Below, piece after piece: positions 1 through 64,000 of a DNA stretch of 64,000 nt. The notes under the pieces were generated by a model that made no database searches, was not told where the DNA came from, and saw only the letters and a program-made list of their open reading frames with translations. The translations under genes and the position numbers were made by a program. The stretch comes from Nitrospira sp. (GTDB taxonomy: Bacteria; Nitrospirota; Nitrospiria; Nitrospirales; Nitrospiraceae), in contig SWDN01000015.1 of the NCBI GenBank assembly GCA_005116775.1, forward strand, positions 1-64,000, given 5' to 3'. How positions within the stretch are numbered: position 1 is the first letter of the stretch; every line of letters starts with the position of its first letter.

Positions 1-228
1 GTCCATCAGCGCGTCGCGGGTCTTGACCACGCCCGGACGGGTGGCGAGCGCCTGCAGGATCAGGAACTCCGTCACCGTCAGCATGACCGGGTTGTTGTCC
101 CAGTGGCAGGTGTGGCGCTCGGGATCCATCGACAGCGCGCCGCCTGCTTCCAATTCTAATAGTTGAGGGAAGGTGGGAGCCAGCGAGGCCTTGAGGGAGG
201 CCCAGGCCGGCGAGACTTCGTTACTCAT
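1..228 (-). CDS. Partial ORF running off the window edge; residues after about 30 resemble a ChvI-type OmpR-family response regulator C-terminal winged-helix domain
   Basis: Own minus-strand translation: [106 protein letters not shown] resembles alphaproteobacterial ChvI; no receiver domain precedes it. Confidence 0.5.
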
Positions 229-250
229 GTGTGCGCCTTTCTCTGTGGCG

Positions 251-1048
251 TCAGTCACTCTGCCCGGCAAGACGAGCGTGCAGAGCCGCCAACCGCTGAA
301 TATTTTCTTGAAGTTTCGGCAGCTGATACTTGCGATCCATATGCACCACCAGTTCAAGAAGATCCGCCGCCTCACGCAGCTTGCCGGTCTCCTCATAACA
401 TTGGGCCAGCACATAACGAGCGCCGCCCGTCCGTAGCTCATCGCGCGCCCGCTCAGCGATGGACTGACTCGTCTGGCAACAGGCGATAGCGTCGTCATAG
501 CGCTGCTGGAGCAAAAACGTTCGACCGATCATGCGCCAGGCATCGGCGACGCCGCCTTCATTCCCCAACCGCCGCATCAACACCAGCGATTGCTCATAGT
601 ATCCGATCGCCTGTTCGAACTCTTTGGTCTCGCGTGCCACTAAGCCAAGATCGGAAAACAGCACCGCCTTGCCTGCATCGTCCTGCGTCTTGCACATAAG
701 ATCCAAGGCTTCGAGATAGTACGCCTTGGCGCGATCCCATTCACCCACATCGGCTCGCAAATTTCCTAAATTGCCTAGTGTCGTGCCAATTCCCTTTTCA
801 TCCCCAAGAATCTTCTGGAGCTCCAATACCTCCTGGTAATACGTCTGCGCTGACTCTCGACGCCCGCTCACAGCACAAATGTTTCCAAGATTTCCCAGCG
901 TGGCCGCCAACGCCCGTTGATCTCCGGTCAGCCGGTCACATTCCAGAGCCTTCGCATAACAGGTATAGGCATCGGTGTAGAGCCCGCGTGAGAAATGCTC
1001 ATTACCCTGGCGGTTCAGTTCCTCTGATAGTCCGTTGCGCAGCATCAT
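251..1048 (-). CDS. Tetratricopeptide repeat protein
   Basis: Repeated TPR units such as [32 protein letters not shown] and [30 protein letters not shown]. Confidence 0.85.
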
Positions 1049-1665
1049 GATGAGGGCTGGAACAATCGTTCGACCGTCTGCTTGGCGCCGGTCAGAATCG
1101 AGACACCGTCGCCGACCAACAGACTATCGAAATTGTATTTGAGGAGCCGGCGTAATCCTTCTCGAGCCTTCGTCACATCGACGTATTTTTCATCGGGGAG
1201 CATACGCACGAATCCGGCAGGCTTTCCGATCAAGGCATCGCCGACAATCAGCACACCCTTTCCCTGCTGAATGAACAGGGCCGATTCACCAGGAGACTTT
1301 TGGTCTTTCAACTGGATCACCCAGATCCCACCCGTGAGCAATTCTCCATCTTTGAACGTTTTGGTCGGTTTGAGATCCATCTGCGCTGCATCCGCCTCCG
1401 GGACCTGTAGCTGGCAGTGAAATTCACCTTGGTACTTTGCCGCCTCACGCGCATGGTCCCGATTCGTCACGATGATGTAATCGACAGGACCGTTGCGGAG
1501 AACCACCGAACTCGCATCGCCTGTCATCGGCGGAGGATCGACCAGAATCTTGTGCTCCCCGACCGTCAAGAAGAGCCCGTTGAAATCGAGCTGCTTCTCC
1601 TCGGAGAACCAGGACCACTGCCAAATGCCAGGAAGAATGTTTTTCATGATATCACCGCGCGACAT
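1045..1665 (-). CDS. Metallo-beta-lactamase-fold-like protein
   Basis: Fold-like pattern GLFLTVGEHKILVDPPPM, VDYIIVTNRDHAREA, VLIVGDALIGKPAGF; overlaps the TPR gene by 4 bp. Confidence 0.6.
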   Translation of the reverse strand: MSRGDIMKNILPGIWQWSWFSEEKQLDFNGLFLTVGEHKILVDPPPMTGDASSVVLRNGPVDYIIVTNRDHAREAAKYQGEFHCQLQVPEADAAQMDLKPTKTFKDGELLTGGIWVIQLKDQKSPGESALFIQQGKGVLIVGDALIGKPAGFVRMLPDEKYVDVTKAREGLRRLLKYNFDSLLVGDGVSILTGAKQTVERLFQPSS

Positions 1666-1767
1666 ACGGTATTTGCGGATGAGGCGAGACTCGTCGGGAC
1701 ATTCTTAATCGCGTTGTATCTGTTCGCTTTTCACGCCTTCCGCGCCCTTCCCGCTCATCGCGCTGTC

Positions 1768-2007
1768 TCAGAGAGCAGAGATGGCATCTTTCACGGTTTT
1801 CGTCACCTTAGTCAGGATGCTGGCTTCGTTGGGCAGATCGATGATGTCGTCTTCCGAGACGGTAATGAATTTTCGATTCGGCCCCTTCGTGAGCGAAATC
1901 AGAAACATGCTATTAGAAGGCGTCACCGGGATCACCACCTGCACAACTGCATCAATCCCCTTCACCACCTTTAAAAACTTCTGCTTCCCCTCTTCGATTT
2001 CGTCCAT
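1768..2007 (-). CDS. Small conserved hypothetical protein; start placed at MDEIEEG inside the longer ORF
   Basis: MDEIEEGKQKFLKVVKGIDAVVQVVIPVTPSNSMFLISLTKGPNRKFITVSEDDI; the upstream ORF extension is repeat-derived. Confidence 0.5.
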   Translation of the reverse strand: MDEIEEGKQKFLKVVKGIDAVVQVVIPVTPSNSMFLISLTKGPNRKFITVSEDDIIDLPNEASILTKVTKTVKDAISAL

Positions 2008-2050
2008 CGTCTTCTTTCCTCTCCACTCTCGCAGAAGTCGGTTACTTACC

Positions 2051-2147
2051 AAGCGGGGAGGCGGGGTTTCTCTGAATACGCGCATCGACCGAGCGCATTC
2101 TGATCGTGCGCGGTCTGCGAGCAGGGAGAGGCCCCGCCTTCCCGCTT
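2051..2147 (+). repeat. Hairpin repeat family H, copy 1
   Basis: Outer AAGCGGGGAGGCGGGG / CCCCGCCTTCCCGCTT; core CGCGCATCGACCGAGCGCATTCTGATCGTGCGCGGTCTGCGAGCA. Confidence 0.75.
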
Positions 2148-2148
2148 C

Positions 2149-2718
2149 CTACATCTTGCTTCCAGCTGCCAACAACTTTTCAACTTCCGCCACAATCACA
2201 TCTTCACCTGCCAGATCCATATTGCCGACACGCTGCCACCGAATCACACCCTGCTGATCGATCACATACACATTGGGAATAAACTTCCCTCCGCCGTACA
2301 ATTTGTCCGTCACCTTATTCGGGTCCAACAGATAGGGATACGCGACTTTCACCGGAAAGGCGGACAAGAACTCACCGACGTTCTTCTTGGAATCGCCGGA
2401 AGAATTGACGCCGAGCACAGCCACATCTTTCCCTTTCGTCATCTCAGAAACCTTTTGGAGGGCCGTTCCTTGAATCATGCAGGGTTCGCAGATATGAAAC
2501 AGCCCGAGTACCACGACTTTCCCCTTATAGGTATCCAGCCCCACCGTCTCACCGGTAATGGCTGTCAATGCAAACGAAGGCGCCTTCTCACCCACCTTGA
2601 ACAGTCCTGCGGCAAGCACCAGATGGGCTGCAAGAACGGGAGCCAGTAAGGCGCAGAGAACGAGGATCATCCGTTTCATCGCAGCCTCCATTTCTTCGCT
2701 TCGTCTCGCACTCAGCAC
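2149..2718 (-). CDS. Secreted TlpA/peroxiredoxin-like redoxin
   Basis: Signal peptide, then KVGEKAPSFALTAITGETVGLDTYKGKVVVLGLFHICEPCMIQ and YVIDQQGVIRWQRVG; true start probably internal (MKRMILVL). Confidence 0.8.
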   Translation of the reverse strand: MLSARRSEEMEAAMKRMILVLCALLAPVLAAHLVLAAGLFKVGEKAPSFALTAITGETVGLDTYKGKVVVLGLFHICEPCMIQGTALQKVSEMTKGKDVAVLGVNSSGDSKKNVGEFLSAFPVKVAYPYLLDPNKVTDKLYGGGKFIPNVYVIDQQGVIRWQRVGNMDLAGEDVIVAEVEKLLAAGSKM

Positions 2719-2829
2719 TTCATGACGCGCTATCCTACCATGCAGATTTTTTCATGGGCAATGGCAACAGAGCCCCACACAGTCTCCACAGTGCACGAGT
2801 GAGTCACAATTAGTTGGCGAGAACGGAAG

Positions 2830-2955
2830 CAGGCTGCTCAAAAAGTTCGTCCAGCAAGGCCGGAGGCGAATCGAAACCAGAGGCGTACCCTCAGGGGTAC
2901 GTTGAGGATTTCGATGAGTCGAGAACGCCGCTGGCGAGCTTTTTCAGCAGCCTGC
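2830..2955. repeat. Dispersed palindromic repeat family P, copy 1
   Basis: CAGGCTGCTCAAAAAGTTCGTCCAGCAAGGCCG...GGCGTACC..GGGTACG...CTGGCGAGCTTTTTCAGCAGCCTG. Confidence 0.75.
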
Positions 2956-3751
2956 TAGACGGAGGGTTCGAAGAGGCCAAGCTGCAACTCCTCAGCCCGG
3001 GTCAGAGGAATGGGATATCGTTCTGTGAAGCACGCATTGCAATACTGACCCGGTGTACCGGGAGAGACATTCAGCATGCCTTCAAGACTCAAGTAGGCAA
3101 GGCTGTCGGCTGTGATGTATTTCCGAATCTCTTCGGTGGAGTGGCTGGATGCGATGAGTTCCTTTCTGGTCGGCGTGTCGATGCCGTAGAAGCAAGGAGA
3201 GATGATCGGCGGCGAGCTGATGCGCATGTGCACTTCTTTGGCTCCCGCATTGCGAAGCATCTTCACGATTTTACGGCTTGTCGTGCCCCGCACCAGCGAA
3301 TCGTCGACGACGACGACTCGTTTTCCTTCCAGTACTTCCGGCACCGCGTTGAGCTTGACCTTGACGCCGAAGTGACGGATCGATTGTTCCGGCTCAATGA
3401 AGGTGCGGCCGACATAGTGATTGCGAATCAGCCCCAATTCAAATGGAATCCCCGCCCCCTCTGCATAGCCGAGCGACGCAGGCACTCCGGAGTCCGGCAC
3501 GGGAATGACGATATCAGCCGGCACCGACGATTCTTTCGCCAGTTGCCTGCCCAAGGCCTTGCGTGTGCCATACACCGCGTTCGCGCCGAAGATAGGGCAT
3601 ACAAGCCCAGATAGGCGAGATTTGCCGCTTCCTTGTGGCCGTAAATGCCGAAGACAGCGCATTCGTCGTGAAACTTGTCGGGGGTGATCAGTGGTAAGGG
3701 GTACGGTGTAAGGCGTGAAGCGATTGAAGGCAATTCTCGATTCTGACTCAT
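2955..3751 (-). pseudogene. purF: Amidophosphoribosyltransferase (PurF) with a large internal deletion and frameshift
   Basis: N-terminal [29 protein letters not shown] (ORF 3428..3751) joins directly, in another frame, to the C-terminal PRTase part [19 protein letters not shown]...[22 protein letters not shown] (ORF 2955..3662); most of the glutaminase domain is absent. Confidence 0.85.
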
Positions 3752-3794
3752 AATCCCCTTTACCTTTAACCCTTCACCCCTGACGCCTAACCCC

Positions 3795-6041
3795 TCACGC
3801 CTGATTCAGCGCGCGCTCAATCGAAAGGGCCCATCGGTCGTACAGTTGATCGACCGGGAGATCGATGCGGCATCCCTCGCTCCATTGCCCCTGCTCTACA
3901 TCGATGACGAAACGATTGCCTCCCACTGCCCCGATCTTCATCGCTGGGATACCGGAATCCCATGCGCGATTCAAGATCTGTTCGGCCATCTCTTGCTTCA
4001 CCGAAAGCACAACCCGCGATTGGCTCTCACCGAACAGGAGCGCATCACGCCGCAAGGCATCAAGCAATAATTTTACCACAGCGCCTCGCCTGCTGTCCGG
4101 GGCAGAGATGCAACATTCAGCCAATGCGACCGACAACCCGCCATCCGAACAATCGTGAGCGGATTGCACGATTCCCTCACGGATGATCTTCAAGAGGAAA
4201 TCATGGAGCGCCTTCTCCGCTTCAAGACTCAAGAGCGGAGGCGACCCCTGCTCCCGGTGATGGAGCACTTTCAGATATTCACTGCCGCCCAGATCCTCTT
4301 TCGTCTTGCCCAGGAGAAGAATTACATCGCCGTCCTGCTTGAACCACTGCGTCATCGTTTTCTCGGCTGACTCGATCAGACCCACCATCCCCAACATCGG
4401 CGTGGGATAAATCGACAGGCCGTTGGTCTCATTGTAAAAGCTCACATTGCCGCTGACGATGGGAATGGTGAAATGTTCGCAGGCATCCCGCAACCCCTCG
4501 ATCGCCAATACAAACTGCCACATGATATCGGGCCGCTCAGGGTTGCCGAAATTTAAACAGTCCGTGAGCCCGATCGGCTCCGCCCCGGAACACACAAGAT
4601 TTCTTGCCGCCTCGGCCACCGCAAGACGAGCCCCTTCATAGGGGTGCAGCAAGCAATAGCGGCTATTGCAGTCCACCGTCATCGCGAGGGCTTTGTTCGT
4701 TCCCTTGATCCGAACCACCGCGGCGTCAGAACCAGGCCTAACCATCGTGTTGGTCCGCACCATGTGGTCGTACTGTTCATAGGCCCAGCGTTTACTCGCA
4801 ATTGTCGGCGACTCAAGCAAGGACAACAGCGCCGCACTCGCATCCTTCACATCGGGAAGCGCATCGTAATTCAGATTGGTCAACATGTCCTGATAACCAG
4901 GCGGCGAATAAGGCCGTTCGTAGCGTGGCCCGTCATCGGCCAGCGACTTTGCAGGAATCTCCGCCACTATCTTGCCCTGGTCCTTCACACGGAGAATCCC
5001 ATCACCCGTGACCCGTCCCACTACCGCGACATCGAGATCCCACTTCTTACAGATCCGGATGCATTCCTCTTCCTTACCCGCCTGCGCCACCATCAACATG
5101 CGTTCCTGGGATTCCGACAACATCAATTCGTAAGGCGTCATGCCTGGCTCACGCCGCGGCACATCGGTCAAATCCAGGTCGATTCCGTTTCCGGCACGCG
5201 ATGCCATTTCACAAGACGAACTGGTCAGCCCCGCCGCCCCCATATCCTGGATACCGACCAGCAGATCGCCGGCCATCAGTTCGAGACAGGCTTCCAGCAG
5301 CAGTTTTTCCTGGAACGGATCACCCACCTGTACAGTTGGGCGTTTCTGGTCCGATTGATCGTCGAACGAATCGGAGGCCATCGTCGCCCCGTGAATCCCG
5401 TCACGGCCCGTCTTCGAGCCGAAATAGATCACCGGATTGCCGACCCCTGCCGCTGTGCCAAGAAAAATCTTGTCCTTGTGCGCAATGCCGAGACAAAACA
5501 CATTCACGAGCGGATTCTGTGAGTAAATATCGTTGAAGACGATTTCGCCTCCGACCGTCGGCACACCCATACAGTTGCCGTACCCAGCAATGCCGGCCAC
5601 AACGCCCTTAACCAGATGCCGGTTCTTCGCATGGTCGAGCCCGCCGAACCGCAACGAATCGAGCAAGGCAATCGGACGTGCCCCCATCGTAAAGATGTCA
5701 CGCAGAATCCCACCCACCCCGGTCGCCGCACCCTGATAGGGCTCGATGAACGAAGGATGATTGTGCGACTCCATCTTAAACACCGCGCAGAGCCCGTCGC
5801 CGATATCCACCGCGCCGGCATTTTCTCCAGGCCCCTGCACTACTCTATGTCCGGTTGTCGGCAATTTCTTCAAATGCACACGCGAACTTTTATACGAGCA
5901 ATGCTCCGACCACATCACCGAGAACATGCCCAACTCAGTGATATTCGGCTCCCGCCCCAAAATCTCGACGATCTTCTTATACTCATCGTCCGTCAGATTA
6001 TGCTGAGCGATGAGGTCTTTAGTAATCACTTGGGCTTGCAT
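3795..6041 (-). CDS. purL: Phosphoribosylformylglycinamidine synthase subunit PurL
   Basis: 748 aa, [50 protein letters not shown]. Confidence 0.97.
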
Positions 6042-6059
6042 GAATCATTCACTCCAACG

Positions 6060-6425
6060 CTAGACAGGCGCAGCACTAGTGCGCAAGAGACCGGACAGTT
6101 CCAATACTCGTTTCGACCAGACACTTGAGGCCTCAACCACTTGTCCGCGACGAACAGGATCTAACCAAATCTGAACCCACTGGCATTGCCATCGCGCAAG
6201 CTGAACTTGCAATTCAACAAGCTCCGCTGACACCTCGATTTCAGCACCAACCGCCGTCCACTCGATAAAGTATTTGCTCTCATCGATCAGACTTTCAACT
6301 GCATCACGGCCGGCCTCATGCGCAGCAAACGATTTAATCCGGCTCAAATTCGCCGCCAATCCACCCAGGCGAACGGGAAGGGTGTCGCGAAGATAGCGCT
6401 CCTGAATGACTGCCCTATCTCTCAC
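6060..6425 (-). CDS. Hypothetical protein paired with a DUF5674-like protein
   Basis: 121 aa ORF overlapping the upstream ORF by 4 bp. Confidence 0.6.
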   Translation of the reverse strand: MRDRAVIQERYLRDTLPVRLGGLAANLSRIKSFAAHEAGRDAVESLIDESKYFIEWTAVGAEIEVSAELVELQVQLARWQCQWVQIWLDPVRRGQVVEASSVWSKRVLELSGLLRTSAAPV

Positions 6426-6757
6426 ACTTCACCTAGCAAAGGCTTAACGATCTCTGCCACACGCCCTCTGATGCCAGAATCCAGTATCTCCAGCGACGGA
6501 TTGTTCTGGCGTGGTCGGATGTTGATCAAAGACTCAAACGTGACCTGCTGTGCGCCGGGAATCCAATCCGCACCCCAAACATCTTTCTGGCGACTCCCAT
6601 CTTCAAGCAAGGCCGCTTCACAATCTGCATGCAATGCCCCACCACCGGCAAGAATTCCTCGCTCAAGATCAACAGCCAGTTTTATATATGTCCCAAGTAC
6701 CTGAAGCATCTCTTCCATCTGCTGTTTGGTAGCCCGATCGCGAATAATGTGGATCAC
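6422..6757 (-). CDS. DUF5674-family-like protein
   Basis: MIHIIRDRATKQQMEEMLQVLGTYIKLAVDLERGILAGGGALHADCEAALLEDGS. Confidence 0.6.
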   Translation of the reverse strand: MIHIIRDRATKQQMEEMLQVLGTYIKLAVDLERGILAGGGALHADCEAALLEDGSRQKDVWGADWIPGAQQVTFESLINIRPRQNNPSLEILDSGIRGRVAEIVKPLLGEV

Positions 6758-6898
6758 AGTAGCGTCTTCAACGGCCTCTCTCCGCCCCTTCGTCCCCAGG
6801 AAGAAACAAAATTGTATCCGCCTCCCGAAGCTCTCCCAAACAAATTATCCGGGCAGGGATTCATCGATGAAACATTCCAGATTCGCACATGGTTTGGA

Positions 6899-7807
6899 TC
6901 AACCTTCTTCAAAGTAATCAGAATCTACCCTACTTACCACGTAACTACTCACCTCGGTAACACCAATTCCATGATCAATCATGAGTTGAGCAAGTTGTTC
7001 GCCATCAATCAAAACAATCTTCTTTTCTATTCTTCCCACATACTCCTTCGCGTCCTGAGAGAACCTAGAAGTTGTGATAAGAACTCCCTTCCTTGCTCTA
7101 TGCCCCTCTAGGCTGCCTGCGAACTCTTGAACTGCAGGCCTACCAACCGTTGCTTCCCATCTTTTTGCCTGGATGTAAACCACGTCGAGTCCAAGCTTGT
7201 CTTCTTTGATAATCCCGTCAATGCCATCGTCTCCTGAACGCCCTACCGCCTGCCCCGCATCCTTCCTCGATCCTCCGTAACCAATAGCAACAAGCAGGTC
7301 TACGACTAGAGTTTCAAAGAACTTGGGAGAGCAAGTCTTAATACGGTCGAGAAGGTCCTGCGCCAAAGTTTTTCGTAAGCTCTGATAAGCCACCTCAAGA
7401 GTTTCGAACGGTGTTCCGGAATTATCTTCTTCGAGATCGTCTTCTTTTTTAGTTTGAATCCGTGTCCCTCGCGTAAATTCAATGAACTCTGGAAATTGTC
7501 TGAGAAACTTATTATTGAGTTCGGTCGGATTCTTCTGTAACACCTGGCGCCCTCTCTCAGAAATTCGAAACACTCCTCGTGCTACTCTATCTAGAAGCCT
7601 CGCCTTACTGAGATAGGTGATTGTCCAAGCAACTCGATTTTCGAATTTTCTGGCAGTGCCACTAGGAAGCATTTCCGCACGATCCTCCTCAGAGAGATTG
7701 AACTCTTTGGCAACTAAGTTATACATCTCTCCATAGGAGTGATCTTTTTTGTCCCCTGTGATTCTGAGAACTGGCAAGAAAAATTTCTGATACTCAGGAA
7801 CGGCCAT
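6899..7807 (-). CDS. mrr: Mrr-family (type IV) restriction endonuclease
   Basis: N-terminal winged helix; C-terminal FFETLVVDLLVAIGYGGS...GDDGIDGIIKEDKLGLDVVYIQAKRW...EFAGSLEGHRARKGVLITTSRFS. Confidence 0.9.
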   Translation of the reverse strand: MAVPEYQKFFLPVLRITGDKKDHSYGEMYNLVAKEFNLSEEDRAEMLPSGTARKFENRVAWTITYLSKARLLDRVARGVFRISERGRQVLQKNPTELNNKFLRQFPEFIEFTRGTRIQTKKEDDLEEDNSGTPFETLEVAYQSLRKTLAQDLLDRIKTCSPKFFETLVVDLLVAIGYGGSRKDAGQAVGRSGDDGIDGIIKEDKLGLDVVYIQAKRWEATVGRPAVQEFAGSLEGHRARKGVLITTSRFSQDAKEYVGRIEKKIVLIDGEQLAQLMIDHGIGVTEVSSYVVSRVDSDYFEEG

Positions 7808-8022
7808 AACTGTTCACCTTCAACAAAGCTGGGTGAGGACATGGCCAGAGCTCCCTTGCCGAGAGCGGTCGGGACCCATCGAGAGTCAGCCAGGAAGGAA
7901 AACTGGAACTGACTGACGCTTCACGGCCTGCCAAGGCCGTTGCGGAAGGAATTCCAGAAGGATTCCACCCGGCTGACTCCGAAAGGGTGACCACGAAGGC
8001 ACAGGAGCGGTTGGTCATGCCC

Positions 8023-8748
8023 TCACCCAGCTCCCACCATCTTCAGCTGCTTCTTATTCCCCTTCAGCGCCTCCAGCATCGACAGGAAAATCTGCTTTCC
8101 GTCGTCATTGCCCAATACCGCTTCCGCACAGCGCTCTGGATGCGGCATCATGCCGAGCACATTGCCCTCGGCATTGATGATCCCCGCGATATTATCCAAT
8201 GAGCCGTTCGGATTCGCTTCCGGCGTTACTTTGCCCTCCGGGGTGCAGTAACGGAGCACGATCTGCGCATTAGCCTGCAACGAGGCCAGCGTGACCGGAT
8301 CGGTGTAGTAATTCCCGTCTGCGTGGGCGATCGGGATCTTGAGTACCTGACCGGACTCATAGGCGCTGGTAAACGATGTGGCAGCATTTTCAATCTTCAC
8401 CGACACATCCTTACAGATAAAATGCAGCGACTTGTTCCGGAGCATGGCCCCTGGCAGCAACCCTGCCTCAAGCAGAATCTGAAACCCGTTGCAGATGCCG
8501 AGCACCAACCCACCCTTCTTCGCAAACTCCTTCACTGCTCCCATTACGGGTGAAAACCGCGCAATGGCACCGGTCCGCAAATAGTCACCGTAGGAAAACC
8601 CGCCTGGCAGAACAATCACATCTAGCCCTGCAAGCAACGTCTCCTTGTGCCAGATCATCTCCACATACTGCCCCAACACATCCTTGAAGATATGTTGACA
8701 GTCGTGATCGCAATTACTGCCAGGGAAAACGACAACGCCGATCTTCAT
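8023..8748 (-). CDS. purQ: Phosphoribosylformylglycinamidine synthase subunit PurQ
   Basis: [47 protein letters not shown]. Confidence 0.96.
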
Positions 8749-8868
8749 TACAGCACCCTTGTGATACGTGATGAGTGATCAGTGATGGGTATAATGCAAC
8801 GAAGGAAACTCACTCCTGTGGACCGTGGAACATTTCGCATCAATTCATCACCCATCACTCGTCACCCT

Positions 8869-9099
8869 TCACTGCAATTCGTACCTATATTCCTCAACAA
8901 TCGTATTCGCCAGCAACTTTTCGCACATGGCCTTCACTGCGGCATCGGCTTTGGCCCTATCAGTTTCATTCACATCCACTTCCATGTACTTTCCAACCCG
9001 CACATTGCCCGCATTCTTGAACCCCAGCGAATCGAGCGCATGCTCAATCGCCTTCCCCTGTGGATCGAGAATCCCTTGTTTAAGCGTGACATGAATTTT
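8869..9099 (-). CDS. purS: PurS-like subunit with no canonical start codon
   Basis: Own translation KIHVTLKQGILDPQGKAIEHALDSLGFKNAGNVRVGKYMEVDVNETDRAKADAAVKAMCEKLLANTIVEEYRYELQ*; upstream in frame reads TGA GAG CAT TCC AAA ATT, no ATG/GTG/TTG. Confidence 0.8.
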   Translation of the reverse strand, partial: KIHVTLKQGILDPQGKAIEHALDSLGFKNAGNVRVGKYMEVDVNETDRAKADAAVKAMCEKLLANTIVEEYRYELQ

Positions 9100-9173
9100 G
9101 GAATGCTCTCACGTGCGCGCATCGGACGAGCACCGTTTCATCGTGCGCGTTCTGCGAGCACAGAGAGCGTTCA
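9098..9173 (+). repeat. Hairpin repeat family H, copy 2 (abuts purS 5' end)
   Basis: Outer GAATGCTCTC / GAGAGCGTTC; core GCGCGCATCGGACGAGCACCGTTTCATCGTGCGCGTTCTGCGAGCACAGAG. Confidence 0.75.
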
Positions 9174-9182
9174 TGTCGTCCT

Positions 9183-9428
9183 TCACTCCTGACTCCCCTG
9201 ATCAGATGCTTTGGACTGCCTGTCTATATATCTTCTGATCCATAAAACCACCGCAGCTGTCCCGATCCCACCCAAAGCCAGCGCCACCATCGGCCAGCGC
9301 CAGCGCGAGCCTTCTATGCGATAGGCCAGTAAAGCCACCAGCGCCGTAGACACCAAAATGGATAAGACCAACCCATAATTCAAGAACCAACTCCGAAACT
9401 TCACGACTCTCCTCTCTTCACCACCCAC
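9183..9428 (-). CDS. Small membrane protein
   Basis: 81 aa with two predicted TM segments (YGLVLSILVSTALVALLAY, WPMVALALGGIGTAAVVLWI). Confidence 0.5.
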   Translation of the reverse strand: MGGEERRVVKFRSWFLNYGLVLSILVSTALVALLAYRIEGSRWRWPMVALALGGIGTAAVVLWIRRYIDRQSKASDQGSQE

Positions 9429-9464
9429 CTCCCTCCCCTAAAGGAAGGATTTGGAAATTCCCGA

Positions 9465-9561
9465 GGGAACGGTGGGGTTATCCTCGACTGCGCGCGTCCA
9501 ACGAGGGTCGTCTGCGACCGCGCGTTCTGCGAGCAAAGAGGACGGCCTCACCGTCCCCTCA
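9465..9561 (+). repeat. Hairpin repeat family H, copy 3
   Basis: Outer GAGGGAACGGTGGGG / CCTCACCGTCCCCTC; core GCGCGCGTCCAACGAG...CGCGCGTTCTGCGAGCAAAGAG. Confidence 0.75.
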
Positions 9562-10275
9562 TCCACAGACTCTCTTCAAAACTTCCCGATACGCCTCTTC
9601 AATCTTCCCCAAATCCTTCCGAAACCGATCCTTGTCCATCGACTCCTTCGTCATCTGGTCCCAGAAGCGGCAAGTGTCCGGGGAAATCTCATCCGCCAGG
9701 ATCAACTGACCATTGTGCAGCCCGAACTCCAGCTTGAAATCGACAAGGATCATCTGTCGTTCACGAAAGAATGGTTGCAAGAGGCTATTGACCTTCAACG
9801 CGAGCCTCTTGATCTCCGTCATCTGCTCCGGTGTCGCCAGTTTCATCAGTCGAATATGCTCGTCGGCAATCAAGGGATCGCCCAGTGCATCGTTTTTGTA
9901 GTACCACTCTACGATGGCCGGCTCAATCGGATCGCCCTCTTTCAAGCCCAGCCGTTTCGCCAAACTTCCGGCCACCACGTTGCGGACTACGACTTCGACC
10001 GGTACGATCGTTACCTTTTTCGTCAGCAATTCCCGGTCGCTCAGCCGTTCGACAAAATGCGTCGGCACACCGGCCTGTTCCAACAACCGAAAGAGCCGCT
10101 CGGAGACTTTATTGTTGATGACGCCTTTTTCGACGATAGTCCCGCGCTTCTGCGCGTTGAACGCCGTCGCATCGTCCTTGAAATATTGGACGACCTGATC
10201 CGGCTTGTCGGTGGCAAAAACCTTCTTCGCCTTGCCTTCGTAGAGCAGCGCGCCTATTCCCATTCTAATCCTCAA
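9559..10275 (-). CDS. purC: SAICAR synthetase
   Basis: LLYEGKAKKVFATDKPDQVVQYFKDDATAFNAQKR...ILADEISPDTCRFWD. Confidence 0.96.
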   Translation of the reverse strand: MRIRMGIGALLYEGKAKKVFATDKPDQVVQYFKDDATAFNAQKRGTIVEKGVINNKVSERLFRLLEQAGVPTHFVERLSDRELLTKKVTIVPVEVVVRNVVAGSLAKRLGLKEGDPIEPAIVEWYYKNDALGDPLIADEHIRLMKLATPEQMTEIKRLALKVNSLLQPFFRERQMILVDFKLEFGLHNGQLILADEISPDTCRFWDQMTKESMDKDRFRKDLGKIEEAYREVLKRVCG

Positions 10276-10287
10276 CCATACTCACAA

Positions 10288-11085
10288 TTACTGCGCCAAT
10301 ATCTCAATGATCTCATCCAACGATCTGGCTGTCCCCAGCAGCGTCGGATGGCCGAATCGGCGCGTGTACTGAAACTCCTTTACCTTTTCCAACGCCAGCA
10401 CCAGGCTGTGAAAGTCCTCCAGCTTGGAGGTTTCAAAATAGGTGATGAAGTCCAGATCGTCGAGCCCACTGGAGTGATAGAGCTTCCGTTTGACCGACTT
10501 GAGATAGGGCAACGTGGCTTCCGTATGTTCCTGCATCATCGCGGCGCGTTTGTCCTGATCCAGCCCCCACCAGTCTGCGCTCTTGCGGATCGGAATGACG
10601 ATTGCATAGGGCTTAGAACCCGGCTCACTGGGAGTCTTCAACTCCGCCTTGATGTTGTCAGGCATCCCCGGCACATAGTTGGCCTTCTTGGTCAGGCCAT
10701 GCATCACACCGTCTGTCTTGAGATGTTTGCCGAAGAGACTGCTCTGTAGGTCCAGGAGAAACTGTTGGGTGTCACGCAACTCGGTTGCATGAATACGAAA
10801 GAGCAGGTCCGCGTGATCGGATAGCCCTCGAAGAAGATAGAGATCGATCGCCACCTTCTCTCGATGTTGTTCGACCACTCCCCTCAGCATGTTCAACTGT
10901 CCGATGCGTATCGCCTGTTCCTGTCTTCCCCAATCCGCATCGAGACTGAAGGCGGCAAAGGTACCATAGACGCCTGGCTCGCTCAGCAGCTTGTCGCGAT
11001 CGGCTGCGAAAGCGGCCGGCACGACCGCAAGAACGATGAACAGCAGCAGCACAACACGCGCGATTGTAAAAATAGACGGTCTCAT
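10288..11085 (-). CDS. cld: Chlorite dismutase with signal peptide (Nitrospira-type)
   Basis: YLLRGLSDHADLLFRIHATELRDTQQFL, SKPYAIVIPIRKSADWW, YLKSVKRKLYHSSGLDDLDFITYFET, RRFGHPTLLGT; resembles N. defluvii Cld. Confidence 0.93.
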   Translation of the reverse strand: MRPSIFTIARVVLLLFIVLAVVPAAFAADRDKLLSEPGVYGTFAAFSLDADWGRQEQAIRIGQLNMLRGVVEQHREKVAIDLYLLRGLSDHADLLFRIHATELRDTQQFLLDLQSSLFGKHLKTDGVMHGLTKKANYVPGMPDNIKAELKTPSEPGSKPYAIVIPIRKSADWWGLDQDKRAAMMQEHTEATLPYLKSVKRKLYHSSGLDDLDFITYFETSKLEDFHSLVLALEKVKEFQYTRRFGHPTLLGTARSLDEIIEILAQ

Positions 11086-12419
11086 TGCTTCTTCCCCTTC
11101 CTCGATTTACGCGATGTACCCGGTCTAGATCCGAAAACTCTCCGAAAAATCTCGTCGAGATGGCGCAGATAGTACTTCGGATCGAAACAGGATCGAATCT
11201 CCGTTGCCGTGAGATATTTCAACACCAAGGGATCTCCGCCGACTAATCTTTGCAGATCTCCAGCCCCTTGCCAGGAGGCCATGGCATGACGCTGGACGGC
11301 TTCATACGATTCCTTCCGCTGCGCCCCCTTCTCGATGAGCGACAACAGCAACCGTTGCGAATAGACCAATCCGCCGGTGCGATCGAGATTACGCTTCATA
11401 TTGGCTGGGTAGACCACCAGATGCTCGATGACGTCGGTGATTCGCGCCAGCATGTAGTCGATGAGAATTGTGCTGTCCGGCATGATCACACGCTCGACGG
11501 ACGAATGGCTGATATCGCGCTCATGCCACAGCGCGACGTTCTCCATGGCCGCGAGGCTATTGCCCCGCACCACACGCGCCAGTCCGCAGAGATTCTCGGA
11601 GGCGATCGGATTTCGTTTGTGCGGCATCGCTGAGGAGCCCTTCTGCCCCTCAGAAAAATATTCTTCCGCTTCCAGCACCTCGGTCCGTTGCAGATGGCGA
11701 ATCTCGGTCGCAAACTTTTCAATACTGGCGGCCAGCAGCGCCAACGCCGAGACATAGGCGGCATGGCGGTCGCGCTGCACGATTTGGTTGGAGACAGGGT
11801 CCGGCGTGAGTCCCAACTTGGCGCAGACATAAGCTTCCACTTCAGGCCCCTGATGCGCAAAGGTCCCCATGGCGCCGGAGAGCTTCCCGACTGCAATTTC
11901 CTGTCGCACATGCGTCAACCGCTCTCGGTGTCGGCAGGCTTCTTCGTACCAAATGGCCAGTTTGAAACCAAAGGAAATCGGCTCGCCGTGGATGCCATGC
12001 GAACGTCCAACCATCACGGTATGCTTGTGCTTGAGCGCCTTCCGCTTCAAGACGGTAATCAGTTCGTCAAGATCGTCGAGAATAAGATCCATCGCCTCAG
12101 TCATCTGCACGGCCAAGGAGGTATCGACAATATCCGATGAGGTCAGACCCATGTGAAGAAACCGATGCTCCGGTCCGACCGATTCCACGAGCGATTCGAG
12201 AAAGGCGATGACGTCGTGTTTCGTGACCTTCTCGATTCTCGCAATGCGCTTCACATCGATCGTGGCTTTCTTCCCAATACGAGCCGCGGTGCCGCGCGGG
12301 ACCTGTCCGGCCCGCTCGAACGCCGCGCAGGCGGCCAGCTCTACTGCAAGCCAGATCTCATACTTGCGTTTCAACTCCCAGATGGCTTTCATCTGAGGGC
12401 GGGTGTATCTATCGATCAT
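11082..12419 (-). CDS. purB: Adenylosuccinate lyase
   Basis: VGRSHGIHGEPISFGFKLA, KGSSAMPHKRNPIASENLCGLARV. Confidence 0.97.
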   Translation of the reverse strand: MIDRYTRPQMKAIWELKRKYEIWLAVELAACAAFERAGQVPRGTAARIGKKATIDVKRIARIEKVTKHDVIAFLESLVESVGPEHRFLHMGLTSSDIVDTSLAVQMTEAMDLILDDLDELITVLKRKALKHKHTVMVGRSHGIHGEPISFGFKLAIWYEEACRHRERLTHVRQEIAVGKLSGAMGTFAHQGPEVEAYVCAKLGLTPDPVSNQIVQRDRHAAYVSALALLAASIEKFATEIRHLQRTEVLEAEEYFSEGQKGSSAMPHKRNPIASENLCGLARVVRGNSLAAMENVALWHERDISHSSVERVIMPDSTILIDYMLARITDVIEHLVVYPANMKRNLDRTGGLVYSQRLLLSLIEKGAQRKESYEAVQRHAMASWQGAGDLQRLVGGDPLVLKYLTATEIRSCFDPKYYLRHLDEIFRRVFGSRPGTSRKSRKGKKQ

Positions 12420-12473
12420 GAAAGCCTCGTCGCTCGTCGAATGAACTTGCGAAAACTTTTTGTGAGATACGCC

Positions 12474-12920
12474 TCACGTTTCACGCTTCACGCCCACTGC
12501 TTCAGCTCGCTTGGCTTCCAAGCGAGACTCCTTCGTCAAGACCTGATCGAGAATGCCGTTCACAAACTTCGACGCATCGTCGTCGCCGAAGCTTTTTGCC
12601 AATTCGATGGCTTCGTTCACCGTCACCTTGGCAGGGACGTCATCCATCCACAACAGTTCATAGAGGCCAGCTCGCAGGATATTGCGATCCACAATCGGCA
12701 TCCGGCTGACTTTCCAATTCGTCGCATATTTCCCGATGAGGTCATCCAACTCTTTTTTCTTTTCCAATACTCCGGCGACGAGCCGCTCAGCGAAGGCCTT
12801 CACTTCATCCGTGGACTCGTTTTCCTTCCAGAACAGATCCAGCCAGAGGCCCGGTTTGCCGTGAATGTCGTACTGAAACAGAATTTGGAGCGCTCGCTCC
12901 CTCGCGTGATGGCGTGATCC
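12474..12920 (-). CDS. nusB: Transcription antitermination protein NusB (start placed at [12 protein letters not shown] inside the ORF)
   Basis: [17 protein letters not shown]...[51 protein letters not shown]. Confidence 0.93.
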
Positions 12921-12930
12921 CATGGCTAGG

Positions 12931-13470
12931 CTAAACCTTGCGCTTTCGCGGCGCCCGTCTCTTATGTGACCCTTCACGCTTCACGCTCGGCACCGTCCCC
13001 TCACCTTCCCGTAATAGGCGCATGACCGTCGCCATTTCAATCGCGGATCTGGCCGCCTCCCCGCCACGGTTGAACTTAGTCGGATCGGATCGCTCGATCG
13101 CTTGCGCGATCGTATGAGTCGTCAGTACACAGAAAATGATCGGCACGTCGGCATCCAGCGCCGCCTGCCCGATACCACGGCTCGCTTCCGCGCTGATGTA
13201 ATCGAAATGCGGCGTGTCGCCACGAATGACCGCACCGAGACAAATCACCGCGTCGAACCGCTTCGACCGCGCCATCGTTCGCGCGACCAGGGGGATCTCG
13301 AATGCCCCCGGCACCCGCACCGCTTCGATATCGTCCGGCTTCACTCCATGTTTCGTCAGTCCCTCCACACAGGAACTCAGCAGTTTGCTCGTGACGAACT
13401 TATTGAACTTTGCAACGACAATCCCAAACCGCAACCCCGTGGCATCATGTGAACCCTTCCGCAGCTTCAT
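12931..13470 (-). CDS. ribH: 6,7-dimethyl-8-ribityllumazine synthase
   Basis: [54 protein letters not shown]. Confidence 0.95.
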
Positions 13471-13512
13471 CCCTCTTTACTAGTCCTTCCCTTTGGCACA
13501 TTGCCACTCAGA

Positions 13513-13604
13513 CAGATGCTTGGGTGAGTCCCCACTGGGCGCATCGAACAAGCACCGCTTCATCGTGCGCGTCCTGCGAGCACAGGGACTCCCCCAACCA
13601 TCTG
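13513..13604 (+). repeat. Hairpin repeat family H, copy 4
   Basis: Outer CAGATGCTTGGGTGAGTCCC / GGGACTCCCCCAACCATCTG; core GCGCATCGAACAAGCACCGCTTCATCGTGCGCGTCCTGCGAGCACAG. Confidence 0.75.
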
Positions 13605-13606
13605 TC

Positions 13607-14815
13607 TCACACTTTTTTCAAAATGTGCCCCATCTTATTCTTCTTGGTTCGCAAGTACTTTACATTCGCCGCGCGGGGCTGAATTTCGACCGGCACACGT
13701 TCGACCACTTTCAATCCATAGCCCTCGATCCCGACGATCTTCCGAGGATTATTCGTGATGAGCTTGATCTGGTGCAGACCGAGATTGACGAGAATCTGCG
13801 CCCCGACACCGTAGTCGCGCAGATCCGCCTTGAATCCCAGTTTCAAATTCGCTTCGACCGTATCGCTCCCCTCATCTTGCAACCCATACGCTCGGATCTT
13901 ATTGAGCAGGCCGATACCGCGCCCTTCTTGATTCAAGTAGAGCAGAACCCCGCGCCCTTCTTTCTGAATCACCTCCATCGCCTTATGGAGCTGATCTCGG
14001 CAATCGCACCGTAACGATCCCAGCGCATCTGCGGTCAAACAGCCTGAGTGCACACGCACCAGGGTGGGATCGCCTCCCTCCACACGCCCTTTCACCAACG
14101 CAATATGCGTCACACCGTCCAATTCGTTTTCGAACGCCACGGCTTCGAAATCGCCGAACATCGTCGGCAGCTTCGCGCTGGCCATCCGCCGCACAAAGGG
14201 CTCGCGCTGCATGCGGTATTCGATGAGGGACTTGATCGTGACCATTTTCAACTTGTGCGCTTTGGCAAACTTCGTCAACTCCGGCACGCGCGCCATGGTG
14301 CCGTCCTCGTTCATGATTTCGCAGATCACCCCCGCTGGGGTGAGCCCGGCCAGCCTCGCCAGATCGACAGATCCTTCCGTTTGCCCCGCTCGTTTCAACA
14401 CGCCGCCCTGCTGCGCCTTCAAGGGAAAAATATGGCCGGGGCGCGCCAGATCGCTTGGCTTGGACTTCGGATCGATCGCCACATGAATTGTCGTGGCCCG
14501 ATCCGCAGCTGAGATGCCTGTCGTCACGTCTTTTCGAGCATCGATCGACACCGTAAACGCCGTGCCGAAGGTGGCGGTATTCTCCACTGCCTGCTGCGGG
14601 AGATGGAGCTCCTCCACTCGCTGAGGAGTCAGGGCGAGACAGATCAACCCACGGGCATGGCGGGCCATAAAGTTGACGGCCTGGGGCGTCACATGCTGCG
14701 CGGCCATGACAAGATCCCCCTCATTCTCACGATCTTCATCATCGACAAGAATGATGAGCTTCCCCTGCTTGATGTCCCGAATGGCGTCTTCGATGCTGTG
14801 AAATGGAGTGGCCAT
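13607..14815 (-). CDS. ribBA: Bifunctional DHBP synthase / GTP cyclohydrolase II
   Basis: [70 protein letters not shown]. Confidence 0.96.
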
Positions 14816-14928
14816 AGAATGAATGTCGTGGATGGTTAATGGTTACCGTTCAATGGACAATCAATTTATCATTTACCATTGCACCTTGAACATTGTTATT
14901 TTCGCCCGACTGTCAATGGTGAAACCGA

Positions 14929-16128
14929 TTAGGAGGAGGGTCCTGCCACTGAGGCCGCCCGAGCCCGCAACGCAATCATCACCGTTCCCCAGGCGCAGAC
15001 CCCAAATCCTGCGAAGAGCCAGAGACCCAAATCGTAGTTCCCGGTCAATCCCTTCATGGTGACAGCAACGACGGGTAGCAAGAATCCACCGAAACCGCCT
15101 GCGGCTCCCACGACACCCGATGCGAGGCCAATGTCTTTCGGAAACCACTCGGCAACCAGTTGGAAGACCACACCGTTTCCGAACCCCATCGCGCCGGTCG
15201 CAATCACCATCATGGTCACGGCCATGAGCAGAGAGGGACTTGTCACCGCGACGACCGAACCGACAATCACCGGCAGCACATAATAGAGACTGCGGAGGCC
15301 GCCCTGCCGGTCCGCAACGTAACCCCCTACAGGGCGAATCAGGCTGCCGAAGAGCCCACACAGCGCAGCGATGGTTCCAGCCATCACCGCGTCCAGTTGA
15401 TAAAGGTCGTGCAGCAGCAGCGGCAGCAGGCTGCAAAATCCAATAAATCCACCGAATGTGACGGCATACAAAAAACACAGCCAATAGGCAGACCGGCGGC
15501 GTATGAGATCTGCCGCATTGTGCCACCACGCAACGAGATGGGGCTCTACTCGCGGCTGTTCCTGCGGAACGAGACGCGTGAACAGAACCAGCGTGACGCC
15601 GACGACGCCGGCCATCACCCCGCAGACTTGATGCCAGTCCATCGACGCGGCCCAGCGCGGCGCAAGAAACAGGATCAGCACAGTCCCCACGTTCGCCGAT
15701 GCAGCGAGACCCAACACAAACCCCTGCGCAGTCGGCGGATACGCTCGCCCGGCAATCGGCAACGACACCGCGAAACTTGCGCCGGCGACGCCAAGACACA
15801 ACGCAAAAACCAACGCGTCATGATATCCAGACACACCCAGCCACCCCCACAACAAAGCAGCCAGTTCAGCCAGAAGAATCACCAGCGCGGTGTGCCGCGC
15901 GCCCACCCGATCGGCGCTCCATCCCGCCAGCATTCTGAGTCCTGCCCCGCCGAGTAGAGGCAGCGCCACCAGCCACGCCGTTTGCTGCTCGCTCAGCTCT
16001 AGATCGCGTGCAAGCGAAATGCTCATGGCGCCGATCAGGAGCCACACCATGAAGCTGACGGTCAAATGCAACCAGGCCCCAGCCAAGGACGGCCAGTGCC
16101 CGCTTCGTAGTACTGTCAGGATGGTCAT
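14929..16128 (-). CDS. narK: NarK-like MFS nitrate/nitrite transporter
   Basis: 12-TM MFS; RMLAGWSADRVGAR, GFIGFCSLLPLLLHDLYQLDAV, GNGVVFQLVAEWFPKDIGLASGVVGAAGGFGGFLLP. Confidence 0.85.
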   Translation of the reverse strand: MTILTVLRSGHWPSLAGAWLHLTVSFMVWLLIGAMSISLARDLELSEQQTAWLVALPLLGGAGLRMLAGWSADRVGARHTALVILLAELAALLWGWLGVSGYHDALVFALCLGVAGASFAVSLPIAGRAYPPTAQGFVLGLAASANVGTVLILFLAPRWAASMDWHQVCGVMAGVVGVTLVLFTRLVPQEQPRVEPHLVAWWHNAADLIRRRSAYWLCFLYAVTFGGFIGFCSLLPLLLHDLYQLDAVMAGTIAALCGLFGSLIRPVGGYVADRQGGLRSLYYVLPVIVGSVVAVTSPSLLMAVTMMVIATGAMGFGNGVVFQLVAEWFPKDIGLASGVVGAAGGFGGFLLPVVAVTMKGLTGNYDLGLWLFAGFGVCAWGTVMIALRARAASVAGPSS

Positions 16129-16266
16129 GACGTCCTCTTCCTCGTCGATTCACGAAAGACGACATCATAGGGGACGCCGTTTCGTCCGCGCAAGGGAAGA
16201 AGGAGGCAGGATCTACGCTCGCCGCGTAGGCCTCGGACTTTTTCAGCACCCAGGCCAGGGGCGCTT

Positions 16267-17283
16267 ATGATAATCTCGACCGATATGAGCCCGCGCAAGA
16301 AAAATCTCGACGAAGAACCGATCGAACCGGAGGTCTTAGACCCGTCAGAAGACGAGATCGTCGACATCAGTCCGCCTCTCGACGTATCTCACCCTGTCGC
16401 CCAGGAAGGTCATCAGCCCACGAGCTCCACCGCCGTGGTGCCGGTCACGGCGCTCCAACAATATCTCGCCGAAGTCCGTCTCCACCCCTACCTCTCGAAA
16501 GAAGAAGAGCTGCGGCTCTTCCATGAATATAAGGTCCAGGGCAACCGCGAAGCCGCCGTGAAACTCATCATGGCTAACCTGCGGGTGTCCATCTCGATTG
16601 CCGCCGAGTACCTCCACACCGGCGCCGATCACATGGACCTGATTCAAGAAGGCAACGTCGGACTGATGCATGCCATTAAGAAATACGACCCGTCGAAGAA
16701 CGTACGATTTTACGCCTATGCTGCCTGGTGGTCTCGGGCCTATATCCTTCGCTATTTATTGAACAACTATCGCCTGGTCAAAATCGGAACGACCCAAGAT
16801 CAACGGAAGCTGTTCTACAACCTCAAAAAAGAAAAGGCCAAGCTTGAACGGGAAGGGTTCGCCCCGGATACGAAGTTGCTTGCCGACCGTTTGAATGTAC
16901 GGGAGCGAGACGTCATCGAGATGGGTCAGCGGCTGGGTAATTGGGAACTCTCGCTGGACCAGCCTATCGGTGAGAACCAGGAAGGCAGTCTTCTGGATGT
17001 GCTCCCTTCTCAGCAAGTCCCCGCCGACGAACAGCTTGCGCAAACCCAGTTAAAGACTCTCTTTCGCGCCAAGCTTGCTGAATTCGTCAAAACACTCGAC
17101 GAACGGGACGAAGACATCCTGCGAAACCGTATTCTTTCAGAAACTCCGCTCACCTTAGAGGACCTTGGCGCCAAATATTCCATTACCAAAGAGAGAACGA
17201 GGCAACTCGAAGCCCGCATCATCAAGCGGCTGCGCGACTATGTGAAGAAAGACATCAAAGATTTCGACCACTTGAGAGCATGA
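16267..17283 (+). CDS. rpoH: RNA polymerase sigma factor, RpoH (sigma-32)-like
   Basis: LVMANLRVS-like region 2, DHMDLIQEGNVGLMHAIKKYDPSKNVRFYAYAAWWSRAYILRYLLNN; adjacent to groES/groEL. Confidence 0.85.
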   Translation: MIISTDMSPRKKNLDEEPIEPEVLDPSEDEIVDISPPLDVSHPVAQEGHQPTSSTAVVPVTALQQYLAEVRLHPYLSKEEELRLFHEYKVQGNREAAVKLIMANLRVSISIAAEYLHTGADHMDLIQEGNVGLMHAIKKYDPSKNVRFYAYAAWWSRAYILRYLLNNYRLVKIGTTQDQRKLFYNLKKEKAKLEREGFAPDTKLLADRLNVRERDVIEMGQRLGNWELSLDQPIGENQEGSLLDVLPSQQVPADEQLAQTQLKTLFRAKLAEFVKTLDERDEDILRNRILSETPLTLEDLGAKYSITKERTRQLEARIIKRLRDYVKKDIKDFDHLRA

Positions 17284-17547
17284 CTTCGCTTTCAACCATC
17301 CACGAAAAGTAATCCTGGAATATCAAATTCTCAATAGGTTATGATCCCCTCTGCCGGTGTTCTGAGGGTGCGTGGAAGAAATTCGCTGTTGCCCCCCTTG
17401 ACTTGGACGAACCTGAGGCTATCTCCACTCCCGTGTCCAAGGATCAGGACCTCTGCTCGTTCTGGAGTACTACCGTTACCCATCGAGTCCAGACCTGTTC
17501 TACATCGTCGATATTCACTGGTTTAACTTCATGAGGAGGGTGTTGCT

Positions 17548-17856
17548 ATGAGCACTGCAGCCAAAGAAAAGACAGACAAGAAGAGCCTAGCCAAGGGGTT
17601 CCAGCCTCTGGGTGACCGGGTGTTCGTCACCTACACCGAGGAGTTGGACCGCACATCCGGCGGGATTTACGTGCCGGACAGCGCGAAGGAGAAGCCGCAA
17701 CGAGGCATCGTCCAAGCCATCGGCAAGAAGGTTGAGCATGTGAAAGTCGGAGACCAGGTTCTCTTCGACAAATACTCAGGCAGCAAGCTCCGCATCGAAG
17801 ACGAGGATTGCTTGATCCTCAAGGAAGAAGACATCCTCGGCGTCTTCACCAGCTAA
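17548..17856 (+). CDS. groES: Co-chaperonin GroES
   Basis: FQPLGDRVFVTYTEELDRTSGGIYVPDSAKEKPQRGIVQAIGKK. Confidence 0.97.
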   Translation: MSTAAKEKTDKKSLAKGFQPLGDRVFVTYTEELDRTSGGIYVPDSAKEKPQRGIVQAIGKKVEHVKVGDQVLFDKYSGSKLRIEDEDCLILKEEDILGVFTS

Positions 17857-17901
17857 TCAACATCAACACACGACGACGATACTTTTTAAGGGAGGCACAC
17901 A

Positions 17902-18298
17902 ATGGCAAAGCAACTTATGTACGGTGACGCAGCGCGCGCGTCCATCCTCAGAGGGGTGAACCAGCTCGCCGACGCCTATCATCCGCCGCGCGCTCGAAGA
18001 GCCGATTCGTCAAATTGCGTTCAATGCTGGGATGGAAGGCTCGGTCATCGTTGAGAAAGTGCGCAATGACAAGAATCCAAGCGGCGGCTACAACGCCGCG
18101 ACCGAAGAATATGTGGACATGATCAAGGCCGGCATCATCGACCCGACCAAGGTGTCTCGTTGCGCGTTGCAGAACGCCGCGAGCGTCGCAGGGTTGATGC
18201 TCACGACCGAGGTGATGATCACCGAACTACCGGAAGAGAAGAAAGAGCCGGCCGGCGGCGGCGGTGGACACAACCACGGCATGGAAGGCATGTACTAA
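17902..18298 (+). pseudogene. groEL: GroEL with about 400 internal codons missing and a frameshift at the junction
   Basis: [25 protein letters not shown] (GroEL N-terminus) runs at about 17973-17980 into (II)[30 protein letters not shown]...[14 protein letters not shown] (GroEL C-terminus). Confidence 0.9.
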
Positions 18299-18332
18299 GA
18301 CGCGACAGTAGAAAGCGTTCTGCTTTCAACAA

Positions 18333-18367
18333 CGAAGGGCTCGGCGGTGATCCCGCCGAGCCCTTCG
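18333..18367 (+). terminator. Intrinsic terminator after groEL
   Basis: CGAAGGGCTCGGCGG-TGATC-CCGCCGAGCCCTTCG followed by TATTT. Confidence 0.85.
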
Positions 18368-18513
18368 TATTTCTAGCAGGCTAACGGCGGGATTCTCCTT
18401 ACAAACATCATAATCCCGTCTGTGCATCAGTCAGGAACTTCACGAGTTCCCTCTGCCGCAGTAATCTGAGCCATTGCGCGCCACGAGTCCTTGAGAGGGA
18501 TCTGGACGACAGG

Positions 18514-20256
18514 CTACTTGACAGGCGTTCGCCCAATGAGCTGGAACGTTTTCTTGAGTATCGAGGAGGTTTTCGGCTTATCGAAGCACGACCGAAAGAT
18601 GTCGTGGACGAGGGTCCTGTGCGCGGCATGGTCCGCTTGGAACTGCTTGAGCGCGACCGATCGATTCGCACCGGTATAGCCCATGCGGATTGCGCAGCGT
18701 TCGAGTTTATCCTGCCGATCCGGTAACGCATGTGTTTGCAGATCATGCACCATCTGCAGCTTATGTTCGACGTCCCGGAGAAACTGATAGGCTCTGGTGA
18801 GACCGTCCTGCTGTTTCGCTGAAAGAATGCCGGCGCGACGAAGCCTCGCTAACGATCCAATGGTTCCTCGATCCAAGATCCTGGGTAATCGACGACCGGC
18901 GAGCGCTTGGATCGTCTGGACTAAAAACTCAATCTCACGAATGCCTCCGCCGCCTAACTTCACGTTGCGCTGCTCTTGCCCACGCTCTGCCATTTTCGCG
19001 TCAATCCGCTCCTTGACCGATCGAACCTCCTCCACGATCGCGAGTCCTTGTTCGACACCAGTCTGTTTCGACAAGGGAGTCAGCACAAAGGGCCGCACCA
19101 TCTTGACGAACGATCTCCCGACCTCATTCGACCCGGCAATGGGCCAGGCTTTCAGCAAGGCCAACCGTTCCCACACCTGGCCTCTCGTCCGGTAGTATTT
19201 CGCATAGTCGTCGAGCGAGCGCGTGAGCTGCCCAACCGAACCTTCCGCTCGCAAGCGAAGATCGACGCGATAGAGATATCCTTCATGAGTCTGTTCGGTC
19301 AGCGCCTTCGTCAGTTCCCGCGCAAGAATTTCAAAATATTCCTCATTGGACAACCTGCCCTGCGCAGAGCCCGCTACCTTCTTCCGTCCTGACACAGCCG
19401 GCCTGGTTTCTCCCTCATTGGATTCGCAGACATAGAGCACGTCGACGTCGGAACTATAGTTGAGCTCATGCCCACCAAGCTTTCCCATCCCAATAACCGT
19501 GAAACCGGTCTCTACCCATCGTCCCTGCCGATTTCTATGCATGGGAATGCCATACTGAGCCCGCAAACCTGCATCCACAATACGATAGGCTGCATCGATC
19601 AGGACCGAAGCCAGATCCGAAAGGGAGGCAGTGGTTTCTTCCACATCCGCCAAGCGGAGAAGATCGCGCACGCCGATACGCAACATCTCCCGATGACGGA
19701 ATCGTCTGAGCCCATCCAATTTGAGTTCAGTGGCGACGACACTCTCAAGACTTTGTCGAACCGCCCGCTCCATCCCCACCTTGGTCGGCGCGGTGGACAG
19801 AACTTTTTGTTGGGCCAGCCAATACAGCAGCAGCGGATCGCGGACGAGGGTGAAGGCAAGCGAGTTACTGTTCCCGAAAATTGTGCTTACCAGATCCAGC
19901 ATGCGGGGAGCGCTGCGCAGGTATTCCAAGACAGCCGAGCGGCTGACGCCACTCGCGAGCCACCGTTCCCATTGATTCAAGGCCAGATCTGGATCGGCCG
20001 TCTTTCCAATGCCCTCAAGCAATGCGGGCAGAATGGCCGCCAACTGACGCCGTTGGTGCGGATCGCCTGCCATCGATTGCAGGTTCGCATCAGCCTCCTC
20101 AATGCGCTGAAGTCCGTACGGTTGAAGGATCGCATTAACCTGGATTGGTTCTAGCCCGGAAGCTAAGAGGATCGGAGTCGGATCCAGTCGAGCAGCCCAC
20201 TGAAGCTTCGGGACGGCACAGTAACGCGGCACGGGCTTCTGGGGAGGAGTGGGCAT
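18514..20256 (-). CDS. GlnE-like adenylyltransferase with a single nucleotidyltransferase domain
   Basis: FTVIGMGKLGGHELNYSSDVDVLYV, YRVDLRLRAEGSVGQLTRSLDDYAKYYRTRGQVWERLALLKAWPIAG, GGGGIREIEFLVQTIQ; 580 aa versus about 950 aa for bifunctional GlnE. Confidence 0.85.
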   Translation of the reverse strand: MPTPPQKPVPRYCAVPKLQWAARLDPTPILLASGLEPIQVNAILQPYGLQRIEEADANLQSMAGDPHQRRQLAAILPALLEGIGKTADPDLALNQWERWLASGVSRSAVLEYLRSAPRMLDLVSTIFGNSNSLAFTLVRDPLLLYWLAQQKVLSTAPTKVGMERAVRQSLESVVATELKLDGLRRFRHREMLRIGVRDLLRLADVEETTASLSDLASVLIDAAYRIVDAGLRAQYGIPMHRNRQGRWVETGFTVIGMGKLGGHELNYSSDVDVLYVCESNEGETRPAVSGRKKVAGSAQGRLSNEEYFEILARELTKALTEQTHEGYLYRVDLRLRAEGSVGQLTRSLDDYAKYYRTRGQVWERLALLKAWPIAGSNEVGRSFVKMVRPFVLTPLSKQTGVEQGLAIVEEVRSVKERIDAKMAERGQEQRNVKLGGGGIREIEFLVQTIQALAGRRLPRILDRGTIGSLARLRRAGILSAKQQDGLTRAYQFLRDVEHKLQMVHDLQTHALPDRQDKLERCAIRMGYTGANRSVALKQFQADHAAHRTLVHDIFRSCFDKPKTSSILKKTFQLIGRTPVK

Positions 20257-20321
20257 AGGCAGGTATTATACTCATCCGTTGACGCTCGCACAATGAACCT
20301 CGCTTCGGCTATACTCGGCTC

Positions 20322-22574
20322 ATGACGGATGGGCTTGGATCACGCGACGCGATCATCAAGACCCTGACCTCCCTCTGTTCGACTGTCGAGGATGAGGTCG
20401 TTCAGGATTTCGTGTCTCGGATGGACCCCGAGTATTTCGAGCGGTTCAAACCGGACACCATTGCCCACCACATTCAACTTGCCAGCCGGCTCACGCCGGA
20501 CCACCCCTGCGAATTATCGGTGCTCGACAAACGAGCGGGGCGATCAGAAATCAGCATCGTCGCCTACGATTACTTCTCGGAGTTCGCCGCCATCTGCGGT
20601 GTGCTTTCGGCGTTTGGACTCAATATCGAAGAAGGGCGGATCTATACGTTCATGGAGGCCGCGTCCTCTCCCTCGACAGGCCGCAAACTAAAAGGCCGGC
20701 CCGGCCTCAGCCGCAAGAAAATCGTCGATGTCTTTCTTGTGCACCCCCTCGATCGCACAGGCTTTCCTCCTCCCCAGCACAATGCCCTTCAACAAACGGT
20801 CAACGAGGTCGTTCGACTGCTGGATACCGGCAAGGTCGAAGAGGCGCGCCAATATGTCAACCGCCGGCTCGTCGAACGATTGGACAAGCAGCGGAGCGCC
20901 TTCACTGGCCTGCTCGATACGGTACATATCACCTTCGACAACAGCCAATCGCCGACAGATACGATCATGGACATCCAATCGGACGATACGCCGGCCTTCC
21001 TCTATGCGCTGGCGAACGCCCTGGCTATGCGTAATATCTACATCGCCAAAGCCCAGATCGAATGCGACGGCGCCAAGCTGCACGATCGGTTCTTTGTGAG
21101 AAATCGCGATGGGCAGAAGCTGCTCGATCCCGCGGATCAGCAGCAACTGCGGCTGACCGCCGTGCTCATCAAACAATTCACGCATGCCTTGACCTGGGCG
21201 TCCGACCCGGCGAAGGCCCTCGCATCGTTCGACCAGTTCCTTGATCTCATCGTGAAAGACCAGAGCAGGAAGGGCAAGAGCCAGGCGCTCAATTTCATCA
21301 GAGATAAAAATACCTTTCCGCTGCTCGCACGGCTGCTCGGCGCCAGCGACTTTTTATGGGAAGATTTCCTCCGGCGCCAGCACGACAACCTCCTTCCACT
21401 GCTCACAGAATATCAAGATGCCCCCCTGATCAGGCCACAGGCGACTCTTCGAAAAGAACTCAGCCGTCTGGTCACTCGCGCAAAAACAGACGCCGCGCGA
21501 AAGGACGCGTTGAACCGGTTTAAAGATCACGAGATGTTCCGCATCGACATCAAGCACATCGTCGAGCCTTCGAGCAATTTCCCGGACTTTTCGCTGGCAC
21601 TCACGGAGCTGGCGGAGATCATCGTCGAGCGAAGTATCGACGATTGCAGCGCTAAGCTGGAGAAATCGTACGGACGCCCACGGCTCGCCAACGGAAAGCC
21701 CTGCCCCTTCGCCGTCCTGGGACTGGGAAAATTCGGCGGACAAGAACTCGGCTACGCGTCGGACATCGAAGTCCTGTTCGTCTACGGTGGATCGGGCAGC
21801 ACCACCGGGAAAGAGCGAATCGAAAACAGCGAGTATTTCGAACGGCTGGCGCAGGAACTTCTCGGGTGGATCGAAGCCAAGCAAGAAGGCATCTTTCGCA
21901 TCGATGTCCGGCTCCGCCCGCATGGAGGCAAGGGCGCGCTGACCAATGCGTTCGAGGAGATCTGCCGCTACTACAGTCCAACTGGACTGGCTGCGCCATT
22001 CGAGCGGCAAGCCTTGATCAAGTTACGGCATATTGCCGGACACTCCGCACTGGGCCGTCGACTGGAAGCGCACCGAGACTCCTTCGTCTACGGAGAGACG
22101 CCTTGGGACATTTCCTCGGCACTGGAGCTTCGAAGGCAACAGCTCAAACAAATGGTCTCGCCAGGGAACATTAACGTGAAGTATAGCCCAGGGGGGCTCA
22201 TCGACATTGAATATGCCGCACAATATCTGCAAGTGACGCATGGGCACAATCATCCAAGCCTGCGTACGCCGAACACCCTCCATGCACTCGCCGCGCTGGT
22301 GAATGAGGGGTTGGTCGCGCGCACAGATGGAGCGGGTCTTCGAAAAGCCTATATCTTTATTCGGATATTGGTCGATGGATTGCGCATGGTCAGGGGAAAC
22401 ACCAAGGACCTCGTGCTTCCTCCTCCCGATTCGGAAGAGTTCATCTCTCTCGCACGTCGCATCGGCTACACAAGGGACGATTGGCGCGCCGGCGCTCGCG
22501 AATTACAGACCGATATCGAGCAGCACATGACACTCACCAAGACCTTCTACGAACGAACGTTCGGCGCGTTATGA
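20322..22574 (+). CDS. GlnE-like nucleotidyltransferase with N-terminal tandem ACT-like segments
   Basis: N-terminal SEISIVAYDYFSEFAAICGVLSAFGLNIEEGRIYTF and VHITFDNSQSPTDTIMDIQSDDTPAFLYALANALAMRNIYIAKAQIE; then FAVLGLGKFGGQELGYASDIEVLFVY, VKYSPGGLIDIEYAAQYL. Confidence 0.8.
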   Translation: MTDGLGSRDAIIKTLTSLCSTVEDEVVQDFVSRMDPEYFERFKPDTIAHHIQLASRLTPDHPCELSVLDKRAGRSEISIVAYDYFSEFAAICGVLSAFGLNIEEGRIYTFMEAASSPSTGRKLKGRPGLSRKKIVDVFLVHPLDRTGFPPPQHNALQQTVNEVVRLLDTGKVEEARQYVNRRLVERLDKQRSAFTGLLDTVHITFDNSQSPTDTIMDIQSDDTPAFLYALANALAMRNIYIAKAQIECDGAKLHDRFFVRNRDGQKLLDPADQQQLRLTAVLIKQFTHALTWASDPAKALASFDQFLDLIVKDQSRKGKSQALNFIRDKNTFPLLARLLGASDFLWEDFLRRQHDNLLPLLTEYQDAPLIRPQATLRKELSRLVTRAKTDAARKDALNRFKDHEMFRIDIKHIVEPSSNFPDFSLALTELAEIIVERSIDDCSAKLEKSYGRPRLANGKPCPFAVLGLGKFGGQELGYASDIEVLFVYGGSGSTTGKERIENSEYFERLAQELLGWIEAKQEGIFRIDVRLRPHGGKGALTNAFEEICRYYSPTGLAAPFERQALIKLRHIAGHSALGRRLEAHRDSFVYGETPWDISSALELRRQQLKQMVSPGNINVKYSPGGLIDIEYAAQYLQVTHGHNHPSLRTPNTLHALAALVNEGLVARTDGAGLRKAYIFIRILVDGLRMVRGNTKDLVLPPPDSEEFISLARRIGYTRDDWRAGARELQTDIEQHMTLTKTFYERTFGAL

Positions 22575-22585
22575 AGGGAGCGGGA

Positions 22586-22675
22586 GGGTAGCCTGGCCAT
22601 CCTCCTGCTCGCGGAACGCGCACGATAAGAATGTGCTCGTTCGACGCGCGCAATCGAGGGTCAACCAGGCTACCC
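22586..22675 (-). repeat. Hairpin repeat family H, copy 5 (opposite orientation)
   Basis: Outer GGGTAGCCTGG / CCAGGCTACCC; core TGCTCGCGGAACGCGCACGATAAGAATGTGCTCGTTCGACGCGCGCA. Confidence 0.75.
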
Positions 22676-22742
22676 GTGAAAATGAAGCGAGTACGCTTGT
22701 TCGGAGCATTTACCGCCCCGCGCAGCGGGCTACAAATAAAAC

Positions 22743-22778
22743 CGGCGTCCGCCTCCCTGTCTCAGGAAACGAACGCCG
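22743..22778 (-). terminator. Probable intrinsic terminator of the amtB-glnB-glnD-glnA unit
   Basis: Minus strand CGGCGTTCGTTTCC...GGCGGACGCCG followed by GTTTTATTTG, about 80 bp after the glnA stop. Confidence 0.65.
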
Positions 22779-22854
22779 TTATCGTATGGCTTGGGTCGAG
22801 AGCTGAACCTCGTCGCGCTTTTCACGCGCGTCCCGCTAGTCTTGCAGCATCGTT

Positions 22855-24264
22855 CTACACGTCGTAATACAGGACATACTCGTACGGATGCGGACGCAAC
22901 CGCATGGGGTCGACTTCTTTCTTGCGTTTGTAGCTGATCCAGCTTTCGATCAGGTCCTTATTGAACACACCACCCTTGAGCAAAAACTGATGGTCCTGTT
23001 CGAGGTTTCGTAACGCTTCGTCGAGACTGCCCGGCATCGTGCGAATGGTAGCCGCTTCCTCCGGCTCCAGATCGTAGAGATCCTTTTCTGCCGGTTCGCC
23101 GGGATTGATCTTGTTCTCAATCCCGTCCAACCCAGCCATCAGCATGGCGGAAAAGGCCAAGTAGGGATTGGCGGTTGGGTCGGGAAAACGCACTTCGATC
23201 CGCTTGGCTTTTGGGCTTGGCGAATACATGGGAATACGGATGCCCGCCGATCGGTTCCGGCTGGAATAGGCCAGCAGAACCGGGGCCTCATACCCTGGGG
23301 TCAACCGTTTGTAGGAATTGGTCGTCGGATTGGTAAACGCCGCCAAAGCCGGAGCGTGTTTCAGTATCCCGCCGATATAATAGAGGCACAGTTGGGAGAT
23401 GCCTGCATATTCCTTTCCGGCAAAGAGAGGCTTCCCATCTTTCCAGATGCTCTGATGCGTGTGCATGCCGGTGCCGTTGTCCCCAAAGATCGGCTTGGGC
23501 ATGAAAGTGGCGGTCTTGCCATGACGGCGGGCCACGTTTTTGACGATGTACTTGTACATCATCAAGGTGTCAGCCGTTTTGACCAGCGGACCGAACCGGA
23601 TGTCGATTTCCGCCTGGCCAGCCGTCGCCGTCTCGTGATGGTGCTTCTCGATGGAGATCCCGGCCTTCTGCATTTCCAGGACCATCTCGCTGCGAATATC
23701 TTGCTGTGTATCGGTCGGAGGAACCGGGAAATAGCCTTCCTTGTGGCGAATTTTTCCGCCCAAGTTGTGGCCTTCCTGCCCGATATTCCACGCGCCTTCT
23801 TCGGAGTCGATGAAGTAGAAGCCGCTGTGGCCCGTCTGATCGTACCGGACATGATCGAAAATGAAGAATTCCGCTTCCGGTCCCCAGTAAGAAATGTCGC
23901 CGATCTTGGTGCTCTGGAGATATTTTTCCGCCTTCTGCGCCACAAATCTCGGGTCGCGTTCGTACGGCTCGCGCGTGATCGGATCGACGATATTGCCGAC
24001 GAGGCTCATCGTAGGAACCGCGCAGAACGGATCGAGACAGGCTGTGGTCGGATCGGGAATCATCAGCAGATCGCTATTGTTGATGGCTTTCCAGCCCCGG
24101 ATCGACGAACCGTCCAATCCGGACCCGTCCTTGAACAACCCTTCGGTCAGCTCATCCACGGGAACCGAGAAATGCTGCCAGGTGCCGATCAAATCCACAA
24201 ACTTCAGGTCCACCATCTGGATCTTGTGTTTCTTCGCAAATTCGATCGCCTCACGGGGATTCAT
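22855..24264 (-). CDS. glnA: Glutamine synthetase type I
   Basis: 469 aa; [51 protein letters not shown]. Confidence 0.98.
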
Positions 24265-24287
24265 TCTGACTCTCCTCCTTCGTCACA

Positions 24288-27447
<3,160 letters not shown>

Positions 27448-27490
27448 CTGCCAGCACGATTGTTTCGCCCATTGTATCATGAGCCCTGTA

Positions 27491-28855
27491 TTACACGTGA
27501 TAGGCTTTCTCACCGTGCTGACTGACATCCAAGCCTTCTTGTTCTTCATCTTGCGTCACACGCAGACCCATGACCACGTCGATTATTTTAAGAATAATCC
27601 AGGTACAGATCATAGAAAAGCCCGCTACCGCGCCGATCATGATGAGCTGCACCATGAGGAGCTTTGGATTGCCGAAGAACAGCCCGTCGTTCCCGGCGGC
27701 ATTGATCGCCTTCGACGCAAATAATCCCGCCCCAACGAGGCCGAGCGCTCCGCCCACACCGTGAACGCCCACCACATCGAGCGAATCGTCGAAGCCCAGA
27801 GCCGGCTTCAAGATGCTGACGCAGATATAACAGACGATTCCAGCCGCGATGCCGATCATGATCGCCCCGAACAATCCGACATACCCGGCAGCGGGAGTAA
27901 TGGTGGCCAATCCAGCGATCGCCCCGGTCGCACAACCGAGCGCCGTGGGCTTCCCGCGATGCGCCCACTCGATCAGCATCCACACCACCGTGGCAACAGA
28001 AGCTGCGATATGGGTAGCCACAAACGCGCTGGCCGCCAATCCATTCGCCCCCAACGCGCTGCCCGCGTTGAACCCAAACCAGCCGAACCAGAGCAAGCCT
28101 GCCCCCAACAACATGATAGGGAGATTATGCGGAGGCATAGGAGTGTTCGGATAGCCCATGCGCTTTCCGAGCATAATACAGGCGACCAAGGCAGACGTTG
28201 CAGAACTGACGTGCACGACTGCGCCCCCCGCAAAGTCCAATGCGCCCATCTGCCCCAACCATCCACCGCCCCAAATCCAATGGCAGACAGGATAGTACAC
28301 CACGATCGACCAGATGCCGAGAAACCACAGCATAGAGGAGAACCTGATGCGTTCCGCAATGGCCCCCGTCATCAGCGCCGGGGTAATGGCGGCGAACATC
28401 ATCTGGTACATCATGAATACTTCGTGTGGAATTGTCGGACCATACACCGGATGAGGATCGGCTCCCACCCCTCGCAAGAATGCCCAATCGAAGTTCCCGA
28501 TGAACCCACCGACATCTGGACCGAAAGAAAGGCTATATCCGAACAACACCCATGCGATGCTGGCCAGACAGAGACAAATGAAGCTGTGCAAGACCGTACT
28601 TAGGATATTCTTTTGCCTGGTGAGTCCTCCATAGAAGAGCGCCAACCCCGGCAACGTCATGGCCATCACCAGCGCCGCAGAAGCGAGGATCCATGCCGTA
28701 TCCCCTGTATCGACCTTTAACGCGGCTGGAGCTTCGGCAGCTGCTTCTTCTGCCGCGACATACGGCACATTGAAAGCCAACCCTCCGGCCAACACCGTGA
28801 GACAAATCAGGAGGACCGGCAGAACCTTTTTAATACTCATCAAATGCCACGACAT
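27491..28855 (-). CDS. amtB: Ammonium transporter
   Basis: DTAWILASAALVMAMTLPGLALFYGGLTRQKNILST, ALDFAGGAVVHVSSATSALVA, DDSLDVVGVHGVGGALG. Confidence 0.97.
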   Translation of the reverse strand: MSWHLMSIKKVLPVLLICLTVLAGGLAFNVPYVAAEEAAAEAPAALKVDTGDTAWILASAALVMAMTLPGLALFYGGLTRQKNILSTVLHSFICLCLASIAWVLFGYSLSFGPDVGGFIGNFDWAFLRGVGADPHPVYGPTIPHEVFMMYQMMFAAITPALMTGAIAERIRFSSMLWFLGIWSIVVYYPVCHWIWGGGWLGQMGALDFAGGAVVHVSSATSALVACIMLGKRMGYPNTPMPPHNLPIMLLGAGLLWFGWFGFNAGSALGANGLAASAFVATHIAASVATVVWMLIEWAHRGKPTALGCATGAIAGLATITPAAGYVGLFGAIMIGIAAGIVCYICVSILKPALGFDDSLDVVGVHGVGGALGLVGAGLFASKAINAAGNDGLFFGNPKLLMVQLIMIGAVAGFSMICTWIILKIIDVVMGLRVTQDEEQEGLDVSQHGEKAYHV

Positions 28856-29256
28856 AATTGTATCCTTTCATCCTTCAGTTCAGGACGAGGTTGACAATAC
28901 GTGCTAGAATTATTCAATCCCGGACTATTCATCAATACTTGCTGCACCGTCAGATCCTCTCACCCGGCGGAGCGTTTCTCGTTCGGCTTTTCCTATAAGA
29001 CTGCGCGCGCCACGACCTTGACCCTACTTGCGAAAAGCCCCGGCTGGCTTCGGTCTTGAACGCCTCCCGACAGCATTCATTCACAATCCGGGCTCTGCGG
29101 CCCTCCTGGTTTGTCTCACACTCTCCTTCGGCTACGCTCAGAGCAGGCTTCTTCGGCTAACTGCATTGCAGCGTCCACCGACAACGTGCCCTGCAAAAAA
29201 AATTCTCTCTCGCGCCCGATCAACTCACTGCAGCCACATCACCCTCTATCCCGTGC

Positions 29257-29288
29257 GCCCCCTTCGTGGAATGATCCACGAAGGGGGC
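29257..29288 (-). terminator. Strong hairpin after the bbp2-type porin gene
   Basis: 14-bp perfect stem GCCCCCTTCGTGGA-ATGA-TCCACGAAGGGGGC; weak T-tract. Confidence 0.6.
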
Positions 29289-29324
29289 CATCTCATATTT
29301 CAACTGACTTCAGAATCCCGTCGC

Positions 29325-30668
29325 TTAGAACAGGTACACGACTGAGAATCCGAGGGTCTGTTGATTGTTCGTCGCTTGATCGCCACGTACGAAGACATTC
29401 TTATCTGACTTGTCATACCGGAACTCTGCCCTCGTCAAGAGTGACGGGGCCGGCTTCCATTGAAAGGTAACAGTGCCCTCCCAAAGGGTCTGACGAGTTC
29501 CCGTACCCGTTGCCGTATTAAAAAGACTATTAGCAGGCGTAGCAGCAGAACCAGGCGAAAAACCACCGGCTGCCGAAGTAGCACAAACATTTGAGCCGCC
29601 GTTGAAATTATTACCGCCGTAACAGGTACGGGCGCCACCGGCATCCTCGAAGATTTCTCCACGAACCCTGAGGCTCATTGCATTGGGCTTCGTTTGATCG
29701 TTGAAGTCATGCGTGTAATAGGCGAGGATCGCATTCCAACGAGCATTCCGGGAATTGCTATTAAATCCACCGGTGCTGGCATTTTCCTCGTTCCCGTAAT
29801 AGGGCTCAATGACCAGGGTATCGTTGGCGGTCGGCTTGATCGTGATGAGCGAGCCAATCACCATTCGCTTCGCCGTAGGATCGCACCCGGCGTTACCGAG
29901 CGTACAGCCACCGGTGACTGCATTACCACCGCTCGCATTGCCATTTGACTGTTCGTTTCCGTAGGACCCGTAGAAGCTGATTCCGGCCATCTCAATCGGC
30001 GTCAGGGCCAGGTTCCATGTGAGTGTTTTACCCCGGTTGTTATCTTCAATATTGTCCCACCCATTGACGAGTCCGACTGCTGCGGTCGCCCACGAGGTGA
30101 AGGGATAGGTGAATCGGATACCAGTCTCGGTGAAGGCCTGCGCCAAACCGAATGTGAAGCTGCGGGAGAAGTTTGGATTCTCCCAGCTATTGATCACTTC
30201 ATACCCGATCAAGGTATTGATCTTTCCCGCTTGAATCTTCAGACCGTTGCCGATCGGCACGATGTACTCTGCATAGAGTTCATGAACATCCAGCTCGTTG
30301 TTGTCCGTGCCTGGCTGGTAATTCGTGCGAGCCCGAGAAAACCTCGATTGGGCTCCAAAATTGACTCGGGCGCGAAAGCCGATCCGATCCGTGGCGCTGC
30401 CTGCCGCGGCAGCCCGTTCCACCATGAACTGTGCCACTTGCGGCACAAAGGAGTTGGCCTGAGTATCAAAGATCCTCAGTTGATTCAGGTTGGTGTTCGG
30501 ATTATTGAAGTTCTGTGTATAGGAGGCTTCCGCCGCCCCGGAAAACTTAAAGCCTAACTCTTTCCATGTGGTGTCGGCATCCGCAGCTAAGGCAGCATTG
30601 CCGCCTAGCAGCGAGACCATCGCACACATGCCTATTCCAAGCCCGATACGTTTGCTTCCTGACTTCAT
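29325..30668 (-). CDS. Outer-membrane beta-barrel porin, bbp2/OmpL-like; start placed at MKSGSKR preceded by GAGGAGG
   Basis: Signal peptide; WKELGFKFSGAAEASYTQNFNNP..., KIQAGKINTLIGYEVINSWENPNFSRSF..., terminal QQTLGFSVVYLF. Confidence 0.85.
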   Translation of the reverse strand: MKSGSKRIGLGIGMCAMVSLLGGNAALAADADTTWKELGFKFSGAAEASYTQNFNNPNTNLNQLRIFDTQANSFVPQVAQFMVERAAAAGSATDRIGFRARVNFGAQSRFSRARTNYQPGTDNNELDVHELYAEYIVPIGNGLKIQAGKINTLIGYEVINSWENPNFSRSFTFGLAQAFTETGIRFTYPFTSWATAAVGLVNGWDNIEDNNRGKTLTWNLALTPIEMAGISFYGSYGNEQSNGNASGGNAVTGGCTLGNAGCDPTAKRMVIGSLITIKPTANDTLVIEPYYGNEENASTGGFNSNSRNARWNAILAYYTHDFNDQTKPNAMSLRVRGEIFEDAGGARTCYGGNNFNGGSNVCATSAAGGFSPGSAATPANSLFNTATGTGTRQTLWEGTVTFQWKPAPSLLTRAEFRYDKSDKNVFVRGDQATNNQQTLGFSVVYLF

Positions 30669-30724
30669 CTTCTCATCCTCCTCATCCAATTGGTGATTCG
30701 GTTGCCCCCTTGCCTCTCTTGCTT

Positions 30725-30758
30725 CGACGTCGTTGTCGCCGCGCACGCCATTGTGCGC
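30725..30758 (-). ncRNA. Tandem hexaloop hairpin module B in the porin leader, candidate ANTAR target
   Basis: Minus strand GCGCAC-AATGGC-GTGCGC GG CGAC-AACGAC-GTCG, about 57 nt upstream of the porin start. Confidence 0.65.
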
Positions 30759-30947
30759 CACCGCACTGCCTCTACCAGTCCACTCGGCTCATCTCACTGC
30801 TCCATCGATTCCCACCAGCCTATGGACCCCTGTCGCTTCTCAGAACCCATTCTTCCACACATGGTTGTTTTCGCCAGTAAATGCGTGTTTTTCACTGTTG
30901 CCCACCGTTCAGTTGCTCGAGCCATCGTAAATAGCTCACGCAATGGG

Positions 30948-30989
30948 AACAAAATAAAACGTCCTCTAGCCCCGCTGGGACTGGAGGAC
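30948..30989 (-). terminator. Intrinsic terminator in the porin leader, overlapping a hexaloop hairpin
   Basis: Minus strand GTCCTCCAG-TCCCAGCGGGG-CTAGAGGAC followed by GTTTTATTTTGTT. Confidence 0.8.
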
Positions 30990-31045
30990 GCCATTGTCCA
31001 TTATTCCGAACTATGAGAGGCCGGTGGGAAACGCCGTTGTTCCCC
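30985..31045 (-). ncRNA. Dual hexaloop hairpin module A (candidate ANTAR-responsive antiterminator) in the porin leader
   Basis: Minus strand GGGGAAC-AACGGC-GTTTCCC (31045-31026) then GGAC-AATGGC-GTCC (30999-30986); the second overlaps the terminator 5' arm. Confidence 0.75.
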
Positions 31046-31086
31046 TTTCCGAAGGGCACCCTGTGGAAGCCCTTATATTGGGCGCT

Positions 31087-31115
31087 CTTATACCTGTCCC
31101 ACGGAAATCTGTCAA
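31087..31115 (-). promoter_or_regulatory. Sigma-70-type promoter for the porin leader
   Basis: Minus strand TTGACA (31115-31110), 17-bp spacer, TATAAG (31092-31087). Confidence 0.75.
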
Positions 31116-31511
31116 TGCCTATCTCCGTGGGCAGGAGGTTCGATTACATCCCGGGAACCAATCGGTGAGAACGGGATGCCAGGCGAGAAGAACGGGCCGA
31201 CTGAGTGCGGCATGAACCAACGGACGACTATCGATATTGAAAATACCGATGGGCCGTTCTGGAGGCTTTGAACCACCCCCACACAAGCCTGCTTGGCCAT
31301 CCTTAGTCCCCACACAGGTATTCCTCATACTGCTATGCCTGGCTTGTGTCAGTAGTCGCACAGGATATGCCTTCTGCATATAGCGAGACGAAAGGTATTT
31401 GTGTTAGGGTTCCGCCGGCCATTTCGGGTAATGCAGACGGTGTGGCTTCTCTCAGAACTGTGGGCAGCCGACTTTCTGTGACAATTCTATCCACCCTGGA
31501 CTGTTCAGACG

Positions 31512-32309
31512 ATGAAAACACAGATCATGTTTCACTCTTCGATGATGCGACCAGTTCAAAGGTTTTTCCTGGAGGCCTCTCTAGTCATGGCGGTAGTCAC
31601 CTTCTCCCTGATGCCGTTCGCTTCGCCGACTGCCTGGGGTGGGGAGTTGCAAGATGATAGCCGGGTTTGGGGAGCTGCGCTGGCACGAGGAAATTTCGGA
31701 TATGTCAGCCCCGACCTCACACGATGGCTCTGGTGGATGGAAGGTCAGCTTCGAAATCGAGATTGTTGTTCACCAGACATCGCCCTGGACCAATCGCTGA
31801 TTCGTCCTGGCCTCGGCTATGCGCTCACAGACCAATCCACTGTCTGGTTGGGGTATGCTCATGCATGGAACGAGCTGCCCGACAATACTGACATACAAGA
31901 AGACAGAATATGGGAACAATATATATGGTCAGGGAAGACGCCTCTCGGCAACTTTACCTTCCGACCTCGACTGGAACAGCGCTGGCAAGCAAACGGGAAT
32001 GATACTAGCTCGCGCTTCCGTCAATTTCTCAAATTCTCCTGGCCGATCTCTCTCCTTCCGGGTACAGACTTCGTGCTCTGGGATGAGGTGTTCGTGAATC
32101 TGTATGATACGGATTGGGGACCAAGGCTCCAAACACACCAAGGGCTTGATCAAAACCGTGGCTTTGTCGGGATCGGATATCGTTTCAGTCCAGAGATCAA
32201 GACGGAAATCGGTTATATGAACCAATATATTCCATCGCATACGGCCGCGAACGATCGTATGAATCACATTCTCTCGGTGTGGCTGTTTTTCGATCTGTAT
32301 AAGAAATAG
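31512..32309 (+). CDS. DUF2490-like outer membrane protein
   Basis: DDSRVWGAALARGNFG...LIRPGLGYALTDQSTVWLGYAHAWN...RPRLEQRW...NHILSVWLFFDL. Confidence 0.75.
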   Translation: MKTQIMFHSSMMRPVQRFFLEASLVMAVVTFSLMPFASPTAWGGELQDDSRVWGAALARGNFGYVSPDLTRWLWWMEGQLRNRDCCSPDIALDQSLIRPGLGYALTDQSTVWLGYAHAWNELPDNTDIQEDRIWEQYIWSGKTPLGNFTFRPRLEQRWQANGNDTSSRFRQFLKFSWPISLLPGTDFVLWDEVFVNLYDTDWGPRLQTHQGLDQNRGFVGIGYRFSPEIKTEIGYMNQYIPSHTAANDRMNHILSVWLFFDLYKK

Positions 32310-32489
32310 AGGCAGCATGACTCATGAGCGCTTCTGCTGCACGTGCCGATTTGCTGCCACGATGCGGCTCGACCATTTGGTGACGAACGGTCATGAATCT
32401 GGCGAGCTATCCACGACACTTCGCGCCGCGTGATCAAAACCCCTGAACCCCTTCATGTGACGTCCACCGGCTCGGACAAACTCCGCAAT

Positions 32490-32740
32490 GTTGCCGTAAA
32501 TATCCGACAGTCCATAGTACCCTTTGGACATGCAGCCCCTCACACAGCTGACCCTGGCCTTTGAGCTCGCCGAACAAGACCTGAGTCACACAAAAATTGC
32601 GGTGCATCTAGGGCGACCTCGGCAGACCGTCGGGCTCTGGCTGAAGGGCATGGCGAACTATGGGCTCGCGGGCTTTCTCGATCGCCATACCCAGGCCAAG
32701 AAGGGCCCCCGCAGAGTTCCGGGCTTGACAGTCACGCTGA
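32490..32740 (+). mobile_element. 5' remnant of an IS481-like element (left end plus transposase N-terminus)
   Basis: End CCGCAATGTTGCCGTAAATATCCGACAGTCC; MDMQPLTQLTLAFELAEQDLSHTKIAVHLGRPRQTVGLWLKGM...LAGFLDRH parallels the ORF at 33254 and is then lost. Confidence 0.7.
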
Positions 32741-33214
32741 CATCAGAAAACAGCTGCCGCTCTCCGCGACTGCCGCTCAGTGCGACGGTTTGGAACATAT
32801 TCGGAGATATTCCATTGGAAGCGAAGAAAAAGAACTGCCCCAGCGTCGAATCCTACAGAGTCGTATTCTCGATGACCGTTGCTTCAACACCGGCTGACGC
32901 TTCATAAGTGGTACCGCTGAAACGGTAATTCCTTGGGAAAATCGATGACCCGACATAGCAACGGCAAAAATCCTGCAGCGCCAGGCTTCTCACATTTTAT
33001 AATTGTCGCCCATCTGACATCAGCAAGTCAAAGATGGGTTCATACGGTATGGCATGGACCATTGCTGAACCAATCGATCGAATCTATCGTTATCCAGCAT
33101 CGCACCAATACACCGCGGGCAGCCGACAATAGATTTTCATGCTCGGATAGCCGGAACCTCACCAACCCAATCAGAAATGGATTTGAGATTTTTGAATGTC
33201 ATGGTGAGGGGGCC

Positions 33215-34175
33215 GCAACGTTACCGTAAATATCCGACAATCCCTAGGAGCCTATGGACATGCAGTCACCGACCCCAATCACGCTGGCCGATGAGCTGCC
33301 CGCGCAAGGCCTGAGTCGGACAAAGATTGCGGCGTATCTGGGACGACATCGGGAGACCATTGGACTGTGGCTCAAGGGGATTGCGACGGACAGGCTGGCC
33401 GGGTTTCTCGCCCGCCATGAGCAGGCCACGACAGGCCCCCGACGAACCCGGCAGGTCCCTGCACCGACCAAGCGGCTCATCAGGGCGCTGCGCGTTCGAG
33501 AGCACGAGTGCCGTGGCCAGACCATCGCCTATTTCCTAGAACGGGAACATCAGATCCGGCTCTCTGCGGCCAAGATCTCCGAGATCCTGGCCGAGCAGTA
33601 CGTGATTCGCTCGAAGTGGCAGAAGAATCAGAAGCGCGAGGCCGCCCCCACAGCGTCCGCTCCTCGGGCCGTCATTCAAATGGACACGGTGGCATTTGGT
33701 CAGGTCTTGGCCTTCACCGGCATCGATATCTACACCAACGAGGTGGCGGTTGTGCGCCTACCGGCCATGACCAGTGAGGACGGCGCGGCCGTTTTACACC
33801 CCGCCATGGACGACCGCTTTACGGGACATGTTGCCGTGCTCCAAACTGATGGCGGGTCGGAGCTCAAGAGCGCCTTTGCGCATCAGGCCCGCGCCTATTG
33901 TGACCGACATCGCATCGCCCGACCGTACAAGAAGAATGAACAGGCGTAGATCGAACGCTTCAACCGCACGTTGCGCAAGGAATGCGTAGGCTGGGAAACC
34001 TATCGCGCCGAGGAGCTGCCATGCCTGATTCCGGAGATCCACACGTTTCTCGATTGCTATCATTCCCACCGACCGCACTTAGGATTGGTGCCTCTGCGAC
34101 CACCACGCACGGTGCCATCAGCACAGCAAGACCGACTGTCTGATATTTACGGAGAATAGTGCGAACTCCTGACAA
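33215..34175 (+). mobile_element. IS481-like insertion element, boundaries approximate
   Basis: Left end GTTACCGTAAATATCCGACAATCC; right end reverse complement TATTCTCCGTAAATATCAGACAGTC. Confidence 0.7.
33254..34159 (+). pseudogene. IS481-like DDE transposase interrupted by one in-frame TAG
   Basis: 302 codons; ...RPYKKNEQA-TAG-IERFNRTLRKECVGWETY...HTFLDCYHSHRPHLGLVPLRPP; CAG to TAG fits the lost Q. Confidence 0.8.
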
Positions 34176-35148
34176 TGGCCGATCGTCTATGTTAGATTGG
34201 GTTCTATCTATGGCTTCTGCACCGCAGCATTCAGTACCACGACGATGTGGCGCAACTTCGCTTGTGCTCATCCTCCTCTGTCTACTGAGCACGGCCTGCA
34301 ACACCGCCAGTCAGAACGCAAAGATTCTCTTTGAGGATCAGCGCGGGGCCGTGTTGCTTCAACGGATACCGGATGAGTCTGTCCAGGCCACTCATCCGCT
34401 CAAGATGGACCCGGCGCTTCTCGCCCAGCTTTTGAAAGGCATCGCGGTTCAGGATCAGGAGCGAGGCCTTCAGAAGCTCATGGGAGGACCACCAGCTCCA
34501 GTCCCAGCTTTCTCGGACGATGAAATACAGTTTCTCGCGCCACTGTTGTCAGAAGGTTTACGCACAGCATCGCCGAATCAGCGCGTCGAGTTTCGCAGTC
34601 AGACGACACATCAAGGTTCTATGCTGGAGTCATCGAGCACGGAAACCACCACCGGCTCTCTCTATGCTTATGGCCGGCAACTGTTCGTCACTCTTTCCCA
34701 ATATCGATATTCGCCGATGCGGGCGAACCTGATGTTAGGCGATATGTCCTATCGATCCCGCCCACCGGATTCTTCAGGTCTCCGAAACCACATTCTCGTG
34801 TTCACTCCAAAGGCAGCGGAACGGCCCGATACTTTCGATCCGCCGACAGGGGGAAAACCGACCGACAGGTTTCTTGTAATCGATTACCAGCTGCTGCAAC
34901 AAGCCTGGCACAATCTCGAAGCCAAAAAGCGAGCGGCACCTCAGGTAGAAGGCGGGACCGCTTCGGTCAGCGAATCGCTGGAAGCCGCGCGCGCCGCAGA
35001 AGTCCGGGCTAGCGTCGCCGAAGCCCAAGCCCGTGCCGCCGATGCCCAGGCTCGAAACACAGAAGCCTTGGCCCAGGAAGTGGAAACCCTCAAGAAGCAA
35101 CTGGAATCCATCCAAAAACAACTCGGCAGCCAGAAACCGAAGCAATAA
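34159..35148 (+). CDS. Putative lipoprotein, paralog 1 of a three-member family
   Basis: Lipobox-like LLSTAC; RGAVLLQRIPDESVQATHP, LAPLLSEGLRTASPNQRVEF, GSLYAYGRQLFVTL, AAERPDTF; C-terminal coiled coil. Confidence 0.75.
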   Translation: MRTPDNGRSSMLDWVLSMASAPQHSVPRRCGATSLVLILLCLLSTACNTASQNAKILFEDQRGAVLLQRIPDESVQATHPLKMDPALLAQLLKGIAVQDQERGLQKLMGGPPAPVPAFSDDEIQFLAPLLSEGLRTASPNQRVEFRSQTTHQGSMLESSSTETTTGSLYAYGRQLFVTLSQYRYSPMRANLMLGDMSYRSRPPDSSGLRNHILVFTPKAAERPDTFDPPTGGKPTDRFLVIDYQLLQQAWHNLEAKKRAAPQVEGGTASVSESLEAARAAEVRASVAEAQARAADAQARNTEALAQEVETLKKQLESIQKQLGSQKPKQ

Positions 35149-35289
35149 AATGGAGGTTGATAGGCAGAAGGCTGAATCCTGAAGGTCAGAACCCTGAACA
35201 CTTCAGTCTGAATCTCTTCAGCCTAACAGCCTTCGGTCCACAGCCTGAACCCCTTCAGCCTTACCCCCTGCATCCCTACGAGTTCCGAT

Positions 35290-36712
35290 AGCCATTCGTA
35301 ATCGGCATCCGCCGATCCTTCCCCAAGGCCCGATGAGTAATCTTGATCCCGATCGGCGCCTGCCGGCGTTTGTACTCGCTGCCGTCCACCATCTTCATGA
35401 CACGAGCCACCGTGGCACGGTCATATCCCGCTTCAGATCATAGACCATCGTCTTGGGCACATCTTTGATTACGGCAAAACCGCCGGCCATATCGCCGTAC
35501 AATGTGGCATATCCCACACTCATCTCGCTCTTGTTGCCGGTTGTGAGCACCAGATGGCCGAATTTATTGGAGAAGGCCATGAGGAGATTGCCCCGTATCC
35601 TGGCTTGGAGATTCTCTTCCGTCGTATCAGGCCCATGCCCCTCAAACGTCTCAGCGAGCACGCCCCGATAGCTGTCGAACAGCGTCGTGATAGGAATCGT
35701 CCGGACGGAGATGGCCAGTTGCGTTCCCAATTCAGCGACATCGTCGTAGCTGTCTTTCGACGTGTAGGGTGACGGCATGAACAGACCCCTCACATTCTCG
35801 GCGCCAAGCGCATCCACGGCGATCACGGCGGTCAGAGCCGAATCTACCCCACCGCTCAAACCGATGACGGCACGCGTAAATCCGTTTTTCCTCACGTAGT
35901 CACGCACCCCCAGCGTGAGGGCCCGATAGACTTCCTCCAGAGGGTCCAAGGCTACTGCCACATCGGGGACCGCGCGCACCCGGGCTTTTGGAACAGATGG
36001 AAGCGGCGCGGCATAGACCTCTACCGCAGAGGCAACGGATCTGGGCAACGGCTTTTTCCGGACGGTTCGTCTCGCCCGCGCGACCGCCTCGATGTTGAGG
36101 TCGGCGACGATTAGATCTTCCTCGAACGCTTTTCCCCGTGCGATCACTTCGCCCTGGTGGTCCAGGATCACACTGTTCCCGTCGAAGACCAGCTCATCCT
36201 GACCGCCGACCGCATTCGTGTAGGTGAGCACCACTCCATGTTCTCTCGCGCGGGTCGCCAACATCTGCTCACGCACGATACTCTTGCCCAAATGAAACGG
36301 CGACGCATTGACGTTCACAATCACTTCGGCGCCGGCTGCCGCCTGGAAACCGGTTGGACCATCCGGGAGCCAGACATCCTCGCAAATGTTGACCCCGACC
36401 ACCGTGCCGCGCAGCCGAATAAGCGGCAGCCGTCGGCCTGGATGAAAATAGCGGCTTTCGTCGAACACACCGTAATTCGGCAAGTACCACTTGCAATAGG
36501 TCGTGATGAGCTTCTGGTCTGCGATGACCGCTGCTGCATTGAAGAGGTCGTGCGCGCCGGCCTGCACTATCGACGAGCGGGCTTGCTTCGGATCGACCCC
36601 ATCGCTCTGGCTGACATAGCCCACTACCGCAGCGAGGCCTCGGCAAGAGCGGGTGATTTCCTGAAGCGCGCGGCGGTTATCCGCAATAAACTGCGGCTTG
36701 AGCAAGACCCCA
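35290..36712 (-). pseudogene. nadE: NAD synthetase lacking its N-terminus and an internal segment near the C-terminus
   Basis: LLKPQFIADNRRALQEITRSCRGLAAVVGY...IGLSGGVDSALTAVIAVDALG...[24 protein letters not shown], then after a frame change [50 protein letters not shown]. Confidence 0.8.
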
Positions 36713-37549
36713 CAGTTCTTTCCGAACTGCCGCCCAGAGCGATTCCAGCGTTGCAGTCAAGTCCGGCGCAGTCCGAGCAACCAATTTGACCGCCAGACCA
36801 GGAGCTGCAGGGAACGAAACCGCCCCCAGCACCAAGCCTGGACGCAGTTCAAGAATAGCAGCGAGCGCTGTGTCGAGCCTCTTCCAGACATCGGCGCCGA
36901 CCGCATCGCCGATGACAAAGAGCGACGCCACATAGTCCCAGTTCCCGGCGAGACCTACAGCTTCGAGCAGTCGGCCTGGGGCCACGTGATACCGTTCGAC
37001 GAGCGACCCTCCTTGTGGCGTTGTGATGCAGATTTCGTTCTCAACCGAGGTGAACGCCCAGCGTTCCTGCCTGGCAACTCGACCCGATGCCATCGAATCC
37101 CACAGGACCACCGTCGCGCCTGGCGCAAGATCCACATGGATCGATTGGCGGAAGCGAGAGCCGGCAAAGGGGATCGTGACTTCGGGCAACCATTCCAGTC
37201 GAGCGTCAGGGCCGACCGACAGGCGAACCGCTTGCACAGATGGTTGAGTAAGACTTCGATACACACGATTCGCAGAAGGGCTGGTCAACAAGACATGAGA
37301 CTGCGCATGGAGCTGCACCTCCACCGACAGATGGTCGCCGCCGACCAAGCCGCCCGACGGATTCACAAGCCACGTATAGGCGCACCCGCTGTCGTCGAGA
37401 TACGAAGGAGGAAAGTGATGCCAGGGACTCGTGCAAGACGAGCGCGTGAGGACCGTACGCAAGCCCGACCGCTCGAACTCATACGCCAGAGCTCCTCGCC
37501 GACCGACGCCGTCGAGTGTGGATTGGTTGATGTGGTTTGTATGGCTCAT
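36677..37549 (-). CDS. ureD: Urease accessory protein UreD (C-terminal tail altered by the junction with nadE)
   Basis: LVNPSGGLVGGDHLSVEVQLHAQSHVLLTSPSANRVYRS; expected UreD tail replaced after AVRKELWG. Confidence 0.88.
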   Translation of the reverse strand: MSHTNHINQSTLDGVGRRGALAYEFERSGLRTVLTRSSCTSPWHHFPPSYLDDSGCAYTWLVNPSGGLVGGDHLSVEVQLHAQSHVLLTSPSANRVYRSLTQPSVQAVRLSVGPDARLEWLPEVTIPFAGSRFRQSIHVDLAPGATVVLWDSMASGRVARQERWAFTSVENEICITTPQGGSLVERYHVAPGRLLEAVGLAGNWDYVASLFVIGDAVGADVWKRLDTALAAILELRPGLVLGAVSFPAAPGLAVKLVARTAPDLTATLESLWAAVRKELWGLAQAAVYCG

Positions 37550-37632
37550 TTAGTTTTGTAGTTAATCTTGGTGGGTTGAGTTCAACCAAATAACAAAACA
37601 AACCAAATAAACCCCATGGTCACGAAGCCGCA

Positions 37633-38304
37633 CTAATGACGATGTACACCATGCGGCAAGAGCAACTTAACCCAAGCAATCACCTGCTCAAGCCCCTGCC
37701 CTGTCTTGAGATTCGTAAAGAGATAGGGCAAGTCGCCTCGCATCCGCTTGCTGTCTCGATCCATGACGGACAAGTCGGCGCCGACGTGCTGCGCGAGATC
37801 GATTTTGTTGATCACCAGCAGATCCGAGCGAGTAATACCAGGACCACCCTTGCGCGGGATTTTATCGCCTGCAGCCACATCGATGACATAGATCACTTTG
37901 TCGGCCAATTCAGGGCTGAAGGTGGCGGCCAGATTGTCGCCGCCGCTCTCGACAAACATCAGTTCGACATCAGGATGGCGCTTGAGCAAATCGTCCAGCG
38001 CCTCCTGATTGTGCGAGGCATCTTCACGAATCGCCGTATGAGGACAGCCTCCGGTCTCGACGCCCAGAATGCGGTCTTGCGGGAGCGCGCCCCGGCGCGT
38101 CAGAAACTCGGCATCCTCTTTTGTAAAGATGTCGTTCGTGACCACCGCCAAACTCACGCGATCGCGCAGACGGAGACAGAGCGCTTCGACCAGCGCCGTC
38201 TTTCCAGACCCCACCGGCCCGCCGACACCAACCACTGGAATATGACGCGCCCGTGCCGCCGTGACGCGGCCATTGCCACAAAGATGTTCATCTGCTCGAT
38301 GCAT
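37633..38304 (-). CDS. ureG: Urease accessory GTPase UreG
   Basis: [49 protein letters not shown]. Confidence 0.97.
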
Positions 38305-38328
38305 AGAAAGAATTGATGGCTTCTGGTC

Positions 38329-39015
38329 TTAGGAGCGAAATAGTCTCGATTCCAACCGGCTGTGCCGCATAGCGTAGATGTCTTGAACCGGAGACCAGGA
38401 GTGGAGCATTCGCTGCTGCGCTACCTGTCTGCTTACACGTTCGATGATCTCGATCCAGCTTTCCAACAGACGCTGGCCCTCGCGTTGACCGATCGGCATC
38501 AGTTTCATCGCCGCCGCTACGAAACCCGTCGCGGTGTGGTATAGAAACGCGGCAATGGTATCTTCCTTCGACCACCCGGCCACCGCCAGCGTGAGGCCGA
38601 AACTCACGGCCAAATGTCCCGGCGTCCGTTCAGCTTCAACCGCCGCGAGATAATCTTCGATGAGGGGATGTCTCGCCTGCTGGCTTGCGGCCAGCCGTAT
38701 GACTTGACGTCCCATCTGCCGGCTGGCTGTTCGTGATTCATAGCCGAGCTTCATCGCCTCCAGTTCTCGATCCACCGCGATGGCTGTTTCCAAGGAGCCG
38801 GAAGCAGAGGCCTCATGCGCTAATCCCACTGCTACTGCTTCACGCTCGCCTATTCCGGTCGTGAGCAACTCAACGACATACTGTGACAGCTCTTCCGCAT
38901 TCCGAACCGCACCACCCTGCACCGCCGCCTCCAGCCCCGACGAGAAGGCATAGCCTCCTGACGGAAAAAAACTGTCGACGAATCGAAGACCGTTCAGAAG
39001 CGAAAGAGTATTCAT
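38329..39015 (-). CDS. ureF: Urease accessory protein UreF
   Basis: LRFVDSFFPSGGYAFSSGLEAAVQ, PLIEDYLAAVEAERTPGHLAVSFGL. Confidence 0.93.
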   Translation of the reverse strand: MNTLSLLNGLRFVDSFFPSGGYAFSSGLEAAVQGGAVRNAEELSQYVVELLTTGIGEREAVAVGLAHEASASGSLETAIAVDRELEAMKLGYESRTASRQMGRQVIRLAASQQARHPLIEDYLAAVEAERTPGHLAVSFGLTLAVAGWSKEDTIAAFLYHTATGFVAAAMKLMPIGQREGQRLLESWIEIIERVSRQVAQQRMLHSWSPVQDIYAMRHSRLESRLFRS

Positions 39016-39060
39016 CGTATGACTCGGATGGTCACTCTCCGTAGAATATCCCTAACCGCG

Positions 39061-39227
39061 AGGCTGCTCAAAACGTTGTCCAGCAAGGCCGAGCCGAAGA
39101 AAGCCCCGGAGGCGTACCATTCCTCACCCACCCGCCCCGAGCTGCCAAGACAGCTCTTTCCTCAAGTGGGGTACGTTGAGGAGGCTTTCGAGGCGAGAAC
39201 GAAGCTGGGCGGCGTTTTCAGCAGCCG
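39061..39227. repeat. Dispersed palindromic repeat family P, copy 2, between ureC and ureF
   Basis: AGGCTGCTCAAAACGTTGTCCAGCAAGGCCG...GGCGTACC[extra segment]GGGGTACGTTGAGG...CGTTTTCAGCAGCC. Confidence 0.72.
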
Positions 39228-40955
39228 TTAGAACAGGAAATACCGCTGCGCCATCGGCAATACGGCCATGGGGTCACATTTCAAGATTTGCCCGTCGGCT
39301 TTCACCACATAGGTTTCCGGATCGACCTCAATGCGCGGCAACGAATCGTTCAGTTTCATATCGCGCTTGCCGATCCCACGGCATTGCTTCACCGCCGCCA
39401 CGTGTTTCTGCAACCCGAGCGACTTATGCACCTCGTGCTCTATTGCGGCTTTTGAAAGAAACGTCAGGCTCGTAGAAAACGGCGCGCGGCCAAAGCTTCC
39501 GAACATGGGTCTGGTCAAGACCGGCTGCGGCGTTGGGATAGACGCATTCGGATCTCCCATGGCGGCAGACATGGGGAAGCCACCCTTTAAAACTATTTCA
39601 GGCTTCACACCGAAAAAAGCGGGCTTCCACAGGACGAGATCCGCCAACTTACCGACTTCGACTGAGCCCACTTCGTGCCCGATGCCGTGCGCAATCGCCG
39701 GATTGATCGTGTACTTTGCGATATAGCGCCGCGCACGGAAATTATCGTTCGCACCGGACAACTTTTCCGCTGCGGTCTGCGACAGATGTCCTCGCTGCAC
39801 TTTCATTTTGTGCGCCGTCTGCCACGTGCGAATAATGACTTCGCCCACGCGCCCCATCGCCTGTGAGTCGGACGACATGATGCTGATCGCCCCCATGTCG
39901 TGCAGGATATCCTCCGCTGCAATGGTCTCGCGGCGAATGCGCGATTCAGCAAAGGCGATATCCTCCGGCACACGAGGATTTAAATGATGACAGACCATGA
40001 GCATGTCAAGATGCTCGTCCATCGTATTCACCGTGAACGGCATCGTGGGATTTGTGGACGAGGGCAATACGTTGGGCTCACCGCAGACCTTGATGATGTC
40101 GGGAGCATGCCCCCCACCGGCGCCTTCCGTATGAAACGAGTGAATCGTCCGTCCTTTGAACGCTTTAATCGTATCTTCGACAAACCCTGCTTCGTTCAAC
40201 GTATCGGTGTGGATGGCGACTTGGACATCGAATTCTTCCGCGACATCGAGGCAGGTTGAAATCGCCGCCGGCGTGGTGCCCCAGTCTTCGTGCAACTTGA
40301 GCCCGATGGCACCGGCCTCGACCTGTTCGCGAAGTCCCTCCGGCAATGATGAATTGCCCTTCCCGAGAAAACCAAGATTGATCGGGAACCCATCGGCCGC
40401 TTCCAACATACGATGGATATTCCATGCACCAGGCGTGCAGGTTGTAGCATTCGTGCCAGTCGCTGGGCCGGTCCCACCACCGATCAATGTGGTCATTCCG
40501 TTTGCTATCGCTTCCGTGATGATCTGCGGACAGATGAAATGAATGTGCGTGTCGATACCACCCGCCGTGATGATCTTGCCTTCAGCCGAAAGCACTTCGG
40601 TACAAGCGCCGACCTCCATTCCTTTCGTCACACCTTCCATCAAATCAGGATTCCCGGCCTTGCCGATACCGAAGATGCGCCCCTCACGGATACCGATGTC
40701 GGCTTTGACGATTCCCCACCAATCGATGATGATCGCATTGGTAATCACGAGGTCGAGCGCGCCCTTCGCGCGAGTGGCCGCAGGCGATTGTCCCATGCCG
40801 TCGCGGATGACCTTGCCTCCTCCGAACTTGGCCTCTTCACCGGGCACTGTCAGATCGCGCGTGATCTCGATCATGAGATCCGTGTCAGCCAGGCGAATGC
40901 GATCCCCCACCGTCGGTCCGTAGAGGTCGTTGTATTGCCGCCGAGGAATCTTCAT
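39228..40955 (-). CDS. ureC: Urease subunit alpha
   Basis: 575 aa; [54 protein letters not shown]. Confidence 0.98.
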
Positions 40956-41422
40956 CGAGCCTTCTCCTTCGAGATAAAGCCGGCTTCGCGGGCAACAGTC
41001 ATGGCTTTGGCTTTCACGGTTGGATCATCCAAACGGCCATTCACCAGTCCATTGATCCCATAAGCCACCCGATTGCCGCCTATTGAAACCAGCGTCACCT
41101 GCTTGTCTTCACCCGGCTCGAACCTCACCGCAGTGCCAGCCGGAACTTGCAATCGAAACCCATAGGCCTTCTCTCGATCGAACCGCAGCGCGCGATTGGC
41201 TTCAAAGAAATGACAATGCGACCCGACCTGAATCGGCCGATCACCGGTATTGGCGACGAGAAGCTCAACAGTCTGACGGCCATTGAACGCAACAATGTCG
41301 CCTTCACCAAGAATGATTTCACCAGGAATCACATCGGAAAGCTGAATCGAGCCCTTCTTGGCAGCACGACTCTTGACTCTTCGCTTTGTTGGTTTCACTT
41401 TAGCGCTGGCCTTCTTTTTCAT
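40952..41422 (-). CDS. ureB: Urease subunit beta
   Basis: [49 protein letters not shown]. Confidence 0.97.
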
Positions 41423-41430
41423 CGATTCAC

Positions 41431-41739
41431 CTATCGAATCGGTTCATGAACAGTGACTAGTTTCGTCCCATCCGGAAACGTACCCTCAACTTGCAATTCC
41501 GGAATCATCTCCGCCACACCGGGCATCACATCTTTCTTCCTCAACAACGTGGCGCCATGACTCATGAGGTCCGACACAGAACGCCCGTCACGAATGCCTT
41601 CCAGAATCGCGGCTGTAATAAACGCAACCGCTTCAGGATGGTTCAGCTTCAATCCACGCCCCTTCCGTTCCTTGGCCAAATTTGCCGCAACATAAATCAG
41701 AAGCTTCTCTTGTTCTCTCGGTGTCAGATGCATGGCCAA
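41431..41739 (-). CDS. ureA: Urease subunit gamma
   Basis: [39 protein letters not shown]. Confidence 0.97.
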
Positions 41740-41931
41740 GCCTCGTCAATGGTCAATGATCTATGGTCAATGGCGCGGAACATAAACTCGCCTCCTCGAC
41801 TCAATTGAGGCCCAGAATAGTACCGGGGTGGTCAGAGTGACTTCAACTGCGAGGTCTGAGAGCATAGAAGTCATCCTGACCATCCCCTCTTCTCCCTTTC
41901 TTCCCCAGACGGTGGACGAGGCTATCACCTC

Positions 41932-42029
41932 AGTGGGGTGGCCGGGCGGGACTCTACTGCGCGCGTCGAACGAGCACCTTCTGAGCGTGCGCGTTCCGCG
42001 AGTAAAGAGACCCGTCTGGCCACCCCACT
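41932..42029 (+). repeat. Hairpin repeat family H, copy 6
   Basis: Outer AGTGGGGTGGCC / GGCCACCCCACT; core GCGCGCGTCGAACGAGCACCTTCTGAGCGTGCGCGTTCCGCGAG. Confidence 0.75.
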
Positions 42030-42038
42030 TCTGCTTTG

Positions 42039-42749
42039 CTACACCGTCAAATACTGCTTCACCTGTTCCGCTGTCAACTCAGTACTTTTTCCCGCCACCA
42101 CCACCGCCCCTTTGGCCATCACCACATATTTCTCCGCTAGGCGAGCGGCAAAGTGGAGCCCCTGCTCGACCAACAAGATGGCGAACCGGCGCTGCTGTTT
42201 GAATCCAATAATGACATCTTCAATTTGATCTACGATCGACGGCTGAATGCCTTCCGTCGGCTCATCGAGCAAGAGCAGCTTGGGATTCGACAAGATTGCG
42301 CGGCCGATCGCCAGCTGCTGCTGCTCGCCGCCGCTCAAGACACCGCCCGGGCGATTGAGAATTTGTGTGAGCTTGGGAAAGAGGTGGTAGACTTCGTCGA
42401 ACGCGGTTTTCTCGACCGTCCCGTTCGGTCTGTCGGACCTTGCCCAAAATCCGAGCAACAAATTCTCCCGTACCGTCAAGTGAGGAAGAATCTCCCGGCC
42501 CTGTGGCACACAAGCCAACCCGCTGCGCGCTCTCTGATCGGTCGGCGCCTTCGTGACATCCTTCCCATCGAACAACATCCGCCCCGATCTCGCAGGCAAG
42601 AGGCCGGTCAATACTTTCAGCGTGGTCGTTTTGCCGACCCCGTTCCGGCCCATAAGACACACGACCTCTCCGGGGTCGATCGTAAAAGACACATCCCGAA
42701 GAATGTGGCTTTCACCGTAGTAGGCATTGATCTTGTCAAGTTGAAGCAT
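42039..42749 (-). CDS. urtE: Urea ABC transporter ATP-binding protein UrtE
   Basis: LDKINAYYGESHILRDVSFTI, MGRNGVGKTTTLKVL, LSGGEQQQLAIGRAIL. Confidence 0.95.
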   Translation of the reverse strand: MLQLDKINAYYGESHILRDVSFTIDPGEVVCLMGRNGVGKTTTLKVLTGLLPARSGRMLFDGKDVTKAPTDQRARSGLACVPQGREILPHLTVRENLLLGFWARSDRPNGTVEKTAFDEVYHLFPKLTQILNRPGGVLSGGEQQQLAIGRAILSNPKLLLLDEPTEGIQPSIVDQIEDVIIGFKQQRRFAILLVEQGLHFAARLAEKYVVMAKGAVVVAGKSTELTAEQVKQYLTV

Positions 42750-42832
42750 GGCGAATTCCGTGAAGCGTGAAACATGAAGCGTGAAATGTGAAATGCAAGA
42801 GAGATTGCGAGTTACACTTCACTATCCATCTG

Positions 42833-43159
42833 CTAATGAGCGACCTTTTGTCTACCTAAATAGATTTCCCTGACGCGATCATCTGCCTGCACTTTCTCGA
42901 CGGTGCCTTCGCAAATGACGGTGCCTTCGTGCAACACCGTCACAATGCGCGCGATCTGCCGGACGAATTCCATATCGTGTTCGATGACGATGATCGCGTG
43001 CTTCTCCGCCAACGATTGGAGCAATTGCCCCGTCTGTTCCGTTTCCTTGTCCGTCATCCCCGCGACCGGCTCGTCGACGAGGAGCAAGGAGGGGTCTTGC
43101 AAAATCACCATGCCGATTTCGAGCCATTGCTTCTGACCGTGCGACAGACCGCCACCCAA
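42833..43159 (-). pseudogene. urtD: UrtD, C-terminal part only (Walker A region absent)
   Basis: LSHGQKQWLEIGMVILQDPSLLLVDEPVAGMTDKETEQTGQLL...IVIEHDMEF; joined to urtC at about 43150-43160. Confidence 0.85.
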
Positions 43160-44046
43160 ATGACCATTTCAAGCGACGGCAGCACCCCGATCTGCGCCGG
43201 CGTGATGATGCCGACCTGCGGGGCATACAGCAACCCTGCCAATCCAGCTAGGCCCGCGGACACGACAAAGACGAACAGTTTGTAGTTGGGTGGCGTATAC
43301 CCGGAGAAAACGACACGCTTCTCGCTGTCCCGAACGGCAACCAGCACTCGACCGGCCCGCGAGCGAATGATCCACTGGCACAAGAAATAGGATGCGCCAA
43401 GGCAGAGCACGGTAATGATATACAATACTCGTTGCGTGCCTGGTTCGGAGAGCCGATACCCGATCACCTGCTTGAAATCGGTCAATCCGTTCGTGCCGCC
43501 GAGATTCGTATCGTTCCGATTGAAGACCAGCCAGGCGGCGAGAGCCAGCGCCTGCGTAATGATCGCGAAATAGACGCCTTTGATGCGGCTTCGAAAAGCG
43601 AAAAATCCGAATATCAATGCAAACGTCATCGGCACCAGGATCGCGCCAATGAGCGCCACAGGAAAACTGTGGAACGGTTTCCAGAACAACGGCAGCTCTT
43701 TCACCTGATTCCAGACCATGAAATCCGGCAGGTCGCTGCCATAGACGCTCTCTTTCCCGATCGTGAGCATCATGTGCATGCCCATGCAGTAGGCGCCTAA
43801 TCCGAAAAATACCCCTTGCCCCAAGCTCAAGATGCCGGTGTAGCCCCAGATAAGATCGAGTCCAAGAGCCAAAATTGCAAAGGCGAGAAATTTTCCGAAC
43901 CGGTTCAGGCTGAAATCGGAGAGGTGAAACCAGGAGTCTTCCGGCGGCAATATGTTCAGCGCCGGCATGACCAGAAGCAGAATGCCACCGACGACCCAGA
44001 AGCCTAGCCCTCCGCCGCGATTCTTGTCGGTTGTTCCTTCACTCAT
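43105..44046 (-). CDS. urtC: Urea ABC transporter permease UrtC, C-terminus lost at the junction with urtD
   Basis: LDLIWGYTGILSLGQGVFFGLGAYCMGMHMM...QIGVLPSLEMVIWVAV, then out-of-frame urtD sequence. Confidence 0.88.
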   Translation of the reverse strand: MSEGTTDKNRGGGLGFWVVGGILLLVMPALNILPPEDSWFHLSDFSLNRFGKFLAFAILALGLDLIWGYTGILSLGQGVFFGLGAYCMGMHMMLTIGKESVYGSDLPDFMVWNQVKELPLFWKPFHSFPVALIGAILVPMTFALIFGFFAFRSRIKGVYFAIITQALALAAWLVFNRNDTNLGGTNGLTDFKQVIGYRLSEPGTQRVLYIITVLCLGASYFLCQWIIRSRAGRVLVAVRDSEKRVVFSGYTPPNYKLFVFVVSAGLAGLAGLLYAPQVGIITPAQIGVLPSLEMVIWVAVCRTVRSNGSKSAW

Positions 44047-44165
44047 CGTCTTCTCTGTTCTCTGTTGGGGACAGGCATCGTTGCGGCTCGACTGCCTTCG
44101 ACAGGCTCAGGCCTCGAGCTTGCGAGAGGAGCTCGCCAAAGTCGGACGGTGGAGCCAGTCCCCCC

Positions 44166-45788
44166 TCAATCGGCATCTCGCCCCTTCATGGCAAACAATC
44201 CAGACGGCCGCCACTGCAGGAACAGAATCACCATCACGAGGATGAGGACCTTCCCGTACACGGCGCCGAAGCCAGGCTCGATTAGTTTGTTCAATCCGCC
44301 GATTCCCAGCGAGGCGACGATCGTGCCGGCCAGCTTCCCAACCCCGCCGGTGACCACCACCATGAAGGCATCGACGATATAGTTCTGACCGAGGCCTGGA
44401 TCGACATTCCCCACCATCGTGAGCGCCCAGCCCGCGATGCCCGCCAGCCCCGACCCGAAGGCAAAGGTGTAGGAATCGACTTTTCTGGTCGGGATGCCGA
44501 GACAGGCGCTCATATTCCGATTTTGGGTCACGGCCCGCACGCGTAATCCGAGATTCGATTTAAAGAGGGTGAAGTAAATCCCCAGCACGCAGACGATCGA
44601 GAGCGCGATGATGAAGATCCGGTTATACGGCAGGTAGACCCCGACCATGACTTGCGCGCCGCCTCGGAGCGGTCCTGGAGCGATCACAGCCGTGAGATCG
44701 CCGAAATAGACCCGGGCCGCCTGCATGAGGACCAAACTCACTCCCCAGGTTGCCAGCATGGTTTCAAGCGGACGTCCGTAGAGAAACCGGATGACCGTCG
44801 CCTCCAGCAGGAATCCTGAGCCGGCAGCCGCAAGAAACGCGACCGGCAATGCCACAAGAAAATACCAGCCAAAGACATCGGGCGAAAACCAGGACATGAA
44901 ACATTGCTGTGTGACAAACGTTGCATAGGCGCCGACCATCATCAGCTCGCCATGGGCCATATTGATGACGCCCATCAACCCAAACACGATCGCCAGACCC
45001 AGCGACATGATCAAGAGGATTGAACTAAGGCTGATTCCACGGAAGATCGTTTCAATCGCGTTCGCCCAGTCGCCCCAGGTTTCAATTCGGTCAATCGCGG
45101 CATCGGCGGCCTTCGCCATGGCCTTCTGCTGTTCGGTCGCTTCTGCTACAGCACCAGCCGCGACCAGTTCCTTCAAGGCGGGCACCCCATTCTGACTATA
45201 GAGTTCGCCGAGCATCTCAGCTGCGGCAGCTTTGATCGACGGGTCGTCCGATGCCAACTTGATCAGCGCCGAAGACTCTTCCATCGTATAGCGCACCCAC
45301 TTATTCGACTCATTCACCTTGGCGGCATCCAGCCACGGAATCGCCAAGGGATTCCCGGAGGAGCCGAGATCCGTCGCCGCCGACCGGCGAACATCGCTGT
45401 CGGGGCTGGCGAGTTTCGCCCGATTCTTGAGGAGATCCATCAGCGGCTTGATGGCCTGCCGGATGCCTCGGCTTGCATTGGCTCGGATCTCCTCCAACCG
45501 AGGAACCAGAGTGGCATCGCCCTGTTCGAGCAATAGACGAATTGCCGCGTTGCGGACGGATTCGTCCTCGCTGCTAACCTGGTTGAGCGCTTGTTCTAGG
45601 GAAGAAGAGACCGAGGGAGAAGAGACGGGAGGCCCATCCGCTGCGATCGTCCAACTCTGCCAGGAACACAACACCAGTCCTACCATACCGAGAACTGTCA
45701 CGAGGCGGCACAGAGATAGGGTCATGACGGTACATACTCCTTCACAAGACACACGAATAACGTAGACCTCCAGTCTCGCCAACTGCAT
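44166..45788 (-). CDS. urtB: Urea ABC transporter permease UrtB (start uncertain)
   Basis: VFGLMGVINMAHGELMMVGAYATFVTQQCF, TQNRNMSACLGIPTRKVDSYTFAFGSGLAGIAGWAL. Confidence 0.95.
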   Translation of the reverse strand: MQLARLEVYVIRVSCEGVCTVMTLSLCRLVTVLGMVGLVLCSWQSWTIAADGPPVSSPSVSSSLEQALNQVSSEDESVRNAAIRLLLEQGDATLVPRLEEIRANASRGIRQAIKPLMDLLKNRAKLASPDSDVRRSAATDLGSSGNPLAIPWLDAAKVNESNKWVRYTMEESSALIKLASDDPSIKAAAAEMLGELYSQNGVPALKELVAAGAVAEATEQQKAMAKAADAAIDRIETWGDWANAIETIFRGISLSSILLIMSLGLAIVFGLMGVINMAHGELMMVGAYATFVTQQCFMSWFSPDVFGWYFLVALPVAFLAAAGSGFLLEATVIRFLYGRPLETMLATWGVSLVLMQAARVYFGDLTAVIAPGPLRGGAQVMVGVYLPYNRIFIIALSIVCVLGIYFTLFKSNLGLRVRAVTQNRNMSACLGIPTRKVDSYTFAFGSGLAGIAGWALTMVGNVDPGLGQNYIVDAFMVVVTGGVGKLAGTIVASLGIGGLNKLIEPGFGAVYGKVLILVMVILFLQWRPSGLFAMKGRDAD

Positions 45789-45835
45789 TCGCCCTCGTAG
45801 AGAGGGCTGCCGACAGCCCCCTCTAACGCGCGATC

Positions 45836-47224
45836 CTATTTTTGATAGGTCCCTTGATGACCGACCCAGTCGCAGCCCTTGTCTGGATTGGTAAATTCGC
45901 TCCAGGGTTCCGGCTTCACCAGTCCCGGTGAACGGGAAACCACCTTGAACTGCCCGTCCGCCAGGATCTCACCGATGAGCACCGGTCTATAGGTGTGGTG
46001 ATTGGCAGCATCCATCATAATCTCGCCGCCCGGCGCCAGGAACTTGCTGCCATAGACCGCCTTTCGGACCTTGTCGACATCAGCCGTCCCGGCCTTTTCG
46101 ACTGCTTGCTTCCAGATATACACACCAAAATAGGCGGCTTCGATCGGATCGTCCGTGACCCGCTTGTCTCCGTCCGGCAGGTTGTTCTTCTTACAGTAGG
46201 CCTTGAAATTCGCCACGAACTGCTTATTTTGCGGCGTATCCACGCTTTGATAATAGTTCCACGCAGCCAGATGCCCGACCAGCGCGGACGTGTCCATCCC
46301 GCGCAACTCGTCTTCCGCCACGCTGAAGGCCATGATTGGAGCGTCTTCGGCCCGCAACCCTTGGTTCGCAAACTCCTTGTAGAACGGCACGTTGCTGTCG
46401 CCGTTGATCGTGCTGATCACGGCGGCCCCTCCGCCTGCGGCGAATTTTTTCAGCTTGCCGCAGATGGTTTGGTAGTCCTGATGGTGGAACGGCGTGTACT
46501 CTTCCATAATCTTGTCCGCCGGGACTTTCTTCGCCAGGAGCATCGCTCTCAAAATCTTGTTAGTGGTGCGAGGATAGACGTAATCGGTCCCGAGCAGATA
46601 GAACTTCGTAAACCCGCCACCCTCTTTGCTCATCAGATAATCCACCGCCGGCACAGCCTGCTGGTTCGGCGCCGCTCCCGTGTAAAAGACATTGCGCGAA
46701 CATTCTTCTCCCTCATACTGCACGGGATAGAATAGTAAGCCGTTGTTCTTCTCGAACACCGGCAGAACGGACTTGCGGCTGACCGAGGTCCAACAGCCGA
46801 AGGTGACCGAGACCTTATCCTGCAGCAGCAGCTGCTTGGCCTTTTCGGCAAAGAGATCCCAATTCGAGGCTGGATCGACGACGACCGGCTTGATCATCCG
46901 GCCCATCACCCCGCCTTTGGCGTTGATCTCTTCCACCGCCATCATCACTGTGTCGCGGAGCGACACTTCGCTGATGGCCATCGTGCCGCTGAGCGAATGC
47001 AGGATACCGATCTTGATCGGCTCCTTATCCGCCGCATAGGACAGGGCCCAGTTGCCCAGGTTGCCGAGCAAAGCGGCAACCCCTATGCCGGCCACGACCT
47101 TGCCGCCTTTCACCAAAAGCTCACGCCGCGAGGAGCCCGCCTCAGGCGCAGCATCCGTACCCGGCTCAGCCGGGTTGTTCTCGTCGGGTTTGTTCGTTGC
47201 CATGATCGGACTCCTTTCACTCAC
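45836..47224 (-). CDS. urtA: Urea ABC transporter substrate-binding protein UrtA
   Basis: IKIGILHSLSGTMAISEVSLRDTVMMAVEEINAKGGVMG, FGCWTSVSRKSVLPVFE, LLFYPVQYEGEECSRNVFYTGAAPNQQ. Confidence 0.96.
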   Translation of the reverse strand: MSERSPIMATNKPDENNPAEPGTDAAPEAGSSRRELLVKGGKVVAGIGVAALLGNLGNWALSYAADKEPIKIGILHSLSGTMAISEVSLRDTVMMAVEEINAKGGVMGRMIKPVVVDPASNWDLFAEKAKQLLLQDKVSVTFGCWTSVSRKSVLPVFEKNNGLLFYPVQYEGEECSRNVFYTGAAPNQQAVPAVDYLMSKEGGGFTKFYLLGTDYVYPRTTNKILRAMLLAKKVPADKIMEEYTPFHHQDYQTICGKLKKFAAGGGAAVISTINGDSNVPFYKEFANQGLRAEDAPIMAFSVAEDELRGMDTSALVGHLAAWNYYQSVDTPQNKQFVANFKAYCKKNNLPDGDKRVTDDPIEAAYFGVYIWKQAVEKAGTADVDKVRKAVYGSKFLAPGGEIMMDAANHHTYRPVLIGEILADGQFKVVSRSPGLVKPEPWSEFTNPDKGCDWVGHQGTYQK

Positions 47225-47298
47225 AAGTAAGTGTTGTGTCAGCTCGACCGAAAGAACACGTCGCTATAAAACTTCTCTCAACCACCCCACTGTTTTAA

Positions 47299-47485
47299 TA
47301 CTGTAGTTGCAACGCCAGATTGAAAGAATCTTGATGCGGACCTCCCGCAATGGCGCCGCGTGTCGTAGGCCCACCAGCAGGGGCCAGACTGCCAGTCCGC
47401 CAGAATGCCGAGATGCGGGCATTGTGACCGCTAATGACGTAGTTCGTGCCAAATTCAAATTCATCGAGTGCGCTGGTGCCCTAGG
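47299..47485 (-). pseudogene. C-terminal remnant of an OprP/FmdC-like porin upstream of urtA, boundaries approximate
   Basis: Own minus translation, stop then GTSALDEFEFGTNYVISGHNARISAFWRTGSLAPAGGPTTRGAIAGGPHQDSFNLALQLQY*. Confidence 0.65.
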
Positions 47486-47619
47486 TCTGTGAGGCAATCT
47501 CCCTAGGCAAGACGGGCGAGGTAAGAAGACTGAAGGTTAGGGCGAGGCTGAAGGCTGAAGTGTTCGGAATTTCGAACTCCGACCTTCAGCCTTCAGCCTT
47601 CGAGTCACGCCTATCGCAC

Positions 47620-48264
47620 TTACTCCGATGCCAGAAGTCCATGGACAAGGGCATACTTTGTCAGCTCCGCCGTCGTGTGAAGATCGAGCAGCCCCATGAT
47701 CTGCGATTTATGAAACTCGACGGTCTTTGGTGAAAGAGTAAGGATCGACGCAATCTCTTTGACTGTCTTCCCTTCAGCGACGAGCTGCAAGACTTCTCGC
47801 TGGCGCGCAGTCAAGGACTTGTCCCTCAACACCGCCGGCATCCTCCCTGTAATAGCCGACTGCACCAGACCTTTGGCGACCAAGGGAGTCACATAGCATT
47901 GTCCGGTCATGACTGATTGGATAGCTTGGAGCAATTCTGACCCGGCGGATCGTTTGAGCAGATAGCCGGAGGCGCCAGCCTTGAACGCTTCATTCACATA
48001 GGCTTGATCGGCGTGCATCGTCACGAAGATCAGCTTGGTGCGAGGCAATATTTTTTTCAACCTCCTCGCGGCATCGATCCCATTGAGCTCCGGCATCGAG
48101 ATATCGAGAGTGGCAATGTCCGGTTGAAGTTCCTGGGCCATTCGAAGCAACGTACGGCCATCCTCCGCCACGCCGACGATCTCACATTCATCTTCCAAGA
48201 GCTTCCGGAACCCGTCCAATACCAGCGTATGGTCGTCGCCCAACAGAACTCGAGGCTTACTCAT
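47620..48264 (-). CDS. NarL/FixJ-family response regulator
   Basis: RVLLGDDHTLVLDGFRKLLEDE; LTARQREVLQLVAEGKTVKEIASILTLSPKTVEFHKSQIM. Confidence 0.95.
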   Translation of the reverse strand: MSKPRVLLGDDHTLVLDGFRKLLEDECEIVGVAEDGRTLLRMAQELQPDIATLDISMPELNGIDAARRLKKILPRTKLIFVTMHADQAYVNEAFKAGASGYLLKRSAGSELLQAIQSVMTGQCYVTPLVAKGLVQSAITGRMPAVLRDKSLTARQREVLQLVAEGKTVKEIASILTLSPKTVEFHKSQIMGLLDLHTTAELTKYALVHGLLASE

Positions 48265-50498
48265 ATCGCCCCCTCTGGAACGAGCACTACCACTTGCACC
48301 TTCGTTCCCTTCCCCACTGCGGACACGACATGCAAGTTCCCCTGAACCAACGCGACTCGCTCTTTCATGCCGAGCAGCCCCAGCCCATGCGATCCGTTCC
48401 TCGGTTGGTCCGAATCGAACCCCACTCCATTATCTGTAATCGTCATCACCAGCTCAGTGTGATTTCCGGTCAGTTCCACATCGACGCGAGTGGCCTCTGC
48501 ATGGCGAACCACGTTGTTGAGACTTTCTTGCGTGACGCGATAGAGACAGCTCGCGATCTCCTGAGGGACGGTTGGAGGCATATTCCTGTGTCCAAAGCTC
48601 CCTTGGATATGGCTTCGAGCGGTGACGTCTTCCACCAACCGTTGCAACGCGATCGGAAGGCCGAGGTCATCGAGAATGGAGGGGTGAAGCTGATAGGCCA
48701 AGTGCCGCACCACATCGGACAACTCCACAACCCGATCTTGTATCTCTTGGACGGCCCGGCCCACGTGATCTGTTGGGGAATCAAGCCTGCGTCCCACCGC
48801 TTCAATATCCATGGCAAGAAGCGCGAGCCGTTGATTGATGTCATCGTGCAAATCGCGTGAAATTCGGCGACGCTCATCTTCCTGTACACGCAACAACTCG
48901 AATGCCAACTTCTGCAAGTCTTGCCTGCTGCGCTCAAGCGATACCTGAGTCTGTATCCGCTCGGACACTTCCGCAACCAGTGACTCGTTCACGGTGGCCA
49001 ATTCCTCTGTTCTCGCCTGCACACGCCTATCCAACGCCTCATTGAGCCGTTGCAGCTCCTCTTCGTGCGCGCGGCTCTGCTGCTCCGTCAGCCTCCGCGC
49101 CGAGATATCCCGCACGAACGCGCTGAACGTGTAGACGCTTCCTTGCCCCAAGGATGGGGAAATGGCCAACTCTATCGGAATCTCTCGCCCATCGCGATGC
49201 ATGCCTGTGATTTCGACCCTGGTGTTCAGGATCGGTCCTACGCCGGTCGCGAGGAAGCGACGTAATCCCTGCTCATGGGCTTCCTGATGCTGCGCAGGGA
49301 TAATCGTCGCGGAGAGGGGCCGCCCGATGGCCTCTTGCCTGGGCCAGCCGAATATCTGTTCCGCTTGAACGTTCCAGTCGGTGATCGTGCCGACGGCATC
49401 CATCCCGATAAAGCCATCGAGCGCCATTTCGACAATGTTCCGCGTGTGCGCCTCGCTCTTACGCAACGACGCTTCAGCATCCCTGGCAAGCGCACGCTCC
49501 TGCTGCGCCCGCCGATATTCCTTCTTCACGCGGGTCACGGTCCATACTAGGAGACCAAACGCCGGAACCACCACGGCGCCGCCAGCCAGGCCAAGATTCC
49601 AGAGGACTTCTCGAATCGGCGCCAGCACATCGCGCCGATCCATGCGCATGAGCACCGTCCAGTGCAGACTCTCAACACTGCCATCATGGCTCAGTGTTCT
49701 GGCATAGCCGGTAATGACCGGCACATGGCGACGCTTGTGCTCTTCCTCGACGTAGCCGAACAGAGACTGTTCGCTCAACAGCACCGACGGAAGGCGAAGT
49801 TGTTTGAGATTGACGTTGCCTTTGTGGTCGAGATCGGAGTCGATAAAAGCAATCCCCTTCTCGGTCAGAAACTGGTATTCCAAGGCGCCCCAAAATCCTT
49901 CCCGCTGCCGAAACGCCAGAAGGGTCCTCGTCATGACGTCTTCAAGTCCTGGAATCCCCACCCTTGTCGTCACCACCCCCTGGAATTCCCCGCGTGGGCC
50001 GGTGATGGGAGCTGTCACGGCTATGGCGTCAGGACCACCCATCACTGCGAATGGCTCTACGTCCCCCATATGAACCCCTTGCCCTTTGCGCACGGCTTGA
50101 AACCAAGACTCGGAGCTGTAGTCGCGTCCCACCGTGTCCGGGTCTGTGGCGACGACAATCTTTCCTCGCTCGTCTGTCGCGCCAATCCATAAATAGTCCG
50201 GGTACGCGGCCCTCACCCCTGCGATATAGGCCGACTGAAATTCCTGATTGTTCGATTGCACGCTGAACGTCTTCGCCATCATCAGCACATCGCCGTGCCG
50301 TTCAACGAGGAATCGATCCAGCTTGTCCGAGACTTCAGCGGCTGTTTGAGCGAGGGTTTCGCCTGCTGTCGCCACCATGCGGGTTTCGACATAACGGAAC
50401 GCCAGTGTGCCGATGGTCAACATGACAACCGTCAGCACGCCGATAAGGACCGGCAGCCAGGAATAGGGGCGAGGAGCCGTGGCTTCAGGCATGGTCAT
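48261..50498 (-). CDS. Sensor histidine kinase: Cache-like periplasmic sensor, PAS, NarX-type kinase
   Basis: DYLWIGATDERGKIVVATDPDTVGRDYSSESWF; PAS DGFIGMDAVGTITDWN; EDERRRISRDLHDDINQRLALLAMDIE; ITDNGVGFD. Confidence 0.92.
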   Translation of the reverse strand: MTMPEATAPRPYSWLPVLIGVLTVVMLTIGTLAFRYVETRMVATAGETLAQTAAEVSDKLDRFLVERHGDVLMMAKTFSVQSNNQEFQSAYIAGVRAAYPDYLWIGATDERGKIVVATDPDTVGRDYSSESWFQAVRKGQGVHMGDVEPFAVMGGPDAIAVTAPITGPRGEFQGVVTTRVGIPGLEDVMTRTLLAFRQREGFWGALEYQFLTEKGIAFIDSDLDHKGNVNLKQLRLPSVLLSEQSLFGYVEEEHKRRHVPVITGYARTLSHDGSVESLHWTVLMRMDRRDVLAPIREVLWNLGLAGGAVVVPAFGLLVWTVTRVKKEYRRAQQERALARDAEASLRKSEAHTRNIVEMALDGFIGMDAVGTITDWNVQAEQIFGWPRQEAIGRPLSATIIPAQHQEAHEQGLRRFLATGVGPILNTRVEITGMHRDGREIPIELAISPSLGQGSVYTFSAFVRDISARRLTEQQSRAHEEELQRLNEALDRRVQARTEELATVNESLVAEVSERIQTQVSLERSRQDLQKLAFELLRVQEDERRRISRDLHDDINQRLALLAMDIEAVGRRLDSPTDHVGRAVQEIQDRVVELSDVVRHLAYQLHPSILDDLGLPIALQRLVEDVTARSHIQGSFGHRNMPPTVPQEIASCLYRVTQESLNNVVRHAEATRVDVELTGNHTELVMTITDNGVGFDSDQPRNGSHGLGLLGMKERVALVQGNLHVVSAVGKGTKVQVVVLVPEGAI

Positions 50499-50699
50499 AT
50501 TCCTTTTCGCTCATTGCGCCATCACATCAGGCATAACGAGACGATTCACTGACCAACATCCATGACACGCCTCGATACACAGAGCAGGAATATTCAAATC
50601 CATGCCCGTGAACGATGTTCGTGCCTTGCGCTCGGAGTACCGCGAAGAGCTTTGCTGTGGCAGGGGGAAAGGCCCTTCCGGTCATCCGTCTGTGCCGAC

Positions 50700-50760
50700 A
50701 GGACGCCATTGTCCTTTTCTTATATTCCGGCTGAATCGATGGACGTCGTTGTCCATCGAC
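50700..50760 (-). ncRNA. Dual hexaloop hairpin module in the kinase leader, candidate ANTAR target
   Basis: Minus strand GTCGATGGAC-AACGAC-GTCCATCGAT (50760-50735) and AGGAC-AATGGC-GTCCT (50715-50700); loops 40 bp apart. Confidence 0.7.
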
Positions 50761-50784
50761 TCGACCTGTGCAATTGAGGGGTGT

Positions 50785-50813
50785 ATCTTCGGAGTCTCCT
50801 GCTCTCCTGTCAA
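50785..50813 (-). promoter_or_regulatory. Possible sigma-70 promoter for the kinase leader
   Basis: Minus strand TTGACA (50813-50808), then about 17 bp and GAAGAT; -10 is weak. Confidence 0.45.
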
Positions 50814-50829
50814 GTGGTCGCTGTTCGGT

Positions 50830-52178
50830 TGTAGATAGCACATCATCTGTCCGGTTTAGGGTGGTCCCTCTAGGAGGGCCACTATGACGCGGGCACGGGT
50901 ACTACAGGAGGTGAGACAGATGCGGTTCGAGGAGCTCTATGAGCGGCGGCAGCAACGGATCTTGACGATGGCGGAGGCTGGCGAGATGCTGGGCGTAACC
51001 GAGCGGACCTTTCACCGCTGGAGTGGGCGCTATCATACGGAGGGGGCCGAGGGGTTGCAGGATCGACGGATCGGCCGGCTCTCGGGTCGCGCGGTGCCGG
51101 TCGACGAGGCGTTGCGTATGGTGACGTGGTATGAGACCCGGTACACCGGCTGGACCGTGAAGCATTTCCATGAGCGCTGGCAGACCGAGCATGGCGGGAG
51201 GCGGTCGTATAGCTGGGCCAAGAAGACGTTACAGGCCGCGGGACATGTGGTCCGGGCGCCCCGACGAGGGGCCCATCACAAGAAGCGACCTCGCAAACCC
51301 TTGCCGGGCATGATGCTGCACCTAGACGGCTCGACCCATGAGTGGGTGCCCGGCTGTCAGTGGGATTTGATCGTGACGCTGGATGATGCGACCAGCGAGC
51401 TCTATTCCGCTTTCTTCGTCGAAGAAGAAGGGACCCTGAGTAGCCTGCGCGGTCTGCGGGAGGTCATCGGGACGAAGGGGCTATTTAGTTCGCTCTATAC
51501 GGATCGGGGCTCCCACTACTGGCACACCGACGAGGCTGGAGGGAAAGTAGACAAGACCCGGCTGACGCAGGTGCATCGCGCCTTGCAGCAGTTGGGGGTG
51601 ACGCTGATTCCGGCCTATTCACCGGAAGCACGAGGCCGGTCGGAGCGCGCCTTCCGGACCCTACAGGACCGGCTGTCCAAAGAGCTGGCCCTGGGGGATC
51701 ACCGAGATGGCGGCGGCCAACCGGTACCTGACCGAGCGGTTCCTCCCCCAGCATAACAAGCGGTTTATGGTGCGGGCGACCGAACCGGGCACCGCCTTTA
51801 TCCCATTGGTCGGCCCGCACCTCGCCGAGATCCTCTGTGTGCAAGAGGAGCGGGTCGTGGCCAAGGACAACACCGTGCGGTATCAGGGCCTGAGCCTGCA
51901 GATTCCGCAGGATCCGCATCGGTTCCATTATGTGCAGGTCACGGTGCGGGTCCACGCCTATCCGGACGGGACCTTGGCCGTGTTCCATGGCCCCCGGTGT
52001 TTAGCCCGCTACCACGCGGAGGGCCAGCTGATCGAGACCGGACAGGCCCACCCAGGCCCGACCCACAGTCGAACGTTCCGCCGATCGTTCATCCTAGGCC
52101 AACGGTACGCGACAGAATTTCGGCGCACGGCTGAAAGACTCGAAGAGAAGAACCGGACAAGTTAACTTGCTATCTACA
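50830..52178 (+). mobile_element. IS1202-like (ISNCY) insertion sequence, 1349 bp
   Basis: Ends TGTAGATAGCA..TGTCCGGTT in inverted orientation; flanked by identical 16-bp GTGGTCGCTGTTCGGT (50814-50829 and 52179-52194). Confidence 0.85.
50884..52165 (+). pseudogene. IS1202-like transposase with a frameshift at about 51690-51700
   Basis: Frame 1 ends LSKELALGDHRDGGGQPVPDRA; the other frame continues PWGITEMAAANRYLTERFLPQHNKRFMV; GGGGG run at the shift. Confidence 0.8.
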
Positions 52179-52260
52179 GTGGTCGCTGTTCGGTCACTCT
52201 CGTGGAGGGATGCCGGTGTCCTCGCCCAATCAGTTATGCTAGACTACCCATCGGCATACA

Positions 52261-53202
52261 TTGTACGAGTCGGCTATGTCTCATTATCCACGGTTCGCGT
52301 ATCTCCTCTTTGCCGGAATGACTCTGGTCTTGTCTGCCTGCGCGACGGGACCTGATCTAGACCTCACGCTCCATGAGTCCGATCGCGGAACGGTGTACGT
52401 GGAACGGATTCCCGATCGGTCTTTTCAAGCCGCCCACCCCGTTACAGTATCGGCAGAGACGATGGCTCGTGTCCTTCGTGGTATCGTCGTCCAAGATGGC
52501 CGAGGGATCGTGGGGAAGCCGGCCGTCGGCAAACCGGAGGCCGTTCGAGCATTTGGGGACGACGATGTTGAATACCTGGCTCCGCTCCTGGCCGAAGGGC
52601 TCACCAGAGCCGCATCGGACCAACAGGTCGGCTTTCGTGTCGTCAAAATCGGCGCACCGACCCAATTGCAATTCGCCGGAGCGGTCTTTTGTGTATCCGA
52701 TGTCCGTTCCCCCGGTGTCTGTGAGTCAGAACAGTCAGAGGCAAAAACATCCATTGAAGCGACGGGTGGTTCGCTCTATGCCTACAATCGATCGCTGTAT
52801 CTAACCTTGACCGAGTATCGCCACCGGACCGATCGAACCGAATCGACAAGCATGGCTCATCGGCAACCTTTCAATCTATCCGGATTGTCCAACCGCACGG
52901 TGCACTTCATCCCGGAATCCGCAAAACGGCCGGATACCTATCGAACCGCGCGCACAACGGACGCCACTCTCATGATCGACTACAGCCTACTTGCCACTAT
53001 GCCTGCTGCATTGGATCTGCGACCGACGTCTGCTCAATCGCCGATGCCTACGAAGGGAGCTCCCACTCAACGAGATGCCGATGTGGACGAGCTTCGGAAG
53101 GAGATGCAAGAGATCAAGAAGAAGCTTGCCGACCAAGAAGAGGAGCGGATACGTTCCACCTCCTCAACCGCTCCAAAGCCTGCACCTCGATCGACTCCTT
53201 AG
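52261..53202 (+). CDS. Putative lipoprotein, paralog 2 of the family
   Basis: LSAC lipobox; RGTVYVERIPDRSFQAAHP, LAPLLAEGLTRAASDQQVGFRV, GSLYAYNRSLYLTLTEYR, ESAKRPDTYR, C-terminal coiled coil. Confidence 0.78.
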   Translation: MYESAMSHYPRFAYLLFAGMTLVLSACATGPDLDLTLHESDRGTVYVERIPDRSFQAAHPVTVSAETMARVLRGIVVQDGRGIVGKPAVGKPEAVRAFGDDDVEYLAPLLAEGLTRAASDQQVGFRVVKIGAPTQLQFAGAVFCVSDVRSPGVCESEQSEAKTSIEATGGSLYAYNRSLYLTLTEYRHRTDRTESTSMAHRQPFNLSGLSNRTVHFIPESAKRPDTYRTARTTDATLMIDYSLLATMPAALDLRPTSAQSPMPTKGAPTQRDADVDELRKEMQEIKKKLADQEEERIRSTSSTAPKPAPRSTP

Positions 53203-53356
53203 CTCGCGGCTCTCAATCTTCCCTGGCAGACCGAATCTATTCCCTGTGAAAACCTCTTCATCGATCAGCTTCTGTCGAGCGCATCAGAGAGTCTTTGGCG
53301 AAGAAGGATTGCCTGGTGACTTCAGCGGGTGACACAGGCTTATCGGCTGATAGCCT

Positions 53357-54253
53357 GTGTCGATTATGCTAGACTGCGGGGCGATCCACCTTTCAAGGCC
53401 TACGATGTCTCATCGTCCACGACTCGCTCTTGCCCTACTGACTGGAATTACCTGGGCCTTGTCTGCTTGCGCGACAGGACCTGAGTTGGACCTCAGAATA
53501 CATGAGTCAGACCGCGGAGCGGTGTACGTGGAACGAATTCCCGATCGTTCGTTCCAAGCCACTCACCCCATCACGGTATCGGTAGATACGATGGCCCGGG
53601 TTCTTCGCGGCGTGGCCGCCAAGGAGAACCGAGGGCTATTCGGAAACTTGATCATTGGACGGCCGGAAGCCGTTCCGGTATTTAGGGACGAGGATGTTGG
53701 GTTCCTGGCGCCGCTCCTCGTTGAAGGACTCGCTAGGGCTGCATCGGACCAGCAGGTAGGATTTCGCGTCGTTCAACCGGAGGTGACGGAATCGACACGA
53801 GGCTCACTCTATGCTTCACGACAGTCCCTGTACCTGACTGTACCCTGGCTCATCTCACTCTCCAGGAATGGAGCCGACGAGCCAACGCTACCACCCACCG
53901 TTATCTTTACCCCTGAGTCGGCAAAACGGCCGGACAGTTATCGTGACGCGTGCTCGACCGAAATGACACTGGTCATCGACTATGGCCTACTCGCGTCACT
54001 CTCCGCCGATTCAGAGGCGCCATCACCAGTTCACGTCCTCACCGGTGAACCAGCGGCTCTGACTGGACGAACCACCGCTCCGGCGCCGACAACGGAGACA
54101 CTGCAAACGCCTACTCAGCCTAGCGAGCGTGAATGGAATGACATGAGAAAAGAGCTGCGCGATCTCAAACGGCAGTTAGCCGGGCAGGAAGCTGAACGAA
54201 CGCCGCAGAAGCACAATGGATCTTCCAAGCAGACCCAGCCGGTGACTCCTTAA
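53357..54253 (+). CDS. Putative lipoprotein, paralog 3 of the family; start may be the internal MSHRPRL
   Basis: LSACATG lipobox; RGAVYVERIPDRSFQATHP, LAPLLVEGLARAASDQQVGFRV, ESAKRPDSYR, LVIDYGLL. Confidence 0.78.
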   Translation: MSIMLDCGAIHLSRPTMSHRPRLALALLTGITWALSACATGPELDLRIHESDRGAVYVERIPDRSFQATHPITVSVDTMARVLRGVAAKENRGLFGNLIIGRPEAVPVFRDEDVGFLAPLLVEGLARAASDQQVGFRVVQPEVTESTRGSLYASRQSLYLTVPWLISLSRNGADEPTLPPTVIFTPESAKRPDSYRDACSTEMTLVIDYGLLASLSADSEAPSPVHVLTGEPAALTGRTTAPAPTTETLQTPTQPSEREWNDMRKELRDLKRQLAGQEAERTPQKHNGSSKQTQPVTP

Positions 54254-54288
54254 GACCTGCCCCGGGGATAGGCGACGCTCTTCTTCTG

Positions 54289-55554
54289 TTATCCCCGATG
54301 TTTCTCAGCCCGCTGGTCGAGCTCTCCGGCCAAGAGCACGGCCTCGGCTATTTCACGCATCGATTTCCTGAAATCCATGCTCTGCCGCTGGATAAGCTTG
54401 AAGGCCTCTTCTTCGGTTAATTTCTTCGAGCGCATGAGATAGCCTTTGGCCCGCTCCATGAGCTTCCGAACGGCCAGGGCCTCCTGCATCTCGTGAGACT
54501 TCTCGATCAAAGTCGTGTGCTCAATGGCAATGGCGGCCTGATTGGCGATCGCCTGAAGCAACTTGACCTCTTCGCTGGTGAAGACGTGCGGAGCGGATGT
54601 GTAACTATTGATCACGCCCAGCGCTTTATCCCGCACCATCATCGGAACCGACAGCAAGGAGCACAGCCCTTCCTTCTTGGCCATCTCCGGATACATATAG
54701 TCTCGCTCTGTGGACACATCGAGCACGATGATCGGCCGGCGTTCTTTCACGGCGCGGCCGATGATACTCTGCCCAACCTTCAGGTTCGGCTTGCGGCGAT
54801 ATTGTTCGCTGAGGCTTTGTGTCGAGGCGATTCGCAGCTCCCCGCTGGCTTCGTCCAAAAGCATGATCGAGCAGATCTTGGAGTTCATCATTTGCGCAGT
54901 CATGGTCACCAACAGCTCAAGCACATCTTTGATCAACCGGTTGGACGCCACCGTTTCCGAAACTTGCGACAGCGTTTCCACCTGTAAGGCTTTGCGTTGC
55001 ATTTGATCGTAGAGCCGCGCATTTTCGATCGCCCCTCCGACTTGATTGGCGATGGTCGAGAGCAGCGCAATCTCATCGGGCTGATAGCGTTTGGGACGCT
55101 TATGTTGGACATTGATCACACCGACCACTTCTTTTTTAGCCATAATCGGAACAGACACAAAGGCTTGATAGCGGTCTTCAGGAAGGTTGTGAAAGAACTT
55201 GAACCTCGGATCGTCGTTCGCATTACTCGGAATGATCACGCGCGTCCGCTCCTGAGCGACCCACCCGGTGATGCCTTCTCCTAAGCCGATCGTAATGCGG
55301 CCAATCAGTTTCGGATGAGGGTTTTTCGACGCCCGAAGAATCAGTTCATCTTGGCTGTCCGACAAGAGATAGAGAAGGCAGGCATCCGCCTTCGTAACCT
55401 CGACGACGACGTCGACGATATGTTTGAGAATCGCTTCGAGATCCAGCTGGTTGCTGATCGACGCAGAAATCCGATGGAGCACATCGACTTCGCGTGTTTT
55501 TTCGCGCAGTGCCTGCTGGAGGTGAGCCACAGATAGCGTACGTTTGGTCGTCAT
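54289..55554 (-). CDS. GAF-GAF-ANTAR protein, candidate RNA-binding antitermination regulator
   Basis: Two GAF-like regions (VDVVVEVTKADACLLYLL...; MMNSKICSIMLLDEASGELRI...); C-terminal EALAVRKLMERAKGYLMRSKKLTEEEAFKLIQRQSMDFRKSMREIAEAVLL is ANTAR-like. Confidence 0.88.
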   Translation of the reverse strand: MTTKRTLSVAHLQQALREKTREVDVLHRISASISNQLDLEAILKHIVDVVVEVTKADACLLYLLSDSQDELILRASKNPHPKLIGRITIGLGEGITGWVAQERTRVIIPSNANDDPRFKFFHNLPEDRYQAFVSVPIMAKKEVVGVINVQHKRPKRYQPDEIALLSTIANQVGGAIENARLYDQMQRKALQVETLSQVSETVASNRLIKDVLELLVTMTAQMMNSKICSIMLLDEASGELRIASTQSLSEQYRRKPNLKVGQSIIGRAVKERRPIIVLDVSTERDYMYPEMAKKEGLCSLLSVPMMVRDKALGVINSYTSAPHVFTSEEVKLLQAIANQAAIAIEHTTLIEKSHEMQEALAVRKLMERAKGYLMRSKKLTEEEAFKLIQRQSMDFRKSMREIAEAVLLAGELDQRAEKHRG

Positions 55555-55560
55555 AGAGCG

Positions 55561-56730
55561 TTACTTTCCTGCGCGAGCCTTGCGGCGGACAGGATGCTTG
55601 GGTGCTCCTCGCCCGCTCGACGATCGATTCCCGTGCCCTCGCTTAGTCTGGAGCCACGCCGCACAGACTTCCTTCTCGATCGGCTGCATGACCACTTTTC
55701 CAATCCGCACTGGCCAGACCCCGATAACCTGCCCACCGGTGACCTTTTTGTCATGTTGCATCGCGCCCCAGAGGGACGTAAAGGATGCATGTGACATTTG
55801 GTCGCACAACCCGGCACGCTGGACTAAACTTTTGATCCGCTCGACAACATCTCGCCCGCAAAGCCCCATGTGACAAGCCAAATCCGCCTCTTGGACCAAC
55901 CCAATCCCTACCGCTTCTCCATGGATCAGCCCACGATAACCCGAAAGGGACTCTAATGCATGCCCAATTGTGTGGCCGTAATTGAGAATGCGCCGGCGGT
56001 CCGACTCTCGCTCATCCGTAACAACCACCTGCGCTTTGATCTCACAAGATCGTTTGATCGCGCGGATCACCGGCTCTTCATCGAGTTTCAATAGCGCAGG
56101 AATTTTCTGCTCCAGAAAGCCGAAAAACTCCTCATCGGCGATCACGCCGTATTTGATTACTTCGGCGAGGCCAGCAATCCACTCGCGGCGTGGAAGAGTA
56201 CGCAACGTGAGCGGATCGATCAATACCGCGCGCGGTTGGTGAAAGGCTCCGATGAGATTTTTGCCTAATCGATGATCGACACCGGTCTTACCCCCGACAC
56301 TCGAATCGACCTGCGCCACCAGGGTCGTCGGCACTTGCACAAACGGGATTCCTCGTTGATAGACTGCGGCTGCAAAGCCGGCGATATCACCAACCACTCC
56401 GCCACCCAAGGCCAACAAGAAAGACTGACGTTCGAACTTCTGTCTCGCCAAGGCATCAAGGATCTTGGCCATTGTGCTGAGCGTCTTTGCCCGCTCCCCC
56501 GGCGGCAAAATAATCGGTGTCGGGTCGTATCCTGCCTTGCAAAGTGAACGGAGAACAACCTGAAGATAGCGTCTTGCCACATGCCGATCTGTCACCACCC
56601 CGATTTTCGGAGAAGTAGTGAGTGCTCGAAGCCTCTCGCCCACCGTAGCAAGTAACCCAGGATGCAGGACGATGTCGTAACTTCGCTCTTCCAAGGTTAC
56701 GGGAACAATCTGTTCTGCCACACCAACCAT
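55561..56730 (-). CDS. aroB: 3-dehydroquinate synthase
   Basis: FLLALGGGVVGDIAGFAAAVYQRGIPFVQVPTTLVAQVDSSVGGKTGVD. Confidence 0.97.
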   Translation of the reverse strand: MVGVAEQIVPVTLEERSYDIVLHPGLLATVGERLRALTTSPKIGVVTDRHVARRYLQVVLRSLCKAGYDPTPIILPPGERAKTLSTMAKILDALARQKFERQSFLLALGGGVVGDIAGFAAAVYQRGIPFVQVPTTLVAQVDSSVGGKTGVDHRLGKNLIGAFHQPRAVLIDPLTLRTLPRREWIAGLAEVIKYGVIADEEFFGFLEQKIPALLKLDEEPVIRAIKRSCEIKAQVVVTDERESDRRRILNYGHTIGHALESLSGYRGLIHGEAVGIGLVQEADLACHMGLCGRDVVERIKSLVQRAGLCDQMSHASFTSLWGAMQHDKKVTGGQVIGVWPVRIGKVVMQPIEKEVCAAWLQTKRGHGNRSSSGRGAPKHPVRRKARAGK

Positions 56731-57235
56731 GGTTACCGATAGCCTCTATTGGCCGACCATATCAGGCGCCCATTCGACTCTGTTTGATTTGAGCACTAGA
56801 TACACGAACGACTTCGCCTATGGCAATGCTGAATTGCGAAAGGAATCATCGGGAGGGGATGGTACCACAATGACTGGAAAACTAGAAGGTTTTAGGCAAG
56901 GCTCGAAATCAATAGATCGTATTTTATAGCCTCAGACGCACCTGTTTTAGATTTACTGGAGATCGCCGGTCGCTGGTTAATATCACAGCCAGATTTTGTT
57001 GGAAATGCACGGAAGACTGGAGGGAGGGGATGCATTGGGGCAGTCGTGGCAACGCATCAACGGTGAACACTCACCACGCGAGAGTTCCTCATCAGTGAAG
57101 AATTCAAATGACCGTTTTTGCCAGGCTGAAAAAACGATATGCGATCACTAACTATCCATTTTTTTTGCGGCGCACACATATCTGGCGCTTTATGCACCAT
57201 GTTCCGTGACCCACGAAAATTTTTTCAACACGTTA

Positions 57236-59182
57236 CTAGCTGGTCTTGACAATAGAAGGCGTTAAGAAGATGAGCAGCTCTTGTTTTGACACAGCCTCAG
57301 TTTTCGTTTTGAAAAGCCATCCCAGAACAGGTACACGAGAGAGGTAGGGAATACCGGCTACACTGTTGTTCTGCGAGTCGATAAAAACCCCGCCAATCAC
57401 CATGGTCTCGCCATCGCGGATATTGACCTGGGTAGTGGCTTCACGGCGATCGATACTGGGACCAGCCGGATTGCTTCGTGCGCCGACTGCATTTCTTGTT
57501 GCGCGAACCTTCATCATGATGAGCTTACCGACTTCCTTGGGGTCTCTTGAGGTAATCTGAGGTGTCACAGTCAGTTCCAAGTTGGCATCCACAAAGGTCG
57601 TCTGAGTTCCTTGGAGGGAGGTTGTCTGGAACGGAATCGACTCCCCTTGTGAGATTTTGGCCTCTCGCTTGTCCAAAGTCGTAACCTTCGGTGAGGCGAT
57701 GACTTTACTCAAACCGAGCAACTCACCTGCCGACAACCGTACATCCAACAGCGCTCCATCTGTTCTCCCAATCGTGAAGCCAGCACCAGGAGTTGCCACC
57801 AACCCTCCGACCGTGGCAGGAAGATTGACCAGAAAATTCGATGTTTGAGCCCCAAATGTTCCAGTATTACCCGTCCTGAAGTTCGCCACAGCATTAGACC
57901 CGAGCTGGTTCACATTCTGGATACCCCATTGAACCCCCAATGAACGAGAATAGGTCGTATCGGCTTGCACAATCCTGGCTTCGATTTGAACTTGCGGCAC
58001 TTCGAGATCGAGCCCATCGACCAACTGTTTCATTATCCCAATCTTACTTTCTGTATCTCGGACGATTAAGGCATTGGTCCCCAAACTGAATTGCATCAAC
58101 CCTCTCGGACTCAAATACTGCCGCAGCGAAGTCATGAGTTCCTGTGCTTGGAGGTTTCTAACGTAGAACACCCGATCAACCAGTTCCTCTGCTTTCACCT
58201 TAGCATCCTTCGCTTGCGCTTCTTCAGTCTCCTGTTTAGCGATGTTCGCCAGCGAATCGATCCACAAAATATTGCCCTGTCTGATCTTGCCCAGCCCGTT
58301 CATCTTCAAAATCATATCGAGGGCTTGATCCCAGGGCACACTCACAAGCTTCATCGTGACCTTGCTCTTGACCCCTTCACCGACGACCATGTTAAAGCCG
58401 CTTACTTCAGCAATGAGGCGCAGCACGTTACTGATGTCGGCCTGCTGGAAGTCGAGCGATATGCGTCGGCCAACATAACGCGTTTCCCCAACGACCAGAT
58501 CTTCCTTCGGCAAGCTTTTCTCGCCATTATCAGGCTCGGAGGTCATCTGAACAGGCTGCACGTGAAAGTTCGTCGAAGACCGATGAACCGCTGCCATGGC
58601 CCGCCTGGCTCCCCGAGAGGTGGTATCGGCCTGGACCGGCAACATAATAGAATTCTCCGGCTGTATAATTTTGACCGCCTCGCCACGGTGCGAATCTGTA
58701 TCTACGCCTACCTCCGCACCTGTGCCTTTTCGAAGCGTCACGGTAAGATTTGCGCCCTGCGGTTCGACAGAGTAGGTCGCCGATCCTGCCACATCCAATA
58801 CTACCCGCACTCTATCGGCATGATAACCCAGACGCACTTGCTTCAACATCTGGTGATTGACCGCGATGACCGGCTCGTGTAGGGCAGAAACCACGCCGGG
58901 AATGTCGATCATGAGACGCCGTTCATCAAGGCGTGTCACCTCGTGAGCCAGTCTGCCATCACCTGAGATGACGACACGGATATCGTCCATGCCTCGCTGA
59001 ACATCTACGCGAGTCACGGTCTGCGCCTGCTTTTCCTTCAAGATCGCGGGCGAGCCAATGTCGATCATGGGAATGTCGGTTGATGCCCCTACCAGCGGTA
59101 TGGCCATTGGGACCGTGAGCGCTCCCACCGCAGAGAGCATGCGAACGAATGCTGTGGTTGTCGGGGTCAGCTTAGGTATCAT
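57236..59182 (-). CDS. pilQ: Type IV pilus secretin PilQ
   Basis: AMIN-like N-terminus; RRISLDFQQADISNVLRLIAEVSGFNMVV; secretin C-terminus VNIRDGETMVIGGVFIDSQNN...VPVLGWLFKT. Confidence 0.95.
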   Translation of the reverse strand: MIPKLTPTTTAFVRMLSAVGALTVPMAIPLVGASTDIPMIDIGSPAILKEKQAQTVTRVDVQRGMDDIRVVISGDGRLAHEVTRLDERRLMIDIPGVVSALHEPVIAVNHQMLKQVRLGYHADRVRVVLDVAGSATYSVEPQGANLTVTLRKGTGAEVGVDTDSHRGEAVKIIQPENSIMLPVQADTTSRGARRAMAAVHRSSTNFHVQPVQMTSEPDNGEKSLPKEDLVVGETRYVGRRISLDFQQADISNVLRLIAEVSGFNMVVGEGVKSKVTMKLVSVPWDQALDMILKMNGLGKIRQGNILWIDSLANIAKQETEEAQAKDAKVKAEELVDRVFYVRNLQAQELMTSLRQYLSPRGLMQFSLGTNALIVRDTESKIGIMKQLVDGLDLEVPQVQIEARIVQADTTYSRSLGVQWGIQNVNQLGSNAVANFRTGNTGTFGAQTSNFLVNLPATVGGLVATPGAGFTIGRTDGALLDVRLSAGELLGLSKVIASPKVTTLDKREAKISQGESIPFQTTSLQGTQTTFVDANLELTVTPQITSRDPKEVGKLIMMKVRATRNAVGARSNPAGPSIDRREATTQVNIRDGETMVIGGVFIDSQNNSVAGIPYLSRVPVLGWLFKTKTEAVSKQELLIFLTPSIVKTS

Positions 59183-59805
59183 TCTGCGCCCTCTTTCGGG
59201 TGAAGGAGCTTGACATATTCCCGCTCCTGTTTGCTTCCGTACACATCTGTAAACCGCTCTTGCACCACAATACCTTTCTCCGTCACGGCACTTACCACGC
59301 CATTGTTGGGGCCGACTCGCGTACCTCGACGCACCGTATAGCCATTTCCATCAGGAGTCTGAACCATGGCCGTATAGCCATAGGCCCCCCAAATCACAGC
59401 AATCAGGTTCATCTCCGTGAGCCCGACCCGCTGGAGCGGAGGCAACGTGGGATCGATTGGTCCAAGTCCCAACTGTTGTAACACCGGCGCAAACGGATCG
59501 CGCCGCCCTGAAGGATCATAGGAATGTGCACTCATCGGCTCCAACGTTGGATTGGGTGGAACCGATTGAGAAATCCCATCGACGGCAGTCTCGGCTGACG
59601 TTGAAGACGATGCGTGCCTCGGCACGTCGTTGAGAGAAGGCGCTTTTAAGGAATCCTGCCGCATTGGGCTAATTTGTCCCAGATGAGAACTGAGACTTGG
59701 CTCAGCAAAGGCCTGATTACCTATGGCAAGTAGTCCCACACACCCAATCAGAATTATGCCTGTTATCTTCATGGTCAACCGCCAGTTCTCACAGATGACA
59801 TTCAC
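59179..59805 (-). CDS. pilP: Pilus assembly protein PilP
   Basis: YDPSGRRDPFAPVLQQ, GLTEMNLIAVIWGAYGYTAMVQTPDGNGYTVRRGTRVG. Confidence 0.88.
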   Translation of the reverse strand: MNVICENWRLTMKITGIILIGCVGLLAIGNQAFAEPSLSSHLGQISPMRQDSLKAPSLNDVPRHASSSTSAETAVDGISQSVPPNPTLEPMSAHSYDPSGRRDPFAPVLQQLGLGPIDPTLPPLQRVGLTEMNLIAVIWGAYGYTAMVQTPDGNGYTVRRGTRVGPNNGVVSAVTEKGIVVQERFTDVYGSKQEREYVKLLHPKEGAE

Positions 59806-59841
59806 GGGTCACGACCTTGAACGGGCCCAAGCGTTTGCGCC

Positions 59842-60468
59842 TCATTTCTTCTGAGAAGTCGCAGGAGCTGCCGCAACCAACTTAGTCTCCTCCGGCGCCG
59901 CATAGGCAATAAGGTCAAACACGGTCTGCGTGACAACCCGCCCTTTCTCAAATTTTGGAGCCCCCATCTTGAGGCCTGACACCGTCACAATCCGAGGCAT
60001 TGCATTGATTCGATCGAAAAACAGGGCAGCAGTATGGTAGCCGCCGGAGACCTCTACGTTCACTGGCATACGCACAAAGAGTTTCGATGGGTCTTCGCTT
60101 TTGGGACTTGGTTTCCACAGCTTAATGTCGAGTCCGAGGCGAATCCCCAAGTCAGACACCTGTTTGAGCAACATGACGGCTTCCTCTTCAGGCGGGAGCC
60201 GTTCTTGTTTTTTTGCAAGTTCAATCTCAAGCTGCTTATGAGCAGCAATGAGTTCATCAAGGTGTTTCACTTTAATGGTCAACGTTTGGATTTCACTATC
60301 GAGCGTGCCGATCGATCCCTGGAGCGCGACAATCTCCGCAGACTTTGGCTCGGCTATGTAATAGTAGAAGCCCACGATAATGCCCGCAAGAACCATAAGA
60401 AGCAGCCCTACCTTCTGAACCAATGGGATCGATCGCAATATGTCGAGATTTATCGCTGGCAGCTTCAT
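59842..60468 (-). CDS. pilO: Pilus assembly protein PilO
   Basis: N-terminal TM, coiled coil, VNVEVSGGYHTAALFFDRINAMPRIVTVSGLKM. Confidence 0.9.
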   Translation of the reverse strand: MKLPAINLDILRSIPLVQKVGLLLMVLAGIIVGFYYYIAEPKSAEIVALQGSIGTLDSEIQTLTIKVKHLDELIAAHKQLEIELAKKQERLPPEEEAVMLLKQVSDLGIRLGLDIKLWKPSPKSEDPSKLFVRMPVNVEVSGGYHTAALFFDRINAMPRIVTVSGLKMGAPKFEKGRVVTQTVFDLIAYAAPEETKLVAAAPATSQKK

Positions 60469-60474
60469 TAATCC

Positions 60475-61026
60475 TTACCCTTTGAGACGGAACCCGAGTT
60501 TAAACTGATAGATATTCAGTTGACTCTCCACCGCAGCTCGACTTTCTTGAAGATTGATATTCGAGAAATAGTCTGTGCGGCGTAAGTTATTCACAAATTC
60601 CACCACATCATCGTTGGTTGCCGCACGCCCCTCAAGATCGATCTCGTTCCCTGTGACTGCGACTCTCACAAGCCACACCTTTAGCGGCTCCAAACTATTG
60701 CTGACATGATCGAGCACCTTGACTGGGCCAACACGTGACTTTTCCAGTTCATCGATAATACGATTCTTGTCTTCCAACACTTTTTTCCGGATTTCGAAGT
60801 CGGACACCTGCTTCACTTGTTCCTTCAACTGCGCAACCTGTTTCTCTTTGTCAAGTTTTTCAGCCTGCCGCACATTGATCTCATCATCGAGCGAGGACGA
60901 ATACCACCAGCACCCCGCCAGAGTAATAAACAAGACTCCCACACCCAGTAGTGCCTGCGCCCTGACATCATATTGAGGCTTCGCCTTATGCCCCTTAGGC
61001 CCAGGCAATAGATTAATACGAATCAT
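60475..61026 (-). CDS. pilN: Pilus assembly protein PilN
   Basis: MIRINLLPGPKGHKAK, single TM, syntenic with pilM/pilO. Confidence 0.9.
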   Translation of the reverse strand: MIRINLLPGPKGHKAKPQYDVRAQALLGVGVLFITLAGCWWYSSSLDDEINVRQAEKLDKEKQVAQLKEQVKQVSDFEIRKKVLEDKNRIIDELEKSRVGPVKVLDHVSNSLEPLKVWLVRVAVTGNEIDLEGRAATNDDVVEFVNNLRRTDYFSNINLQESRAAVESQLNIYQFKLGFRLKG

Positions 61027-62171
61027 CGATCCCCTACCGATCTCAGAGCCAATCCAACCCCTACAGCAGCCAGCGGCGCCAATTCTGCCAAGGTGTTCTG
61101 ATCGAGATCGGTCCCTGAGGTATCGATCTCCCCGAACGGATTAGCCAACTCGACATTCGCCTGCATGCGGTCTTTCAGTTGCACCACTAAGCCCTTGATT
61201 TGAGAGCCTCCTCCGCACAAAAGCACCTGCTGAACGTCTGCATCCGACATGGTTGACTTGAAATAATCGATGGTCCGTGCAATTTCTGATGCCACCTCGG
61301 CATTGACACTGTCGACGACCGTGGCCACCGAGGCCTGATTGCTTCCTGCAGATCGTTCACCTTTTTTCGTTTCCTCTGCTTCTTCATAGGAGAGGCCCAT
61401 TTCTCGCTGAATGGCTTCCGTATAGCGATTCCCCCCGATAGGAATATCACGCGTAAAGAGCGAGGTGCCGCCTCGAACGATATTGATGTTCATGACACTG
61501 GCGCCGATATTGACAAGCGCAGTCGTATCTTCCTGTGAAACGGGATAGTTGATTGCATGCATGTTCTCGATGGCAAAGGCATCCACATCCATGACGATCG
61601 GAGATAGCCCCGCCCCCTTGACGAGCTCAGTCAATTCATTAATTTTATCTTTCTTCGCCGCAACCAAAATGATCGACATCTCTCCCTGGGCATCGCCCCC
61701 AGCCTCGGAAGAGGGCAATACGCTGAAGTCGATGTTCACCTCATTAATATCGAATGGAATGTACTGCTCTGCCGCCAGTCTCACCTGCCCCTCCAACTCC
61801 TCATCAGGCATTGGCGGCAAACTGATCTTTTTAATGATAACCGCATGGCCAGAAATTGAGACGGCAACTTGCTTCACTCTGATCTTCGTTTCTTCGAATA
61901 ATTCTTTGATCGCCGACACCACACGCCCCTCATCCATGACCGTCCCATCGACGATGACTTCTGGCTCGAGCGGTTTAAAGCCGAACTTCTGAAGGACGTA
62001 TCGCCCTCGGTTTTCCTTCAACTGAACGAGCTTGATTCCGCTCGACCCAATATCCAACCCGACGAGCTGTCGTTTCGGGGTGAACATCGAGAACAAATCC
62101 GTTTCGGCGAGACTTTTGAATGAACTCAACATATGTGCCTCTGACTGTACATGACTATCCCTGCAAGACAA
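61023..62171 (-). CDS. pilM: Pilus assembly protein PilM
   Basis: LVGLDIGSSGIKLVQLKENRGRYVLQKFG, AVSISGHAVIIKKISLPPM. Confidence 0.95.
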   Translation of the reverse strand: MSCRDSHVQSEAHMLSSFKSLAETDLFSMFTPKRQLVGLDIGSSGIKLVQLKENRGRYVLQKFGFKPLEPEVIVDGTVMDEGRVVSAIKELFEETKIRVKQVAVSISGHAVIIKKISLPPMPDEELEGQVRLAAEQYIPFDINEVNIDFSVLPSSEAGGDAQGEMSIILVAAKKDKINELTELVKGAGLSPIVMDVDAFAIENMHAINYPVSQEDTTALVNIGASVMNINIVRGGTSLFTRDIPIGGNRYTEAIQREMGLSYEEAEETKKGERSAGSNQASVATVVDSVNAEVASEIARTIDYFKSTMSDADVQQVLLCGGGSQIKGLVVQLKDRMQANVELANPFGEIDTSGTDLDQNTLAELAPLAAVGVGLALRSVGDR

Positions 62172-62506
62172 GTCTTTGTGTGAATTTTGCGCAGACTGTT
62201 ATTTATCAGCATGTCCGCACGTCGCTAAACTCCCACACAAAGAATGTCTGGCCAAACCAAGCGGACTACTCTCCCGTATCCTGCCTGCCTGCCCCTTGCC
62301 ATATTCCTTTGTGTACGAAAAACTGTTCGGGCTTGAATCACGTCGTAAATGTCCAAATGGTATGTCTTTATTGAGGATTCGCTTCATGCACATGCTAAGT
62401 ATAGTTCATGCGCTCCACCTGTCAAGGAAATCGCTTTTCGCGCACATACATATGAGTAGAACGCGCGGGGTAGGCGGTGGGAAGAACTGCCTGTGGTATC
62501 TGTAAA

Positions 62507-63382
62507 TTATTGCCTACTGAGATCGCGATGAGCGACGGCAACCTGGTATCCAAGCACTGAAAAGCTTTCTTGGAGTCTGCTGGCAATCGCTACAGATCGA
62601 TGACGCCCGCCGGTGCAGCCCAGCCCAACATTCACATAGCTGCGGTGCTCTCGCTCAAAGAGAGGAATAAGGAATTTAAAGAGACCTTCCAGCTGCCCAA
62701 TAAACGCGATCGCGTCTGGATCGCTCAGCACATACGTCCGCACCCGTGGATCTTCGCCGGTCAATTGTTTGAGGTCAGGAACAAAGAATGGATTCCGCAA
62801 GAATCGGACATCAAACAGGAGGTCAATGTCGTACGGCACGCCGAACTTGAAACCGAATGTCACCAACGAAATGGTGAGCCGGCGAGGCGTGCCCTCCTGC
62901 CTAAATCGCCGAGCCAACAGCTCTCGCAACTCATGCACGGTTAAATCGGAGGTGTCAATAATGCGGTCGGCATGGCGCCGCAAATGGGCCAGACGTTCCT
63001 TTTCGAGCCGCACTCCCTCCAGGACTGGGAGATGCGGAAGGAGTGGATGAGGTCTCCGAGACTCCGAGAATCGGCGAACCAATACCTCTTCACGCGCCTC
63101 AAAGAATATTAACTCGACTGCATGCCCGAGCACTTTCACTCGCTCAAGAATCCCGACGAGATCGGAAAAAAACACACGCTCCCTGACATCAATGCCGAGG
63201 GCGACATTCTTAATCTCGCCCCCCTGCTGATGGCACAACTCGACAAAGGTCGGCAATAGAGCCGGCGGCAAATTATCGATGCAGAAATAGCCTACATCTT
63301 CAAAGCATTTGAGCGCCTGAGATTTACCTGAGCCCGAAAGACCGCTGATGACAATCAAATTGAGCGCAGCCATACCTGTCAC
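62507..63382 (-). CDS. rapZ: RNase adapter protein RapZ
   Basis: VISGLSGSGKSQALKCFEDVGYFCIDNLPPALLPTF, VNVGLGCTGGRHRSVAIA. Confidence 0.96.
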   Translation of the reverse strand: MTGMAALNLIVISGLSGSGKSQALKCFEDVGYFCIDNLPPALLPTFVELCHQQGGEIKNVALGIDVRERVFFSDLVGILERVKVLGHAVELIFFEAREEVLVRRFSESRRPHPLLPHLPVLEGVRLEKERLAHLRRHADRIIDTSDLTVHELRELLARRFRQEGTPRRLTISLVTFGFKFGVPYDIDLLFDVRFLRNPFFVPDLKQLTGEDPRVRTYVLSDPDAIAFIGQLEGLFKFLIPLFEREHRSYVNVGLGCTGGRHRSVAIASRLQESFSVLGYQVAVAHRDLSRQ

Positions 63383-63386
63383 CTTC

Positions 63387-63902
63387 TTACGGGTCGATTA
63401 GGACAACTCGATCACGGTCGACACGCTGTAGGATTTGCAATTTTCCCGATGACAGCGAGGTGAACACCACCAGTGACCCTGGCAGAGAATCTAATCGGCG
63501 CTTCGCATCCTCCAGAGTCAGGGTAGCTCGGGCTGGGCGGATGCATTCTATCTCTTCATCTTTTTTTTCAAGAGCCGGACGCAGAACCTTACGAACCAGT
63601 CTCTTCGCCGGTTCCTTATGATTTGTACGACGCTCCTTGTGTTTTCGAATTTGAGTCTCCAGACGGTCCACAAGTTGGTCGATCGTCGCGTACATTTCCT
63701 GCGTCAACGCTTTTGCCTGAATCCGTTTCCCTTGCATTGTGCACACGACCTCTGCGCGATGCTGAAGCTTGCTCACACCCAGAATCACCGCCAGATGACT
63801 CAACTTTACTTCATACCGCACAAGTCGCTCAAATCGACTTTCAATGTGATGCCTGAGCGCCGGCGTGATAACGAGATGTCGCCCAGTGATTTTCATCGGC
63901 AT
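63387..63902 (-). CDS. hpf: Ribosome hibernation promoting factor
   Basis: MKITGRHLVITPALRHHIESRFERL...CTMQGKRIQAKALTQEMYATIDQLVDRLETQIRKHKER. Confidence 0.9.
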   Translation of the reverse strand: MPMKITGRHLVITPALRHHIESRFERLVRYEVKLSHLAVILGVSKLQHRAEVVCTMQGKRIQAKALTQEMYATIDQLVDRLETQIRKHKERRTNHKEPAKRLVRKVLRPALEKKDEEIECIRPARATLTLEDAKRRLDSLPGSLVVFTSLSSGKLQILQRVDRDRVVLIDP

Positions 63903-64000
63903 TCATCCTTTCAAGCTGAATACGCTCGCGCCCATAGCCATACGTTTACATCTGTTGATTCTGACCGCTCATCATACCAGCGATACGGCACTGGCTCCGA

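Follow-up and report, generated by a model that had tools for sequence, protein, structure and literature searches.

The closest described counterpart of the element studied here is the EutV/EutW system of Enterococcus faecalis, whose eut leaders carry two hairpins with A1/G4 hexaloops and C-G and A-U closing pairs (PMC3369931; PMC8934654). Their second hairpin is mutually exclusive with an intrinsic terminator, and their linkers measure 5-12 nt, 14 nt already lowering induction (PMC3369931). In Klebsiella oxytoca, ANTAR antitermination of nitrogen acquisition by NasR, which senses nitrate through a NIT domain, uses the nasF leader, with an A1/G4 hexaloop upstream of a terminator. Others have described actinobacterial ANTAR-target RNAs near the ribosome-binding site (RBS), dual hexaloops in a 5'UTR without a terminator, the mycobacterial ones repressing translation (PMC8164766), and nitrogen-related genes are reported ANTAR regulon content, as in Desulfotomaculum acetoxidans, whose 13 hits are spread over six transcription units (PMC3369931). 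For Nitrospira, a genus that includes complete nitrifiers, a syntenic nitrogen uptake/assimilation region has been reviewed, the comammox MAG CG24E included (PMC6311188). We found no published account of how this nitrogen cluster is switched and, in the literature covered (the supplementary table of PMC3369931 excepted), none of ANTAR or antitermination in Nitrospira.

Here we analyzed a window of 64,000 nucleotides (the whole stretch of DNA, from a Nitrospira sp. contig), in which the porin gene bbp2 is preceded by two dual-hexaloop elements, E1 and E2, and a presumed regulator is encoded further upstream. The features that the comparison needs are the following.

31115-31110, minus strand: TTGACA, the -35 element, kept in nearly all aligned leaders
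31092-31087, minus strand: TATAAG, -10-like, behind a 17-nt spacer from TTGACA; weakly conserved in relatives
31045-31026, minus strand: E1 hairpin P1, GGGGAAC-AACGGC-GTTTCCC, hexaloop with A1 and G4, stem with covariation
31025-31000, minus strand: E1 linker from P1 to P2, 26 nt
30999-30986, minus strand: E1 hairpin P2, GGAC-AATGGC-GTCC, hexaloop with A1 and G4, stem invariant in 85 leaders
30989-30961, minus strand: E1 intrinsic terminator, GTCCTCCAGTCCCAGCGGGGCTAGAGGAC
30960-30951, minus strand: U-tract of the E1 terminator, GTTTTATTTT, 3' of the terminator stem
30758-30741, minus strand: E2 hairpin P1', GCGCAC-AATGGC-GTGCGC, in the same porin 5'UTR as E1
30738-30725, minus strand: E2 hairpin P2', CGAC-AACGAC-GTCG, after a 2-nt linker; loop starts 18 nt apart
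30683-30677, minus strand: GAGGAGG, Shine-Dalgarno sequence ahead of the porin ATG
29325-30668, minus strand: BBP2-family porin gene (PF07642), likely start ATG 30668
22855-28855, minus strand: amtB, glnB, glnD and glnA, in line with the porin
54289-55554, minus strand: gene of the GAF-GAF-ANTAR protein, the presumed regulator

The first-pass annotation had read an ANTAR antitermination leader from the letters of E1, and its structural claims hold. The TTGACA-N17-TATAAG promoter on the minus strand is confirmed base for base (31115-31087), as are the two hairpins, each with at least 3 bp and a six-base A1/G4 loop, and the use of one GTCC (30989-30986) as both the P2 3' arm and the start of the terminator 5' arm; the alignment of the porin with amtB to glnA is likewise borne out. 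Computed folding places the terminator in the minimum-energy structure (-60 kcal/mol, z = -3.5), and at -18.5 kcal/mol the terminator hairpin is some 14 kcal/mol stabler than P2 (-4.0; P1, -8.6), so termination is the expected default at E1. A generic promoter/terminator scanner called neither the E1 promoter nor the E1 terminator; the final T is missing from TATAAG, and a mismatch interrupts the terminator stem.

On these and the comparative data below, we regard it as highly probable that E1 would serve as an ANTAR-target transcription attenuator, opened by the GAF-GAF-ANTAR protein and feeding bbp2. In the mechanism that we infer (ANTAR binding, direction of regulation, signal and co-transcription with amtB included), RNA polymerase would start near 31080 and normally halt at the terminator around 30955. 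A signal would activate the GAF-GAF-ANTAR protein, a dimer of which would grip the P1 and P2 hexaloops (A1, G4, the C-G and A-U closing pairs) and keep the GTCC arm in P2, blocking the terminator and allowing read-through into bbp2 and perhaps also into amtB-glnB-glnD-glnA. Leaders at other nitrogen-uptake genes, the urt operon among them, are probably under the control of this protein as well, which would make up a nitrogen-acquisition regulon.

Conservation upstream of orthologous porins, a check that the first-pass annotation had itself proposed, is evident: of the 32 genus genomes, 28 contain a BLASTN match to the E1 leader, the next gene being bbp2 in most of the 28. Nearly all aligned genus copies keep TTGACA, both hexaloops and the terminator. 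Conservation of the -10 region falls far short of that of the -35. The G-U pair in the P1 stem, previously taken to favor a minus-strand RNA, is replaced by G-C or A-U in 7/27 copies, which fits such an RNA. Beyond the genus, the P2/terminator overlap recurs family-wide and is followed by U-tracts. A structural scan of the fetched loci, which sought only two A1/G4 hexaloop hairpins and then a terminator taking the P2 3' arm, returned 62 unique leaders (slightly fewer independent cases, since three listed hits at one locus, L125, have one common P2) and none when the window was shuffled 10 times with its dinucleotides preserved; most of these loci had been fetched for matching the E1 leader or a leader model.

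Covariation points the same way in P1. Across 85 family leaders, 6 of its 7 pairs changed on both sides (97 such cells), and the covariation score of 0.349 (0.159 in shuffles) was reached by 0 of 500 shuffles. These numbers are biased towards the structure, since the alignment was made to fit it and draws on related sequences. Within the genus alone the P1 test is uninformative, the stems hardly varying there, and P2, which does not vary in the 85 leaders, contributes no covariation evidence. The P1-P2 linker of the leader set has a median of 25 nt (range 11-38); at 26 nt, that of E1 exceeds the 5-12 nt of the eut leaders, which counts against the ANTAR reading, and lies at the limit of the 2-25 nt seen in actinobacteria. 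A conserved helix within the linker (CCG...CGG in the genus) would have made the effective linker shorter and was considered for that reason, but was dropped: linkers fold just slightly better than shuffles (mean z = -0.43).

The GAF-GAF-ANTAR protein of the window matches PF03861 at 67.9 bits (curated cut-off 27.3), and no second ANTAR gene turned up in the source genome, which is 70% complete. Its ANTAR domain aligns to that of EutV without gaps, and of the RNA-contact residues taken from the EutV structure paper (PMC8934654), Arg142, Lys143, Glu146, Lys149, Glu160, Met172 and Arg175 are identical; Lys147, Tyr164 and Asn173 give way to the similar Arg, Phe and Asp. Arg168 and Arg177 are replaced by Gln and Ser, changes that, with Tyr164 to Phe, weigh against the ANTAR reading.

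Leader and ANTAR gene also travel together. Among 176 family genomes, a first leader model, built from the genus, found both in 90, the leader only in 7, the ANTAR gene only in 16 and neither in 63 (Fisher p ~3e-24, or 1.6e-18 without the training genus, p ignoring relatedness); with a second, broader model these counts became 104, 7, 2 and 63. The seven leader-bearing genomes without a detected ANTAR gene are a further point against the ANTAR reading. Six are at most 89% complete; in the seventh, G103 (99% complete), a leader match lies at contig C17:157110-157170 and no ANTAR gene was detected. In the other family of the order, all 15 genomes with a leader match have an ANTAR gene. Where a family genome encodes ANTAR, it almost always does so in just one gene, and in several genomes that gene adjoins leaders. 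One weak match of the first model in the source genome itself (C34:59377) is without the loops and was not retained by the second model.

Gene neighborhoods extend the pattern. Leaders of relatives precede bbp2, nadE, nrtA-like, amtB, nirC (formate/nitrite transporter) and carbonic anhydrase genes. Within 20 kb of one genome (G025) the order is ANTAR, nadE, E1-bbp2, amtB, glnB, glnD, glnA, two tandem leaders, nrtA-like, leader and nirC-like; several of these names were assigned from resemblance to window proteins or to relatives checked with Pfam. In another (G005) the ANTAR gene adjoins a leader that stands before a histidine kinase and a response regulator, after which come another leader and urea-transport-like genes. 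Taken with P1 covariation, the P2/terminator overlap and co-occurrence, these neighborhoods support the ANTAR link, which the first-pass annotation had flagged as inference.

Attenuators shaped like E1 exist without ANTAR, and since ANTAR binding to E1 is a prediction, the leader might be a metabolite riboswitch or a leader-peptide attenuator whose hexaloops merely resemble ANTAR targets. We consider this very improbable. No Rfam family at gathering score fits the E1 leader, co-occurrence with the ANTAR gene speaks against such a switch, and so does the conservation in the leader set: A2 and G4 are conserved (G4 nearly invariant), position 1 is mostly A with G in a minority, and the C-G and A-U closing pairs are kept, whereas the outer stem pairs vary freely. 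ANTAR-binding sRNAs titrate ANTAR protein in eut systems, and default termination at E1 would likewise yield a short RNA on which P1 is free, so E1 could be a plain terminator or give rise to an sRNA, a truncated leader by which the ANTAR protein is titrated. To this we likewise give very little credence, as in most fetched loci the leader lies directly upstream of a same-strand gene.

E2 (30758-30725), about 57 nt ahead of the likely porin ATG, bears on how many steps such control might have. Copies were found at 29 loci, almost always ahead of the porin gene, with a loop-start spacing of 18 nt in all copies but one, and E2 was recovered by a model without E2 training (genome-wide E = 0.09; a further match, E = 0.0047). 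E2 is not simply coding sequence, its reading frame being unconserved (open for just 11-29 codons in many relatives, with a 1-nt deletion in one copy). Neither a U-tract after E2 nor a terminator overlapping its second hairpin was seen. An arrangement in which E1 gates transcription and E2, near the RBS, lets the same protein act on translation or stability as well is possible but doubtful. The family-wide conservation, the near-constant spacing, the missing U-tract, the unconserved frame and the precedent of the RBS-linked mycobacterial RNAs argue for it. Against it, the Shine-Dalgarno sequence lies about 40 nt beyond E2, the E2 stretch folds no better than shuffles (z = -0.7) with no alternative fold found, in many relatives the P2' loop begins with G, and E2 pair counts are weak evidence that does not show covariation, the search pattern itself having set the inner pairs. 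That a single GAF-GAF-ANTAR protein acts twice on the porin, by way of a wide-linker E1 (transcription) and a compact E2 (translation or stability), we hold to be slightly less likely still; if it did, the protein would bind two hexaloop spacings, unlike EutV.

A third dual-hexaloop element, E3, precedes the histidine-kinase/urt operon.

50762-50700, minus strand: E3, third dual-hexaloop element
50762-50733, minus strand: E3 P1, AACGAC loop
50715-50700, minus strand: E3 P2, AATGGC loop
45836-50498, minus strand: PAS histidine kinase, response regulator and urea-type ABC binding protein, downstream of E3

No U-tract of a terminator follows E3 in the window or in two orthologs, and we file both E2 and E3 as candidate ANTAR-like elements. 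Neither of them had been noted in the first-pass annotation.

Several further observations concern the leaders and their surroundings. Tandem leaders occur in other Nitrospiraceae (L107:7121-7271, L116:2771-2958, L105:7505-7651, L109:3189-3383 and L141:6345-6511), in several cases with a terminator after each. At L019:338-391 (minus) and L024:354-414 (minus), a second leader lies about 1.2 kb upstream of the bbp2 leader and divergent from it, and a similar one precedes a carbonic anhydrase gene (L029). The nadE gene of the window (35395-36705, minus; CN_hydrolase and NAD synthase) seems to be without its N-terminal part and abuts a ureD-region ORF; in relatives nadE is full length and has an ANTAR leader, and the shortened copy appears to be a deletion or an assembly join. 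At genome contig C5:10492-10549 (L064), an nrtA-type ANTAR leader with terminator stands before an apparently 5'-truncated ruvB, which suggests a deletion or a MAG join. Transposase-like ORFs lie near E3 (50884-51756, plus) and upstream of the porin leader (32524-33949, plus). The only Rfam match in the window, 5_ureB_sRNA (79 bits; 40511-40809, plus), is antisense inside a urease alpha-subunit-like ORF and may reflect merely conserved urease coding sequence.

If the antitermination reading of E1 is true, an ANTAR regulon with its regulator in or near the cluster would be a concrete and testable nitrogen-supply circuit for major nitrifiers. It would add, for Nitrospirota, long linkers and a paired terminator/start-codon arrangement to the known forms of ANTAR leader, and the leader layout could be used to probe how strict ANTAR spacing rules are.

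Set against the described systems, E1 would belong to a known class; the extensive candidate regulon is new, and the architecture and long linker are unusual. E1 resembles the eut leaders in its paired A1/G4 hexaloops, its closing pairs and its mutually exclusive second hairpin and terminator, and most ANTAR contact residues are common to EutV and the window protein. Yet EutV is a phosphorylated receiver protein and the presumed Nitrospira regulator a GAF-GAF-ANTAR protein, and the Nitrospira leaders differ in having linkers of 11-38 rather than 5-12 nt, in tolerating G1 and in preceding nitrogen-uptake genes. The NasR/nasF pair is alike in its hexaloop, terminator and nitrogen function, whereas two GAF domains and a probable multi-unit regulon in Nitrospira contrast with its nitrate-sensing NIT domain. 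E2 shares with the actinobacterial RNAs a dual hexaloop in a 5'UTR without a terminator, but it lies off the RBS, and a terminator-type element precedes it within the one leader. Several leaders on nitrogen genes are also the pattern of D. acetoxidans, which belongs to another phylum; in Nitrospira, the ANTAR gene is often in or beside the cluster it would regulate.

What the first reader, a model, noticed from the sequence alone, without database searches (positions are those of the whole stretch)
50700..50760. Second dual-hexaloop leader upstream of the sensor kinase beside the urea locus
Minus strand GTCGATGGAC-AACGAC-GTCCATCGAT (10-bp stem allowing one G-U) and AGGAC-AATGGC-GTCCT, loops 40 bp apart. 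The loops match the porin leader while the stem arms differ yet stay complementary, an internal covariation signature. An alternative hairpin (CGTcCTGT-CGGC-ACAGACG) overlaps the second hexaloop, but I see no clear T-tract, so the mode of control here is open.
Basis: partly seen in the sequence, partly recalled or inferred. Interest (0 to 1): 0.75.

Follow-up and report, generated by a model that had tools for sequence, protein, structure and literature searches.

The report
ANTAR-type RNA leader, urea-uptake operon
The short stretch before the sensor-kinase gene is a real twin-hairpin RNA switch of the known ANTAR kind, one of a set that appears to control nitrogen-uptake genes in Nitrospira bacteria, but in this copy the built-in transcription stop signal has largely decayed.

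Summary
On the minus strand, 50762-50733 (P1, 12 bp, loop AACGAC) and 50715-50700 (P2, 5 bp, loop AATGGC) form a dual hexaloop with loops 40 nt apart. The strict twin pattern occurs only three times in the genome: here and twice in the porin leader. The only ANTAR protein found in this 70%-complete genome (GAF-GAF-ANTAR, 54289-55554) lies 3.5 kb away. Across 175 genomes of the family, a covariance model of such leaders finds strong hits in 101/104 ANTAR-positive and 9/71 ANTAR-negative genomes. Stems covary (0/500 shuffles); loop position 4 is always G. Targets are nitrogen genes: urea uptake, ammonium transport, NAD synthetase, nitrite reductase. So this is an ANTAR-target leader. In relatives it heads a kinase-regulator-porin-UrtABC gene run; ancestrally it is the urea-transport leader. 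There it overlaps a textbook terminator (dG about -24, U8-11). Here the arms remain (GTCC...GACCGGAAGGGC, dG -11) but the U-tract is CUUUCCCCC. Hexaloop cores still diverge several-fold less than flanks, so binding is probably kept while attenuation is weak or altered. A new member of a known kind; I found no paper describing ANTAR RNAs in Nitrospira.

The parts
50808..50813 (-). -35 box TTGACA of the predicted leader promoter
   Evidence: Zero pairwise divergence over TTGACAGG in nine kinase-leader orthologues; read directly
50785..50790 (-). -10 box GAAGAT (GAATAT or GAGAAT in relatives), 17-nt spacer; TSS inferred near 50778
   Evidence: Alignment; TSS is inference
50733..50762 (-). P1 hairpin, 12-bp stem with hexaloop AACGAC at 50745-50750; lower stem extends toward 50766/50729
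   Evidence: pairs covary across 37 leaders
50700..50715 (-). P2 hairpin, 5-bp stem with hexaloop AATGGC at 50705-50710
50672..50704 (-). Homologue of the overlapping intrinsic terminator hairpin (GTCCTGTCGG...CCGGAAGGGC); its 5' arm is the 3' arm of P2
   Evidence: dG -11.0 here against -19 to -28 in intact urt leaders; 3' arm conserved (divergence 0.06)
50662..50671 (-). Decayed U-tract (CTTTCCCCCT)
   Evidence: U-tract score 1.49 against 3.1-6.3 in urt leaders with intact terminators
48261..50498 (-). Sensor kinase (dCache, PAS, HisKA_3, HATPase); start at ATG 50498 or 50492
   Evidence: Pfam; orthologues
47620..48264 (-). LuxR-type response regulator
   Evidence: Pfam
47298..47462 (-). C-terminal remnant of the urea-locus porin (residues 407-459 of 459 of the G137 porin)
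   Evidence: tblastn
45836..47224 (-). UrtA, urea ABC transporter substrate-binding protein
   Evidence: TIGR03407 576.9 bits, above its cut-off
42039..45788 (-). Urea transporter permeases and ATPase (UrtB 44166-45788, UrtC 43105-44046, UrtE-like 42039-42749)
   Evidence: Pfam, gene order
54289..55554 (-). GAF-GAF-ANTAR protein, the only ANTAR protein found in this genome; proposed ligand of the leader
   Evidence: PF03861; sole genome hit
30951..31045 (-). Porin leader: twin hexaloop (AACGGC, AATGGC) overlapping terminator 30960-30990 with U-tract 30951-30959
30725..30758 (-). Second, compact twin (AATGGC, AACGAC; loops 18 nt apart) just before the porin start; no terminator
   Evidence: conserved in relatives
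50814..52194 (.). Insertion sequence (ISNCY/IS481-like), element 50830-52178, flanked by a 16-bp direct repeat; abuts the -35 box

Best explanation
It is an ANTAR-target leader RNA at the head of a urea-uptake gene run (leader, kinase, regulator, [porin, lost here], UrtABC). Transcription is expected to start just upstream of P1. A dimer of the neighbouring GAF-GAF-ANTAR protein is expected to bind hexaloops P1 and P2. In homologous leaders, stabilised P2 excludes a terminator that shares its 3' arm, so binding would permit read-through (antitermination). In this copy and its close relatives the terminator has weakened (imperfect hairpin, no U-tract), so the genes probably read through at a sizeable basal level and ANTAR binding has a reduced or altered effect. 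Shown by sequence: twin hairpins, covariation, co-occurrence with the ANTAR gene, conserved promoter-like boxes upstream of P1, homologous terminator and its decay, low divergence of the hexaloop cores. Inferred: physical binding, co-transcription, the signal sensed, and the regulatory outcome.
For: Pattern specificity. Covariation of 64 double-sided cells against 24.3 in shuffles, 0/500. Model hits in 101/104 ANTAR+ against 9/71 ANTAR- genomes, and within one genus 14/14 against 3/65, Fisher 5e-13. Seven of the nine exceptions are less than 90% complete. Loop position 4 is G in every scored loop; position 1 is A in 51/52 P1 loops and A or G in P2. Terminators overlap P2 in nearly all urt, porin-Amt and NadE leaders. 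In kinase leaders P1 and P2 core divergence is 0.06 and 0.05, against 0.18 in the linker and 0.31-0.38 in flanks. Synteny points to a urt-leader origin. G153 keeps a kinase-side leader with a T6 terminator plus a remnant of the porin N-terminus.
Against: No binding or expression data. P2 alone is weak: in the folded window leader its pairs have probability about 0.1. Loop spacing (40 nt here; median 42 in the family) is longer than in the eut leader, where lengthening the linker abolished antitermination (PMC3369931, PMC8934654). Three syntenic orthologues lack the leader upstream of the kinase and one has decayed hairpins. The ANTAR co-occurrence is somewhat inflated because the model was built mostly from ANTAR+ genomes.
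Confidence: 0.68

Rival explanations
1. The kinase leader is a vestige: a former urt attenuator inherited when the two-component genes came to sit next to it, now without function; control has passed to the kinase-regulator pair.
For: U-tract lost in all close relatives with the kinase-side leader except G153; leader absent upstream of the kinase in G134, G135 and G147, broken in G141.
Against: Hexaloop cores and the terminator 3' arm diverge about 3 to 8 times less than linker and flanks, and loop A1/G4 are unchanged in all retained leaders.
Confidence: 0.2
2. ANTAR binding acts here without an intrinsic terminator, for example on Rho-dependent termination, RNA stability or translation, using the P2 versus downstream-pairing switch (AAAAGG pairs with CCUUU).
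For: Terminator decayed yet the elements are conserved; the tail after the hairpin is C-rich; the isolated fold of the window leader pairs the P2 5' arm with the CCTTT tail; Ramesh et al. discuss non-attenuation ANTAR targets near ribosome-binding sites (PMC3369931).
Against: About 180 nt separate the leader from the start codon; the AAAAGG/CCUUUU pairing shows no covariation by eye; no direct evidence for Rho.
Confidence: 0.18
3. Chance hairpins, or a DNA-level inverted repeat for a DNA-binding regulator, rather than an RNA element.
For: P1 is a long inverted repeat that could be a protein-binding palindrome.
Against: Twin arrangement, loop conservation, stem covariation, placement between promoter and gene, same-strand overlap with terminators, ANTAR co-occurrence.
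Confidence: 0.03

Closest known systems
ANTAR-target dual-hexaloop leaders (E. faecalis eutP, K. oxytoca nasF, P. aeruginosa amiE)
   Same: Two tandem hairpins with hexanucleotide loops, A at position 1 and G at position 4, AC..GU closing pairs, P2 overlapping an intrinsic terminator in homologues, nitrogen-metabolism targets (PMC3369931).
   Different: Loops are about 42 nt apart (linker 14-36 nt) against a 5-12 nt linker in eut; in this copy the terminator has decayed; the protein is GAF-GAF-ANTAR rather than REC-ANTAR (EutV) or the nitrate-sensing NasR.
Multi-operon ANTAR regulons (e.g. Desulfotomaculum acetoxidans)
   Same: Several leaders per genome; that survey lists PII, ammonium and urea transporter and nitrite reductase genes among targets (PMC3369931).
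   Different: Here a single ANTAR gene sits beside its targets, and this leader heads a gene run that starts with a two-component system.
Similar leaders in other Gram-negatives (Pseudomonas and others)
   Same: The same AC-AAYGRC-GT hexaloops followed by terminators were found in Pseudomonas, Ferrovum, Paucibacter and Desulfobacterales contigs.
   Different: Shorter loop spacing in those (about 26 to 36 nt).

Membership tests
ANTAR-target RNA | Two tandem stem-loops, at least 3 bp each, with hexanucleotide loops | tested here: met
ANTAR-target RNA | A at loop position 1 and G at position 4 in both loops | tested here: met
   AACGAC and AATGGC; G4 invariant across matches
ANTAR-target RNA | Conserved closing pairs AC..GU | tested here: met
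   Both hairpins; invariant in 37 leaders, although these were mostly chosen by that pattern
ANTAR-target RNA | ANTAR protein encoded in the genome | tested here: met
   co-occurrence
ANTAR-target RNA | Short linker (5-12 nt in E. faecalis eut) | tested here: not met
   17 nt here with the long P1 stem; 14-36 nt in the family.
ANTAR transcription attenuator | Intrinsic terminator overlapping P2, with U-tract | tested here: not met
   Hairpin homologue present (-11.0) but U-tract decayed here; met in the window porin leader and most relatives
ANTAR-target RNA | Binding by an ANTAR dimer | not testable with these tools
   Needs EMSA or SPR

The most novel reading that the evidence does not exclude
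A GAF-GAF-ANTAR protein reads long-spaced hexaloop pairs, and in the kinase-headed urea-uptake genes of one Nitrospira lineage the ANTAR leader has been kept under selection while losing its terminator, so it regulates by a mode other than intrinsic antitermination during a hand-over of control to an adjacent two-component system.
Probability: 0.2. Interest if true: 0.7.

Novelty: new member of a known kind. Interest (0 to 1): 0.5.

Why it matters
Nitrospira (nitrite oxidisers, including comammox; general knowledge) are central to the nitrogen cycle. If true, one RNA-binding protein coordinates urea, ammonium, nitrite and NAD-synthetase genes through leader RNAs, which gives a predicted regulon and sites that can be tested directly. 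The kinase leader also records an attenuator losing its terminator next to an inserted two-component system.

Tried and rejected
A general helix between the two hexaloops: present in a few leaders (e.g. L075 from G009, L104 from G151) but not general (mean z -0.43 over 53 linkers). Restriction of the loop sequence to Nitrospira: rejected, since the same loops with terminators occur in Pseudomonas and others; many other hits of the collection scan look like coding repeats. Rfam: no ANTAR or attenuator family reached gathering score; the only hit, 5_ureB_sRNA at 40511-40809(+), lies antisense to ureC and probably reflects coding similarity. Literature: no paper in the library links ANTAR or antitermination with Nitrospira regulation; the supplementary tables of the 2012 survey could not be read, so an earlier listing there cannot be excluded.

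Full report
OBSERVATION. The minus strand carries GGTCGAGTCGATGGAC-AACGAC-GTCCATCGATTCAGCC and AAAAGGAC-AATGGC-GTCCTGTC exactly where stated. P1 has 12 continuous pairs, P2 has 5, and the loop starts are 40 nt apart. All six hexaloops of the three twin sites in the window fit AC-AAYGRC-GT. This 10-mer occurs 7 times in the window against 0.47 expected. The twin pattern occurs three times in the 2.67-Mb genome, all on this contig: the kinase leader and two places in the porin leader, with zero for the reversed control.

SURROUNDINGS. The genes downstream are a dCache-PAS-HisKA_3 kinase, a LuxR-type regulator, then UrtA (TIGR03407 above its cut-off), permeases and an ATPase, and urease. Upstream lie an ISNCY/IS481-like element with a 16-bp direct repeat that ends at the -35 box, two paralogous genes of unknown function, and the only ANTAR protein found in this 70%-complete genome, a GAF-GAF-ANTAR protein. 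The window also holds glutamine synthetase, GlnD, two GlnE-like genes and an ammonium transporter.

RELATIVES. Of 175 genomes of the family, 58 have the strict twin and none has the reversed control; 104 have an ANTAR domain, nearly always one. Downstream genes are the urea-locus porin with UrtABC, the BBP2 porin with Amt-PII-GlnD-GS, NadE, NIR_SIR nitrite reductase, NMT1_2 substrate-binding proteins, Amt, and a protein with a cyanate-lyase domain.

STRUCTURE. On 37 leaders the two stems pair in 90.5% of cells (shuffled 78.4%), with 64 double-sided changes against 24.3, 0/500 shuffles. Only the inner pairs were fixed by the selection pattern; the covariation is in the outer pairs. A covariance model finds E below 1e-8 in 101/104 ANTAR+ and 9/71 ANTAR- genomes. 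In genus g16 it is 14/14 against 3/65. The threshold was chosen after seeing the scores; the strict pattern alone gives 54/104 against 4/71. Among 53 model matches, many not fitting the strict pattern, loop position 4 is G in every scored loop; position 1 is A in 51/52 P1 loops, and A (34) or G (16) in P2.

KINASE LEADER. Among syntenic kinase orthologues the twin is intact upstream in G149, G150, G136, G140, G139, G148, G151 and G153, and lies about 750 nt upstream in G137. It is decayed in G141 and absent there in G134, G135 and G147. In G135 and G147 a leader instead sits directly before UrtA. TTGACA-N17-GAAnAT lies upstream of P1 and the -35 is invariant in nine species. P1 and P2 core divergence is 0.06 and 0.05, against 0.18 for the linker and 0.31-0.38 for flanks.

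OPERON ORIGIN. In most relatives with this leader the porin gene follows the regulator gene and precedes UrtA; the window keeps only its last 53 residues (47298-47462). In genus g14 and others a leader of the same type, beside the ANTAR gene and a homologous flanking gene, sits before a porin-sized ORF (not itself identified by Pfam) and UrtABC without kinase genes. G153 has leader, a remnant of the porin N-terminus, then kinase and regulator; G137 has two leader copies and a duplicated fragment of the regulator gene. The simplest reading, an inference, is that the leader is ancestrally that of the urea-uptake genes and the two-component genes were inserted between leader and porin.

TERMINATOR. 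Intact urt leaders have CGTCCTTTTGGTCC...GGACCGGAAGGGCG followed by T8 to T11 (dG about -19 to -28; U-tract score mostly 5-6.3). The window porin leader has -20.9 and 4.58. The window kinase leader keeps GTCC...GACCGGAAGGGC (-11.0) with CTTTCCCCC (score 1.49); close relatives are similar or worse; G153 keeps T6 (4.54). The terminator 3' arm is still conserved in this group (0.06), so some structural role may remain.

MECHANISM AND LIMITS. By analogy with EutV, NasR and AmiR, ANTAR binding to P1 and P2 stabilises P2 against the terminator (PMC3369931, PMC8934654). The long loop spacing is a real difference: a 20-nt longer linker abolished EutV antitermination in vitro (PMC8934654), yet a median of 42 nt is the norm here (the strict pattern capped this at 46). 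Binding, co-transcription, signal and outcome are inferred. The model was trained on leaders mostly from ANTAR+ genomes, so the co-occurrence figure is somewhat inflated.

Noticed in passing
window 50814-52194: ISNCY/IS481-like element with ends TGTAGATAGCA..TGCTATCTACA and a 16-bp direct repeat ACCGAACAGCGACCAC; inserted exactly at the -35 box of the kinase-leader promoter, not seen at this place in the relatives examined.
   Followed up: partly
window 47298-47462: Remnant of the C-terminus of the urea-locus porin; full-length in most relatives between the regulator gene and UrtA.
   Followed up: yes
window 30725-30758; L067 2426-2456; L278 5419-5449; L116 6020-6067; L279 4590-4620: Compact twin hairpins (loops 18 nt apart in the window) shortly before porin start codons in both porin types, without terminators; possibly control of translation. 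In the urea-locus porin the second loop starts with G.
   Followed up: partly
window 40511-40809 (+): Rfam 5_ureB_sRNA match antisense to ureC; probably coding-sequence similarity only.
   Followed up: no
window 52261-53202 and 53357-54253: Two paralogous genes (46% identical) of unknown family beside the ANTAR gene, with homologues next to the leaders in many relatives.
   Followed up: no
L066 5756-5989; L281 2584-2724: G137 has two leader copies with a duplicated fragment of the regulator gene; G153 has a remnant of the porin N-terminus between leader and kinase.
   Followed up: partly
L098 6839-6885 (-): A twin leader with terminator upstream of a carbonic anhydrase gene on the strand opposite to the porin.
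   Followed up: no
G071 and G118: Two nearly complete genomes without a detected ANTAR domain but with a strong leader match; orphan sites or a missed ANTAR gene.
   Followed up: no
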